NCBI GenBank assembly: GCA_937132085.1
Contig: CAKZNV010000097.1
Location: 1 to 42,775 of the forward strand
Direction: 5' to 3'
Source of the DNA: an uncultured Rubritalea sp.
Lineage (GTDB): Bacteria; Verrucomicrobiota; Verrucomicrobiia; Verrucomicrobiales; Akkermansiaceae
DNA: 42,775 bases
A program made the translations under genes and the position numbers. The notes under the pieces were generated by a model. It saw nothing but the letters and a program-made list of their open reading frames with translations. It was not told the origin of the DNA and ran no database searches. Of this stretch, positions 1 through 42,775 are shown in pieces. Within the stretch, counting starts at the first letter, position 1. Each line of letters begins with the position of its first letter.

Positions 1-1
1 A

Positions 2-295
2 GGAATGTCTGGAGGCACCGCCTACGTCTACGATGAAGACGGCATCTTCCAATCCCGCATCAACACCGAGATGGTAGAAGCTCTCCCAGTCCAGCGAGAC
101 ATCGACAAAGCCGAAGCCAAAGCCCTCATCGAAGACCACCTCAAACTAACCGGAAGCCCAAGAGCCGAAAAGCTCCTCAGCAACTGGGAAAAAACCTGTA
201 AAAAGCTAATCAGAGTCATACCGAAAACAAAGGCAGCCCTAGAAGCAGCCGAGGAACAACACGAAGCAGCAAGCACACCTAAGGCGAAGGCTTAA
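2..295 (+). CDS. gltB: Glutamate synthase large subunit, 3' end (partial, cut by window edge)
   Basis: The frame is open from the left edge to TAA at 293-295 and encodes the last 97 or so residues of the ferredoxin/NADPH-dependent glutamate synthase large chain. The stretch GMSGGTAYVYDEDG is typical of the C-terminal GXGXG domain. The region after it (INTEMVEAL, then SPRAEKLLSNWE) matches the usual GltB tail. GltB makes glutamate from glutamine and 2-oxoglutarate in ammonia assimilation. The internal ATG at 5 is not a real start, because the reading frame continues upstream of the window. A 7-bp inverted repeat (TCCGACC/GGTCGGA, 305-321) follows the stop but has no T-run. The same tail recurs three more times in this window, so this copy may be the true gene end or another duplicated tail; the upstream sequence would decide. 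Confidence 0.85.
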   Translation, partial: GMSGGTAYVYDEDGIFQSRINTEMVEALPVQRDIDKAEAKALIEDHLKLTGSPRAEKLLSNWEKTCKKLIRVIPKTKAALEAAEEQHEAASTPKAKA

Positions 296-334
296 CAACG
301 TGCCTCCGACCTCCGGTCGGAAGTCAAACTACCA

Positions 335-772
335 ATGAAAATCTACCTAGACACCTGCACTCTACAACGACCTTTTGATGATCAATCACAAGCTCGTATT
401 AAGCTAGAGAGCGAGGCTGTCTTGGAGATTATTCAAGCTATCGAAAAAGGCAAATTAGAGCTTATTTCATCCGAGGTTCTCGAATACGAACTTGAAATGA
501 GCCAGCAACCTCTACGTATTGAGTTCGGAAGAAAAATACTAGAGCTAGCAACCCAAACATTAATACTCAACGAGTCACATAGAAAACTAGCGAACACATT
601 TACCGATTTCGGAGTAAAATCAATTGATGCATTACATCTAGCTATCGCTCACGAAGCAAAAGCAATTTACCTCACCACTTGCGATGACCGCTTTATTTCA
701 GCCAGTAAGAGAATACCTGAACTGAATTGTAATTTGACTTCCCCCACAGAGTTTGTTATCAACAACTTATAA
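335..772 (+). CDS. PIN-domain toxin (VapC-like ribonuclease)
   Basis: This 145-residue protein begins MKIYLDTCTLQRPFDD, the typical opening of a PIN-domain subfamily whose members usually read LDTCCLNRPFDD. Candidate metal-binding acids are D6, E47 or E50, D98 (in KSIDALHLA) and D117/D118 (in LTTCDDRF), in the order expected for a PIN nuclease. Family members are mostly toxins that cut RNA and are neutralised by a small partner. The downstream gene overlaps its stop by one base (TAATG at 770-774), so the two are probably translationally coupled. The pair is the only coding cargo between the first two gltB tails, as expected for a self-maintaining cassette. The RNA target cannot be read from sequence. 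Confidence 0.8.
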   Translation: MKIYLDTCTLQRPFDDQSQARIKLESEAVLEIIQAIEKGKLELISSEVLEYELEMSQQPLRIEFGRKILELATQTLILNESHRKLANTFTDFGVKSIDALHLAIAHEAKAIYLTTCDDRFISASKRIPELNCNLTSPTEFVINNL

Positions 773-972
773 TGATCGCAGAAATCCCATCTTCTGACCT
801 AAACCAAAAAGCCTTCAAAACACTCTTTGAAACGCTCGGCTACAGCGACACCATAAGATTCCTCAGACAATACCGAGACGGATCTGGTGATTCTATTGCC
901 CAGAAAGACGCAAATTTCCAAAATCAAAGCGTAGATGAAATATACAACGCTATCAAAGCTAAGAGCAATTAG
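772..972 (+). CDS. Small partner of the PIN toxin (putative antitoxin)
   Basis: This 66-residue acidic protein starts at the ATG that overlaps the PIN gene's stop codon. The stretch GYSDTIRFLRQYRDGSGD followed by QSVDEIYNAI resembles small proteins that I recall next to this PIN subfamily, which have a G-x-x-x-x-I/V-RFL-Q-x-x-x-G-x-GD core and a C-terminal VDEI helix. No classic DNA-binding antitoxin fold (AbrB, RHH or Phd) is obvious. The antitoxin role is inferred from its position and this resemblance. Toxin-first order with an overlapping partner is less usual for VapBC but common for this subfamily. Confidence 0.6.
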   Translation: MIAEIPSSDLNQKAFKTLFETLGYSDTIRFLRQYRDGSGDSIAQKDANFQNQSVDEIYNAIKAKSN

Positions 973-983
973 TCTCCGCTTGA

Positions 984-1092
984 GTTACCATTCAACAGTT
1001 TGCCACCACCAGCCAAGTGCTCCTGAAGGGATCTAGGTTGCAAAGCCTTGGGATTCATCCCTAGGTATCCTATGCTGAAGGCACAGCGGAAA
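984..1092. repeat. Dispersed REP-like repeat, copy A
   Basis: This stretch of about 109 bp directly after the partner gene is largely repeated at 1440-1562. Shared blocks are GTGCTCCTGAAGGGA, GGGATTCATCCCTAGG and GCTGAAGGCACAGCGGAAA. It contains an imperfect hairpin (CCTTGGGAT/ATCCCTAGG) without a T-run. The GCTGAAGGCAC core resembles the REP-like hairpin at 40164-40180. Confidence 0.7.
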
Positions 1093-1104
1093 TCTATTTT
1101 CTCA

Positions 1105-1172
1105 TTTAGTGTATCGTCAAATCAATTAAACGATACACTAATTATTTAGCGTTCACCAGACGATACACTAAA
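1105..1172. repeat. Three TAGTGTATCG-type repeats (operator or junction sequence)
   Basis: TTTAGTGTATCG at 1105-1116 is followed by its inverse CGATACACTAA at 1131-1141 and CGATACACTAAA at 1161-1172. The first and second form an inverted repeat and the second and third a direct repeat 30 bp apart. The cluster ends about 10 bp before the second gltB tail begins. It could be a regulator-binding site or a remnant of a recombination site; no cognate protein is evident here. Confidence 0.6.
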
Positions 1173-1181
1173 TCAAAGCAA

Positions 1182-1434
1182 CATCTTCCAATCCCGTATC
1201 AACACCGAGATGGTAGAAGCCCTCCCCGTCCAGCGTGACATCGACAAAGCCGAAGCCAAAGCCCTCATCGAAGACCACCTCAAACTAACCGGCAGCCCAA
1301 GAGCCGAAAAACTCCTCAGCAACTGGGAAAAGACCTGCAAGAAGCTAATCAGAGTCATCCCAAAAACCAAAGCAGCCCTAGAAGCCGCCGAGGAACAACA
1401 CGAAGCCGCATCTACACCGAAAGCGAAAGCGTAG
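1182..1434 (+). pseudogene. gltB: gltB 3' end, copy 2
   Basis: This stretch of 253 bp aligns without gaps to 43-295. It starts abruptly at CATCTTCCAATCCCG and ends at TAG. Over the last 74 residues the encoded protein is identical to copy 1 although the DNA differs at many positions, so the differences are synonymous (for example CCA to CCC, CTC to CTC/CTT changes and TAA to TAG). This implies the copy came from a related, functional allele rather than from a fresh local duplication. It has no promoter or start of its own; the ATG at 1210 is internal to the original frame. Confidence 0.85.
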
Positions 1435-1439
1435 GTTCA

Positions 1440-1562
1440 GTTGCCAGTCAACAGTTTACAGCTACCAGCTGAGTGCTCCTGAAGGGAGCTAATTTTCAAA
1501 GCCTAGGGATTCATCCCTAGGTTTTTTTGCACCCATAGAATCCTGTGCTGAAGGCACAGCGG
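1440..1562. repeat. Dispersed REP-like repeat, copy B
   Basis: This is the second copy of the 984-1092 repeat, starting right after gltB copy 2. It contains a perfect 9-bp hairpin and near its end the palindromic TGTGCTGAAGGCACA, a REP-like stem. Relative to copy A it carries about a dozen extra bases after the T-run. Confidence 0.7.
1498..1528 (+). terminator. Intrinsic terminator after gltB copy 2
   Basis: A perfect stem CCTAGGGAT (1502-1510) and ATCCCTAGG (1513-1521) with a 2-base spacer is followed by seven T residues (1522-1528). The orientation stops transcription coming from gltB copy 2 on the plus strand. Confidence 0.85.
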
Positions 1563-1566
1563 AAAA

Positions 1567-1590
1567 GACTCCTTTTGACTCCTTTTGACT
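1567..1590. repeat. Tandem GACTCCTTTT repeat
   Basis: Two perfect 10-bp units (1567-1576, 1577-1586) plus a partial third. Read on the minus strand (AAAAGGAGTC) it resembles a degenerate form of the AAAGGGGTCAGTC repeats on the right flank. Confidence 0.6.
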
Positions 1591-1634
1591 TCTTCAATAC
1601 AAATACACTTGATCCAACTCCAGACTTAGCATAA

Positions 1635-1841
1635 GTTACTTACATCAGAATAAATCACAGCAAACAACCAAGCTTCAGAGAAATACGTCAGGCAGAGAAA
1701 TGCGCCCAACGTAAAGAAGATGCTGTGTCTATTCAACAAGGTGCAGATCCGGCTGAAATACAAAACCAGAACTCTATCTTCAAAGAAAACATCTTCTCTA
1801 ATGCTCCCATAAAGAGAAAAGGGCAAATCGTCGCTATCTAA
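1635..1841 (+). pseudogene. Decayed gene remnant
   Basis: An open frame with no start codon runs from just after a stop at 1632-1634 to TAA at 1839-1841. The C-terminal part (FREIRQAEKCAQRKEDA, later NSIFKENIFSNAPIKRKG) looks like real protein: it is charged and not a shadow of another gene. I do not recognise the family. It is probably the 3' part of a gene cut during arrival of the prophage or island. The rest of 1564-2018 shows no convincing gene. The left prophage end should lie in this stretch, but I could not place a TG...CA terminus or a target duplication. Confidence 0.4.
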
Positions 1842-2018
1842 ACTGCAAAGCTGATGAGCAAAGAACCATCTGCATTTCACAAGAGGCTCAGAAAATTAAT
1901 AGTAGCGGAAATTCAGTTTGATGTTAACGGACAGACTTTTGATGGCTTATGCAAAATTAATCTCCTGCATAAGATAGTTGCACTATCGCACGCTCATTCG
2001 AGAAAGACCTACACGAAA

Positions 2019-3149
2019 CTAGAACTTAGTCCAAGGCGCAGAGTGGCGGCAACGATGGCTAATTAACTCTATCTCCACCTCGCCAAGACCCAAAGGAACC
2101 TCTAGCACCTCCCAGTGCTCTGCTCCTCTAATCCATTCAACTTCTAAAATATCACCAACAGTTTCCACATCAACAACACTGTTAGTGTTTTCTACGTAAC
2201 TTCTAGATATTAACCTGTAGCGCACGGCTCTGTAATCCCCAGCATCCTCATCGGCAAAGGAGCCATTAAATCCCCACCTAATAGATCGGCTGTTTAAGCT
2301 ATCTACAAGCCAGATAGGAGCTTGGCCAGCACTCGCATCATTAGTATAATTAGATCGCAGATAAGAAACTAAATTCCCTAGATTTACATAGTTTGGATTC
2401 GTTGCCATCTCCGTTAGTATGCCATTCCGCAGAACTGACACAGTCACTGGTGAATTGACAGATGCGCTGACTGTTCGGAAATTCGATCCGTATGTTGGAT
2501 GAATAACACTACTTCCGTAACTAAGATAAGTAGGGAGTCGCCCCCCCAAAGTTGGACGACTAAATGCACTATCTACGCCTTCAGTCGTAGTTGTGTTGCT
2601 GTAGTTTTGACTACTATCTGAGTGAGTAAGGGATTCATGATGAACAGTGGTTTTAGTTACAACCAAAGTTACAGGATCAACGCTATAGGTTTCATCAATA
2701 GTCTCAATACTAGTGTAGGATCGCTTCACAGGACCGTCTTCGTAATAGAGTTCTGTGAATGTTCTAACGTCAGAAAATTGACGGCCGCCGCTAACAGATA
2801 AACTCTCGCTGTAGTCATCGTCATAAACACCGCACAATGATAAACTATTTCTAGTGAGATTGTAATTCCACGTAATGTTTTCAACATCTGTTATCGAAAC
2901 TGAACTAGTGATCAACGAATTATTAGTTCCGTAGGAAACAGGCGCTCTATTAGTTTCTTGAGTCTGAACATAGTTCAGTGACATAAATCTAGTGGCTGGA
3001 TTCACAGGACTAGTCTCTACGCCGTTGTTACTACCATTACCGCCAAACATACACACCTCTAGACCTTGTATCTCTAAGATAGGCACTGGACACACCGCCT
3101 CACAGCAACATCCTAGATCCTCTCTCGTGCGTCTCGTGTCTCTACTCAT
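2019..3149 (-). CDS. Putative distal tail or virion protein
   Basis: This 376-residue protein is encoded by the last gene of the late block, three bases after the stop of the 729-aa tail gene. The N-terminus is unusually cysteine-rich (CCCEAVCPVP, then another C near residue 33) and may bind metal or form disulfides. The rest is rich in Ser, Thr, Asn and Tyr, with beta-strand-like alternation, a composition often seen in tail tip or receptor-binding proteins. I do not recognise a named family. Position at the promoter-distal end after tape measure and hub genes is the main support for a tail role. Confidence 0.6.
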   Translation of the reverse strand: MSRDTRRTREDLGCCCEAVCPVPILEIQGLEVCMFGGNGSNNGVETSPVNPATRFMSLNYVQTQETNRAPVSYGTNNSLITSSVSITDVENITWNYNLTRNSLSLCGVYDDDYSESLSVSGGRQFSDVRTFTELYYEDGPVKRSYTSIETIDETYSVDPVTLVVTKTTVHHESLTHSDSSQNYSNTTTTEGVDSAFSRPTLGGRLPTYLSYGSSVIHPTYGSNFRTVSASVNSPVTVSVLRNGILTEMATNPNYVNLGNLVSYLRSNYTNDASAGQAPIWLVDSLNSRSIRWGFNGSFADEDAGDYRAVRYRLISRSYVENTNSVVDVETVGDILEVEWIRGAEHWEVLEVPLGLGEVEIELISHRCRHSAPWTKF

Positions 3150-3152
3150 AGC

Positions 3153-5342
3153 CTAAAATGACCCCGTTTTGCCGTTACTGCACATCCTCACATGATAGCT
3201 CCCGCAGCCGTCACGATTCCACTTTGGAGCCCCATTATCATCAGTCCAGGTTCCCAGTGCTTTTCTGTGCTTTCCTGTCAGTGAAGCAGGTGTGAAATCA
3301 TCATCATCAGGCACGCTTCCACCTTGCTTGATCTCTACCGATGTCATGCTACCACCAGTCAGCAGCACACCGTCTTCAGCTTCAGCTGTCCAGCTCACCT
3401 CGATGTAGAGATGCTCGCCGATAAGCGGGGTGATATTCACCTTCTCGATGAACTCATTTGAGCCGCCTCCATAGACATAGCCTGGCCTAATTTTGAACTT
3501 CCCTGCATTGTCAGGATCTGGCAGCAAATCACCAAGAATACACTCCTCAACTTCACCACCTCCACCACCACTCACACGTGAGAACTTAAACACCGGAGTT
3601 GCAGCGCTTCCACCTACGCCATCTGTGACTGGTTTATCTGACCTTAGACCGTGTGAATATTGATTCTTTCTAGTAGCTCTCAGACGGTCGATGAACTCTA
3701 CTGCTCCGAGCTGTTGAGCTGGTCCATATTCTACGGATGTGATGTTATTAAATAGATCATGTGAGACGCTGAGGACCTGCTCATTGATACTTGTCCAGCT
3801 AGGATCTTTTCCAGTGAAATTCACCCTTTGTCCTGGTCTCACAGATGTATCGATTTGATCACCTACTAGACCGAAGCTTCCACTGTGCCGAACGGTGTTA
3901 ATTTGCTCTAGAAATTGCGCTGCTATTCCAGTTGGAAATGGTTCTCCTTGATCGAAAGTTACCGTCCTTTTATAGTTCCCGGATTGAGCGTTTGTCGCCA
4001 TCATTTCGCCTGTGAAATTCGATGTCATATAGACCTTCCCATCGAACTCTTTTTCGAGGTTGAATATCTCCTCAAATTGCTTTTTTAATTGCGCATTCCC
4101 GATCGCATCGAGAACAGTTTTTTCGATCGCTATCGTCGCCGTAGCTCGGATCATTCTGTAGCGTTTTTCAGCCCATGCCGGAACGGTTCCTTCCACTAAT
4201 ACTCGCTTGTAATCTTCCACATTTTCAGTGCGCACGATTGGCTCCGCATTGGGGTTGATTTGGTCTGGCCTAGCGTTGCCATCATCGATCATTTTCAGAG
4301 CGTATTTCTGGACGTTTTCATCTAGCTTATCAGCCAAGGCTAGCTTCAGCACACTTGCCACTGTTGCCACTGTGTGAATGTCTGCTATTGCTGCTAGTTC
4401 TGGAGTGTATTTTATCCACATTGCCAGGATGTCAGCTGCGTCAGCATCGACCTGGGGAATGTCTTCACAGGTGGCTGTAGCATACTCAGCTTGATACTGT
4501 GCGCCCTGTAGAGCTATCGTCTCGGTAATGACACCTACTCCGCTCACATCTCCAGCTATATCTTCAGTCAGAGAGGTGTAGTTTCCAGTGTTGATCGCTA
4601 GTGGTTTTTCGTAGCGGATAGCCACGCCAGCCACTTGCTCAGAGTCATGTCTTTTTATCTGATGGCCTATGACACGAGTTCCAGCTGATAGATCATAGTC
4701 AAACGCAGGAATATCGCTACGTTTACGCATGTGCATTGTCGGAGTTGTAGCTCTATTATCGAGCCATAGCACACGCTCTGGCATGAGTTCCATGAGAGCT
4801 CTAATGATCGCTCCGCAGCTCATGTCTTTATAGGGAGATCGGAACCATGTAATACCATCGATAATATTACCGATCTGGATATTCACACCTACACTAGCAG
4901 CGTAGCTGATCACATCTCGGATTCGTTCACCTAGCGGCACATCAGCTTCCCATTCTACAGCGCCATTGAGTGATTGAGCTGTCGTGATAATAGAGTTTTC
5001 ATGATCATTTACAGTGACTACATTCGTCACATATTCTCTCATCTGTTGATAAGGTGTTCGGTCCAGTTCATCCCACGCATCCAGTATACTATAGCTCATA
5101 CTATCTGCGGAGCCAGATGCGCTTTTAGGGTTAGTTCTCACCTTGCCCTGGAACATGATTTGAGAGTCCAGCTTGAGAGTCACAGCGTTATTGTGAACCA
5201 GCTCAGCCGGCACAGCTTGAGCATAGCTATCTACAGCCACGTTGAGAGACAGTTCCTGAGCCTCCATATTAGCAGATTCACGGAAGCTAGCTACAGTAAC
5301 GCCTAGCTCGGCAGGTTTTTTATCGTTGATAGTCCAGCTCAT
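3153..5342 (-). CDS. Baseplate/tail hub-like protein
   Basis: This 729-residue protein begins eight bases after the tape measure stop. An opening such as MSWTINDKKPAELGVTVASF, with a following early beta-rich region, is common in phage hub and baseplate proteins that attach to the tail tube. The N-terminal part (to about residue 240) has the composition of a hub (gpD/Tal-like) fold. The middle is alpha/beta, and the C-terminus (from about residue 600) is glycine-rich and then beta-rich, as in a host-facing domain. Directly downstream of the tape measure is where central tail proteins are encoded in siphophages. The exact family was not identified. Confidence 0.65.
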   Translation of the reverse strand: MSWTINDKKPAELGVTVASFRESANMEAQELSLNVAVDSYAQAVPAELVHNNAVTLKLDSQIMFQGKVRTNPKSASGSADSMSYSILDAWDELDRTPYQQMREYVTNVVTVNDHENSIITTAQSLNGAVEWEADVPLGERIRDVISYAASVGVNIQIGNIIDGITWFRSPYKDMSCGAIIRALMELMPERVLWLDNRATTPTMHMRKRSDIPAFDYDLSAGTRVIGHQIKRHDSEQVAGVAIRYEKPLAINTGNYTSLTEDIAGDVSGVGVITETIALQGAQYQAEYATATCEDIPQVDADAADILAMWIKYTPELAAIADIHTVATVASVLKLALADKLDENVQKYALKMIDDGNARPDQINPNAEPIVRTENVEDYKRVLVEGTVPAWAEKRYRMIRATATIAIEKTVLDAIGNAQLKKQFEEIFNLEKEFDGKVYMTSNFTGEMMATNAQSGNYKRTVTFDQGEPFPTGIAAQFLEQINTVRHSGSFGLVGDQIDTSVRPGQRVNFTGKDPSWTSINEQVLSVSHDLFNNITSVEYGPAQQLGAVEFIDRLRATRKNQYSHGLRSDKPVTDGVGGSAATPVFKFSRVSGGGGGEVEECILGDLLPDPDNAGKFKIRPGYVYGGGSNEFIEKVNITPLIGEHLYIEVSWTAEAEDGVLLTGGSMTSVEIKQGGSVPDDDDFTPASLTGKHRKALGTWTDDNGAPKWNRDGCGSYHVRMCSNGKTGSF

Positions 5343-5350
5343 GGTTTTAC

Positions 5351-7786
5351 TTAGAGATTCTGTTTAATCTGAGGTCCCAGTCTTCTCACCTTCGCCTCTA
5401 GTTTAGCGTGCATCACCGCTTGATTTTGGATCTCAGCCTTTTGCCTTTGCAGTTGTTTGAGTATGTTACCATCCACCTTCCCACGTTTATTAGTAGAGTT
5501 CAGCACAGCATTAATGATCTCTACGATCTCTGCCATTTCGGCAGGGCTAGCTCCATCCACATTAGCACTCTGAGCATCACTCACTTTTTGCTTAAATTTC
5601 GAGGTAGCTCCTTTGACCCCGGTTAATTCATCTAGTGTATTCAGAGCTGAGCCAGCCGCCTTTGTTGAGCTTGATTCTACCTTCTTCTTTTCAGACGCTC
5701 TTTTTCGGTCACTCTTCTTCTTTTCAGTGGCCTCGGCTTTCGCTTCTTTTTCAGCTATACGAGATAAAGTTTTATCAGTTTTTAATTGTCTTATATTTGA
5801 CTGTTTAGCTTGGTTTGTATCTACGAATTCAAGCTCTCGTTTCTTTAAATTTTCTTCTCTATCTAGCTGGCGAAGTTCAGTTTCAATTTCACTTTGTATT
5901 GCGGGGAAATTATCAATTATATCAGCTTGTTTTCTAAGTAGATCTTCAAGCTCAATTGCACTTTTATTAAGTATTTCAACATTTTTTGCTGAACTCAGAG
6001 CCGTGGATGCTAATGATCCAGCTTCCTCAACATCTCTAGCGAATGAGGTGTTAGGTAATTTTCCACCTGATCTAGTCGAGAGCTCTTTAAAAATATCTCT
6101 TACACCTTCAAGCAACTCTCTTTCATCTTGTTTTCCTTTTTTAGAATCGTCGAAAGTTTCTTCGATTTGTTTTAATCGTCTTTTTAAATCAAGGTTTTTG
6201 ATACTAACACTACTGCTTTGTAAATTCACTTCTAAGAATTTAGCGATCGCTTCTTTTCCTGTTTCTTCGAGGTTTTTTGCCTGAGTTTTTTTAGCATCTA
6301 TAGATTCTTGTGTGACACCCTCTTTAGCAGTTTGAACTGCTTGTTTTGCGTTCTCTAAAATAGCTGCTTGAGCGGATTTTTGAGCAGCAATTATTTGTAG
6401 TTCCTCACTCAGAGTTTGTCTTTTATCTCCACTTTTAGCTAAGAGAAATTGTCGATCTAAATCGGCAGTTTGGCTAACCTTATCAGATTCTCCTAGATCA
6501 CTATTCGCTATCTCAGCTTTCTTTTCCTCTAGATCTAGACGAAGTTCTTCTAAATCGATAGAGCGGAGATCTCGCCTTAATTGAATGTTTTTTTCTAGTT
6601 CCGTAGAATTGAGTTTTAACTGATCATCTTGACGTTGTAGGTTATCTAGAAAGGAGTCGAACGCATCATCCACATTAGTAGCATTTTTGAGGTCGTCAAA
6701 ATTTTCTAGTAAATCATCGAAGGTATCAATAAATGCCTTAGCATCTTCACTCGCATCCTTAGACTTCTCACTAAAAAAGCTTAACCCGGCCGTCACTAAA
6801 GCGATACCTGCTCCAATAGGTCCTCCTACTGCGAAACCTTGAGCCACGCTACTAGCGAGCCCACCTATGGCATCCGCTGCATCGAGCGTTTTATCAATAG
6901 CTGTTCCGGCATCATCACTTAGCGAAGCTAAGCCTTTACCAGCTGATCTAGCTTGGCCCAGCACTTGACCCAGAGCTTCAGCCACTTGCAGCTTCTCAAT
7001 CTTAGATAGACTTTTCGCCGCTCCATCTGCTTGCTCCGTCAGCTTTTTAAATCCCTTTTTCGTGCTGACCTCTTGCTCTAGCTTATCGAGCTGAGCGTTG
7101 ATTTCTTTAAATTCTGGAGGGATTTCAGCAGCCTCTTCAGCCATCGCATTAAGCTCTGTCTTCAGCGTCTGCACAGCTGCTATCGCCGCTTCCTGGTCTC
7201 CGCTGATCAGAGCTTCATTATAGCTATTTACCGCATCTGTCAGAGTCTCTAGCTGTGCGATTTCCGCATCATGATTATTACTAGATTCAGAGCGTTCACT
7301 CTGCCGAGCTTGGCGCTTCGCCTCGATCGCTTCAAACTCAGCAGCCACTTCAGCACTACGTTGAGCTCGTTCCTCTTCGAGCTGCTTTAGTATCTCCGCT
7401 GTAGCTATCTCACGTTCTTTCTGAGCCACTATCTCAGCTACCACCGCTTGCTGAGACTCCAGCACTGTCTGCGTGGATCTGTGCTCGGCTGTCAGACTCT
7501 CGCTTGCATCGTTAGCCTTATCTAGTGCAGAAGCTATTTCCTGCACTTCCTCTTTCGTCCCAGTCGCTTTCACTTCTTCCAGCTCGGCCACAAGACGTTG
7601 CTGTGCAGTCGCTGCGTTTTGCAGTTTCTCCTCTATGAGCACAAGCTCTTCAGCCAGCTCATTGATCTTGATCTGTGCCAGGTCTTTAGTAGTGACAACC
7701 AGTTGATCGATTCCATCTTGAGCCGTATCAAGACCAGATGTATCAGCATCAGTTCCTATCTTAATTTCTATGTCGTCATCTGCCAT
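5351..7786 (-). CDS. Tail tape measure protein
   Basis: This 811-residue protein is dominated by predicted coiled coil, with long runs of Glu, Lys, Gln and Ala (about 35-270 and 355-690). A hydrophobic glycine/alanine segment at about 307-338 (AVGGPIGAGIALVTAGLSFF) would be the membrane-inserting part used during DNA injection. It is the longest late gene and sits between tail genes, as expected. At roughly 0.15 nm per residue it suggests a tail near 120 nm (family rule of thumb). The part encoded by about 5750-6700 is visibly more AT-rich than its ends, which may mark recombination. A GTAGTTC-type 7-bp repeat precedes the start. Confidence 0.85.
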   Translation of the reverse strand: MADDDIEIKIGTDADTSGLDTAQDGIDQLVVTTKDLAQIKINELAEELVLIEEKLQNAATAQQRLVAELEEVKATGTKEEVQEIASALDKANDASESLTAEHRSTQTVLESQQAVVAEIVAQKEREIATAEILKQLEEERAQRSAEVAAEFEAIEAKRQARQSERSESSNNHDAEIAQLETLTDAVNSYNEALISGDQEAAIAAVQTLKTELNAMAEEAAEIPPEFKEINAQLDKLEQEVSTKKGFKKLTEQADGAAKSLSKIEKLQVAEALGQVLGQARSAGKGLASLSDDAGTAIDKTLDAADAIGGLASSVAQGFAVGGPIGAGIALVTAGLSFFSEKSKDASEDAKAFIDTFDDLLENFDDLKNATNVDDAFDSFLDNLQRQDDQLKLNSTELEKNIQLRRDLRSIDLEELRLDLEEKKAEIANSDLGESDKVSQTADLDRQFLLAKSGDKRQTLSEELQIIAAQKSAQAAILENAKQAVQTAKEGVTQESIDAKKTQAKNLEETGKEAIAKFLEVNLQSSSVSIKNLDLKRRLKQIEETFDDSKKGKQDERELLEGVRDIFKELSTRSGGKLPNTSFARDVEEAGSLASTALSSAKNVEILNKSAIELEDLLRKQADIIDNFPAIQSEIETELRQLDREENLKKRELEFVDTNQAKQSNIRQLKTDKTLSRIAEKEAKAEATEKKKSDRKRASEKKKVESSSTKAAGSALNTLDELTGVKGATSKFKQKVSDAQSANVDGASPAEMAEIVEIINAVLNSTNKRGKVDGNILKQLQRQKAEIQNQAVMHAKLEAKVRRLGPQIKQNL

Positions 7787-7795
7787 TTCTTTTGA

Positions 7796-7816
7796 GTAGT
7801 TCGTTTTTAGTAGAGA
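7796..7816. repeat. 7-bp periodic leader before the tape measure gene
   Basis: Three consecutive units GTAGTTC, GTTTTTA, GTAGAGA lie 9 bp upstream of the start codon on the minus strand. The same unit type precedes four other late genes. Confidence 0.6.
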
Positions 7817-7820
7817 GCGG

Positions 7821-8255
7821 TTAGACTGCTACTATCTCCAGCTTTCCACCTATGATTTCATAGCTCATCTGAGCTCGGTTAGGAAAGGCTGACACATCGA
7901 CACCGCTGGTAGAGCTGCCACTGATCACCACAGCATCAGATAGAGTATAAGAATCTCCACCTCTGACAGAGATCGTCACTATGCCTTTGTCCAGGGCCGC
8001 ACACTCTATCGAGTGAGAGAGTCGCCAGTTTCTAGCAGCCTCCATGCTGGCCTTCTTCACTACACGATCGAAGCTGAAATCATTCTGAACATTGCCCTTA
8101 GCGGCGATGTATGGATGCTCTCCATCTATCACTGGCTCTACCTGAGCAATCTGAGCCCAAGACATGTCTGGCTCGGCACTTATCAGATCGTCAAAGTCGA
8201 GCAAGACCGTTGAGCCATGCTTTATCTGCCAGTCACTCTTTTTGAAATCAGCCAT
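7821..8255 (-). CDS. Putative tail protein
   Basis: This 144-residue protein lies between the fibre-like protein gene (6-bp gap) and the tape measure gene. The sequence reads as alternating beta strands with loops (ISVRGGDSYTLSDAVV, MSYEIIGGKLEI) and has a central WAQIAQVEPVIDGEHP segment. It may be a minor tail or tube-related subunit, or occupy the slot of a tail assembly chaperone, but no frameshift signal was found. The family was not recognised and the assignment rests on position. Confidence 0.55.
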   Translation of the reverse strand: MADFKKSDWQIKHGSTVLLDFDDLISAEPDMSWAQIAQVEPVIDGEHPYIAAKGNVQNDFSFDRVVKKASMEAARNWRLSHSIECAALDKGIVTISVRGGDSYTLSDAVVISGSSTSGVDVSAFPNRAQMSYEIIGGKLEIVAV

Positions 8256-8261
8256 GTTAAT

Positions 8262-9263
8262 CTATCCAGCTGAGATTTTAAGAGTCCCCACATCATTCCA
8301 AACTTCACCAGCGTTCACTGGATCTGAAGTTGGCACACCAGATAAGACGAGTTTCTGAATCGCTACTTTTCCGTCAGTGGATATACCCATAATTTCAGCC
8401 ACGGAACCAACGATATTCTCACCGTCAGTCACGGTGGTTTTGTAGCCGATTTCAAATCTATTGCCATCAGCAGCCCCACGATGCTGCATCACCCAGTGTC
8501 TGCCATCAGCAGTAGACTCTTGACCTGTCATGACGATCGCAGTGCCAACACCGCCTCCATTTTGCGCTGCTATTTGCAAGACTCCATCCTTACCACCGTC
8601 ACCTTCTTGAATAAGACACGTGCGATGTGCTGTAACCGGTCTATGCAAGCCAGTTACCTTAGTTGCCCCTATACCACCGGTAGGTTCTAAGGGAGTATGA
8701 AGCTTAAATGCCTTAGTTATATTGCTGATTGTCCAGATATAGTTGGCTGAGTTAAGGCCAAATCCTGCACAAAAAGCAAAAGCGTTAGCTCCAGCATCGT
8801 GACCAAAGCTCCAGTGATGAGTTGAGCTTTCTTGGACGCCATACCATGCGTCCTTACCAACACCAGCCTCGATATAAAACTGCAACTCTCCTTGATCAGC
8901 CTCAAACTCGACACGGATGACATCCTCAGCACCCCACCAAGCGTGAAAATTATTAGCTAAGCCAATAACCGAATTACCATGAGCTGCTGACCAGCCGCCA
9001 GCTTCTAAAAAATTTCCAAACAAGAATTGATCGCCCCCGTCCTGATCTGTTTTTCCATCGAGACGAGACTCAATTCTAAAAGTCTTACCTAGATGCTCGG
9101 TAAAACCAGAATGATTCGTGGGAGGAACTGAAGGCACAGTGATCGTATTTACTGCAGCAGGAGTGACAGCCGGAGCAGCACCGCCTCCACTACCTCCTAC
9201 TGGATTAGGTATAGCCGGATTAGCGCTAGATGAATTATCGATTGGATCTGGTGTTTCAGCCAT
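8262..9263 (-). CDS. Fibre-like virion protein
   Basis: This 333-residue protein has a low-complexity Pro/Ser/Ala/Gly N-terminus (to about residue 50) followed by a beta-rich domain with many aromatic and glycine residues. The C-terminal end (LVLSGVPTSDPVNAGEVWND, then GTLKISAG) is a typical repeat-like ending of phage fibre and decoration proteins (VPTSDP...G.VWND.GTLK). It is probably exposed on the virion and may contact the host. The position between tail tube and tape measure is unusual for a receptor-binding fibre, so a tail-tube decoration role is also possible. The start is preceded by the 7-bp repeat leader at 9272-9299. Confidence 0.6.
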   Translation of the reverse strand: MAETPDPIDNSSSANPAIPNPVGGSGGGAAPAVTPAAVNTITVPSVPPTNHSGFTEHLGKTFRIESRLDGKTDQDGGDQFLFGNFLEAGGWSAAHGNSVIGLANNFHAWWGAEDVIRVEFEADQGELQFYIEAGVGKDAWYGVQESSTHHWSFGHDAGANAFAFCAGFGLNSANYIWTISNITKAFKLHTPLEPTGGIGATKVTGLHRPVTAHRTCLIQEGDGGKDGVLQIAAQNGGGVGTAIVMTGQESTADGRHWVMQHRGAADGNRFEIGYKTTVTDGENIVGSVAEIMGISTDGKVAIQKLVLSGVPTSDPVNAGEVWNDVGTLKISAG

Positions 9264-9271
9264 TGTTTTAA

Positions 9272-9299
9272 GTAGAAAGTTGTTAGTAGAGAATAGTGA
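9272..9299. repeat. 7-bp periodic leader before the fibre-like gene
   Basis: Four units in register: GTAGAAA, GTTGTTA, GTAGAGA, ATAGTGA. They sit 8 bp upstream of the start codon (minus strand). Confidence 0.65.
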
Positions 9300-9343
9300 G
9301 AAGAAAGGAGGGAAGGTTTCATTGTGGACCTACAGAGCCCCAC

Positions 9344-9371
9344 CAATGACCATTGACTAATGACCATTGAC
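9344..9371. repeat. CAATGAC-type 7-bp array after the tail tube gene
   Basis: Four units: CAATGAC, CATTGAC, TAATGAC, CATTGAC (minus strand GTCATTG-like). It begins 14 bases after the tail tube stop codon and is separated from it by a small hairpin, AGGGCTAAAGGCCCT at about 9372-9386. Confidence 0.75.
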
Positions 9372-9385
9372 AGGGCTAAAGGCCC

Positions 9386-9946
9386 TTATAGATTAGCCAT
9401 GAAGATTTGACCGTTCAGTGGGCTGTGAAGCATCTGGTAGCGGAGTTCTGGAAGCGTTACTTTCTCAGAGAATCCAGCGTAGCTTTTCAGAGTCACTTTG
9501 ACCCATCTATCGATCACTGTGCGGTTCACCTGGTCGCGTGCATTCTTAGCTTGGAATTGAGCCCAGGCATAAACTTCACGCACACTGGCTTCATAAGATA
9601 GAACTGCATCCGTGCCAGAAATGATCTCTTTGATACCGAAGAGTAATTGCCAGACCAGAGGACTGTGTTCTTTCACAGTCACATCCCAGTAGTCGGCCAG
9701 AACAACGTCCTCAGTTTCCTCTTCATACTTTCCTGAAGCTGGATTAAAGCAGGTGATAGATTCACTTGCTGTTTTCTTGTCGAACTTCACGTCCTTTACA
9801 CAGCCTAGAGATTCCCAGGCGGCGCTATCAGATGCTGGTTTCACTGTTGATGACACTGCTACAGTGCCGCCTTGGCCATCGTCGATCATCGTTCCAGCTA
9901 GAACGACGTTGAGAATGCCACCGATTACTTCTTTTCGTAAACTCAT
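9386..9946 (-). CDS. Major tail (tube) protein
   Basis: This 186-residue protein matches the size of siphophage tail tube subunits. The segment AAWESLGCVKDVKFDKKTASESITCFNPASGKYEE has the long beta-hairpin pattern of tube proteins, and the rest is beta-rich with a final helix (LPELRYQMLHSP). It lies in the usual slot after the tail completion genes and before the tape measure. It should polymerise in stacked rings around the tape measure. There is no neighbouring sheath gene, which supports a non-contractile tail. The start is MSLRKEV at 9946; a CAC(A/G)ATGAAAC motif lies about 45 bp upstream. Confidence 0.7.
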   Translation of the reverse strand: MSLRKEVIGGILNVVLAGTMIDDGQGGTVAVSSTVKPASDSAAWESLGCVKDVKFDKKTASESITCFNPASGKYEEETEDVVLADYWDVTVKEHSPLVWQLLFGIKEIISGTDAVLSYEASVREVYAWAQFQAKNARDQVNRTVIDRWVKVTLKSYAGFSEKVTLPELRYQMLHSPLNGQIFMANL

Positions 9947-10016
9947 AGTATTTTAATATTTGTTGTTAGATAAATTATTCAGTTGTTTAGTTTCATCGTG
10001 CACCTAGATCATCCGC

Positions 10017-10044
10017 CAATGACTCTTGACCATTGACTAATGAC
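10017..10044. repeat. CAATGAC-type 7-bp array after the 56-aa gene
   Basis: Units CAATGAC, TCTTGAC, CATTGAC, TAATGAC. It begins 14 bases after the stop of the 56-aa gene and is separated by the hairpin AGAGCGCAGCTCT. Confidence 0.75.
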
Positions 10045-10058
10045 AGAGCGCAGCTCTC

Positions 10059-10229
10059 TTACGCACCTACGATTTCCAGCTTGCCAGCGCTCTCTAGCGC
10101 CTTTGCTTTATCCACAGGTAGGTTGATTGATTCACCGGGAGCCATCACAGCTTCACCGAACTCCATCGCCTTCAGAAGACGACACTTCACTTTTACAGCC
10201 TCTTTCGGCGTTGTTGTTTTTTTGCTCAT
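10059..10229 (-). CDS. Small phage structural-region protein (56 aa)
   Basis: A short gene of 56 codons plus stop starts MSKKTTTPKEAV and ends KLEIVGA. The pattern (basic N-terminus, V-K-x-R-x-L, then MAPGESINLP, then KALESAGKLEIV) resembles small phage proteins often annotated as DUF7210-like, in which a short beta element G-x-x-I-x-L-P is followed by a helix and a final strand. They commonly lie near head-tail joining or tail tube genes, as here. The function is unknown. It lies between the tail completion and tail tube genes, and its stop is followed by hairpin and repeat array. Confidence 0.65.
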   Translation of the reverse strand: MSKKTTTPKEAVKVKCRLLKAMEFGEAVMAPGESINLPVDKAKALESAGKLEIVGA

Positions 10230-10242
10230 AAATTCTATTGAA

Positions 10243-10677
10243 TTAAAGGATCTCAGTTTTCACCTCCAAGATGATTTGATAGACGAGGTGCTGCTCATCT
10301 GGCACTAGATCTACATCGAGCACACTCCACACCTCAGAGCAGCTATCGTCTTCATCAGTGCTATCCCATTGCCATAGCTCCTTCACGAGATGCTTACACA
10401 GCATGTCTGCCTTGATTTGAGTCGGCTGACGAAGGATAGGAGTCGTCCGCACACTCACTCGATAGCGGCATGTTAGATTAGCATCTGCATTAAGATCAAA
10501 AGGCACGCCGCCAAGCCACAGAATATCGATCGATGCGCCAGTCGTCCCAGCCACAGCTATTTCTATCTCATTAGAGATGTCTTTCTGCCGATCTACTATC
10601 ACAGCCACACCTGCACATTCAGGGATCGACTTGATTTTAGCCTCTAGCGCTTCTGCATTGTCTATAAATTCACTCAT
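10243..10677 (-). CDS. Tail completion / minor tail protein
   Basis: This protein has 144 residues from the ATG at 10677 (MSEFIDNAEAL). An in-frame ATG at 10704 would add nine residues, but the shorter start has an AAAGAA purine run just before it. The arrangement (N-terminal helix, a strand CAGVAVIVDRQ, polar core and a C-terminal strand HLVYQIILEVKTEI) and the slot between the gpG-like gene and the tail tube match terminator or completion proteins that cap the tail at the head-tail interface. A terminator followed by a TGTTGCG box precedes it, so it probably starts its own transcript. Confidence 0.6.
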   Translation of the reverse strand: MSEFIDNAEALEAKIKSIPECAGVAVIVDRQKDISNEIEIAVAGTTGASIDILWLGGVPFDLNADANLTCRYRVSVRTTPILRQPTQIKADMLCKHLVKELWQWDSTDEDDSCSEVWSVLDVDLVPDEQHLVYQIILEVKTEIL

Positions 10678-10722
10678 TTCTTTAACGTGAAATGAGTCTC
10701 GCATAGTGATCTACATCACTCG

Positions 10723-10736
10723 CAACACACGCAACA
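10723..10736 (-). promoter_or_regulatory. TGTTGCG box 1 (candidate late promoter element)
   Basis: The minus strand reads TGTTGCGTGTGTTG, identical to box 2 at 16243-16256 and one base different from box 3 at 23829-23842. It lies directly after a terminator and 45 bp before a start codon. Confidence 0.6.
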
Positions 10737-10757
10737 AAAAGCCCTATAACTAAGGGC
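10736..10757 (-). terminator. Terminator after the 196-aa virion gene
   Basis: The minus strand reads GCCCT, loop TAGTTAT, AGGGC, then five T residues. It overlaps the last codons and stop of the gene at 10750-11340. Confidence 0.65.
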
Positions 10758-11340
10758 GTGCAGCCACATCTTGCACGTAGCTATTGATCATTCTACGCGA
10801 GAGTTTGATCATTACTTCCTCACTTGGCATGAGAGATCTGTCTTGAGAGATTTTCACCTTCTTCTTCAGCCAGTATGCCACCTTACCTTTATTGGGTCCG
10901 TCCTTCCACAGCAGGGCGAAATGCTTTTTAGCGAAACTAACAAACCGGAAAGCATCTTGGCCAAACTCTCCAGCTCGCTTGCCGTAGGTCTCGGCCATTG
11001 CTGGAATAGTGAGGAACTTCTTACCAGCGCCAGGCACTAACTCGAAATCATAGAAAGCACGGCCTAGACCAGTCGCCCTTGGAATTCGTAGTGTAGCCGC
11101 TTCAGCATCCGCTTCACTCTCGATCGAGCGCGCCGCTTTTTTATGATGTCTCGTAGATTTAGCTCCCAGACGATTTGCCGTTTTGTGCTGATCCAGATTA
11201 CTAACATATTCCTTAGTGAATCCTTCATGATGCTCAGCGAGGCGTTTATGCAGAGGTTCACGATTGATCAATGCAGTGCGCACTCTCTGAACGAGCTCTA
11301 CATCTCCATCGATCTTAATCTCTATATTTAAACCAGGCAT
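10750..11340 (-). CDS. Mu gpG-like virion morphogenesis / tail completion protein
   Basis: This basic protein of 196 residues has an N-terminal strand (LNIEIKIDGDVELVQRV), a helix and a histidine/lysine-rich region (KSTRHHKKAARSIES), then a beta-rich C-terminus containing FLTIPAMAETYGKRAGEFG and FALLWKDGPNKG. Its length, charge, and position between head and tail genes fit the phage virion morphogenesis (Mu gpG / HK97 gp10-like) class, which completes the head-tail interface. Family assignment is by pattern and is not certain. It is transcribed right after the gene at 11348 (7-bp gap). Confidence 0.55.
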   Translation of the reverse strand: MPGLNIEIKIDGDVELVQRVRTALINREPLHKRLAEHHEGFTKEYVSNLDQHKTANRLGAKSTRHHKKAARSIESEADAEAATLRIPRATGLGRAFYDFELVPGAGKKFLTIPAMAETYGKRAGEFGQDAFRFVSFAKKHFALLWKDGPNKGKVAYWLKKKVKISQDRSLMPSEEVMIKLSRRMINSYVQDVAARP

Positions 11341-11347
11341 ATTAAAG

Positions 11348-12376
11348 TTACTGTCTGTATTGATCTATCGTTTCTCGCTCATCACGTCCGTATGCAGCAT
11401 CCGCTTCCTGCAGAGACTCTAAAAGCAAATCACTGTAATCGATATAACCAGGACTAGAATCTTCAGACCTCGTTTCAGCGATCACTTGCTCAGCTAATTT
11501 TGGATCTAAATTCTTAATACTCAGCTTTGGACTCGGCAGCGGCAACTCACCTCGCAGCGTCCTCGGCCGTGTAGCTAAAAATTCTTCAGGAGTCAAAAAT
11601 CTATTGTTCCCGGCATCGCCAAAATCACTCGGCATAGCATCGCTCGATGCCACAGTAGGATCATTGATTCTGATAGAGCTCACCACGCCTTCAGCTCTAG
11701 CCTCATTACCAGACACTTCACGTAGCCACATACCACTATTAAAAGCAAAAGGTGGATAATCTACATCGAGAGAATCATCGAAATTATCACTATTACCCAG
11801 CTCACCCCAGATAGGATCTCCTTTCGGAGCTATCATTCTTCCGCTCTTACTCAGCTGGCCACCAGCGAACTGAAACCTACCTATCCAGTTCCTTGGCTCA
11901 TCAGTTGGTATGTCTCGATAGAGTTCCCAGCATGGCGCCGCTTCTAGCCTACCCGCATCATGGCCTCGCAGTTGTTGGCCAGCTCCACGGAGTAAATCTA
12001 GCTGAGTCCGCACTATAAGATCTAATCTACGAAACGAGCTAAGGTCCTGGAGAGTGCCACGCTCTGCAGGTGGAACCGCACCCAATGGAGAATCTGGAAA
12101 ACCATTCTCAGGAGTATAGCCGAGCTCGTTAAGTTTATTCAATAACCGGAGGCGCATCTCACTCTCACCAATATCTCCTGCAGCGCCAGCTAGAGCCACA
12201 TCACGAATCGTCTGAGCATACGCCGCACTTGTGCCACGAGCAGTAAAAAACGATCTAGCACGCAGCTCCGGGGGCAACTCACGCAGCTCTTCAGTAGAGA
12301 GAGAAGTAGGCATAACCTCTTTCTCTTCCGCTACCTTAAAAGCATCAAAAACTGACATGTCCGCATTATCTATCAT
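11348..12376 (-). CDS. Putative head morphogenesis / minor virion protein
   Basis: This 342-residue protein contains the segment MIAPKGDPIWGELGN and then YPPFAFNSGMWLREVSG in its middle. I recall similar wording (GRM-A-KGDPIW, YPPFAFNSGM) in virion proteins of related prophages, but not a firm name. The N-terminal 130 residues are helical and charged. It could take the place of the Mu gpF (SPP1 gp7-like) minor head protein, which is not found between portal and protease here. It lies between the Tad2-like and gpG-like genes in the head-tail joining region. Confidence 0.5.
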   Translation of the reverse strand: MIDNADMSVFDAFKVAEEKEVMPTSLSTEELRELPPELRARSFFTARGTSAAYAQTIRDVALAGAAGDIGESEMRLRLLNKLNELGYTPENGFPDSPLGAVPPAERGTLQDLSSFRRLDLIVRTQLDLLRGAGQQLRGHDAGRLEAAPCWELYRDIPTDEPRNWIGRFQFAGGQLSKSGRMIAPKGDPIWGELGNSDNFDDSLDVDYPPFAFNSGMWLREVSGNEARAEGVVSSIRINDPTVASSDAMPSDFGDAGNNRFLTPEEFLATRPRTLRGELPLPSPKLSIKNLDPKLAEQVIAETRSEDSSPGYIDYSDLLLESLQEADAAYGRDERETIDQYRQ

Positions 12377-12406
12377 GAGTAAATTCTAGCGCTTTTTTAT
12401 AACTGG

Positions 12407-12736
12407 TTAAACTAAAATCCAGTCAGTCGCAAATGTATCGGCGCTGGAAGCTATCCAAGAATCAATACTTCCATCTGGCTTCACAATGGCCATTTGGTTT
12501 TGATAGTCTGGGCTAACACCTTCAGAGCTAAAGCGGGCTTTCACGGATTCAGGTAGCGATGTCATTTTGGGAACTACTTCAGCTGGCACACGAGACGGCA
12601 CTTGTTTAAATACAAACATACCTTTCCCATTCCAACCTTTGCGTTCAATCATTCCACCATTTCTCAAGTGTTCAATCGCCGCTCCAAATGTTACATACTG
12701 CTTTGCTGATCCTATATTTTGTGTGTTGTTTTTCAT
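12407..12736 (-). CDS. Tad2-like (DUF2829) anti-Thoeris protein
   Basis: This 109-residue protein has the DUF2829 layout: FGAAIEHLRNGGMIERKGWNGKGMF at about 17-41, with the characteristic W-N-G-K-G-M, and a C-terminal block DGSIDSWIASSADTFATDW at 88-106, with W-x-A-S-x-x-D-x-x-A-x-D-W. DUF2829 proteins include Tad2, a phage protein that sequesters the cyclic ADP-ribose isomer made by Thoeris and so blocks that defence (established knowledge). Whether this homolog binds the signal is inference. It sits alone between structural genes, with a 7-bp repeat array on one side, as expected for an inserted accessory gene. Confidence 0.75.
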   Translation of the reverse strand: MKNNTQNIGSAKQYVTFGAAIEHLRNGGMIERKGWNGKGMFVFKQVPSRVPAEVVPKMTSLPESVKARFSSEGVSPDYQNQMAIVKPDGSIDSWIASSADTFATDWILV

Positions 12737-12767
12737 AAATTTTTAGTGTCGTTCCATCATTCCAGCC

Positions 12768-12802
12768 CCTTGACTATTGACCAATGACCAATGACCAATG
12801 AC
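12768..12802. repeat. CAATGAC-type 7-bp array before the Tad2-like gene
   Basis: Five units: CCTTGAC, TATTGAC and then three perfect CAATGAC units. It lies 11 bases after the stop of the DUF1320-like gene. The hairpin GTAGCCACAGGCTAC (12803-12817) spans that stop codon. Confidence 0.8.
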
Positions 12803-12813
12803 GTAGCCACAGG

Positions 12814-13269
12814 CTACAACAGCCCCTCCATATCCGAGCGTCTTGCTTTCCTAGATCCTTTCCTCACCACGACAGCATTACCATACTTGCCTTGCTCTAC
12901 AGCTGGACCATCCACGATAGGCCGCTCGATCGTCACCTTACAGTTTGCTACATCACGCAGCCATCTATTAGACTCTTCCCAGTCATCATTTCTAGCATCC
13001 TTCACTGTGAGTCCTAAGCGAGTAAGCAGACGGTGGATAACTAGAGGCATTAGCCTATAAATTACACCACTAGGCACTGTATCAGCTTCACCAAGAATAT
13101 TACCTGAGCAGGCAGCTATCCGGGAGCGAGCATCGGCCGTCACCTGTATTAAAAGTTTATCTACTAGATCAGTCTGTCCGGTTGCTAGCACAGCGCTTTC
13201 ATAGCCCGCTGTTTCAGCTGCATTCAGAGCGCTGTGTAGATCTTCCTTAGTTAGTTTTCGCCAAGCCAT
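12814..13269 (-). CDS. DUF1320 / Mu gp36-like head-tail connector protein
   Basis: This 151-residue, mainly helical protein starts MAWRKLTKEDLHSAL and has the sequence of helices expected for connector proteins of the gp6/gp36 class: LVDKLLIQVTADARSRIAACSG, then VIYRLMPLVIHRLLTRLG and DWEESNRWLRDVANCKVTIERP. Mu gp36-type proteins (DUF1320) lie directly after the major capsid gene and form part of the head-tail joining ring, as the position here suggests. The last third (RKGSRKARRSDMEGLL) is basic and probably disordered. It is preceded by a 7-bp repeat leader (13278-13305). Confidence 0.6.
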   Translation of the reverse strand: MAWRKLTKEDLHSALNAAETAGYESAVLATGQTDLVDKLLIQVTADARSRIAACSGNILGEADTVPSGVIYRLMPLVIHRLLTRLGLTVKDARNDDWEESNRWLRDVANCKVTIERPIVDGPAVEQGKYGNAVVVRKGSRKARRSDMEGLL

Positions 13270-13277
13270 TTTTAAAA

Positions 13278-13305
13278 GTAGTGAGTAGTTAGTAGAGAGT
13301 AGTTA
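13278..13305. repeat. 7-bp periodic leader before the connector gene
   Basis: Four units in perfect register: GTAGTGA, GTAGTTA, GTAGAGA, GTAGTTA. They lie 8 bp upstream of the start codon on the minus strand. Confidence 0.75.
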
Positions 13306-13322
13306 GGTTTCATTGTGAGAGG

Positions 13323-13350
13323 CTTTCACCTTTATTCTTCCCACTTTCAC
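13323..13350. repeat. CTTTCAC 7-bp array
   Basis: Units CTTTCAC, CTTTATT, CTTCCCA, CTTTCAC between the capsid terminator and the connector leader. The same unit forms an array at 27886-27913 in the early block. Confidence 0.65.
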
Positions 13351-13367
13351 CTAGAGCAAATCGAAAG

Positions 13368-13409
13368 AAAAAGCGCCTGAAGGAATAACCAATAAAAACC
13401 TTCAGGCGC
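13368..13409 (-). terminator. Strong terminator after the major capsid gene
   Basis: A perfect 11-bp stem GCGCCTGAAGG / CCTTCAGGCGC (13373-13383, 13399-13409). On the minus strand it is followed by TTTTTCTTTC. It lies 47 bp downstream of the capsid stop, as is common for highly expressed capsid genes. Confidence 0.9.
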
Positions 13410-13456
13410 TCTGTGTTTTGTTATGACGACAAATTGTTTTAGCGTCTTTCTCTGGC

Positions 13457-14431
13457 CTATTCTTGTGAGACGTTATAACGAATAGTGCCAATACCAGAGG
13501 TGCCGATGATCTTGCTGTAGTGCTCTACAGTGATGTCCTCGAACTTAGCGTGATGATCATCTACGTGAACACGGATTTCTCCATCTTGAGAGACAAATCG
13601 CTTGATCGCTGAAGGATCATCTTCCATCGCTAACTGATCAATATTAGTGATGAATACAGCTGGAGTAGATAGAATCTTCTCTTTAGCACCTTGGCCTTTC
13701 TTAATGGTGAAGCGCTCTTTTAGAACGATGACTTTCTCAACACCGAGGAGATCGGCAAGCTGTTCTTTAGTAAGAGATGCTGATGCCATGCCGCCCGCTT
13801 TATCTGAACTACGATGAGCAATTTGTCGAATTGCCCATGCTTTAGAATCAAAAATTACTACATTAGGCTGCACACCAGTCTGATCGGCGCTTTTTTCTAT
13901 ACCTAGAATGAGATCCGCATCCGGATCTGAATCGGGCCCCCATACCTTTGCAGAGCCATTTGTAAGACCTTGTAGAATCTTACCTGCTCTCACAAGTTCA
14001 GATCTATAGAGGCGTTGAATCGTTAGTGCTATCTTACGCTGCTTAGACTTATCAGAAGTGCCTTTTTCCACACGGAAAACGAGACCCTTGTTATCAGTCT
14101 TTTCAGTTTCTTCACCGCCTGTGTATTCGATACGTTTGAAATCGCCCATTGGAGCGCGAATGTCATCGATGTCGATAAGAAACGCTTCAGCTTTAGGTGA
14201 TGTTTTGTAGTCGAATCTACGAGCCACTGGCACAGATGGAGCGATCGATTGTAGATCTTCCATGATAGGTGAATTATCTCTCCATCCTTGTGCATAAGTA
14301 GTGAGAGGCTCGGAGAAACCATCTTCCGTGATCCGGTCCTCATTAGCGATGTAAGTAACACCTACTTTGACCTGACCTGGAATATACGGCGTTAGGGCTG
14401 CCGAAGCCATGAGTATTGCTTTAGTAATCAT
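13457..14431 (-). CDS. Major capsid protein
   Basis: This 324-residue protein has the features of the phage major capsid protein E-like group. An early strand-rich part (APSVPVARRFDYKTS) is followed by a charged helix region, and the central part reads VVIFDSKAWAIRQIAHRSSD, close to the usual V-I-x-G-x-x-A-W / L-x-x-H-P element. A later region (AVFITNIDQLAMEDDPSA) matches the axial domain. Capsid proteins of this group form HK97-fold shells. The gene has the expected neighbours, decoration protein and protease/scaffold upstream, and is followed by the strongest terminator of the block. A 7-bp repeat leader lies upstream. Confidence 0.85.
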   Translation of the reverse strand: MITKAILMASAALTPYIPGQVKVGVTYIANEDRITEDGFSEPLTTYAQGWRDNSPIMEDLQSIAPSVPVARRFDYKTSPKAEAFLIDIDDIRAPMGDFKRIEYTGGEETEKTDNKGLVFRVEKGTSDKSKQRKIALTIQRLYRSELVRAGKILQGLTNGSAKVWGPDSDPDADLILGIEKSADQTGVQPNVVIFDSKAWAIRQIAHRSSDKAGGMASASLTKEQLADLLGVEKVIVLKERFTIKKGQGAKEKILSTPAVFITNIDQLAMEDDPSAIKRFVSQDGEIRVHVDDHHAKFEDITVEHYSKIIGTSGIGTIRYNVSQE

Positions 14432-14445
14432 AATAATTGTATTTG

Positions 14446-14466
14446 GTAGTTAGTAATGAGTGATAA
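14446..14466. repeat. 7-bp periodic leader before the major capsid gene
   Basis: Units GTAGTTA, GTAATGA, GTGATAA, upstream of the capsid start (14431) on the minus strand and just after the stop of the decoration gene. Confidence 0.6.
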
Positions 14467-14483
14467 ATAAGCTGTGTTTCAGC

Positions 14484-14984
14484 TTATGCGATTGTTACTG
14501 CGACAGGTTTAATGTGAGCGATGAAGACTTCCTCACCATCGTCCGTAGCGCTAGACATAGCAGAGCCGACTCGGAAATAGTCACCTGCAGCAGCATTAGC
14601 TTCTGACTGAACTTTACCGCCAGCATCTGTAAGAATATCTTCACCTTCAACGATGACACCGGAGCCAATCACGGTTCGGATTCCAGACGCATTGCCCAGG
14701 ACCGCACAGGCAGTCACATCGCCAGAGATACGTTCGTCTTCCACGATGTAGAGTGGAGCTGAGTCAGCAGCATTTAGAATGACACTGCCATCAGCGGCGC
14801 CTTTCTGGCCGAGAAGGTAGCGAGATGTGAAGTCTACTTCAGCAGTGCGAGTCATCACACCGAACTCATAAGCACCGCCGGCGACGTTCGCCAGGTGAAT
14901 AAGAGGTGAAGCTGCTGGTTTAACCAGGAGGAAAGTGACCGCACAAAGCGCGATCGCCAATAGTAGTAAGTGTGTATAATTCAT
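14484..14984 (-). CDS. Capsid decoration protein (DUF2190-like) with a hydrophobic N-terminus
   Basis: This 166-residue protein has a part from about residue 55 (KGAADGSVILNAADSAPLYIV, then CAVLGNASGIRTVIGSGVIVEGEDILTDAGGKV) with the beta pattern of DUF2190-type head decoration proteins, which stabilise the shell. The first 25 residues (MNYTHLLLLAIALCAVTFLLVKPA) look like a signal or membrane segment, which decoration proteins do not normally have. An internal ATG (MTRTAEVDF, about residue 44) could give a shorter cytoplasmic form, although homology-like sequence begins near it. It lies between scaffold and capsid genes, as expected. Confidence 0.65.
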   Translation of the reverse strand: MNYTHLLLLAIALCAVTFLLVKPAASPLIHLANVAGGAYEFGVMTRTAEVDFTSRYLLGQKGAADGSVILNAADSAPLYIVEDERISGDVTACAVLGNASGIRTVIGSGVIVEGEDILTDAGGKVQSEANAAAGDYFRVGSAMSSATDDGEEVFIAHIKPVAVTIA

Positions 14985-14994
14985 AATTTTTTAA

Positions 14995-15015
14995 GTAGTT
15001 GGTGTTTGGTTGCTG
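14995..15015. repeat. 7-bp periodic leader before the decoration gene
   Basis: Units GTAGTTG, GTGTTTG, GTTGCTG. They lie 10 bp upstream of the start codon (minus strand). Confidence 0.55.
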
Positions 15016-15071
15016 GCTACATTTGAATCCGACCAGCAGCGGATTAGTGTGTGTGTTAGATGGTTAGTAAT

Positions 15072-16208
15072 TTACGCTTCAAAGAGGTTCTTGTGAGAAG
15101 CTTTCACAGAGTTGTATGCTTGATCCCAAGTTAGCTTTGGATTCGACGCAATCTTCTCATTACAGAGAGCAGTGATCTGTTGACCCTTGTTCTCTCCATC
15201 AGTCGATCTACCGCCGAGCTCACCAGTTTTAGAGGCTGTCTTAAACTTAGGTTCAGCTTCAAGAATAGCTTTAGAAGCCTCCTCAAAGTTAGCTTCGTTA
15301 GCGAGGTCCTGGATAAAGCTTTCACGCTTACCAGTTTCTACGCGGCCTTGCTTGATAGCGACATCTACCACCATTCCGCATCGAGCGATTTTCTCGTTTG
15401 CTAGGTTTGTCTCAGTTTCCTGTAGTGAAGCTTTTACCGTAGTAAGCTCAGTCTCTAAGCCTGCCACTTTAGCCGCATCTGCTTTCAACCCTGGAATCTC
15501 ATTTGCGAGATTCATCACGGCTGCCGTCACATCCTCATCTGAGGCACCTGGTTTAATTAGGCCAGACGCCAGCAAGGTTTCTTTCACGTGTTGTATGTTC
15601 ATAGATTTTGTAGTTGTTAGATCTTCATTAGCCATCATCTGAGACGCCATTACTGGCTGCACATTGATGTTTGGCTCATTAGTCCAGCCCACGCTGGAGA
15701 GTTTGCGAGGTCGGTAGTTTCCCACGGCATCACGGATGCAGCCCCAGTTAGGAGAATGACCGTCAAAGGTCTCTTCATTCACTAAATGAACGCCTTTTTT
15801 GTTAAACCGGACACGTGCTTCAAGACCTGAGATACCAGGGCGAAGCTCTTTAATGCGTCCATACGCACCGCCGTCTTTATAACGGTCTTTGAAAAGGGGA
15901 TGGTCTGGATGACCGATATACCAGGGCAGACCTAGCATTTTAAACTTTCGAGAATTCGCAAAGTCACGAACCATCTCCACTGCGTCGTCACGCTCGAACA
16001 CCTGCATACCAGCCGAGTGTCTATGCCTTCCATACGGAGCTATCTCTACCCACACACCACGACGAGCCGTGATAGCCTCATTAGACAAATGAGTGAGCAC
16101 CGCAGTAGAAACGAGTTCTACTAGAGTAGCTGCACCTTCTGACTTGTTAGCCAGAAAAGTAAGTTGTCTATTAAGTAAGCGCGGCAGGATAGCCAGTAAT
16201 TTAGTCAT
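15072..16208 (-). CDS. Mu I-like head maturation protease with scaffold region
   Basis: This is a protein of 378 residues from ATG 16208. The N-terminal 190 residues resemble Mu gpI-type proteases: WVEIAPYGRH, then LPWYIGHPDHP, YGRIKELRPG and NEETFDGHSPNWGC. A link follows and then a helical scaffold-like part rich in Ala, Glu and Lys (LKADAAKVAGLETELTTVKASLQ). As in Mu, where protease I and scaffold Z share the C-terminus, an internal ATG at 15602 (MNIQHVKETLL) could yield a separate 176-residue scaffold. An upstream in-frame ATG at 16229 lies in the loop of an inverted repeat (TGCAGG/CCTGCA, 16219-16238), so I prefer 16208. A TGTTGCG box precedes the gene. Confidence 0.8.
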   Translation of the reverse strand: MTKLLAILPRLLNRQLTFLANKSEGAATLVELVSTAVLTHLSNEAITARRGVWVEIAPYGRHRHSAGMQVFERDDAVEMVRDFANSRKFKMLGLPWYIGHPDHPLFKDRYKDGGAYGRIKELRPGISGLEARVRFNKKGVHLVNEETFDGHSPNWGCIRDAVGNYRPRKLSSVGWTNEPNINVQPVMASQMMANEDLTTTKSMNIQHVKETLLASGLIKPGASDEDVTAAVMNLANEIPGLKADAAKVAGLETELTTVKASLQETETNLANEKIARCGMVVDVAIKQGRVETGKRESFIQDLANEANFEEASKAILEAEPKFKTASKTGELGGRSTDGENKGQQITALCNEKIASNPKLTWDQAYNSVKASHKNLFEA

Positions 16209-16242
16209 GCACAGACTATGCAGGAACATCTACCTGCACAGG

Positions 16243-16256
16243 CAACACACGCAACA
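16243..16256 (-). promoter_or_regulatory. TGTTGCG box 2 (candidate late promoter element)
   Basis: The minus strand reads TGTTGCGTGTGTTG, identical to box 1. It is 34 bp upstream of the protease start and follows the portal gene. The portal-protease gap also holds the distant inverted arms GAGCCGAG and CTCGGC (about 16269 and 16320). Confidence 0.6.
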
Positions 16257-16348
16257 CATAGCACCATTAGAGCCGAGTTATCAGTGTTAACTTCTAGGTG
16301 TTAGATTGAAAAAAGCAAAGCTCGGCCAACCTAAAACATAAAACCTAA

Positions 16349-18523
16349 TCACTTAACACTGGCGAAGCCATTAACAACCTCAGCAGCCATGCCTCTAACA
16401 ATAGCCTCTTCAAGCTCTGGAGATTCTGGCACAGGTGATTCCGCTATTCTTAATAGTAGAGCCTTGCGTAGTGCAGGATCTGTTTCATTCAGAGCAGCGG
16501 CTATATCTTGTGCCATTGGCTGAAAATCTTTCTGCATCGCTGCCTGAGCATTTTCGAGCGCATCATCTACAGCACTCTCTACCGGATTCAAGCCCGGATC
16601 TTTATTAGCGAAGAACGCCAGGAACCTACTTAGGAAACCTCTTGACCTAGCAGTCCTTGCTTGCGAAAGTTCTCTTTCACTCGGCGTTTGAAATCTTCTT
16701 TCGTCTCGCCCTTCTGGACCGAGATCATCACTGCGCCGCTCGTTTTCGAGGTCTGTTTTTTTGATGGTGTTTTCATTGTTCTGTTCTTGTTGTGATTTAG
16801 TGGTGTTGTGCTCTGTAAAGGTGTCGAGATGGAAGAAAGCTATCTGTTCATGCTCCAAAGATAAATCTAGCGCCTCTTCATAATCAGCGACGACGATTGG
16901 AACGTCAAGGTAAACTTTGCCATCCTCAGTGTTCAGCCAGCCTCCAAGCTTCCTATTATCAGTATTAAGGTCATCCCAGAACTCATCGATATAAGCATCC
17001 AGATTTTCTTCAGTGAGCTCGTCATAGATACGCTCTGTATTCTTATCCACAGCCACCACATAGCCAGTCATCTGAGTGGAGCCGTCCAGGTTCACAGTGA
17101 ATCCACCATTATCCTTCAGCATCTTCATCAGAGCGTTTCCACTAGAAGTCAAAGCGCTATCACTAGCCGAGGACTTGTTAGATCCAAATCTACCTTTAGC
17201 GTCTCGCCCCTGGTTAATATGGTGATCACCTCCAGCGACATTCGCCAGTTCAGCATCTACCACTTTATCCTTTGATCTTTCACCTTTATCCTGAGACAAA
17301 GTCTCTTCATCATCTTCAGGGACCTTTCGGCCGTAACGCTCTGCTAGATCATTAACGCTGTGCTTGAAGCCCATTTCATAAAGCCCTTTATCTACCGTGA
17401 GCTCATCACCTGTAGATTCTAGATCACTCACATCGAGCTCGAACTTTACCAGGACCTCATCAGTTCCCAGCGCATACTTCACGATGTAGCTGATCAGCTG
17501 CTTATTAATAGTATCAGAAATTTTCTTGCAGTCATCGAGCTCTAGCGTATCCGCTTCAGCATTCTGAGCCAGACTGCCTACAGATTCCTCGCGGCTCATT
17601 GTCGATAGATCGCTCCCATGCCAGACAGCTGCCATCGCACGATCGATGTATTCTACCAGAGCTTCCATAGGAGTAGTGCCAGTGCTACTTTTCACAGTAG
17701 GAAATTCTAGCTCAGTTCCATTCCTAGAAACTACCGCTGCCATCTCTGATCCGAAGCTTGCCACCATCTCATGCACTGCTTCCCATTCCTTCGTGTCCGG
17801 AGACGCATCAGTTTTAGCGATTAGACCAGGCACACCGAACTTATCACAGAACGCTAGAATATCTTTCAGCGGTAGACTCTTAAACATGTAAGCTATTCCT
17901 GAGCTTTCCATCAGACCATCAGCCACAGTCACCATCCATTCGCCAGGCTCTATATCTTCACCTGTTAGAGAATTTGGTTGTGCCAGGTATCTGAGTTTTC
18001 CAGACTTTCGCTCGAAGAACCATAGCGGCACCTCCACAGCTTCAAAGGTGAGGCCATGCGCATCTGGCTGCCAGATCAGCTCATGCACTGCATACTTCAT
18101 GCCCACAGCATTCATCATGCTACGGATGATTCCTGCAAAGCCTTCTAACTTGTCACCATCCACCGCACTTTTCAGCACACAGTGATTTAGCGCATGTTCC
18201 ACGATGTCTCTCTGAGCTTCCGCTGCAGGGCCTTCTTCGTGCATCACTATATTCCAGTCTCTACGCCCTGGCTTCTTCAGACGCTTAGGAATGATGCCAG
18301 CCAAACGCAAATCTCGTCTCGCCATCACATCCCAGATTCTAGCTAAGTTAGAAATCTCGCCACGCTCCCAAGCATCCATGTTACTAGACAGGCTAGCAGG
18401 TGATAGATTGCGGATAGGATTAAATCTGTTCTGAGTTTCCCACATCACACGCTCGGCAGACACTCTGCTTTCTGATTTGCGGTTTTTCACGCCTCCTAGA
18501 TTGTTCTTAAATTTCTTAGCCAT
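16349..18523 (-). CDS. Portal protein (DUF935, Mu gp29-like) with extra C-terminal domain
   Basis: This 724-residue protein has a part (to about 430) typical of the DUF935 portal family: PIRNLSPASLSSNMDAWERG, LRLAGIIPKRLKKPGRRDW, then GIAYMFKSLPLKDILAFCDKFGVPG and MEALVEYIDRAMAAVWHGSDLS. It forms the dodecameric DNA entry ring. Residues about 473-572 form a separate domain with GGFTVNLDGS, LGGWLNTEDGKVYLDV and EHEQIAFFHLDT. I associate this kind of block with polyvalent or MuF-type phage proteins and not with a standard portal. A basic and then helical tail follows (573-724). Typical Mu portals are about 510 residues, so this one has gained roughly 200. Confidence 0.85.
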   Translation of the reverse strand: MAKKFKNNLGGVKNRKSESRVSAERVMWETQNRFNPIRNLSPASLSSNMDAWERGEISNLARIWDVMARRDLRLAGIIPKRLKKPGRRDWNIVMHEEGPAAEAQRDIVEHALNHCVLKSAVDGDKLEGFAGIIRSMMNAVGMKYAVHELIWQPDAHGLTFEAVEVPLWFFERKSGKLRYLAQPNSLTGEDIEPGEWMVTVADGLMESSGIAYMFKSLPLKDILAFCDKFGVPGLIAKTDASPDTKEWEAVHEMVASFGSEMAAVVSRNGTELEFPTVKSSTGTTPMEALVEYIDRAMAAVWHGSDLSTMSREESVGSLAQNAEADTLELDDCKKISDTINKQLISYIVKYALGTDEVLVKFELDVSDLESTGDELTVDKGLYEMGFKHSVNDLAERYGRKVPEDDEETLSQDKGERSKDKVVDAELANVAGGDHHINQGRDAKGRFGSNKSSASDSALTSSGNALMKMLKDNGGFTVNLDGSTQMTGYVVAVDKNTERIYDELTEENLDAYIDEFWDDLNTDNRKLGGWLNTEDGKVYLDVPIVVADYEEALDLSLEHEQIAFFHLDTFTEHNTTKSQQEQNNENTIKKTDLENERRSDDLGPEGRDERRFQTPSERELSQARTARSRGFLSRFLAFFANKDPGLNPVESAVDDALENAQAAMQKDFQPMAQDIAAALNETDPALRKALLLRIAESPVPESPELEEAIVRGMAAEVVNGFASVK

Positions 18524-18745
18524 AGATTATGATTTGATGATGATTTGTGAGGTGATAGAGAAACGCTTTATAATTAAGGTTGCCAAATTGTCATAGACAC
18601 TTTGCACGGCTTTGCAGCGGGGGGTCGCTAGAACTTCAGCACTCAATACTCGTCTAAACCCATTCAAAGCCCAAATAAGCCAAATATGAGCTTTTCGATT
18701 TTTAGCGCTCATCGTGCATCTAATCCGTGAACCTAATCCCCGAAC

Positions 18746-18773
18746 CAATGACAATTGACCAATGACCAATGAC
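18746..18773. repeat. CAATGAC-type 7-bp array after the large terminase gene
   Basis: Units CAATGAC, AATTGAC, CAATGAC, CAATGAC, starting 13 bases after the terminase stop. The 260-bp gap up to the portal start otherwise holds no convincing gene. An 87-codon open frame there reads as non-protein and runs through the repeat. Confidence 0.75.
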
Positions 18774-18786
18774 GATGACGAAGTCT

Positions 18787-20913
18787 TCATATCAGCCCTC
18801 CCGATCTCTTTTGCCTCGCTCGATGCGTTCTACCTGTCGGAGTTGAATAATGAAACTTAGTAGCTCTGTTAGATCCTGCACCCACTTCTTCAGCTAGTGC
18901 AGCATAGGCCGCTGCGAGTAGTAAATGGTTCTCGCACTTGTCCACGTAGTCAGTGCCGTTGCCTTCATCATCTTCTACCTTTTTAGATCCTGTGATGAAA
19001 TGACTCTCTAGCAGCTCCACACCTACCGGACTACCTGGCACCTTCCGAGGAAACTGCATTACTGGATCTTCCAGCACTGCACCGTCTACCACGCGGACCA
19101 CGTTTTCATTTGGAGTAAGCAGCTCTTTCACCGCTCTATCGATAGTTTCAAATCTGTTACAGGAAATGATAGGATAGAACCAAGTCTTGCCGCCCTTAGT
19201 TTCCTTACCGAGTTTTTGCTCGATGCCAGCGCCTTCTTTCTTGGTGAACTCCACCACAGCCGCTTTAAGATTCTTCCATCTCTTACGCTGGCCGTCCCAG
19301 ATCAGCCCACCAGGGAAAGAAATGTATGCCTTGTCCGGATCATCGATTTGTGGCCAGTCATAATCATTAAGACCATGTAGAGCGTAGGTGATAGAGCGGG
19401 CTTCATCTACTGCAGGGCGAGCATCGATAAATAAACAGCTGAGCTGCATCTTGTGAAATAGAGTCACAGAGCGAGAGACCATATCACCTAGTGGAATATC
19501 CTCAGCCCACTTCGTGCGCTTCTTAGATTCACTATGACTCTCACGTGCTACGAACCAACATCTGTTTCCTGTATCTAGTCCAGCATAGCCGCTTGTGTGC
19601 TGTGCCAGGCTAAGAGAAAAGTCATAAGGTTCTGCCACTGCCTTTGAGCGCTCAATGACATCTGGAGTGATTGCCTGCGTAGTGCTCTGCGGCATAGCCT
19701 GAACATCACAGCGGAACACCACCATCAGATCCGGATCTCTCACCGCATCATGCCAGCGACTCACTATCTGATTCAGCGGAGCTGCTGCTATACTGATCTG
19801 TGAAATCCTCACTGACCATTTACGCATCTTGATTCTATCCGGGCGCTGAGCCACTGGCACAGGGAATTCCCGATCGATCTGCACTCCAGTATCAGGACAT
19901 GCTAGATAGAATTCTTGCCCTGGTTCATACGCCCATTCTCTACCTTCAGAGTTCTTAAACTTTCCTGTGAGCTCCAAGCGTGGATCTGATTCACTAGGAG
20001 ATTCACCGACCTGCATTCTACAGACTTGCGGCCACTGTTCCTCGACACTCACCAGATCACCAAGCTTGTAATGATTTACAACATCCTCACCAATGATCGA
20101 TCTAGTGAAAATATCAGCATAGTTGTCTCTAACAACTTTCTGCTCAGACAGAGAAACAGGATACTGCATCACATGCTGTGAGCCGTTTTCAAATTGCTTA
20201 TTCTGGCCGCTGCCGTGGACACGCTGCGTGCCAATACTAGATCTCAAACGCAGATCCGAGGCAGTCATACGACCTGTTAGATACTTAGAGCGCTTTGCTG
20301 GAATGTCGTCTTTCTCATCCTCCATCGCCACATCCATCGAGAACGATGTAGGAATTTTACCCATGCCACGGATCATGCCAAACGCCTTGAACTCTCCATT
20401 ACCTGCGGACGAGCCGTGCGAGTGCAAGCCAGAGACCATGAATGCACCTTTACGATTCACTGAGCGGCCAGTCTTAGATTCACCCTTGCCGACCTGCATT
20501 AGAGGTCCTAGCCAGTCGATCTGTTCGATCACGTCCGGGCGCAACTTAGAATCCACGATACCTTCTACCAAGTCATCATCTGGAAGATAAAGGCCCCAGT
20601 TGTAACCTAAGATAGCAGTAGCATAAGCCCCGAAGTTAAGCGCTAGAATAGTCTTGCCGAACTGAGCGCCACCACAAACATCAATGATAGAGTCTGGCAG
20701 AGGCTTGCCAGTATGAGAGCCGAGCACATGGTCAAAGATCTCCGCAACGAACGCCAAAGGCTGCCGACCATCAAATGAATACTGAGCATACGCACCACCA
20801 GAAATCTTGACCTTAGCCTCAGTCTCCAGGAACTCACGAAATGACCGCAGCATAGGCACCTGTGATGGTGAGTCTGCTCTCAGTCTATCGTTTATGTGAT
20901 TTAATACGCTCAT
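18787..20913 (-). CDS. Terminase large subunit (GpA-type)
   Basis: This 708-residue protein is the packaging motor. The ATPase part has a Walker A-like VCGGAQFGKTIL (residues 79-90), the A-Q-x-G-K-T form seen in GpA-type terminases, and an acidic Walker B region MEDEKDD (197-203). The nuclease part has an RNase H-like core with GYAGLDTGNRCWFVARES and a second acid in LFIDARPAVDEA. It cuts the concatemer or, for a transposable phage, host-flanked DNA during headful packaging. It follows the small terminase gene with a 48-bp gap containing a 9-bp periodic repeat. Downstream is a GTCATTG array. Confidence 0.85.
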   Translation of the reverse strand: MSVLNHINDRLRADSPSQVPMLRSFREFLETEAKVKISGGAYAQYSFDGRQPLAFVAEIFDHVLGSHTGKPLPDSIIDVCGGAQFGKTILALNFGAYATAILGYNWGLYLPDDDLVEGIVDSKLRPDVIEQIDWLGPLMQVGKGESKTGRSVNRKGAFMVSGLHSHGSSAGNGEFKAFGMIRGMGKIPTSFSMDVAMEDEKDDIPAKRSKYLTGRMTASDLRLRSSIGTQRVHGSGQNKQFENGSQHVMQYPVSLSEQKVVRDNYADIFTRSIIGEDVVNHYKLGDLVSVEEQWPQVCRMQVGESPSESDPRLELTGKFKNSEGREWAYEPGQEFYLACPDTGVQIDREFPVPVAQRPDRIKMRKWSVRISQISIAAAPLNQIVSRWHDAVRDPDLMVVFRCDVQAMPQSTTQAITPDVIERSKAVAEPYDFSLSLAQHTSGYAGLDTGNRCWFVARESHSESKKRTKWAEDIPLGDMVSRSVTLFHKMQLSCLFIDARPAVDEARSITYALHGLNDYDWPQIDDPDKAYISFPGGLIWDGQRKRWKNLKAAVVEFTKKEGAGIEQKLGKETKGGKTWFYPIISCNRFETIDRAVKELLTPNENVVRVVDGAVLEDPVMQFPRKVPGSPVGVELLESHFITGSKKVEDDEGNGTDYVDKCENHLLLAAAYAALAEEVGAGSNRATKFHYSTPTGRTHRARQKRSGGLI

Positions 20914-20940
20914 TTTATCAGTTTCATCATGCTCGGATCA

Positions 20941-20967
20941 GTCCTATAGGTCCCATAAATCCTATGA
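20941..20967. repeat. 9-bp periodic repeat at the small terminase stop
   Basis: Units GTCCTATAG, GTCCCATAA, ATCCTATGA. It begins at the stop codon of the small terminase gene (minus strand). A similar array lies at 25236-25271. Confidence 0.6.
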
Positions 20968-21513
20968 GCTCGCCACCACTTGCTTCAGTTCCTCAAACAG
21001 CTTCTCAGCCTTCTTATTTCCCTTAATTTCCTTATAGAGTTCATCCAGACCAGCCTCTATTTTCTCTTTCATGCGCAGCTGATTCTTCTCAGTCTCTAGT
21101 CTCTGCCGAGTTTCCTCTAGCATCAGCTTACGCAGCTGCACGAAGCTCGCTGGATCTCCGGACTTCAGAGCTTCGGCCATGAAGAACTTCTGACCTAGCT
21201 TAGCCATCTCTTCGCCATCCAGATCGCCTTTCTCCATCAGATCTTCCATCATCTGATTTGAGGTATCACGAGCTTCATCCAGCCTACGTTTCAGCTTCAG
21301 CCATTTATAAAATTTACCTACAGTCGTGGTAGATACCTTGATTCTAGGCAGCGGATCAGAGCCCGCCGCTAACTCTGCACGGATAGCCTCCAGTGTCAGA
21401 GCGTCTTGCTCTGGATCATCCGGATGGCGGAGATCCCACAGCACACCTAAGATGTCTTTAGACAGCTTCTTCAGCTTAGAGTTTGCATAAACAGCGGTAT
21501 CGTTGGCAGCCAT
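20962..21513 (-). CDS. Terminase small subunit (DUF3486 / Mu gp27-like)
   Basis: This helical protein of 183 residues lies just before the large terminase gene. The N-terminal part (KLKKLSKDILGVLWDL, LTLEAIRAELAAG, VSTTTVGKFYKWLKLKRRLDEA) looks like a helix-turn-helix DNA-recognition region, as in DUF3486 proteins. The C-terminal half is a coiled coil (EETRQRLETEKNQLRMKEKI) for oligomerisation. It would recognise the packaging site near the phage end and load the large subunit. The family call is by gene order and pattern. Confidence 0.65.
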   Translation of the reverse strand: MAANDTAVYANSKLKKLSKDILGVLWDLRHPDDPEQDALTLEAIRAELAAGSDPLPRIKVSTTTVGKFYKWLKLKRRLDEARDTSNQMMEDLMEKGDLDGEEMAKLGQKFFMAEALKSGDPASFVQLRKLMLEETRQRLETEKNQLRMKEKIEAGLDELYKEIKGNKKAEKLFEELKQVVASS

Positions 21514-21519
21514 ATCAGA

Positions 21520-21789
21520 TTAAATGTTTTCACGAGCTATGCCCGCTTTAGTAATGCACCATTCCTTTTCTTCCGTCTCTTCATTATCCTGGTTAGACAC
21601 GTAGCCTTCAGCATAGTTCCACTCCAGAGCCAGCTTCACATCCATTTCAGACGCATCAGGTTCTAGGACTTCATTAGAGAAATCAGTCAGAGCTTTCTCT
21701 GTCAGGTAATAGCCAGCAGTCATGTTCAGAACCTCTCGCACTACGCGGCGGACTCTACCTACTGGATGTTTAAATTTCTTCTTAGCCAT
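21520..21789 (-). CDS. Small winged-helix-like phage protein
   Basis: This 89-residue protein is basic at the start (MAKKKFKHPVGRVRRVVREVL) and then reads LTEKALTDFSNEVLEP, VKLALEWNYAEGYVSNQDNEETEEKEWCITKAGIA, a helix-helix-strand-strand pattern of a winged helix ending with the typical W-x-I-T-x-x-G. It occupies the place of small accessory genes before terminase in Mu-like phages (Mu gp26 region). A role in packaging or regulation is possible but unproven. It has a 6-bp gap to the small terminase gene. Confidence 0.6.
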   Translation of the reverse strand: MAKKKFKHPVGRVRRVVREVLNMTAGYYLTEKALTDFSNEVLEPDASEMDVKLALEWNYAEGYVSNQDNEETEEKEWCITKAGIARENI

Positions 21790-21794
21790 AATTG

Positions 21795-22214
21795 TTAGGT
21801 TTGTGATTTATCGGAACTTTCCAGTTTTGTTTCGCACCGCACTACTCGATCACGCATGAATTTAATGTCCTCATGGATTCTCAATCTACCAGCCACAGCG
21901 GCCTTAGCCACCGACTCAATAACATCTGTAAGCCGTTGATCTCGTTCATCCATCTTATCAAATGTTCGTTGCTGCATTCCATCCAGCTTAGTAATATCGT
22001 GCGCTAGAGTAGTGCGTAATCCATCGAACTCTCTACGAGTAACAAAGTGATCTTCCATCTTCACATGCACAGGAGTTGACTGTTCACCTGTCGTCTTAGG
22101 CTTCGCAGTCATTTTCTTAAACGTGAAGTAAAGAAGACCTAGTAAAATGGCGCTGAGTATCCATTGGAGAAGGTTCTCCGCTAGAGGTGCGGCGGTCAGT
22201 ATAATGTGATTCAT
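21795..22214 (-). CDS. Membrane-anchored coiled-coil protein (DUF2730 / spanin-like)
   Basis: This 139-residue protein has one N-terminal membrane segment (about residues 12-30, NLLQWILSAILLGLLYFTF), a short polar linker, then a charged helical region (HFVTRREFDGLRTTLAHDITKLD ... FDKMDERDQRLTDVIESVAKA). Such proteins in this slot of Mu-like phages are called DUF2730 (Mu gp25-like). The topology would also suit an inner membrane spanin subunit. The sequence does not distinguish the two. Confidence 0.55.
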   Translation of the reverse strand: MNHIILTAAPLAENLLQWILSAILLGLLYFTFKKMTAKPKTTGEQSTPVHVKMEDHFVTRREFDGLRTTLAHDITKLDGMQQRTFDKMDERDQRLTDVIESVAKAAVAGRLRIHEDIKFMRDRVVRCETKLESSDKSQT

Positions 22215-22242
22215 AAATATTATTTTGTAGGTAGTGTATTTG

Positions 22243-22455
22243 TTAGAAGTTGATTTCCACTTCAGCGATGAAGCGGCCGACTGCTACTTCTAGGCATTCA
22301 TCGAGCATGTATCCTGCTGCGTAATTTTTGCTCCAGCGTTTCTTTCTTAGTTCTTGGATTAGCGCTGCTAGATCCTCGCTTGTCAGCGTGTTCACTTCTC
22401 GGCTTGGATCTGCGGCGATGGTGATCTGCTGAAATATCTCGATAGGTTTCTCCAT
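22243..22455 (-). CDS. Small phage protein, overlapping frame upstream
   Basis: This 70-residue protein (MEKPIEIFQQITIAAD ... LEVAVGRFIAEVEINF) is acidic and mostly helical. A second minus-strand frame (22298-22525, starting MLMTEETQLETVYRTVEILRRMKN) overlaps the amidase stop and runs into it. Its first 25 codons look protein-like and the rest like a shadow. Either two small genes overlap, or one gene of about 95 residues was split by a frameshift near 22450. The position after the endolysin would suit a lysis accessory protein. Family unknown. Confidence 0.5.
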   Translation of the reverse strand: MEKPIEIFQQITIAADPSREVNTLTSEDLAALIQELRKKRWSKNYAAGYMLDECLEVAVGRFIAEVEINF

Positions 22456-22511
22456 TCTTCATTCTTCGTAAAATTTCTACTGTGCGGTAAACTGTTTCTA
22501 GCTGAGTCTCT

Positions 22512-23213
22512 TCAGTCATCAGCAAGCAGCTCTGTTAATTGCTTCGCCAGCTTCTTAGCTTTAGACAGACGAGCTCGGAGCCGAACCTCTTCCACAGTAG
22601 CCTTTGTCTTACCGACGCTGGAGTTACCATCATCGACCAGAGCAGGAACATCCGGCTTCAGCAAAACAGGCATATCTAAATAACGCAGCACACCATTAGC
22701 GATCGCTCTTGCACAGCGCTCTTGCACCGCTGGATCTGACAGCTTAGCCTCACCAGATACAGTATGGATAAACTCCAGCTCTATCAGTATAGCCACCATT
22801 CGAGTCTTTCTTAATACAGAGAAACCAGCTTCCTTGACTCCACGGTCAATAGCATCCTCGAACTCATCTAGTAGCGAGTCCTGGATAAACCCTGCGAATC
22901 GTAGACCTTCCTTAGATCCTCGCATAGCAAACGTCTCTATACCTTCAGCTGGAACCTTTGCAGAATTACAATGAATACTGATAAAGAAATCAGCATCGAA
23001 ACTATTAGCAGCATTTGATCGAGCGGACAGAGATTCAAACGTATCAATGTCCCGTGTAAAGCCCATTGTCACACCAGCTAAGCCTAAGTGCTCATAGACC
23101 ATGTTACTCACATTGAGCGCTACATTAGATTCTTTAGTTCCTCCTGGACCTACAGCGCCAGGGTCATGTCCACCATGCCCAGCATCTACCCAGCCTTTAT
23201 AATATTTTCGCAT
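22512..23213 (-). CDS. N-acetylmuramoyl-L-alanine amidase (endolysin)
   Basis: This 233-residue protein has a complete Amidase_3 domain. Zinc ligands and catalytic residues are visible: H13 in VDAGHGGHDPGA, E28 in TKESNVALNV, H81 in FFISIHCNS and E145 in AILIELEFI. It cleaves the bond between muramic acid and the peptide stem during lysis. There is no signal peptide, so release would depend on the holin-like protein encoded next to it. The C-terminal 50 residues are a charged helical tail (VEEVRLRARLSKAKKLAKQL). Confidence 0.9.
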   Translation of the reverse strand: MRKYYKGWVDAGHGGHDPGAVGPGGTKESNVALNVSNMVYEHLGLAGVTMGFTRDIDTFESLSARSNAANSFDADFFISIHCNSAKVPAEGIETFAMRGSKEGLRFAGFIQDSLLDEFEDAIDRGVKEAGFSVLRKTRMVAILIELEFIHTVSGEAKLSDPAVQERCARAIANGVLRYLDMPVLLKPDVPALVDDGNSSVGKTKATVEEVRLRARLSKAKKLAKQLTELLADD

Positions 23214-23303
23214 TGTTTCTTGAGTTAGATTTTAAAAGTTGGGCAGTCAGCAATAGGCTTAATTATTCGCTTTAACTATCTCGTGCCCGGTAAAATAAGT
23301 AGC

Positions 23304-23741
23304 CTACTTAGCGTAGTTGCTTAGTGACTCATTCGCTCTATCGATACCTTCCTGAATCACGGTATTGATCTGATCTGAATTGACCAAGGGAGTGACGGCA
23401 GAGCTTGGGTAAATAGCATGAGTGTCTGACTCCGCTTTGAGTTGTGACTTATCCACCATGATGTCTAGCGCAGCACACGAAGTGAACCCAAAGGCTAGAA
23501 TACTCATCGCAGAAATCATCAGCAGCTGAGAGCTGCCGTTTTTCAATTCATCGAAGAACTGAGAGAAGTTGATCTTGCCCAGCAGCCAGATAATGATGCG
23601 TGACAGGATGATTGCAGCAGCGGCAGCAGTGAGTCTCACAATACTCTCTGCATCCTCTTTACCGATAAGCCCTGCATCAACAGCGAGCATAGAGAAGCCA
23701 GTAAAAAAGTGTCGTAGGATAGAAGTGATTTTGTCTTTCAT
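23304..23741 (-). CDS. Holin-like membrane protein with an internal lipoprotein-like signal
   Basis: This 145-residue protein has an N-terminal half like small phage holins: HFFTGFSMLAVDAGLIGKEDAESIVRLTAAAAAIILSRIIIWLLG, with a membrane segment at 36-55. A second hydrophobic stretch (72-88, QLLMISAMSILAFGFTSCAA) ends in a lipobox-like FTSC with Cys89, followed by a polar periplasm-type tail. An internal ATG (MISAMSILAFGF) could start a separate lipoprotein resembling an outer spanin. It lies upstream of the amidase gene, as lysis cassettes usually do. A TGTTGCG box lies about 87 bp upstream. Confidence 0.65.
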   Translation of the reverse strand: MKDKITSILRHFFTGFSMLAVDAGLIGKEDAESIVRLTAAAAAIILSRIIIWLLGKINFSQFFDELKNGSSQLLMISAMSILAFGFTSCAALDIMVDKSQLKAESDTHAIYPSSAVTPLVNSDQINTVIQEGIDRANESLSNYAK

Positions 23742-23828
23742 GGTAATAGTTTGTTAGATTTAGTTCATGTTTAAATGAGGTGTTTCCCTCGATGAACTAC
23801 ACTATCCCACGACTCACGAATGAACTCA

Positions 23829-23842
23829 CAACACCCGCAACA
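23829..23842 (-). promoter_or_regulatory. TGTTGCG box 3 (candidate late promoter element)
   Basis: The minus strand reads TGTTGCGGGTGTTG, one base from boxes 1 and 2. It follows the terminator at 23911-23937 and precedes the holin gene. A GCGGCT/AGCCGC hairpin (23848-23861) is adjacent. Confidence 0.55.
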
Positions 23843-23910
23843 CAGACGCGGCTAAAGCCGCTAGTTTAAAGTAATCAGTTTCAAGTTTTAAGTGCCAGCA
23901 CACACCCCAC

Positions 23911-23937
23911 AAAAAAAGCCGCACCGAAATGCGACTT
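23911..23937 (-). terminator. Terminator after the 150-aa gene
   Basis: The minus strand has stem AAGTCGCA / TGCGGCTT (one G-T pair, loop TTTCGG) followed by a run of T residues. It separates the regulator unit from the lysis unit. The rest of 23742-24010 holds the box, a small hairpin and no gene. A GGTTCGAGC stretch near 23975 (minus strand) looks tRNA-like but does not fold as one. Confidence 0.8.
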
Positions 23938-24010
23938 ACTCTAAATTGAAAATACCTAACAGTCAGATGCGCTCGAACCTCCTACGTCGGTCGGCGATCT
24001 GGTTGTTATG

Positions 24011-24463
24011 CTAAACATGATGATCTATTTTAACGACATAAGACATCGTTACAGGATCAAAATAATGCAGCCATCCCAAACCATGAGAGCCCGCTTGAAA
24101 CTTCAAATCTTCTATTGCTTGGCTCGTAACCCAATCAGGGTATTTCCCCTGATCAACATGATCTAAGACAAAAACCAAAGGTAGATTTTTAAAAGGGTCA
24201 CTAGGTATTACAGCTAATTCAATAGGGTGCTTTTCATTTGGTTTACCGAAAAGATGAGCGGCGGCTAAAGGATTAGGTGCACATAGAAATGGTAACATTT
24301 TAGAACCATCGAGCTCACCACGTTCTTCATCACTTAGCAAAGTTCCTGCATGCAAGCAGTCAATGACCTCTTCATAATCAAAAGTATCATCATCGATACT
24401 ACTCAGTGCATCAGCAATAGTGATACACGCCTTAGCTATCGTTATTTTTGTTTCATAGTTCAT
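24011..24463 (-). CDS. Hypothetical phage protein
   Basis: This 150-residue acidic protein starts MNYETKITIAKACITIADALSS. The middle has FLCAPNPLAAAHLFGKP and LPLVFVLDHVDQGKYPDW, and it ends LHYFDPVTMSYVVKIDHHV. It is not recognised. The start codon is embedded in a perfect triple TTCATAG repeat (24452-24472), so the leader and first two codons are repeat-derived. It belongs to the small regulator transcript of the late block. Function unknown. Confidence 0.6.
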   Translation of the reverse strand: MNYETKITIAKACITIADALSSIDDDTFDYEEVIDCLHAGTLLSDEERGELDGSKMLPFLCAPNPLAAAHLFGKPNEKHPIELAVIPSDPFKNLPLVFVLDHVDQGKYPDWVTSQAIEDLKFQAGSHGLGWLHYFDPVTMSYVVKIDHHV

Positions 24464-24472
24464 AGTTCATAG
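24452..24472. repeat. TTCATAG triple repeat over a start codon
   Basis: Three perfect 7-bp TTCATAG units. The start codon of the 150-aa gene (24461-24463, minus strand) lies inside unit 2. Confidence 0.8.
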
Positions 24473-24498
24473 TTTTTGTTGTCATAATTTTTTTAGAA

Positions 24499-24678
24499 TT
24501 AGTTTGTAAGCTGGTCGCTCCATTGTTCAATAACCTGGCTTTCCTCCAAGGAAAATCCTTTATCTGACAGATCATTTGGAGTCGTATTTCTCAATAACCG
24601 CAGAAGTAAAACACGCTCTTCAGCAGTCATCTCGGCACCTTCAATTTCAATTAAGTCATTGTTAATTATCGTTTTCAT
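24499..24678 (-). CDS. Small hypothetical protein (59 aa)
   Basis: This is a gene of 59 codons plus stop, four bases downstream of the putative regulator gene's stop. It reads MKTIINNDLIEIEGAEMTAE, then RVLLLRLLRNTTPNDLSDKGFS and EQWSDQLTN: an initial strand pair and two helices, acidic overall. Good continuity and tight spacing support it as a real gene. The family is unknown; the size and charge would suit a small regulator or partner of the gene upstream. Confidence 0.6.
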   Translation of the reverse strand: MKTIINNDLIEIEGAEMTAEERVLLLRLLRNTTPNDLSDKGFSLEESQVIEQWSDQLTN

Positions 24679-24682
24679 ATTC

Positions 24683-25039
24683 TTAAAACTTCCCCGGATT
24701 CAGTCTATACTCCGTTTCCTTCCTGCCGATGAATCGCTCTAGGCTGGCTTCACCCACCTGTAAATGAGCATTACTAGCGTAGCCATCTTTCCGGCTACAG
24801 GCTGTAGGCTTCAGAGCCTCTATGTCGCCACGTCTAATAGCACGATACAGCATGTGCTTAGAAAACCCTTTAAACTTCTTGCAGAGCCTCTGCAGCGCAA
24901 CATGCGTGCATATAGTCTTCCCGATGTCTGGCAGCTCTACAACTTCCAGCTCTCGATGCTGAGTAGGGAACTCGATGACTCTCGTAGCTCTAACAGAGTC
25001 ATTCTCTGGGATGTCAAATAGTAGCTGATCAGTATTCAT
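24683..25039 (-). CDS. Putative DNA-binding regulator (first gene of the late block)
   Basis: This 118-residue protein has a segment (CTHVALQRLCKKFKGFSKHMLYRAIRRGDIEALKP, about 44-78) that reads like an excisionase/MerR-type helix-turn-helix: two helices followed by an R-R-G-x-I-x-A turn. The C-terminus has VGEASLERFIGRKE, also usual in that fold. As the first gene of the late block, next to repeated palindromes, it is a candidate late activator analogous in role, not sequence, to Mu Mor or C. The promoter probably lies in the TGTGTTGTGCTATACT stretch (minus strand, about 25045-25060). Confidence 0.55.
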   Translation of the reverse strand: MNTDQLLFDIPENDSVRATRVIEFPTQHRELEVVELPDIGKTICTHVALQRLCKKFKGFSKHMLYRAIRRGDIEALKPTACSRKDGYASNAHLQVGEASLERFIGRKETEYRLNPGKF

Positions 25040-25065
25040 ACTAACCAGTATAGCACAACACAGCG

Positions 25066-25090
25066 TTCTGTTAGAAAATTATTTTCATAA
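25066..25090. repeat. 25-bp direct repeat, copy 1 (operator-like)
   Basis: Perfectly repeated at 25203-25227. It contains the 13-bp palindrome GAAAATTATTTTC. It lies 27 bp upstream of the putative late regulator's start, so it may be the binding site of that protein or of the repressor. Confidence 0.7.
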
Positions 25091-25202
25091 GCCCTATCAA
25101 ACAAAGAAGTCAGAAGGTTTCCCCTCTGACTCCCAGTGTGTGTGTCGTTGTGCTTTATGTAGCCTCAAGGTGGCTGAAATCCCAGTATATCATACTTTGT
25201 CA

Positions 25203-25227
25203 TTCTGTTAGAAAATTATTTTCATAA
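25203..25227. repeat. 25-bp direct repeat, copy 2 (operator-like)
   Basis: Identical to 25066-25090 with the same orientation, 137 bp away. Between the copies lies a short hairpin (GTCAGAAGG / CCTCTGAC, about 25109-25131) and no gene. Confidence 0.7.
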
Positions 25228-25235
25228 AAGATACT

Positions 25236-25271
25236 CCATAAGTCTCATGCCTCCCATAAGTCCTATGCTTC
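25236..25271. repeat. 9-bp periodic repeat
   Basis: Units CCATAAGTC, TCATGCCTC, CCATAAGTC, CTATGCTTC, just after the stop of the 35-aa gene. The type is the same as at 20941-20967. Confidence 0.6.
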
Positions 25272-25278
25272 ATCAAAG

Positions 25279-25386
25279 CTACTTCTGCCTAGGAGCGCCC
25301 GGCCACGACCACTCCAGCAGCCACCTCACATAAGCAAGCGTGTCTTTCCATTTATCAGGTGCAGGTGGTGGTTTCGGTTCACTCAT
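25279..25386 (-). CDS. Proline/tryptophan-rich microprotein (35 aa)
   Basis: This is a gene of 35 codons plus stop. Its ATG follows the lipoprotein gene's TAA directly (TAAATG at 25384-25389), which suggests coupled translation. The sequence begins MSEPKPPPAPDKWKD and then has TLAYVRWLLEWSWPG, a short amphipathic or membrane-active helix. The close coupling supports it, but it is short and could be spurious. A membrane partner of the lipoprotein is one possibility. Confidence 0.45.
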   Translation of the reverse strand: MSEPKPPPAPDKWKDTLAYVRWLLEWSWPGAPRQK

Positions 25387-26163
25387 TTAATCTAAATAAT
25401 CTACCTCGCTAATACCGCTATTATATCTCTCAGTAGCTAAATCCCTCAGTTGAAATTCTTTTTCTTTCTTGATAAGCTCTTGGACAGCTAGGCTGTGTTT
25501 CTTTTTAGTCGATTCCAGTTCTTCTTTGTATTTATCATCACTGTTTAGTAGCTGAGCTATGATCTCAATGCGTTTCATATTTAGCTCAATCCTTCTTTTA
25601 TAAATAGAAAGAATCTGATTTTTATGTTCTACATACTGATTTAATTCTTCAGAGCTTAATATCGGGAAAACACTGGCCTTCACAGGTTCATATAGAGCAT
25701 ATTGGATAAGCTCTTTTTGTAGTTTACTAAAATCTTTTTCATTTAATGACTTCACAAAATTTGAGTGCGTCCACGGTCTAAGACCATTCATTTCTTTATA
25801 GGATAAATTCCGATATGAATTTAGCCGATCAATGATGTCTGCTTTAGTAATGTCTCTAAAGGGGTCAGCACCAGCTGCGCTCCCACAGGCATCTTTAGCA
25901 AAAACATCTTTATAACTAGGAGGCAGTTTAAATCCGTGAACACGCTGAACATTGTAAGTCTCAGCTTTAACATACTTACTCTCTGGATAAGGAGGAGCTT
26001 CATAAGTCTCAATCATTTCCAGCACAGTGTATTTAAACTTCGCGTCTTTTGTTACAACAGGTGCCAAAGATTGACTTTCAGACTCAATAGAACTAGCAGA
26101 TTTCTGCTTATCACAACTGCTGAAGGCAATAGCACAAATCAATATAATTAAAGGTTTTGTCAT
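25387..26163 (-). CDS. Prophage-encoded lipoprotein (cargo gene)
   Basis: This 258-residue protein has a lipoprotein signal (MTKPLIILICAIAFSSC, lipobox AFSSC with Cys17) followed by a polar linker. The mature part contains YEAPPYPESKYVKAETYNV, a mixed middle and a C-terminal coiled coil (IEIIAQLLNSDDKYKEELESTKKKHSLAVQEL). The family was not recognised. It sits next to the repressor, which is where genes expressed in the lysogen are usually found, so it could alter the cell surface or exclude other phages (inference). It is about 30 bp downstream of the repressor gene and so may be co-transcribed with it. Confidence 0.7.
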   Translation of the reverse strand: MTKPLIILICAIAFSSCDKQKSASSIESESQSLAPVVTKDAKFKYTVLEMIETYEAPPYPESKYVKAETYNVQRVHGFKLPPSYKDVFAKDACGSAAGADPFRDITKADIIDRLNSYRNLSYKEMNGLRPWTHSNFVKSLNEKDFSKLQKELIQYALYEPVKASVFPILSSEELNQYVEHKNQILSIYKRRIELNMKRIEIIAQLLNSDDKYKEELESTKKKHSLAVQELIKKEKEFQLRDLATERYNSGISEVDYLD

Positions 26164-26193
26164 AGGTGTATCGTAATCCGTTCTTAGATTCGT

Positions 26194-26931
26194 TCAATTA
26201 ATTTCTTTTCTGGCATTAGCTCGCATCGTATCTCTATAAACAAATGCAATCGGTCGTATCCACTCAAACTCATCCAGAGTATGCTCTACTGAATGATAAA
26301 GTTGGTTATAAGGTATCAGCCTAACTTTCCCTGCACTAATTTTCTGTAACCTACGTATCTGCACTGAATCATCGTCATTAAATTTGCTTACCACTAAGCA
26401 ACCACTCCAAAATTCTTCCTCTAACAAAACTGCGACGGTATCACCTGGATGAACTTCTGGCTCCATTGAGTCACCCTCTACGATCAATCCAAACACCTTC
26501 TTTTTTGCAAGCTTCGCAGTTAAAGGCAAGCTGTCTAAATAGTTTTGTGGCATTTCATCATAGGAAACTGCCGCACCAGCATGCGCCCATCCTAACACTG
26601 GCATCATTACAGGAGATTGAATTTCATTCGCTAAATTTGTTAAATAAGGATTCTCTGTATCGTTCAAAGCAGCAGCTATTTCGGCTCGCTCTCTTTCTGG
26701 AGACGCGTCACCTGTCAGCAACTCCTCCATGGTTACATGAAAATACTTAGCTAGTTTGTAAAGCTCCTCTGATTTAGGGATTCTGCCTTTTTTGTAGTTA
26801 GCTAATGCACTTGGGGAAATCCCCGTAACTTCGGATATTTTCCTTTGTGTATCTACATTCGTGTTGATTAGATCTGTAAACACTTCCGTAAAGTTTTCAT
26901 TTGTGTAACTTTCTTCTTGCATAATTTTCAT
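26194..26931 (-). CDS. CI-type repressor (HTH plus S24 peptidase domain) with altered catalytic Lys
   Basis: This 245-residue protein has an N-terminal helix-turn-helix at about 27-68 (TQRKISEVTGISPSALANYKKG). The C-terminal part is an S24/LexA-like domain: potential cleavage site A118-G119 in GWAHAGAAV and nucleophile S155 in VEGDSMEPEVHPGD. LexA-type enzymes have the catalytic Lys in T-V-K-R-L; the aligned segment here is QIRRL (191-195), with Arg193 in the Lys place. Self-cleavage may therefore be lost. It should keep early genes off in the lysogen. Its start overlaps one of the repeated TTTCATTTGTG sites, so it probably regulates itself. Confidence 0.85.
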   Translation of the reverse strand: MKIMQEESYTNENFTEVFTDLINTNVDTQRKISEVTGISPSALANYKKGRIPKSEELYKLAKYFHVTMEELLTGDASPERERAEIAAALNDTENPYLTNLANEIQSPVMMPVLGWAHAGAAVSYDEMPQNYLDSLPLTAKLAKKKVFGLIVEGDSMEPEVHPGDTVAVLLEEEFWSGCLVVSKFNDDDSVQIRRLQKISAGKVRLIPYNQLYHSVEHTLDEFEWIRPIAFVYRDTMRANARKEIN

Positions 26932-26952
26932 TTGTGACGTTTCATTTGTGTA
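26895..26952. promoter_or_regulatory. Three TTTCATTTGTG operator-like sites in the divergent switch region
   Basis: Direct repeats lie at 26895-26907 and 26940-26952 (TTTCATTTGTGTA) and at 26926-26938 (TTTCATTTGTGAC). They cover the repressor start and the leader of the Ner-like gene. TATAGAGTAT (26951-26960) could be part of the early promoter. Likely binding sites of repressor and/or the Ner-like protein. Confidence 0.7.
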
Positions 26953-26969
26953 TAGAGTATCACGAGACT

Positions 26970-27176
26970 ATGAGAACACTTTCACCAAAAAGAATCAAGA
27001 AACTTCCTATTGAAGTCAGGAAAGCCCGCCTGCACCTCAAGGAGAATGGCTACACATATCAAGAGGCCGCAGACGCGTTAGAGAGACACCGCACCCATCT
27101 AGCTACTGTGCTAGCTGGCAAGCGACCATATAAAACCCTCTGCGCAAGAATTCTCACACTTCCAGCAAACCACTAA
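26970..27176 (+). CDS. Ner-like small DNA-binding regulator
   Basis: This protein has 68 residues from ATG 26970. A GTG further upstream (26934) would add 12 residues, but it lies in the operator region, and GAG stands four bases before the chosen ATG. The protein is very basic, with a helix-turn-helix GYTYQEAADALERHRTHLATVLAGKRPY. First gene of the early block and divergent from the repressor, it holds the place of Mu Ner or lambda Cro, which turn down early transcription after induction (role by analogy). Confidence 0.65.
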   Translation: MRTLSPKRIKKLPIEVRKARLHLKENGYTYQEAADALERHRTHLATVLAGKRPYKTLCARILTLPANH

Positions 27177-27194
27177 CACAAACACTACATCTTA

Positions 27195-27377
27195 ATGGCC
27201 GTTACTAAAAAGCAACTTCAAGACAGATACCTCACCTTCATGGAGAGATTCGCCAGTGATGCTCGCTTAGGAAATAACGCCATCGCTAAGGACTACGGCG
27301 AAAAACTCTCACGTGATGCCATCACAGCCGAAAAACTCCACGACCAAAGAACCCAAACTAAAACCAAAAGAAAATAA
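27195..27377 (+). CDS. Small early protein (60 aa)
   Basis: This basic, helical protein of 60 residues starts MAVTKKQLQDRYLTFMERFASD and ends in a Lys/Thr/Arg-rich tail. It lies 18 bp after the Ner-like gene in the early operon. It has no recognised family. Helix composition and charge suggest a nucleic-acid or protein-binding factor, but nothing more can be said. Confidence 0.5.
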   Translation: MAVTKKQLQDRYLTFMERFASDARLGNNAIAKDYGEKLSRDAITAEKLHDQRTQTKTKRK

Positions 27378-27386
27378 CAATAACCT

Positions 27387-27560
27387 ATGCCGAGAACATT
27401 CCCAACAGACAAAGAAAATCAAGCCGCCGAAAAGCTAGTCTCTGAAGTCCACGAAGAAGCCAAAAGGAAATATCCAAACAGCCTACCTCTACAGCTCGGC
27501 TTCGTAATGGGAAAGCTCACAGGCCACATAGCAAGACTCAAAATAACCCAAACCAACTAA
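27387..27560 (+). CDS. Small early protein (57 aa)
   Basis: This is a gene of 57 codons plus stop (MPRTFPTDKENQAAEKLVSE ... IARLKITQTN), nine bases after the previous gene. It is helical and basic, with a C-terminal MGKLTGHIARL. Tight packing between neighbours in the same direction supports it as real. No family recognised. Confidence 0.55.
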   Translation: MPRTFPTDKENQAAEKLVSEVHEEAKRKYPNSLPLQLGFVMGKLTGHIARLKITQTN

Positions 27561-27569
27561 CCTAACATT

Positions 27570-27878
27570 ATGAAAACACCATATTTCCACTGCAAAATCA
27601 GCTTTCTCTTCTCCGCCTTAACAAGCCAAATAGTAGAGAAGCACCTCAAGTCAACAACGATAGAAGGCCTACACAAATTGATCAATGATTATCAGCAAAT
27701 GGAGGAATTCAAATTTATTCAAACCATCTCATATCAATCGCCCGCAAAAGCAATAGTCGAAAGGTCAATGGTGAGAAGTAGTAAGAAGGTTTCTCTTTCA
27801 GCATTCAAAAACTGCATCAAAAAAATCGATAAGGAAATCATCTATGAGCACGGCACAGCTACAGCATTTAGCAACTAA
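27570..27878 (+). CDS. Hypothetical early protein (102 aa)
   Basis: This 102-residue basic protein starts MKTPYFHCKISFLFSALTSQ and contains LHKLINDYQQMEEFKFIQTISYQS and a C-terminal helix (AFKNCIKKIDKEIIYEHG). No family recognised. It lies nine bases after the preceding gene. A CTTTCAC 7-bp array (27886-27913) follows its stop. Confidence 0.55.
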   Translation: MKTPYFHCKISFLFSALTSQIVEKHLKSTTIEGLHKLINDYQQMEEFKFIQTISYQSPAKAIVERSMVRSSKKVSLSAFKNCIKKIDKEIIYEHGTATAFSN

Positions 27879-27885
27879 GCCAAGC

Positions 27886-27913
27886 CTTTCACCTTTATCC
27901 TTTAAACTTTCAC
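27886..27913. repeat. CTTTCAC 7-bp array
   Basis: Units CTTTCAC, CTTTATC, CTTTAAA, CTTTCAC, eight bases after a stop codon. Same unit as 13323-13350 in the late block. Confidence 0.75.
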
Positions 27914-27929
27914 CTCAAGCAAAGCGACC

Positions 27930-28172
27930 ATGAACTACCTATCCGACACTAACTATAGACTCCTCACTAAAACTGAGAAATTGCACTACCTGGCGAAAGC
28001 CAAGATAGGCAGAACTAAACGAATCTTCCGAGTCGTAGATGGTCACTCACTCCCATTCTGGCAGCCATCCATCAGAAAAATCACCGTCAGTAAAAAAGAA
28101 TACAACAATCCGAGCGACGCCAAAAATGAAGCCCAGCGAATCCTCGAAACCATCAAAACCCAAATCAAATAA
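27930..28172 (+). CDS. Hypothetical early protein (80 aa)
   Basis: This strongly basic protein of 80 residues reads MNYLSDTNYRLLTKTEKLHYLAKAK, then RIFRVVDGHSLPFWQPSIRKITVSKKEY and a C-terminal helix (DAKNEAQRILETIKTQIK). Charge and the strand-rich centre suggest a nucleic-acid contact, but no family is recognised. It is followed after four bases by the start of the next gene, within an AAAATTATG start context. Confidence 0.5.
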   Translation: MNYLSDTNYRLLTKTEKLHYLAKAKIGRTKRIFRVVDGHSLPFWQPSIRKITVSKKEYNNPSDAKNEAQRILETIKTQIK

Positions 28173-28176
28173 AATT

Positions 28177-28539
28177 ATGAAAACGACAAATCAAAAAATA
28201 CTCTTCGCCACAGCTATAATAGCTGTTGGATCTTTAATCATCTACGGAGGATTAGAGCTAATCACACTCTGTATCGAGACTCCATCCACTCACTTAACCA
28301 TCTCTTTAGTCTACGTGACATGGATTTCATTTCTAGGACTATTCATACTATTTAGAGAATTTCGATATGAGGATGAAAGCCCGCACAGAACGCCTCAATA
28401 CATGACTCTCTATAATATGAAAACAGCTGAGGAAGCTGAAGATCTTAGAAATAGCCGATTAGATCCAGTCCAGAAAAACAGTGAGGATCTAGCCCGTAAG
28501 TTCGGTCCACTTGGCGAACTCACCTCTAACCACCACTAA
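28177..28539 (+). CDS. Two-span membrane protein (early region)
   Basis: This protein has 120 residues from ATG 28177. An upstream in-frame ATG at 28039 lies inside the previous gene in another frame and is rejected. Two hydrophobic helices (about 8-32, ILFATAIIAVGSLIIYGGLELI; and 40-60, ISLVYVTWISFLGLFILF) are followed by a cytoplasmic polar tail. Small early membrane proteins in phages often act in superinfection exclusion or host takeover; that is speculation here. Confidence 0.6.
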   Translation: MKTTNQKILFATAIIAVGSLIIYGGLELITLCIETPSTHLTISLVYVTWISFLGLFILFREFRYEDESPHRTPQYMTLYNMKTAEEAEDLRNSRLDPVQKNSEDLARKFGPLGELTSNHH

Positions 28540-28692
28540 CAATTTTCCCAAACGGCACACCAAAGGAAACAACAGAGGGTAAGTCGTGAGTGCTCTCAGC
28601 TACAACTAAAAGCAAGGGCATCATTCCCCCTGACATAATGGCTCCAAGGCAAGCCAGCTAACCACGAAGCCCCACCATAACCATCAAACATC

Positions 28693-28953
28693 ATGAGCGA
28701 TATACACTTAATAGACGACAAAATAGAAGAAGGAATGAAGGAGCATGGAACTCCATTTTTAAACTCTGTGGCTACTCAGTTAGCTAAAAAACGATTCCCG
28801 ACTCTTAGAGTTCCAGATGCAAAAAATCTACTAATCCTAAGCCTTATCCAAAGAATCAATGCCATCGATTTTCTAAAAACCCAAGAGTCACCAAAAGAAC
28901 TACTGGAAATACTCAACACTACTTCCAGCAAAGCAAAGGAACTTAAAACTTAA
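28693..28953 (+). CDS. Hypothetical early protein (86 aa)
   Basis: This 86-residue helical protein reads MSDIHLIDDKIEEGMKEHG, then NSVATQLAKKRFPTLRVPDAKNLLILSLIQRI. No family recognised. The 150-bp gap before it (28540-28692) holds no gene that I can support. Its stop codon is part of an ACTTAAA 7-bp array. Confidence 0.5.
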   Translation: MSDIHLIDDKIEEGMKEHGTPFLNSVATQLAKKRFPTLRVPDAKNLLILSLIQRINAIDFLKTQESPKELLEILNTTSSKAKELKT

Positions 28954-28975
28954 AACTGCCAACTTAAAACTATAG
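28941..28975. repeat. ACTTAAA 7-bp array at a stop codon
   Basis: Units ACTTAAA, ACTTAAA, ACTGCCA, ACTTAAA, ACTATAG. The stop of the 86-aa gene (28951-28953) falls in unit 2. Confidence 0.75.
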
Positions 28976-28986
28976 CAACGCGACCC

Positions 28987-29214
28987 ATGCAAACCAACCA
29001 CACCATAGAGCGATTCCGATCAGAGCTGAAAAAGCGACCAGAGAAAGCAGCAATCATTCTCTCGCTCTACGGTGTCCACCTCGTGACTCAGCCGCTCCAG
29101 GAAGATGACGATGAACAAGAACGCATCAGCACTATCAAGCAGATGATCGACGAACTCACCAGATCCGAGCTGCTAGCCATCTTCCTCTACGCCATCCAAA
29201 TCTCTAACAAATAA
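28987..29214 (+). CDS. Hypothetical early protein (75 aa)
   Basis: This 75-residue all-helical protein reads MQTNHTIERFRSELKKRPEKAAIILSLYGVHLV, then an acidic DDDEQERISTIKQMIDELTRSELLAIFLYAI. The arrangement resembles a small helical bundle. No family recognised. It is tightly followed by the DUF3102-like gene. Confidence 0.5.
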   Translation: MQTNHTIERFRSELKKRPEKAAIILSLYGVHLVTQPLQEDDDEQERISTIKQMIDELTRSELLAIFLYAIQISNK

Positions 29215-29224
29215 TATTACTCAC

Positions 29225-29980
29225 ATGAAAAAGACAACTAAATCAAAAGCAACTAAGCCTGATCCAGCAGTGGAATTACTTCACCAATGCCAGCGTGATC
29301 TCACTCAATACAAGCTTAACCTGGATGAAGAAAGGGACCGCTACGAAAAGCTCTCACGCTATCACCGTGTAGCGATAGGACTCTCACTAATCATCGCTAG
29401 ATCTATCTACAAAGTCCCAAATGATGGAAGTAGAGGAAACCAGCACAAAGAGGCTAGTGTAGACACTGCACAAGACTCAACCGCCTCAGAATCAGTAATC
29501 TACGAAAAGCCGATTTCCTTCGAGCACTTCCTAGAAACGATTCAATGGCTACCACGTCGCACAGCCTACGCCTATATCAAAGCAGCTGAAAACCTAGGAC
29601 TCGATGAAACCAGCACTCAAGCAGACATCACCAAGCTACGCAAAGCGAAAGCCCTTCACGCCCTCACGGCTAAGGAATGGGCCGCACTCTGTGGCACAGG
29701 AGCCAAAGACAAAGATCCAGTAACAGTAGAGCCTGAGAAACCGCAAGGCGTCTTCTCATTCTACAAAGAAGCCCTGCACGGAATCACCGAGCACGGTAAA
29801 ACACTCTCCACAATAAGAGCTAATTTAGACCCAACAGCTTACGCCACAACCTGTGCAGTGCTCCAGAAGGAACTAGAAAAGCTCACTGGTCAATGCTGGG
29901 AACCAAACGCCAAAGACGCAGACCCAAACCACTACAAAGCACTCTGGCCAGAAGCAGACTTAGAATCAATCGGCCTCTAA
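29225..29980 (+). CDS. DUF3102-like early protein
   Basis: This 251-residue protein has a basic start and then a helical region. The segment HRVAIGLSLIIARSIYKVP, followed after a linker by FEHFLETIQWLPRRTAYAYIKAAENLGL, resembles the DUF3102 pattern (G-x-x-L-x-x-A-R, F-x-x-W/L, R-T-A-x-x-Y-I-x-x-A), a helix-turn-helix-like unit found in phage and plasmid proteins. The C-terminal third has FSFYKEALHGITEHGKTL and ends near HYKALWPEADLESIGL. It may aid replication or transcription control. The family call is moderate. Confidence 0.55.
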   Translation: MKKTTKSKATKPDPAVELLHQCQRDLTQYKLNLDEERDRYEKLSRYHRVAIGLSLIIARSIYKVPNDGSRGNQHKEASVDTAQDSTASESVIYEKPISFEHFLETIQWLPRRTAYAYIKAAENLGLDETSTQADITKLRKAKALHALTAKEWAALCGTGAKDKDPVTVEPEKPQGVFSFYKEALHGITEHGKTLSTIRANLDPTAYATTCAVLQKELEKLTGQCWEPNAKDADPNHYKALWPEADLESIGL

Positions 29981-30018
29981 CAACTCAACCCAAACCACAT
30001 AACACAAAACAAATAACC

Positions 30019-30288
30019 ATGAAAATAAGCGATTTCAACCGCCTCTCACCAGAAGAGCAAATCAAACACTTCGCCTCCGCTGAATGCGGAACGATAGAGC
30101 ATACTAAATTCACTGACGACCTGGATCTAAAGCTCATTCATTTTGCCACCATCGGCGGCATAGCAGTAGTCCATAACAAGGTCCTAGAGCACCCGACAGA
30201 AAACGAAGCTCTACTAGCGGCCCAGGCATATCAGAAAGCCCAGCAAGAAAAGCTAGCCCTCAAGGACCTAGAGCAAGCAACAGCCTAG
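30019..30288 (+). CDS. Hypothetical early protein (89 aa)
   Basis: This is a protein of 89 residues from ATG 30019 (MKISDFNRLSPEEQIKHFAS). A longer reading from 29893 overlaps the previous gene in a different frame and is rejected. It contains CGTIEHTKFTDDLDLKLIHFATIGGIAVVHNKVLEHPTENEALLAAQAYQKA. Acidic, mixed alpha/beta. No family recognised. It precedes the transposase gene by 42 bp, with a TCAAATC array between. Confidence 0.55.
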   Translation: MKISDFNRLSPEEQIKHFASAECGTIEHTKFTDDLDLKLIHFATIGGIAVVHNKVLEHPTENEALLAAQAYQKAQQEKLALKDLEQATA

Positions 30289-30293
30289 CAATT

Positions 30294-30322
30294 TCAAATC
30301 TCAAATATTCAAATCTCAAATT
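30294..30322. repeat. TCAAATC 7-bp array before the transposase gene
   Basis: Units TCAAATC, TCAAATA, (one extra T), TCAAATC, TCAAATT, starting five bases after a stop codon and ending eight bases before the transposase start. Confidence 0.75.
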
Positions 30323-30330
30323 CAACACCC

Positions 30331-31743
30331 ATGAAAAAAGCATCATTAAAACAGCATCTAACTAGCCTCAAGCTTCACGAGAAATTCAACGAGCTAGAGT
30401 CAGCTATTGCTAATGGTGCTACTCAGAAAGATCAACTGCTACGCCTCCGCACTGAGCTTAAACAAGAACCTCTACACGATGAAGCAAGAACAGTCATCAA
30501 GTGCTCATGCCCTACACTAGAGCGCAAGCTCAGCAAGTGGCGCAAAGGCGGACGCATAGCAGAAGCTCTGCTACCTGACTATGGAAAGCAAGCCACTAAC
30601 AGAATTCCAGATCTTCTAATCAACGAATACCAAAGACTCTGCACTCGACCAATGGGCGGCAAGAACAAGCACGGCGCCGCTCCATGCTCGATCGCTTATA
30701 ACCAGCTCAAGAAAGACTGGAAAGATGGTAAATCAATCCCTGGTCTCGGCACCTGGACTGAATGGTGGATGAAGAATGAAGAGACGGCCAAGTTCGTCCT
30801 ACCTACAGCGGCGCCAGAGTTCCCATACACAGAGCGTGGTATGAGAAGACACCAGCCTGTCAAGGCTGTAGCAGCTCGCGGAAACGTAGGAGCTGTAGCA
30901 GCTAAAAATCACGAGGCATTCATCGAGCGAGATTATTCACTCCTCAGAAAAGGCGAACTCTACACACTAGATGATGCTCGTGTCGATGTAGTGGCTATCA
31001 ACGAACTCACAGGAAAAGTCGAAGAGGTCGGCATCTATGTATTCATGGAAGTAGCTAGCCGCGCTATCGTGGGTTTTGTCTGTAAACCTAAACACGCAAT
31101 TATCCAGGAAGATGTAGATGAGCTCATTGCTCACAGTCTCCAAACCGGAGGCTACGGAATAGGCGTCGGATACGTCACTCACATCCTCTTCGAGCGTGGA
31201 ACGATTGCCTGTTCACCAGCTGCACAGACAGTCCTCGAAGGCGGATCTAATAACGGTATCAAAGTAATCCGAACTGGACTCAATGAAGGCGTCCGTTGGG
31301 TAGGAGCTGCACCGGATAGAGCGAAAGGTAATGCGCAAGGCAAGGCCGTAGTAGAATCATTCTTCCGCCGTCTTCACCACGAGCTTTCTCTGCTTCCTGG
31401 TCAACGTGGCAACAACTGGAACAACGCACCTGAAAACCTAGGTTTCGGCCGTAACAATGACGCTTACAGACCATTTCTCGATGAAGAGAAAGAAGCAGCT
31501 CGTGAACTAAAATCATCAAGCCAGGTCGCAAATCGTCTAGCTCAGTTCAACCGCCGTGCAGCTGCTTCCGGAGCTACTGAAAAACTAGAGCTGCCATTCC
31601 TCACCTTTAACCAAATCCGTGTGGCCATCCGTAAAGCGATCGATTTCCTAAACAACGACCGAGGCCACGCATACCAAGGCCACCACCAAATAGAACAAGT
31701 AGAGACCGCTCCAGGAATCTGGCAAGACACAACTAACAACTAG
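30331..31743 (+). CDS. Mu A-like transposase, DNA-binding and catalytic chain
   Basis: This 470-residue protein has an N-terminal helical DNA-binding part (1-180). The catalytic RNase H-like domain follows: LYTLDDARVDVVA with D214/D215, then THILFERGTIACS with E288 where Mu A-type enzymes usually have Asp, and the third acid E342 in GKAVVESFFRRLHHEL. Spacings (74 and 54 residues) agree with those of Mu A. The chain ends soon after the catalytic domain (470 residues against 663 for Mu A). The missing beta-barrel and C-terminal parts appear to be encoded by the next gene. It joins phage ends to target DNA for integration and replication. Confidence 0.85.
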   Translation: MKKASLKQHLTSLKLHEKFNELESAIANGATQKDQLLRLRTELKQEPLHDEARTVIKCSCPTLERKLSKWRKGGRIAEALLPDYGKQATNRIPDLLINEYQRLCTRPMGGKNKHGAAPCSIAYNQLKKDWKDGKSIPGLGTWTEWWMKNEETAKFVLPTAAPEFPYTERGMRRHQPVKAVAARGNVGAVAAKNHEAFIERDYSLLRKGELYTLDDARVDVVAINELTGKVEEVGIYVFMEVASRAIVGFVCKPKHAIIQEDVDELIAHSLQTGGYGIGVGYVTHILFERGTIACSPAAQTVLEGGSNNGIKVIRTGLNEGVRWVGAAPDRAKGNAQGKAVVESFFRRLHHELSLLPGQRGNNWNNAPENLGFGRNNDAYRPFLDEEKEAARELKSSSQVANRLAQFNRRAAASGATEKLELPFLTFNQIRVAIRKAIDFLNNDRGHAYQGHHQIEQVETAPGIWQDTTNN

Positions 31744-31752
31744 AAATAGATC

Positions 31753-32571
31753 ATGGAATTCCAAAACATACATTTCAAACCTGCTGTAGAAGAAGATTCT
31801 TCTGCCGAGCAAACACCATGCAGCTCAACTGACCTGCATAGTCTTCCAGAGTTCAAAATCAGATACGTCACAGCTTCACCAGTAGAAGAATATCAGCTCA
31901 GAGACGGACAAGTGCAGCCAATCTCAAATGCACTGGCCTCTATGATCCTCTCTAAATCTGGCACCGCTACAGTCACTAGAAAAGGTCTCAAGATTGACAA
32001 AAAAGAACTAGGCGGCCGCCGCACATTCTGGCACGCAGATTCTCCTATCTGTAATCAGCTAACTGGTGAGCAGTCAGAATACAAAGTGGTCTACTTCTTT
32101 AATCCTCATAACACCGACCTCGTTCACCTCCTAGATGCTAAGACAGGAACCTATCTCGAATCACTCCCAGCGAAAGAACAAATCAGTCCGCTCGATGCCG
32201 AGGCAGCAGGAAAGCAGATCGCTAAGCACAACAGACAGATAGGCCGTGCAATGTCACATCTCCAGAATCTCCAAGGCGACGAAACAAGACAGGTCCTAGA
32301 AGAAGCATCCAGAAATGCTGAACTAGCATCGAAAGTGATCTCCACGCTACCAGCTAAAAAAGATGCCTCTGTAGCTCCACACAAGCCAGAGCGCACCACC
32401 GCAGACCAAGTAGATGCCATCGAGCAACTAGCCGACCAGGGCCGCCAGAAAATCAAGCAAGCCGTCACCCGCGATCGAGCACTAGAAAAAGCAGTAGAGC
32501 GCAAGATGAACACCATGCCAGCCCCAGCCAAACGCCGCCAAGAACTAATCCCAGATCCACTAGATATTTAA
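31753..32571 (+). CDS. Separate C-terminal part of the transposase (Mu_transpos_C-like)
   Basis: This 272-residue protein starts nine bases after the catalytic chain's stop. Residues about 75-140 (TVTRKGLKIDKKELGGRRTFW, then EYKVVYFFNPHNTDLVHLLDAKTGTYLESLP) follow the pattern of the Mu A C-terminal beta-barrel: G-x-I-x-x-x-x-x-Y/F-W, V-x-x-x-x-x-P-x-x, V-x-x-x-D-x-x-G-x-x-L. The rest is helical and basic (HNRQIGRAMSHLQNLQGDE, AVTRDRALEKAVERKM), comparable to Mu A domain III, which contacts Mu B and ClpX. I recall related prophages having both parts in one chain. It is in another reading frame than the upstream gene and has its own start. Confidence 0.7.
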   Translation: MEFQNIHFKPAVEEDSSAEQTPCSSTDLHSLPEFKIRYVTASPVEEYQLRDGQVQPISNALASMILSKSGTATVTRKGLKIDKKELGGRRTFWHADSPICNQLTGEQSEYKVVYFFNPHNTDLVHLLDAKTGTYLESLPAKEQISPLDAEAAGKQIAKHNRQIGRAMSHLQNLQGDETRQVLEEASRNAELASKVISTLPAKKDASVAPHKPERTTADQVDAIEQLADQGRQKIKQAVTRDRALEKAVERKMNTMPAPAKRRQELIPDPLDI

Positions 32572-32592
32572 CCACATAACATCTTAAAACTT

Positions 32593-33570
32593 ATGACTAC
32601 AAAACTACCATCAAACACCAGACCAGGAACAACCGTTCCTGAAAGCTCTGAGAAGTTCAACCCAACGCTTCATCAATGGCTCATTGAACACATCGAAACC
32701 ACCGGCTTAACTCGTAGCGACATCGGCCTAAGACTCGGCTATCGAGACGGATCTACTGTAAGCCGATATGTAAGCAAAACTCCAGCTGGAGACATCGCTA
32801 AATTTGAAGCTCGTTTGACCGACTACAAACACCGCACAGAAACGCTCAGGAACTCAACTTCAGATGGCGAAATCTGGGAAACTTCAGTGCTCAAACAGTC
32901 TCATCATTTCTGTGAAATAGTGCGAAGCTCGCTCGATGTCGGAATCCTACACGGTAATGCTGGGATAGGAAAATCCACTGCGCTCAGAGCATTCGCTCAG
33001 GAAAACCTCACCGTGTTGTATGTAGAAACGAATGCCTCTCAAGCTGGAGCTAGAGGCATGACTAATATACTTTTAAAATGCCTATCCGATAATGGTCTCG
33101 GACCTTCACAATCTCGCTGGGAATACATCATAAATGCTCTCGAAGGATCAGACCGACTTATCACTGTAGATAATGCTCAGCGCCTAAACAAAGAAGGCCG
33201 TGATTTTCTCTTTGATCTTCACGATGCTACTAGATGCCCAATAGTCCTAGCTGGTAATCCATCTATAAAAACATCAGTGGCAAAAAATGATCAACAACAC
33301 AGCCGCTGCCTGCTTCAGCACGAAGTCAGTTTGAAAGCTAAAGAGATCCCCAATCTTGCTCAGAAGCTCACTCAAAAACACTTCCCAAACTGTCCGCAAG
33401 TCTGGCCATACGCTGAACAAGTAGCAGCTCAGGAAGGTTACCTCCGAGCTCTTGAAAAAGTCCTCAAAACCGCCGTTGTATTCTCTGAGCTCGATGGCCT
33501 TTCAGATCCAGTCCAGGCATTCAAAGCTGCACACGCTAAATCCACCCGTAACTACAAACTCATAGATTAA
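32593..33570 (+). CDS. Mu B-like transposition ATPase
   Basis: This 325-residue protein has an N-terminal helix-turn-helix (about 25-62, TLHQWLIEHIETTGLTRSDIGLRLGYRDGS), as in Mu B. The AAA+ part has Walker A GNAGIGKST (121-129). The Walker B strand reads LITVDNAQRL (189-198), with Asn194 where the catalytic Glu is usual. A C-terminal part (CPQVWPYAEQVAAQEGYLRALEKVL) may bind DNA. Mu B picks target DNA, stimulates the transposase and protects the phage genome from self-insertion. It lies directly after the transposase genes, as in Mu. Confidence 0.8.
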   Translation: MTTKLPSNTRPGTTVPESSEKFNPTLHQWLIEHIETTGLTRSDIGLRLGYRDGSTVSRYVSKTPAGDIAKFEARLTDYKHRTETLRNSTSDGEIWETSVLKQSHHFCEIVRSSLDVGILHGNAGIGKSTALRAFAQENLTVLYVETNASQAGARGMTNILLKCLSDNGLGPSQSRWEYIINALEGSDRLITVDNAQRLNKEGRDFLFDLHDATRCPIVLAGNPSIKTSVAKNDQQHSRCLLQHEVSLKAKEIPNLAQKLTQKHFPNCPQVWPYAEQVAAQEGYLRALEKVLKTAVVFSELDGLSDPVQAFKAAHAKSTRNYKLID

Positions 33571-33574
33571 AATT

Positions 33575-33997
33575 ATGTCATGCTCACCGAACACCAAATC
33601 AACCAAATCATCTGGCACAACATGCGACTCCAAGTCGAACTCATCATCATCAAAGATCTCCTCCGAGAAGAAGATACCCGCCAAGCTCACAACCACCAAT
33701 CGAAAGCCGAGGGCCACGTCGAATCAATCTCCGTCATCATGTCCGATTCAAGAACCATACACACCTAACCTAGCAAGCTCATGGCGCATCAGAACTTGCC
33801 TAGAACAATGCTGGATTCCGATCGAAGCTAGAAAGCCAGAAACCAACTCTGAAGTCTTAGTGATAGAGGGAGAATATCACTACACAGCATTCTACCTAGA
33901 AGACGGAACATTCATGAGCAGTATATCTCAACAAATCACCCCACAAATAATCGAAAACGTCACTCACTGGCAACCACTCACAATACCTAAAAAATAA
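33575..33997 (+). CDS. DUF551 protein, overlapping a second frame
   Basis: This 140-residue frame has a C-terminal half (from about residue 80) that reads WIPIEARKPETNSEVLVIEG, then HYTAFYLEDGTF and VTHWQPLTIPKK, a clear DUF551 pattern found in many phages, function unknown. Its N-terminal 65 residues are Ser/Thr/Lys-rich and look like a shadow of the frame at 33580-33768. No other ATG, GTG or TTG lies between 33575 and the DUF551 part, so either the long overlapping form is made or a +1 frameshift joins the two. The AAAATTATG context at 33575 equals that of other genes here and supports this start. Its stop overlaps the Gam start (TAATG). Confidence 0.6.
   Translation: MSCSPNTKSTKSSGTTCDSKSNSSSSKISSEKKIPAKLTTTNRKPRATSNQSPSSCPIQEPYTPNLASSWRIRTCLEQCWIPIEARKPETNSEVLVIEGEYHYTAFYLEDGTFMSSISQQITPQIIENVTHWQPLTIPKK
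33580..33768 (+). CDS. Small protein overlapping the DUF551 frame (62 aa)
   Basis: The 62 codons start five bases after the other ATG (ATGTCATG). The protein (MLTEHQINQIIWHNMRLQVELIIIKDLLREEDTR ... MSDSRTIHT) looks more natural than the overlapping Ser-rich frame: a long amphipathic helix with normal composition. It could be a gene of its own or the 5' part of a frameshifted DUF551 fusion. No family recognised. Confidence 0.5.
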   Translation: MLTEHQINQIIWHNMRLQVELIIIKDLLREEDTRQAHNHQSKAEGHVESISVIMSDSRTIHT

Positions 33998-34512
33998 TGA
34001 GCACAATAAGAACACAAAAACAACTCGAAGAGTTAGCTAACGACTGGGCTAACGAGACCATCAAGATCAACGAAATTTCAGCGGATCAAGCCACTGAAAC
34101 CAATGATCTGAAAAAGCGATATAAAGCCAAATTAGACGACCTTAAAAAAGAGGTTTCTAATATGAAAAAACGTATCGGAAATTGGCTAACTAAGAACTCC
34201 ATAAAGGTCTACGGCCAAGACGGAGTAGGAACGATAAAAACGGAACAAGTTGAGATTCAGCTCAGTAATAATCCTCCTGCTATTAAGCAACTCGACACGT
34301 CGATTTCAGAGCAAGAACTGATCGAGCAAATAAAAGAAAAAGGCTATCGCTCAGTAATCGTCACCAAAGAAATTATAAGCAAGGAATTACTAGAAAAACT
34401 ACCTGAAGAAACTTTGGAATTATTAGGTTTCTACAAAGCCAGAAGTCAGACGGTCAGATTGACCCCATTAGCTGAACCAAAAGCTAAAGCAAACTCCAAA
34501 ATATCTAACTAA
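33997..34512 (+). CDS. Mu Gam-like host-nuclease inhibitor
   Basis: This 171-residue protein has the Mu Gam pattern: a long coiled coil at the start (LEELANDWANETIKINEISADQATETNDLKKRYKAKLDDLKKEVSNMKKRI) and then the beta unit KVYGQDGVGTIKTEQVEIQLSNNPPAI and a C-terminal ELLGFYKARSQTVRLTPL. Mu Gam, related to Ku, binds double-stranded ends and protects phage DNA from exonucleases. Here it overlaps the DUF551 stop by one base. It is in the expected place after the B gene. Confidence 0.85.
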   Translation: MSTIRTQKQLEELANDWANETIKINEISADQATETNDLKKRYKAKLDDLKKEVSNMKKRIGNWLTKNSIKVYGQDGVGTIKTEQVEIQLSNNPPAIKQLDTSISEQELIEQIKEKGYRSVIVTKEIISKELLEKLPEETLELLGFYKARSQTVRLTPLAEPKAKANSKISN

Positions 34513-34526
34513 AACCCACTAAAATT

Positions 34527-34961
34527 ATGACGATAACAGCACCCGAACCCGCAGAAAAACTCACCTCTAAAAACAGCCACCTTTATGTCGCCACTAAAGC
34601 GCCTAAAGGTGGCCAGTTTGACGACGACGGCGCCACCTCGATTCGCTTCAGAGCGACAGACTGGGAACACGCAATTATCCTGGCTAAAACTCGCAAACTA
34701 AAACTAGAAGGTCGCTACATTTCTGGCCACTCTTCAGAGCATGTCGCATGGCATGTCAGAACTCGCAGAAACATTGGTGAAGTTATTACTAAACTCTATT
34801 TCTTTAATCAACTTGTTGAATCTGGCAAAGGCGAATCAGAGCTAAGTCGCTTAACCGATATTGCTCAATTTCTACGCAAAAGAAACATGCGTCCGATCGA
34901 GCTTTGCGCTGGTGATTTCGGTTCAGTAGAAGAAGCCCAAAGGAAATTTAACAAAGAGTAA
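34527..34961 (+). CDS. Hypothetical early protein (144 aa)
   Basis: This 144-residue basic protein has KNSHLYVATKAPKGGQFDDDGATSIRFRATDWEHAI, then RTRRNIGEVITKLYFFNQLVESG and a C-terminal RKRNMRPIELCAGDFGSVEEAQ. No family recognised. It lies between Gam-like and GemA-like genes and may take part in replication or host takeover. The AAAATTATG context supports the start. Confidence 0.55.
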   Translation: MTITAPEPAEKLTSKNSHLYVATKAPKGGQFDDDGATSIRFRATDWEHAIILAKTRKLKLEGRYISGHSSEHVAWHVRTRRNIGEVITKLYFFNQLVESGKGESELSRLTDIAQFLRKRNMRPIELCAGDFGSVEEAQRKFNKE

Positions 34962-34963
34962 TT

Positions 34964-35503
34964 ATGGCTAATTTTTACAGAAACTCATTATTATCAAATA
35001 AGCAAAAAGGTATGCTCTGCATCATCGCTGCCGACGCTTATAAATTCCTCAAGAATTTAGATCTAGTAGACGACCTACCTCTAGCCGCATGGCGCCACCG
35101 AGAGCAAAAAGCAGCCTACGGATGTGAATCTCTCACTAAAGCTCGTCAGAACGACTACGCCACCATTAAAGGCCACTTCCAACAGCTAGCACAGCAAGAC
35201 GATAAAGCCTATCTGACCTACCTAAAAGACGACGACAAAATCCAGAAGCAAACGCAGACCTTCTGGCACTTAGAGCAGCAAGCCGAGCTAATCGGATCTC
35301 TTCTAGTCAGAGCCGGCAAAGCCCAGGATAAAACAACAGGCCAAGCCTACATCCTAGCAGCCGCTAAACGCATCCTAGGACAACCAAGTCTAACCTGGCT
35401 AAAAATTAAAGACCTAGATCCGAACCAGATCGGAAACCTAGTAATAAACGCCAAAAGAAACCTAAAGTCCCTACAGAAAAAACACCCGGAGACCAGTCTC
35501 TAA
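34964..35503 (+). CDS. GemA-like regulator (DUF1018 / Mu gp16)
   Basis: This is a 179-residue helical protein, two bases after the previous stop. The N-terminus (MANFYRNSLLSNKQKGMLCIIAADAYKFLK) resembles the R-x-x-L-L-x-x-I-H-x-x-x-K opening of DUF1018. The middle has WRHREQKAAYGCESLTKARQNDYATIKGHFQQL, like the W-x-x-x-V-x-x-x-x-S-x-x-x-L-x-x-x-E-x-x-x-x-L pattern of the family. The later part is lysine-rich (KAQDKTTGQAYILAAAKRI). Mu GemA affects host supercoiling and gene expression. Position near the end of the early block agrees; sequence likeness is moderate. Confidence 0.6.
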   Translation: MANFYRNSLLSNKQKGMLCIIAADAYKFLKNLDLVDDLPLAAWRHREQKAAYGCESLTKARQNDYATIKGHFQQLAQQDDKAYLTYLKDDDKIQKQTQTFWHLEQQAELIGSLLVRAGKAQDKTTGQAYILAAAKRILGQPSLTWLKIKDLDPNQIGNLVINAKRNLKSLQKKHPETSL

Positions 35504-35517
35504 AACCGTTCTATTTC

Positions 35518-35949
35518 ATGATCGGAGTAACCTACAAAATCAAAACCTACTCGCTTGATAAAAAAGGCCGAGTTCGATTCATTCGCTATGAACTGGCTGA
35601 TAATGGTTACTCATACAATGAAGATGTTTACAAAACATGTCTCACGCAAGACCTAGAGCTCAGATGTAATGATCTCGGCCACTGGACAGCCTATATGGCT
35701 ATGAAAGAAATGAGTCCACAAAAAGACCCACAGTTATCTTTCGGCAAGCTTCACAACTGGCTCGGACGCATGTCCAAAGCGATCGAGCATCTACAGAGCA
35801 ACATCGAAACAGGATTAGAAAATCCAATGTTAATTGATAATCCTAATCGACCTAATCAACTACCTCAGCCGGACTCGTTTCGATATTCACGTGACGGCCT
35901 AATAGAGCAGCTTAAAAAACAGCGCTGCCCACTTTTACCTTTGGAGTGA
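35518..35949 (+). CDS. Hypothetical protein, last early gene
   Basis: This 143-residue protein begins with a beta-like part (MIGVTYKIKTYSLDKKGRVRFIRYELADNGYSYN), followed by helices (LHNWLGRMSKAIEHLQSNIE) and a basic C-terminal tail. No family recognised. It is the last gene before the presumed phage right end. A long inverted repeat starts at its stop codon. Confidence 0.55.
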   Translation: MIGVTYKIKTYSLDKKGRVRFIRYELADNGYSYNEDVYKTCLTQDLELRCNDLGHWTAYMAMKEMSPQKDPQLSFGKLHNWLGRMSKAIEHLQSNIETGLENPMLIDNPNRPNQLPQPDSFRYSRDGLIEQLKKQRCPLLPLE

Positions 35950-35998
35950 TGTGCAGACCGTATGCTGGATTTCTTTTTTGCAAGCCGTCTGCACATCA
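35947..35998. terminator. Long inverted repeat at the end of the early block
   Basis: TGATGTGCAGAC (35947-35958) and GTCTGCACATCA (35987-35998) are a perfect 12-bp inverted repeat with a loop of 28 bp containing TTCTTTTTT. There is no T-run after the second arm, so it may be a processing hairpin or phage-end structure instead of a standard terminator. The rest of 35999-36159 holds no gene; a small inverted repeat TTCTGAG/CTCAGAA lies near 36025-36050. Confidence 0.5.
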
Positions 35999-36159
35999 CA
36001 CTAAAGTCCGATTCTCTAAAATTTCTGAGATCTCCATCATTCCTCAGAATCCCGTTGCAGTCGGTTCCCATCCTTGATTTTAAAGGATCTTACACCCTGT
36101 GACATCATTTTAAACCCCCATCACATTCCCTGTCCTTATTTATTAAGCTAAGCTATATA

Positions 36160-36191
36160 ATTCACGATTCACGGACTGACCCCTTTGCTTT
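36160..36191 (-). repeat. ATTCACG pair plus inverted AAAGCAAAGGGGTCAG unit
   Basis: Two ATTCACG 7-bp units (36160-36173) are followed by GACTGACCCCTTTGCTTTT, which is the GGGGTCAG repeat of the right flank in reverse orientation. The unit touches the start of gltB copy 3. Confidence 0.7.
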
Positions 36192-36429
36192 TATCAACAC
36201 CGAGATGGTAGAAGCCCTCCCCGTCCAGCGAGAAATCGACAAAGCCGAAGCCAAGTCCCTCATCGAAGACCACCTCAAACTAACCGGAAGCCCAAGAGCC
36301 GAAAAACTCCTCAGCAACTGGGAAAAGACCTGTAAGAAGCTGATCCGAGTCATTCCTAAGACCAAGGCAGCCCTAGAAGCAGCCGAGGAACAACACGAAG
36401 CTGCAAGCACACCAAAGGCGAAAGCTTAA
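36192..36429 (+). pseudogene. gltB: gltB 3' end, copy 3
   Basis: Aligns gap-free to 58-295, from TATCAACACCGAG to TAA. The protein differs from copy 1 at only two positions (D to E in QRDID, A to S in AKALIED), while DNA changes are largely synonymous. A strong terminator follows (36456-36494), the same as behind copy 4, and probably the native gltB terminator. It begins right after a GGGGTCAG-type repeat. Confidence 0.85.
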
Positions 36430-36455
36430 ACAAGAGCTTCCAAACCATTCAAACC

Positions 36456-36494
36456 AAAGCCCACTCGGAGAAATCCAAGTGGGCTTTTTATTTT
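36456..36494 (+). terminator. Terminator behind gltB copy 3
   Basis: Stem AAAGCCCACT / AGTGGGCTTT (36456-36465, 36478-36487) followed by TTATTTT. Also repeated at 37908-37944. Confidence 0.9.
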
Positions 36495-36549
36495 CTGCAG
36501 AAAGAGACAAATAAACCTACGAAGACATCAACGAAATGGCAGATGTAAA

Positions 36550-36600
36550 TTCTAAATTATAGGACTGCCCCTTTTACTCCCCCCCCCTTTTGCTTTTCCC
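36550..36600 (-). repeat. GGGGTCAG-family repeat (variant), C-rich
   Basis: On the minus strand this holds AAAAGCAAAAGGGGG and then the GGGGCAGTCCTATAATTTAG tail. It overlaps the last codons of the gene at 36574. Confidence 0.7.
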
Positions 36601-37626
36601 TTTTTCAGATATTTCCCCAACAATAATTCGATCTCCTAAGCCATCTGCACTTCCTGTAATTACTATATCCTCCGTGTGGAAACAAATATCTTCATTGATT
36701 GTAAAACTATACGATTCAATATCATGATTGTATAAACCATCATCACTCTTGGGATAACTCTTATATGTCTCTAGATTATACTTTGTTTGCATAGTTCTAA
36801 CAAAAGCTTTCTCCGCATCTGCTATTTTATCTGCATACGGAATTTTGTTCTGATTATCCAGTCCCATTAAAGCATTATACACCTCATCCGGATTTAAGTT
36901 GGTGTTAATTTGCGTTTCCTCAAGTTTAAATAAGAAAAGGGTAATTTCATCTGAAACTCTTGCTCCATCACTTTGAGGGTATTCTCGACTTAAAATTTGC
37001 TGCCTCTTCTCATGACCTTTCTTTAGAAGCCTTTGATAGCTATTTGCGTATTTAGAAATCCCAATATATAAGAGTTTAAAATCCCAAAACTTTGTTAAGT
37101 CAAAATCAATTTGTGTTTCCGAGTAAACTTCTACTTTTTCTTGTGAAAATTGCCACAGAAATGAATCCGGCGTATTCCAGTATACCAAAGTCCGTTCACC
37201 TTCACTTTTGATACCCCAGATTCTAATCAATTTCACTCCGACCTCAAACTCATATTTATTGAATAAATCATCATTGAACATGTTAACACAGCGTATCTCT
37301 AATTCTGGACTCTTTTCCGCGCCACACTTTAGTTGAAATCTTAAAGCACATTTTGAAAAATCAACTGGTCCGTCTATATGCTCCTTATTTGGGGCTGTTC
37401 TAGACACAGAGCAACCTTCTGATACAGCAATAATATCATAGCCTTCAGAATGATATTGAATAAGAAAAATATCCCAGAAAAACAACTCCTGCCTCTGAGC
37501 AATAAAATAAATATTACTTGTCGAGGCTACTTCATTAAACTCTCTATCATTGACCAACATTTCTGATTCAAAAGTTGAAAATGGCTGAGCGACTAATCTT
37601 AAACCGAATTCGTAATAGCTGAGCAT
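36574..37626 (-). CDS. Hypothetical island protein (350 aa)
   Basis: This 350-residue protein is AT-rich in its DNA. Its only recognisable element is FWDFKLLYIGISKYANSYQRLLKKGHEKRQQILSRE (about 180-215), reminiscent of a YIG-type motif followed by a basic helix that I recall in uncharacterised island proteins (LLYIGK-S-x(n)-RL-x-x-G-H-x-K-R). The remaining parts are beta-rich. Its last codons (GKSKRGGE) derive from a GGGGTCAG repeat, so the original C-terminus may have been replaced. It is the only gene between gltB copies 3 and 4, which suggests cassette-like arrival. A defence role is possible but unproven. Confidence 0.6.
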   Translation of the reverse strand: MLSYYEFGLRLVAQPFSTFESEMLVNDREFNEVASTSNIYFIAQRQELFFWDIFLIQYHSEGYDIIAVSEGCSVSRTAPNKEHIDGPVDFSKCALRFQLKCGAEKSPELEIRCVNMFNDDLFNKYEFEVGVKLIRIWGIKSEGERTLVYWNTPDSFLWQFSQEKVEVYSETQIDFDLTKFWDFKLLYIGISKYANSYQRLLKKGHEKRQQILSREYPQSDGARVSDEITLFLFKLEETQINTNLNPDEVYNALMGLDNQNKIPYADKIADAEKAFVRTMQTKYNLETYKSYPKSDDGLYNHDIESYSFTINEDICFHTEDIVITGSADGLGDRIIVGEISEKGKSKRGGE

Positions 37627-37707
37627 TGCTGATATATTTAAAAATTATACAACTCTTGGCAATATTAAAGCATGTTAGAAAAGCAAAGTGCCCGTTATAT
37701 GTGAACG

Positions 37708-37877
37708 CCTCATCGAAGATCACCTCAAACTCACCGCAGCCAAGAGCCGAAAAGCTCCTCAGCAACTGGGAAAAGACCTGTAAGAAGCTGATCAGAGTGA
37801 TTCCTAAGACACAGGCTGCCCTAGAAGCCGCCGAGGATCAGCACGAAGCGGCAAGTATTCCAAAGACGAATGCCTAA
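37708..37877 (+). pseudogene. gltB: gltB 3' end, copy 4 (frameshifted)
   Basis: Aligns to 124-295, with a 2-bp deletion near 37734 (GGAAGCCCAAGAGCC against GCAGCCAAGAGCC) that destroys the frame at its start. The last 45 or so residues are still readable (RAEKLLSNWEKTCKKLIRVIPKT), with a few changes near the end. It is more decayed than the others and so is perhaps the oldest. The native-type terminator follows. Confidence 0.8.
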
Positions 37878-37907
37878 GCTCTAGACGCTAGACAACAACT
37901 CAAAACT

Positions 37908-37944
37908 AAAGCCCACTCGGAGAAATCCAAGTGGGCTTTTATTA
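37908..37944. terminator. Terminator behind gltB copy 4
   Basis: Stem AAAGCCCACT / AGTGGGCTTT (37908-37917, 37930-37939), then TATT. It lies directly before the stop of the convergent AIPR gene and could serve both strands. Confidence 0.85.
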
Positions 37945-37945
37945 A

Positions 37946-39763
37946 CTAGATTTCATAATAATCACTCAATATAGGTTCTAAGTAATCTTGATCAAACGCT
38001 CTGTGTTTAAAAGCTGAAATTTTCTCTTTATTCGTAGCTAAAGCAAATTTATCGATTGCTGTTAAAACAACAACCTTCGACCTTTCGTAACAGTTTTTTA
38101 GATAATCAGCATTTTCGATTTTTTTAGCTATATCTTGCTTTCGTAGGGAAAAAGGATTTTTCCTTTGAGGAGTATTAATATCGATTTTTCCCAATACTGG
38201 CTCAGTAACTCCATCTTTAGTAATTTTAGATTCACTCATTATAAAACATCCCATGACACTTAGGATCGGCCAACCTGATTTAGAAATTAAACTTTTCTCT
38301 AATGCTGAATATTCGTTTGTTCTCAAATCAGAATTCTTTAATGACCATGTTCTTTGGAATAAAGTAACACAAAATGCATAAAGATCAAAATCGGCAGCAT
38401 CTGAAAACAAACTGTTATATTTATGCACATTATTAAACACAGTTCCAATGTCGTTTAACGAAATTATCGACTCACGATTGAGCATAGTATTCATTATCTG
38501 TGCCATTTTCATTAGACCAATGACCCTATTTCCTGTGTAACCTTGTCTTTTATAAAAATTTTCTCTTCTTTCATAAAAGATGTCAAATTTAAATAAGTGC
38601 TGTTCAATATTTCTTTGAATTCGATCATTTGCTTTTAAACTGGCAGCCTTTACTGGATTTTGAGAATTCGTTGCACTTATTATATCAGTTTGAATATCTA
38701 TATCTTGAGTATCGACAATCTTAACAAAGACCTTAAGATGATCTGGAAGACGACCCTCATCACTATATGCATCATATAAACAGTGAATTGTTTGACAGCC
38801 GTTCACTATTTGGGGGTTTTGAACCGAGTATTGATTACCACCAAGTGGAGTAATACTCTCACCAATAATTGTAAGCCCGTTATTTAAAGCCCAGAATATT
38901 TCTGACTTATTCTCATCTTTAGCAGACTCAATAATTGATGAATTAATAGTGGTATCCTCTCCTAGAAAATATCTAACATTACCTTCTGTTAGATGAGTCT
39001 TAAACTCTCCATTTTCTAGACTCAGGCATTTAACTAAGTCATTCCCTCGGACAAAACCAGAATAACCACTAGTTTCAATATCACGTTCTTTTATTTCTAA
39101 AGGCTGTGAAACGAAATTCACCTCGACTGTTTCATCCTCTCTATCAGTCAACGATAATAAATCTTGAGCTCCCAAAAAATGAAACGTGAAGGGAACACCT
39201 AGCTCATTATTTTGCAGGTCATCAGCTATATGTCTTATTTTATCTGATACTGATACTCCTGAAGGAGCAACTGTAACATAAAGGACTTCACAACTAAATT
39301 TAGCTCTCTCCAGTGCGCTTTTTCTATAAATCTTTCTGATTAACCCAGCTTTCTCTTGGAATTCTTTATTTGCACCTATCTTGGCTAAATCTTTTAATTC
39401 TAACTCTAAATCGAAAATTTCCTTGATACCCTCGGCTGTTTTTCTGAAACCATCAGTCGAAAATGAGCCTTCTTTCTTGGCTTGTATAAACTTCACCTTT
39501 ACATGGCTTTCTTTATTTATGGGATGATCTTCGTCGTTTACAATGACACCATTAGAAAATATATAACAATGATCAATGCCCTCGTCGCCACCATTACCCA
39601 TAATACCAGAAATCAAATCATCTAAATCAATTCCGTTTAAATGCTTTAAGTTTGCAAATGCAGCCACAGCAATTTCAAACTTATTTTTATCAATCCCATT
39701 TAATTCAGGATTATCTCTAAACAATTTACTTATCTGATCATCAACTAATACTCGCAAACTCAT
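37946..39763 (-). CDS. AIPR-family (abortive infection phage resistance) protein
   Basis: This 605-residue protein has a centre (PQIVNGCQTIHCLYDAY at about 317-333) that is the hallmark of AIPR proteins, together with EIFWALNNGLTIIGES, KVFVKIVDTQDIDIQTDIISATNSQNPV and IFYERRENFYKRQG. The N-terminal region has a nuclease-like pattern: GGDEGIDHCYIF (58-69) and FIQAKKEG (92-99), compatible with a D-QxK restriction-endonuclease core. Family members act in phage defence (abortive infection or modification-dependent systems). It sits alone after gltB copy 4 with an AT-rich base composition, as expected for an acquired defence gene. Confidence 0.85.
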   Translation of the reverse strand: MSLRVLVDDQISKLFRDNPELNGIDKNKFEIAVAAFANLKHLNGIDLDDLISGIMGNGGDEGIDHCYIFSNGVIVNDEDHPINKESHVKVKFIQAKKEGSFSTDGFRKTAEGIKEIFDLELELKDLAKIGANKEFQEKAGLIRKIYRKSALERAKFSCEVLYVTVAPSGVSVSDKIRHIADDLQNNELGVPFTFHFLGAQDLLSLTDREDETVEVNFVSQPLEIKERDIETSGYSGFVRGNDLVKCLSLENGEFKTHLTEGNVRYFLGEDTTINSSIIESAKDENKSEIFWALNNGLTIIGESITPLGGNQYSVQNPQIVNGCQTIHCLYDAYSDEGRLPDHLKVFVKIVDTQDIDIQTDIISATNSQNPVKAASLKANDRIQRNIEQHLFKFDIFYERRENFYKRQGYTGNRVIGLMKMAQIMNTMLNRESIISLNDIGTVFNNVHKYNSLFSDAADFDLYAFCVTLFQRTWSLKNSDLRTNEYSALEKSLISKSGWPILSVMGCFIMSESKITKDGVTEPVLGKIDINTPQRKNPFSLRKQDIAKKIENADYLKNCYERSKVVVLTAIDKFALATNKEKISAFKHRAFDQDYLEPILSDYYEI

Positions 39764-39815
39764 GTGAATTATATAGATCTACAATCATCTATTGTAAATT
39801 AGATTCAAACTAAAA

Positions 39816-39920
39816 TAAAAGCAACGGGGTAAAAAGCAAAGGGGGCAGTCCGAGAAAAGCAAAGGGGTCAAAAGCAAAGGGGTCAGTCCTATAATTTAGA
39901 ATTTAAGCATTAGTCTATAC
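39816..39920 (+). repeat. GGGGTCAG repeat cluster before the transposase remnant
   Basis: Four successive AAAAGCAA(A/C)GGGG units end with the tail CAGTCCTATAATTTAGAATT and TAAGCATTAGTC. It directly precedes the transposase start, so it is that element's left flank. Confidence 0.8.
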
Positions 39921-39936
39921 GTGTTATAAAGCCTGA

Positions 39937-40098
39937 ATGGCACGAAAACTACGTATAGAATTCGCTGGGGCATTTTATCATGTGATGAGCCATGGCAATA
40001 ATGGCGATAAGATTTTCTTTGGCAAAAAGGGACAAGAAAGTTTTCTAAACGTATTAGATGAAGTGTGTCAGCGCACTGGCTGGATCGTTCATGCCTAG
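39937..40098 (+). pseudogene. Truncated REP-associated tyrosine transposase (IS200-like)
   Basis: The 53 residues (MARKLRIEFAGAFYHVMSHGNNGDKIFF ... ESFLNVLDEVCQRTGWIVHA) are the N-terminus of a RAYT-type transposase. The opening R-K-L-R-I-E-F-A-G-A-x-Y-H-V-M is diagnostic. TAG follows exactly where the family continues with Y-V-L-M-x-N-H-x-H, so the HUH catalytic motif and the tyrosine are gone. Sequence behind the stop changes at once to a GGGGTCAG repeat. It is inactive; an intact copy elsewhere in the genome may have mobilised the repeats. Confidence 0.85.
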
Positions 40099-40163
40099 AA
40101 CAATAAGCAAAGGGGTCCCACCTTCGGTATCTTAGGTGACAACTAGCCTTAGTAAATTCTCCT

Positions 40164-40180
40164 CCGTGCCTTCAGCACGG
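40164..40180. repeat. REP-like hairpin
   Basis: CCGTGC-CTTCA-GCACGG, a perfect 6-bp stem with a 5-base loop. It resembles the GTGCTGAAGGCAC elements at 1075 and 1551, and so links left flank repeats to the RAYT remnant. Confidence 0.65.
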
Positions 40181-40208
40181 TCAAATTAAGGTATTCATTG
40201 TCCTAGGG

Positions 40209-40365
40209 GAAAAGCAAAGGGGTCAGAGAAAAGCAAAGGGGGAGAAAAGCAAAGGGGTCAGTCCTATAATTTAGAATTTAAGCATTAGTCAACGAAAAGC
40301 AAAGGGGTCAGAAAAGCAAAGGGGGCAGCAGAAAATCAAAGGGGGCAGTCCTATAATTTAGAATT
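40209..40365 (+). repeat. GGGGTCAG repeat cluster behind the transposase remnant
   Basis: At least six AAAAGCAAAGGGG-type units in direct orientation. Two carry the TATAATTTAGAATT tail; one continues with the same TAAGCATTAGTC sequence that precedes the transposase start and then breaks off, so it is a second truncated element. No gene in 40099-40408. Confidence 0.8.
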
Positions 40366-40408
40366 AATGAGACCTTTCGTGTAGATAGAGCTTTTAAGCC
40401 CTTACAGA

Positions 40409-41137
40409 TTAATCAGCACTAATCACAGCTGCCATCCAGTGAGGAAGATGGTTAGTCTTAAACTCTAATAAGGTGCCTTCTTCTTCGGCTACATTTACAG
40501 TTTCTATCACCCATTCTTCACTATCGCCTGAATTATCGAAAACGTATCCACGGTCTACGATCATTAGAGCCTTCGGAAGAAGTTTAATCGCTCTATTATA
40601 ACGGCTGATAATTTTATCTTTAGGGACATCATGCCCACCCTTCAACACTCTTTTAGCCACGCGTGCTACATTGATCTTTGGGTCCTCTGTGGCGATAAAG
40701 TATAGGTAAGTTCTAAAGCCTTTTTCTTTAGCATGCAGAAGAAAGTGAACTTTACTCTCATGAGACATTACCGTTTCAAACGTAAAAGATATTCCATGCT
40801 CTAAATAATAGAAGCGCATTAGCTCTGCTATCATGGCAGCGTAATATGAATTGAGATCCTTTTGCTCTACTGAGACTAGACCGCCTACACATTTGATAGA
40901 AGGTAGCTTCATCTTTCGTTTCTCACAGACAACTTTGAATTCCTCTAGAAACTTAGCATCATCTAACTCTACTTTGAAATCAGCAAGTCGTATTCCAGCG
41001 CCCTCAAAAAGTTGTTTCTCTAGATCATCTGCATTCACATAGACACCAAGCCACCTCTTATTAACAATATTATTAAAGCAACTCTTCCCTGAACCATTAG
41101 GTCCTGCGAACATTCTCACTCTTGGAACTCTAGCCAC
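40409..41137 (-). CDS. Zeta toxin-like kinase
   Basis: This 242-residue P-loop protein has Walker A MFAGPNGSGKSCFNN (GPNGSGKS at 12-19), then VYVNADDLEKQL and, later, SFTFETVMSHESKVHFLLHAKEKGFRTYLYFIAT, as in zeta toxins (N-A-D, F-E-T-V-x-S, G-Y/F-x-x-x-L-x-F). A basic R-x-x-x-x-x-H-D-V-P-x-x-x-I-x-x-R-Y block (KRVLKGGHDVPKDKIISRY) is also typical. Zeta enzymes phosphorylate UDP-N-acetylglucosamine or related sugars and so block wall synthesis, and are held by an epsilon-type antitoxin. The gene upstream (seven bases) could be the antitoxin. Confidence 0.8.
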   Translation of the reverse strand: MARVPRVRMFAGPNGSGKSCFNNIVNKRWLGVYVNADDLEKQLFEGAGIRLADFKVELDDAKFLEEFKVVCEKRKMKLPSIKCVGGLVSVEQKDLNSYYAAMIAELMRFYYLEHGISFTFETVMSHESKVHFLLHAKEKGFRTYLYFIATEDPKINVARVAKRVLKGGHDVPKDKIISRYNRAIKLLPKALMIVDRGYVFDNSGDSEEWVIETVNVAEEEGTLLEFKTNHLPHWMAAVISAD

Positions 41138-41144
41138 AAGATAG

Positions 41145-41384
41145 TTAAGCTTTTAAAGAATACGTTTTCTTAGGATCCACTTTTATCCGCTCCGCTACCT
41201 TCTTTATTTTCTTACGACTACCATCAGAATAGATTTGATATAAGACACCGTCAACAACAGCCGTAACACCACCCTCAGAAGCCAAGGCTTCTTTATAGGC
41301 AGCACGGAAGGCTTTGCTAGCCAAACGTTCAATACGACTATTCACCATATCCACTGGCTCAGTCATCATGTCTCTTTTAGTCAT
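41145..41384 (-). CDS. Putative antitoxin of the zeta-like toxin
   Basis: This basic protein of 79 residues starts MTKRDMMTEPVDMVNSRIERLASKAFRAAYKEALASEG and then has a beta hairpin VTAVVDGVLYQIYSDGSRKKIKKV. Genes of this type (a helix, then E-G-G-V-x-x-x-x-x-G-x-L-Y-x-x-x-P-D-G-S) are often found before zeta-like kinase genes. It overlaps no other gene and is seven bases upstream of the toxin, so the two form an operon. The antitoxin role is inferred. Confidence 0.65.
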   Translation of the reverse strand: MTKRDMMTEPVDMVNSRIERLASKAFRAAYKEALASEGGVTAVVDGVLYQIYSDGSRKKIKKVAERIKVDPKKTYSLKA

Positions 41385-41435
41385 GCCTCTATACTATTCA
41401 ATAACCACTACGTTGTCAAATAATGTGTGATCACA

Positions 41436-41470
41436 AGAAAAGCAAAAGAGTCAGTCCTATAATTTAGAAT
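41436..41470 (+). repeat. GGGGTCAG-family repeat (degenerate)
   Basis: AAAAGCAAAAGAGTCAG followed by TCCTATAATTTAGAAT. It is an older or mutated copy of the right-flank repeat. Confidence 0.7.
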
Positions 41471-41503
41471 ATCATCGATAGCCCCTGACAATGGTAAACA
41501 GTT

Positions 41504-41783
41504 CTAAAGATTCAATTTATAATGTGTATTCCGTCCTGCTCCGATAACGTCCAACGCACCATTTACTAAGAGATCCTGTAAATCTCTTGTGGCAGTTGCT
41601 TTTGAGGTTTTTGTGATGCAGATGAATGGATTTAATCACAAATCCTACCTTCACTATCTGCTCGCAAGCCAGTCCATAGCTATACTCATCATAGACAACA
41701 AACAGTGAGTATTTCTAAATTGGGATAATCATGCTCTTTAACCACTTTATCAACTGTGCAGAAGAATTCGTCGAAGTAGAGTT
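41504..41783 (-). pseudogene. Decayed 3' remnant of a Fic-like gene
   Basis: On the minus strand the last readable piece is KTSKATATRDLQDLLVNGAL, then DVIGAGRNTHYKLNL and stop (41504-41506). This is the winged-helix C-terminus typical of Fic-family proteins (S-x-A-T-A-x-R-D-L-x-x-L-x-x-x-G-x-L). Further upstream, pieces such as YFDEFFCTVDKVVKEHDYPN and VVYDEYSYGLACEQIVK lie in different frames, so several frameshifts have occurred. The assignment of the upstream pieces to the same gene is uncertain. Confidence 0.5.
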
Positions 41784-42494
41784 TTAGGCTTTAAGAGATT
41801 TTTGATTAACATAATTACCAAAATCAAATAGACCTGATTTGGTAAGTCCATCTTTATTCAAAGAGCGGCAAAGTGCCACTTCTAGCCAGGCGAGTATTGT
41901 TGGTTCGTCAGATCTAATAGTATAGTTATAAATAATTTCGTTACTAAAATATTGTGTTTGACGAAAGTAAAAATTAGACATGGACCGGCGTGTTGAGTCA
42001 AAATCAGAAATAGATTTGCTCTCTAATCCATTGTCCTCTTCATGAGTATTAGGTTTAGGATAGATTTTTTTGCAAAAGAGCCACAGATAATTCTGTGTAT
42101 CATTTATATTTTCCTCTAACTTATCGGTGTAACTATCAATTTCTTGGCTGAACATTACATGGGGCATTTCAAGAGGCATTCCAGCAGTAATTATCAAATT
42201 TTGTATACTTGAATAGGCTTCATCTTCGGATAGAGGTGGTTGTTCTCCTTTAAATTTTTCGTAGTAAATCTCTAGAGGATCCCAAAAATCTCTTCTTTGT
42301 TGTCTCAATTCATCCGTCGCTTCAATAAGGCCGCGAAGCTCATTATTATTAAAACGTTTGTCAATAAGCACGTCTCGGTCTTGTAACCGCTTCTCTGATT
42401 GCTTTGAACAACGCCATGAATGAAAAAATGTAAACAGTGCAATGATGGCAGCTATCGTAGAAGTAATTAAGCTATAAAGTTCATGAAATTCCAT
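41784..42494 (-). CDS. Membrane-anchored hypothetical protein
   Basis: This protein has 236 residues from ATG 42494 (MEFHELYSLITSTIAAIIALFTFFHSWRCSKQ). The longer open frame upstream runs through a GGGGTCAG-like repeat and is not protein-like, so it was trimmed. One N-terminal membrane helix (about 8-25) is followed by a soluble helical domain (NELRGLIEATDELRQQRRDFWDPLEIYYEKF). Acidic; family not recognised. The region 42495-42775 holds no other gene that I can support. Confidence 0.55.
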   Translation of the reverse strand: MEFHELYSLITSTIAAIIALFTFFHSWRCSKQSEKRLQDRDVLIDKRFNNNELRGLIEATDELRQQRRDFWDPLEIYYEKFKGEQPPLSEDEAYSSIQNLIITAGMPLEMPHVMFSQEIDSYTDKLEENINDTQNYLWLFCKKIYPKPNTHEEDNGLESKSISDFDSTRRSMSNFYFRQTQYFSNEIIYNYTIRSDEPTILAWLEVALCRSLNKDGLTKSGLFDFGNYVNQKSLKA

Positions 42495-42585
42495 TTGTGT
42501 CCATGTTTTGTTGAGGTTTATAGGTGAATGAATTCTCTTAAAACTATGAAATTGACAGCTTGAAGTAAAGGCAGAAACGAAAAAC

Positions 42586-42618
42586 CACAGGGGGGTGCAG
42601 TCCGTGATTTGTGAATCA
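42586..42618 (+). repeat. GGGGTCAG-family repeat (distant variant)
   Basis: CAGGGGGGTGCAGTCCGTGATTTGTGAATC, in parts, matches the GGGGTCAGTCCGTGAATC form found reversed at 36160-36191. Confidence 0.5.
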
Positions 42619-42775
42619 TCTGGTTTTGAGAACAGTTTTTCACGAGGCGCTCTGCTAGTGTTTGACTTTCTAAAGTGAGAGAAATGGACGTTCTTTTTGC
42701 TCCTCAATGCGCTTAAAAGTTAGGCTCTTTGATAAAGGTCAACCTCTCACCCGTGACTGGATGCTTGATCCTCAG

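Follow-up and report, generated by a model that had tools for sequence, protein, structure and literature searches.

A Mu-like transposase divided into two chains in a family of Verrucomicrobiota phages

In a family of Mu-like phages of the Verrucomicrobiota, the transposase is naturally split into two chains, and this split is real and conserved. Most likely, the two chains constitute an obligate two-chain transposase that arose by one old gene fission. The feature was detected in a stretch of 42,775 nucleotides from an uncultured Rubritalea sp., which is referred to in its entirety as the window. An earlier note, made from its letters alone, had proposed a natural two-chain Mu transposase, a proposal that is well supported by the same split in 16 of 16 loci, a single group in the tree, purifying selection and MuA-like folds. 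On the basis of sequence comparison and structural prediction, we regard the complete explanation, i.e. a natural transposase of chains A and B in which the pair would replace one MuA subunit and which would trace back to a single fission, as quite probable.

The prophage in the window is of the transposable type and comprises a repressor, short early genes, the transposase, a MuB-like ATPase and Gam, and its minus strand carries genes for an endolysin, a head protease, a head protein, the terminase and the portal. The features relevant to the split are the following:

26194 to 26931, minus strand: CI-like repressor with HTH and S24 peptidase domain (profile matches), adjoining the early region
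30331 to 31743, plus strand: chain A (ORF1), 470 aa, stop codon TAG, matching the transposase family phrog_310 (1.3e-15)
31741 to 31755, plus strand: junction TAG AAA TAG ATC ATG in the frame of chain A, with two in-frame TAG codons followed by the start of chain B
31753 to 32571, plus strand: chain B (ORF2), 272 aa, with a match to Mu-transpos_C below the cut-off (E 0.17)
31762 to 31776, plus strand: N-terminal peptide of chain B in its window form, QNIHF, a motif present in 12 of 16 loci
31858 to 31914, plus strand: ORF2 residues 36-54 (IRYVTASPVEEYQLRDGQV), aligned with MuA from about 463 onward and predicted to pack on chain A
31921 to 32175, plus strand: ORF2 residues 57-141, the barrel, aligned with MuA 481-560
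32593 to 33570, plus strand: MuB-like AAA ATPase (AAA_22, 2.8e-12; phrog_296 DNA transposition protein, 1.8e-29)
33997 to 34512, plus strand: Mu Gam-like protein (PF07352, 2e-10; phrog_491, 2.5e-8)

Chain A comprises a region like the end-binding part of MuA and the greater part of the RNase-H catalytic domain, and its acidic residues D214, D215, E288 and E342 are invariant in 18 aligned rows. Chain B consists, in this order, of a short N-terminal peptide, a linker, a segment corresponding to the end of domain II-alpha, a II-beta-like barrel and a helical tail. That the two ORFs amount to 470 and 272 residues, 742 in total, and are separated by nine bases from stop to ATG was verified from the coordinates.

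Elsewhere in the window, two ORFs at 36205-36429 and 37626-37877 have a nearly identical C-terminal part (PRAEKLLSNWEKTCKKLIRVIPKT...), and these duplicated parts flank a minus-strand gene at 36574-37626, an arrangement reminiscent of cassette insertion accompanied by a duplication. Past the early genes, the minus strand encodes at 37946-39763 a 605-aa protein, which presumably resembles AIPR-type abortive-infection proteins.

The same split was sought in relatives, as had been proposed beforehand, and 15 other loci turned out to be divided alike, which is more than chance would give; counting the window, all 16 loci in which the junction can be seen are divided at this one position. In the order search, which covered 386 genomes, eight loci in six genomes matched at 44-48% identity, and 8/8 are split at this place; the 18 distant loci newly fetched in it comprise 16 one-chain genes (627-787 aa) and two truncated at the end of a contig. 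A profile of nine split ORF1s (the window and these eight) retrieved four loci from viral contigs and 15 from genome contigs, among the latter the eight loci of the order search again and three distant loci (L081-L083, 24-25% identity) that, to judge from the length of their contigs, were already known. Eight loci were new from this profile search; the junction is visible in seven of them, each of which is split, and one (L068) stops inside ORF1. In the phylum search, 27 of 387 genomes, including that of the window, had a match; the 29 further matches, at 25-35% identity, comprise 25 single uninterrupted ORFs of 669-833 aa, three contig-cut loci and one locus (L027, E 8.5e-4) that was set aside by eye, its frame not being transposase-like. 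Taken together, the transposase is one-chain in 41 of 41 distant relatives whose gene is complete, with lengths of 627-833 aa. Contig-cut loci (L009, L015, L019, L046, L050 and L068) were not counted, and two weak order-search matches in a single genome (G442), to which no locus was assigned, stand outside the counts. With the single window protein as query, no relative was found in the viral contigs and genome contigs; tblastn of both chains against 50,697 phage records yielded no match, the 58 near genomes searched contained nothing beyond the window's own copy, and the PF02914 search gave no match, likewise none in any control genome.

The split loci carry the labels Akkermansiaceae, Akkermansia, Opitutaceae, Verrucomicrobiia, Spartobacteria and Kiritimatiellae, and include one isolate genome, that of Chthoniobacter flavus Ellin428 (L078), most relatives being metagenomic. 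ORF1 and ORF2 overlap by 4 nt (ATGA) in five of the 16 loci and are otherwise separated by gaps of 2 to 37 nt, as measured with manually chosen ORF2 start codons (in L063 and L075, earlier in-frame ATGs occur 31 nt before the ORF1 stop). Since the genes are so close, from overlap to 37 nt, in 16/16 loci, the arrangement suggests coupled, near-equal synthesis of the chains, and the idea that complex assembly is controlled by the ratio of two proteins finds no support. Downstream of ORF2, an ORF with a P-loop, recognised in the relatives by motif only, is present in 15 of 16 loci, the contig ending in the case of L067; in L064 it lies about 0.4 kb beyond ORF2, and in L063 and L075 it was recognised by eye, the regular expression being negative.

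Several peculiarities of individual members were observed as well. Two distinct split transposase lineages occur together in each of two genomes (L058 and L061 in G724; L060 and L062 in G632), suggesting co-resident prophages. The C-terminus of chain A is extended by roughly 100 or more residues in L065, L066, L078 and L079; the extension of L066 has a weak likeness to Mu GemA (PF06252, E 0.0019, below cut-off), and a family search with the other three gave no match. In L080, ORF1 is interrupted close to its N-terminus.

With respect to the history of the split, a tree with 15 split and 36 one-chain rows, rooted at the midpoint only, sets the split rows apart by a branch supported at 100/99; it omits L060, a near copy of L059, and the one-chain loci L010, L023, L029, L048 and L055. 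The branch of the nearest one-chain row, L028, is very long (2.53). In three diverged pairs from two lineages, which do not include the window, dN/dS (NG86) amounts to 0.11-0.16 for ORF1 and 0.15-0.35 for ORF2; the pair L059/L060 gives 0.61 for ORF2 at a dS of 0.035, with ORF1 lacking any synonymous change. The substitution ratios of the diverged pairs indicate purifying selection on chain A as well as on chain B in both tested lineages. Moreover, across the 16 loci the identity of chain A rises and falls with that of chain B (r 0.95, or 0.81 once three near copies are left out), and in either case 0 of 2000 permutations reached so high a value. The single tree group, the low dN/dS values and the covarying chain identities fit one old fission, after which both halves would have been maintained working together.

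Profile and fold searches align both parts of the transposase with MuA (4fcy, 1bco). Residues 57-141 of ORF2 superpose on the MuA barrel, 481-560 (1bco; Z 9.1, rmsd 1.9, 74 residues), and residues 57-184 on 481-605 of 4fcy_B (Z 8.9, rmsd 3.9, 112 residues), a Z of about 9 being slightly above the 7-8 that is typical of the tool without a clear match; the first nine rows of structural matches are Mu or Tn7-type transposases. Foldseek returned no match for ORF2 alone at E <= 0.001 (best 2.6e-3), with Mu/Tn7-type families at E 0.003-0.3, and against Pfam ORF2 reached 12.4 bits for Mu-transpos_C (PF09299), which is below the cut-off of 21.7, and matched no nuclease family up to E 1. A phmmer search of the PDB gave no match for ORF1; the matches listed for ORF2, nearly all of them staphylococcal nuclease, had E >= 0.08 and were taken as chance. 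The tail of chain B had been described as basic and helical: it is helical, and the term basic is inexact, as residues 201-272 contain 15 K+R versus 12 D+E. At its other end, chain B begins in 12 of 16 loci with a short peptide, typically RNIHF, that is followed by a variable linker; the pattern used, [RQT][NS][IA][HTY][FLVP], was composed after the rows had been seen, and the peptide is absent in L058-L060 and unrecognised in L064. The conservation of this peptide just after the start supports the start codon of chain B, so that the second chain keeps the start of its own that was first ascribed to it. The peptide could be a docking peptide.

The position of the break can be described relative to MuA, since the joined chains are colinear from end to end with 11 one-chain relatives and a profile of 54 rows matches MuA (4fcy) at 4.7e-15; this match falls into two blocks and pairs D269 with the DD motif. 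According to the available text of PMC3562280, the MuA chain in 4fcy has 529 residues spanning 77-605, so that MuA numbering equals index + 76 and index 193 is D269. The ORF2 motif SPVEEY (residue 42 on) is aligned to MuA 463, in a block that is weak alone (13.6 bits, i-E 0.22); by structure, ORF2 57 corresponds to MuA 481, in agreement with the profile placement within about three residues. Domain II-alpha of MuA ends near 490. Hence, domain II-alpha itself appears to be interrupted, at MuA ~463 and ahead of its last helix, and the former description of the first gene as ending just after the DDE domain is inexact, as this helix seemingly follows the break. The MuA region around the break can tolerate change, because pentapeptide insertions at the loop at aa 460 retain 14-74% activity and insertions at aa 474-479 increase it, up to 197% (available text of PMC3362531). 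As for the active site, the likely position of the second catalytic acid is occupied by Glu (E288, window 31192-31194, in ERGT; in others e.g. EHGTA) in 18/18 rows, one-chain relatives included, its equivalence to MuA D336 being deduced from its place at the strand end. Because Glu stands at the likely second-Asp position in all 18 rows, the catalytic triad may read D-E-E.

With the two chains artificially joined into the read-through fusion, AlphaFold2 gave a model with pLDDT 82.7 and pTM 0.68. Its best match in the PDB is MuA 4fcy (2e-15), and MuA 258-560 aligns with model residues 200-615 (Z 19.2, rmsd 3.8, 268 residues). The catalytic-core-only integrase 4pa1 (59-209) aligns with model residues 205-528 (Z 14.5, rmsd 2.9, 150 residues) and thereby runs past the junction, and further integrase rows, judged from the end points of their ranges only, end near 522-529; model residues 510-528 are ORF2 residues 36-54. 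In the fusion model, the blocks over ORF2 residues 37-66 have pLDDT 97, versus 56-87 when ORF2 is folded alone (from 45 rows: ORF2 and the one-chain proteins of the same loci). In the latter prediction the barrel is kept (block pLDDT 87-95), the blocks over residues 31-60 go down to pLDDT 56-80, the strand 36-40 is lost and the helix 43-49 is kept even without chain A. Residues 37-63 are the best conserved part of ORF2. Since this segment is confident in the fusion, weaker alone and best conserved, and since the core integrase alignment crosses the junction, the models suggest that chain B docks on chain A via ORF2 ~36-66 and thus completes the catalytic domain.

Because the break is apparently inside the catalytic fold, both chains must probably assemble for DNA cutting and joining. 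In the mechanism proposed here, an ancestral one-chain gene would have undergone fission once, at a loop. Chain A would provide phage-end binding and the catalytic acidic residues, and chain B the final strand and the final helix of the catalytic domain, along with the barrel, the C-terminal helices and the target-DNA contacts. Docking of chain B through ORF2 ~36-66 would finish the catalytic fold, and the pair would substitute for one MuA subunit, with the MuB-like ATPase encoded downstream as its partner. In phage Mu, as far as the available text of PMC5357137 describes it, assembly requires III-alpha of the non-catalytic subunits, and target binding and bending require domain III of the catalytic subunits. 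The suggestion of the earlier note that chain B recruits MuB or an unfoldase is plausible by analogy, because III-beta of MuA contacts both MuB and ClpX (available text of PMC3562280). A farther-reaching proposal, to which we lend only tentative credence, holds that the fold becomes complete only on docking of chain B, which would also bring the barrel and the MuB and unfoldase contacts, and that this removable chain would control activation, target capture and transpososome disassembly.

Among the alternatives, the one that survives best is a neutral split, according to which the separate chains assemble tightly and act as one MuA chain, devoid of new regulation. It is a mild form of the preferred explanation and compatible with it, and its chance of being correct is not far below even. 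The tight gene spacing and the covarying chain divergences are in line with a neutral split, as is the activity of 14-74% that MuA retains upon insertions at the aa 460 loop (available text of PMC3362531), while two features hint at an added function, namely the N-terminal peptide on chain B and the C-terminal extension that four members have on chain A; the evidence opposing neutrality is not strong. On the other hand, chain A alone might be the active recombinase, with chain B as an optional accessory that is present in a different ratio and regulates assembly or brings MuB. Although Mu catalytic and non-catalytic subunits do differ in their need for domain III (available text of PMC5357137), chain B seemingly holds the strand and the helix that end the catalytic fold and the genes overlap or lie at most 37 nt apart in 16/16 loci, and we consider an autonomous chain A unlikely.

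A third alternative concerns the stop codon itself. The second gene had been placed in another frame; in fact, both window ORFs share one frame, as their starts are 31753-30331 = 1422 = 3 x 474 nucleotides, i.e. 474 codons, apart and the junction in full reads AAC TAG AAA TAG ATC ATG GAA in a single frame with two in-frame TAGs. The shared frame makes read-through, suppression or recoding of TAG as an amino acid, which would yield a one-chain product and render the split merely apparent, a serious rival, and the conservation and frames of the arrangement were examined for this reason. Relative to ORF1, ORF2 is in frame 0 in six of the 16 loci, in +1 in three and in +2 in seven, and ORF1 is terminated by TAG in three loci, by TAA in five and by TGA in eight. 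Thus, the six same-frame loci are in keeping with read-through, but ten of 16 are in other frames and TAA and TGA occur among the stops; moreover, TAG closes 8 of the 34 main ORFs picked in the window, ORF1 included, and the N-terminal peptide of chain B is conserved just past its own start in 12/16 loci. A conserved frame relation between ORF1 and ORF2, as in the programmed frameshift or read-through of IS1/IS3, was not found in the 16 loci, which fall into three frames. Read-through is therefore a very improbable explanation, and still less credence is due to an error of sequencing or assembly or to decay of the transposase, since the draft state of the window genome (254 contigs), the mostly metagenomic origin of the relatives and the interrupted ORF1 of L080 are outweighed by the identical break in 16/16 loci, including the Chthoniobacter flavus Ellin428 isolate, and by dN/dS well below 1 for both chains in diverged pairs. 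In summary, with 16/16 split loci, three stops, three frames, varied spacing and an isolate among them, neither sequencing error nor read-through can be the general explanation, and the error that had been named at the outset as the refuting outcome is untenable for the family.

No prior report of a split Mu transposase was present among the literature matches listed, which consisted of titles and the beginnings of abstracts and included few subscription journals. The supply of domains by individual subunits of the Mu transpososome has reportedly been studied with truncated and mixed MuA variants. In the family described here, the barrel and C-terminal domains are naturally apart from the catalytic chain, and each part can hence be freely added, omitted or replaced. 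Their separation is old enough to have reached hosts labelled as several different classes, and it shows a point of natural division in a transposase whose relatives serve as genome tools.

Among known systems, the TnpA of the Leptospira transposable prophages (TnpA/TnpB) is likewise MuA-like, with end-binding, DDE, small barrel and helix regions, and is accompanied by an ATPase; unlike the present pair, TnpA is described as a single protein, the word 'split' being absent from the main text as available (PMC8705779). The one-chain Mu-like transposases of the same phylum (L002-L056) are colinear with the joined chains at 18-25% identity and share the invariant D, D, E and E in the compared rows, yet they are encoded by a single ORF of 627-833 aa. 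TnsB of Tn7 works with an AAA ATPase partner and is itself one chain, and the second subunit of Tn7, TnsA, is an unrelated nuclease. TnsB of Tn7 and CAST systems has the same core and barrel fold (7pik, 8aa5, 8ea3); in contrast to the Tn7-type heteromer, ORF2 matches the MuA/TnsB barrel and the following helix and not a TnsA-type nuclease. MuA (PDB 4FCY, 1BCM/1BCO) shares the domain order, its core and barrel superpose with rmsd 3.8 over 268 residues, and the MuB-like ATPase and Gam genes nearby in the window correspond to those of phage Mu. However, MuA is one chain, whereas the window encodes two, apparently broken before the last II-alpha helix, and the second acid is apparently Glu (E288) in the window and Asp in MuA. 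Hence, the feature is of the MuA kind by its fold, domain order and partner gene, and its two-chain make-up appears to be new.
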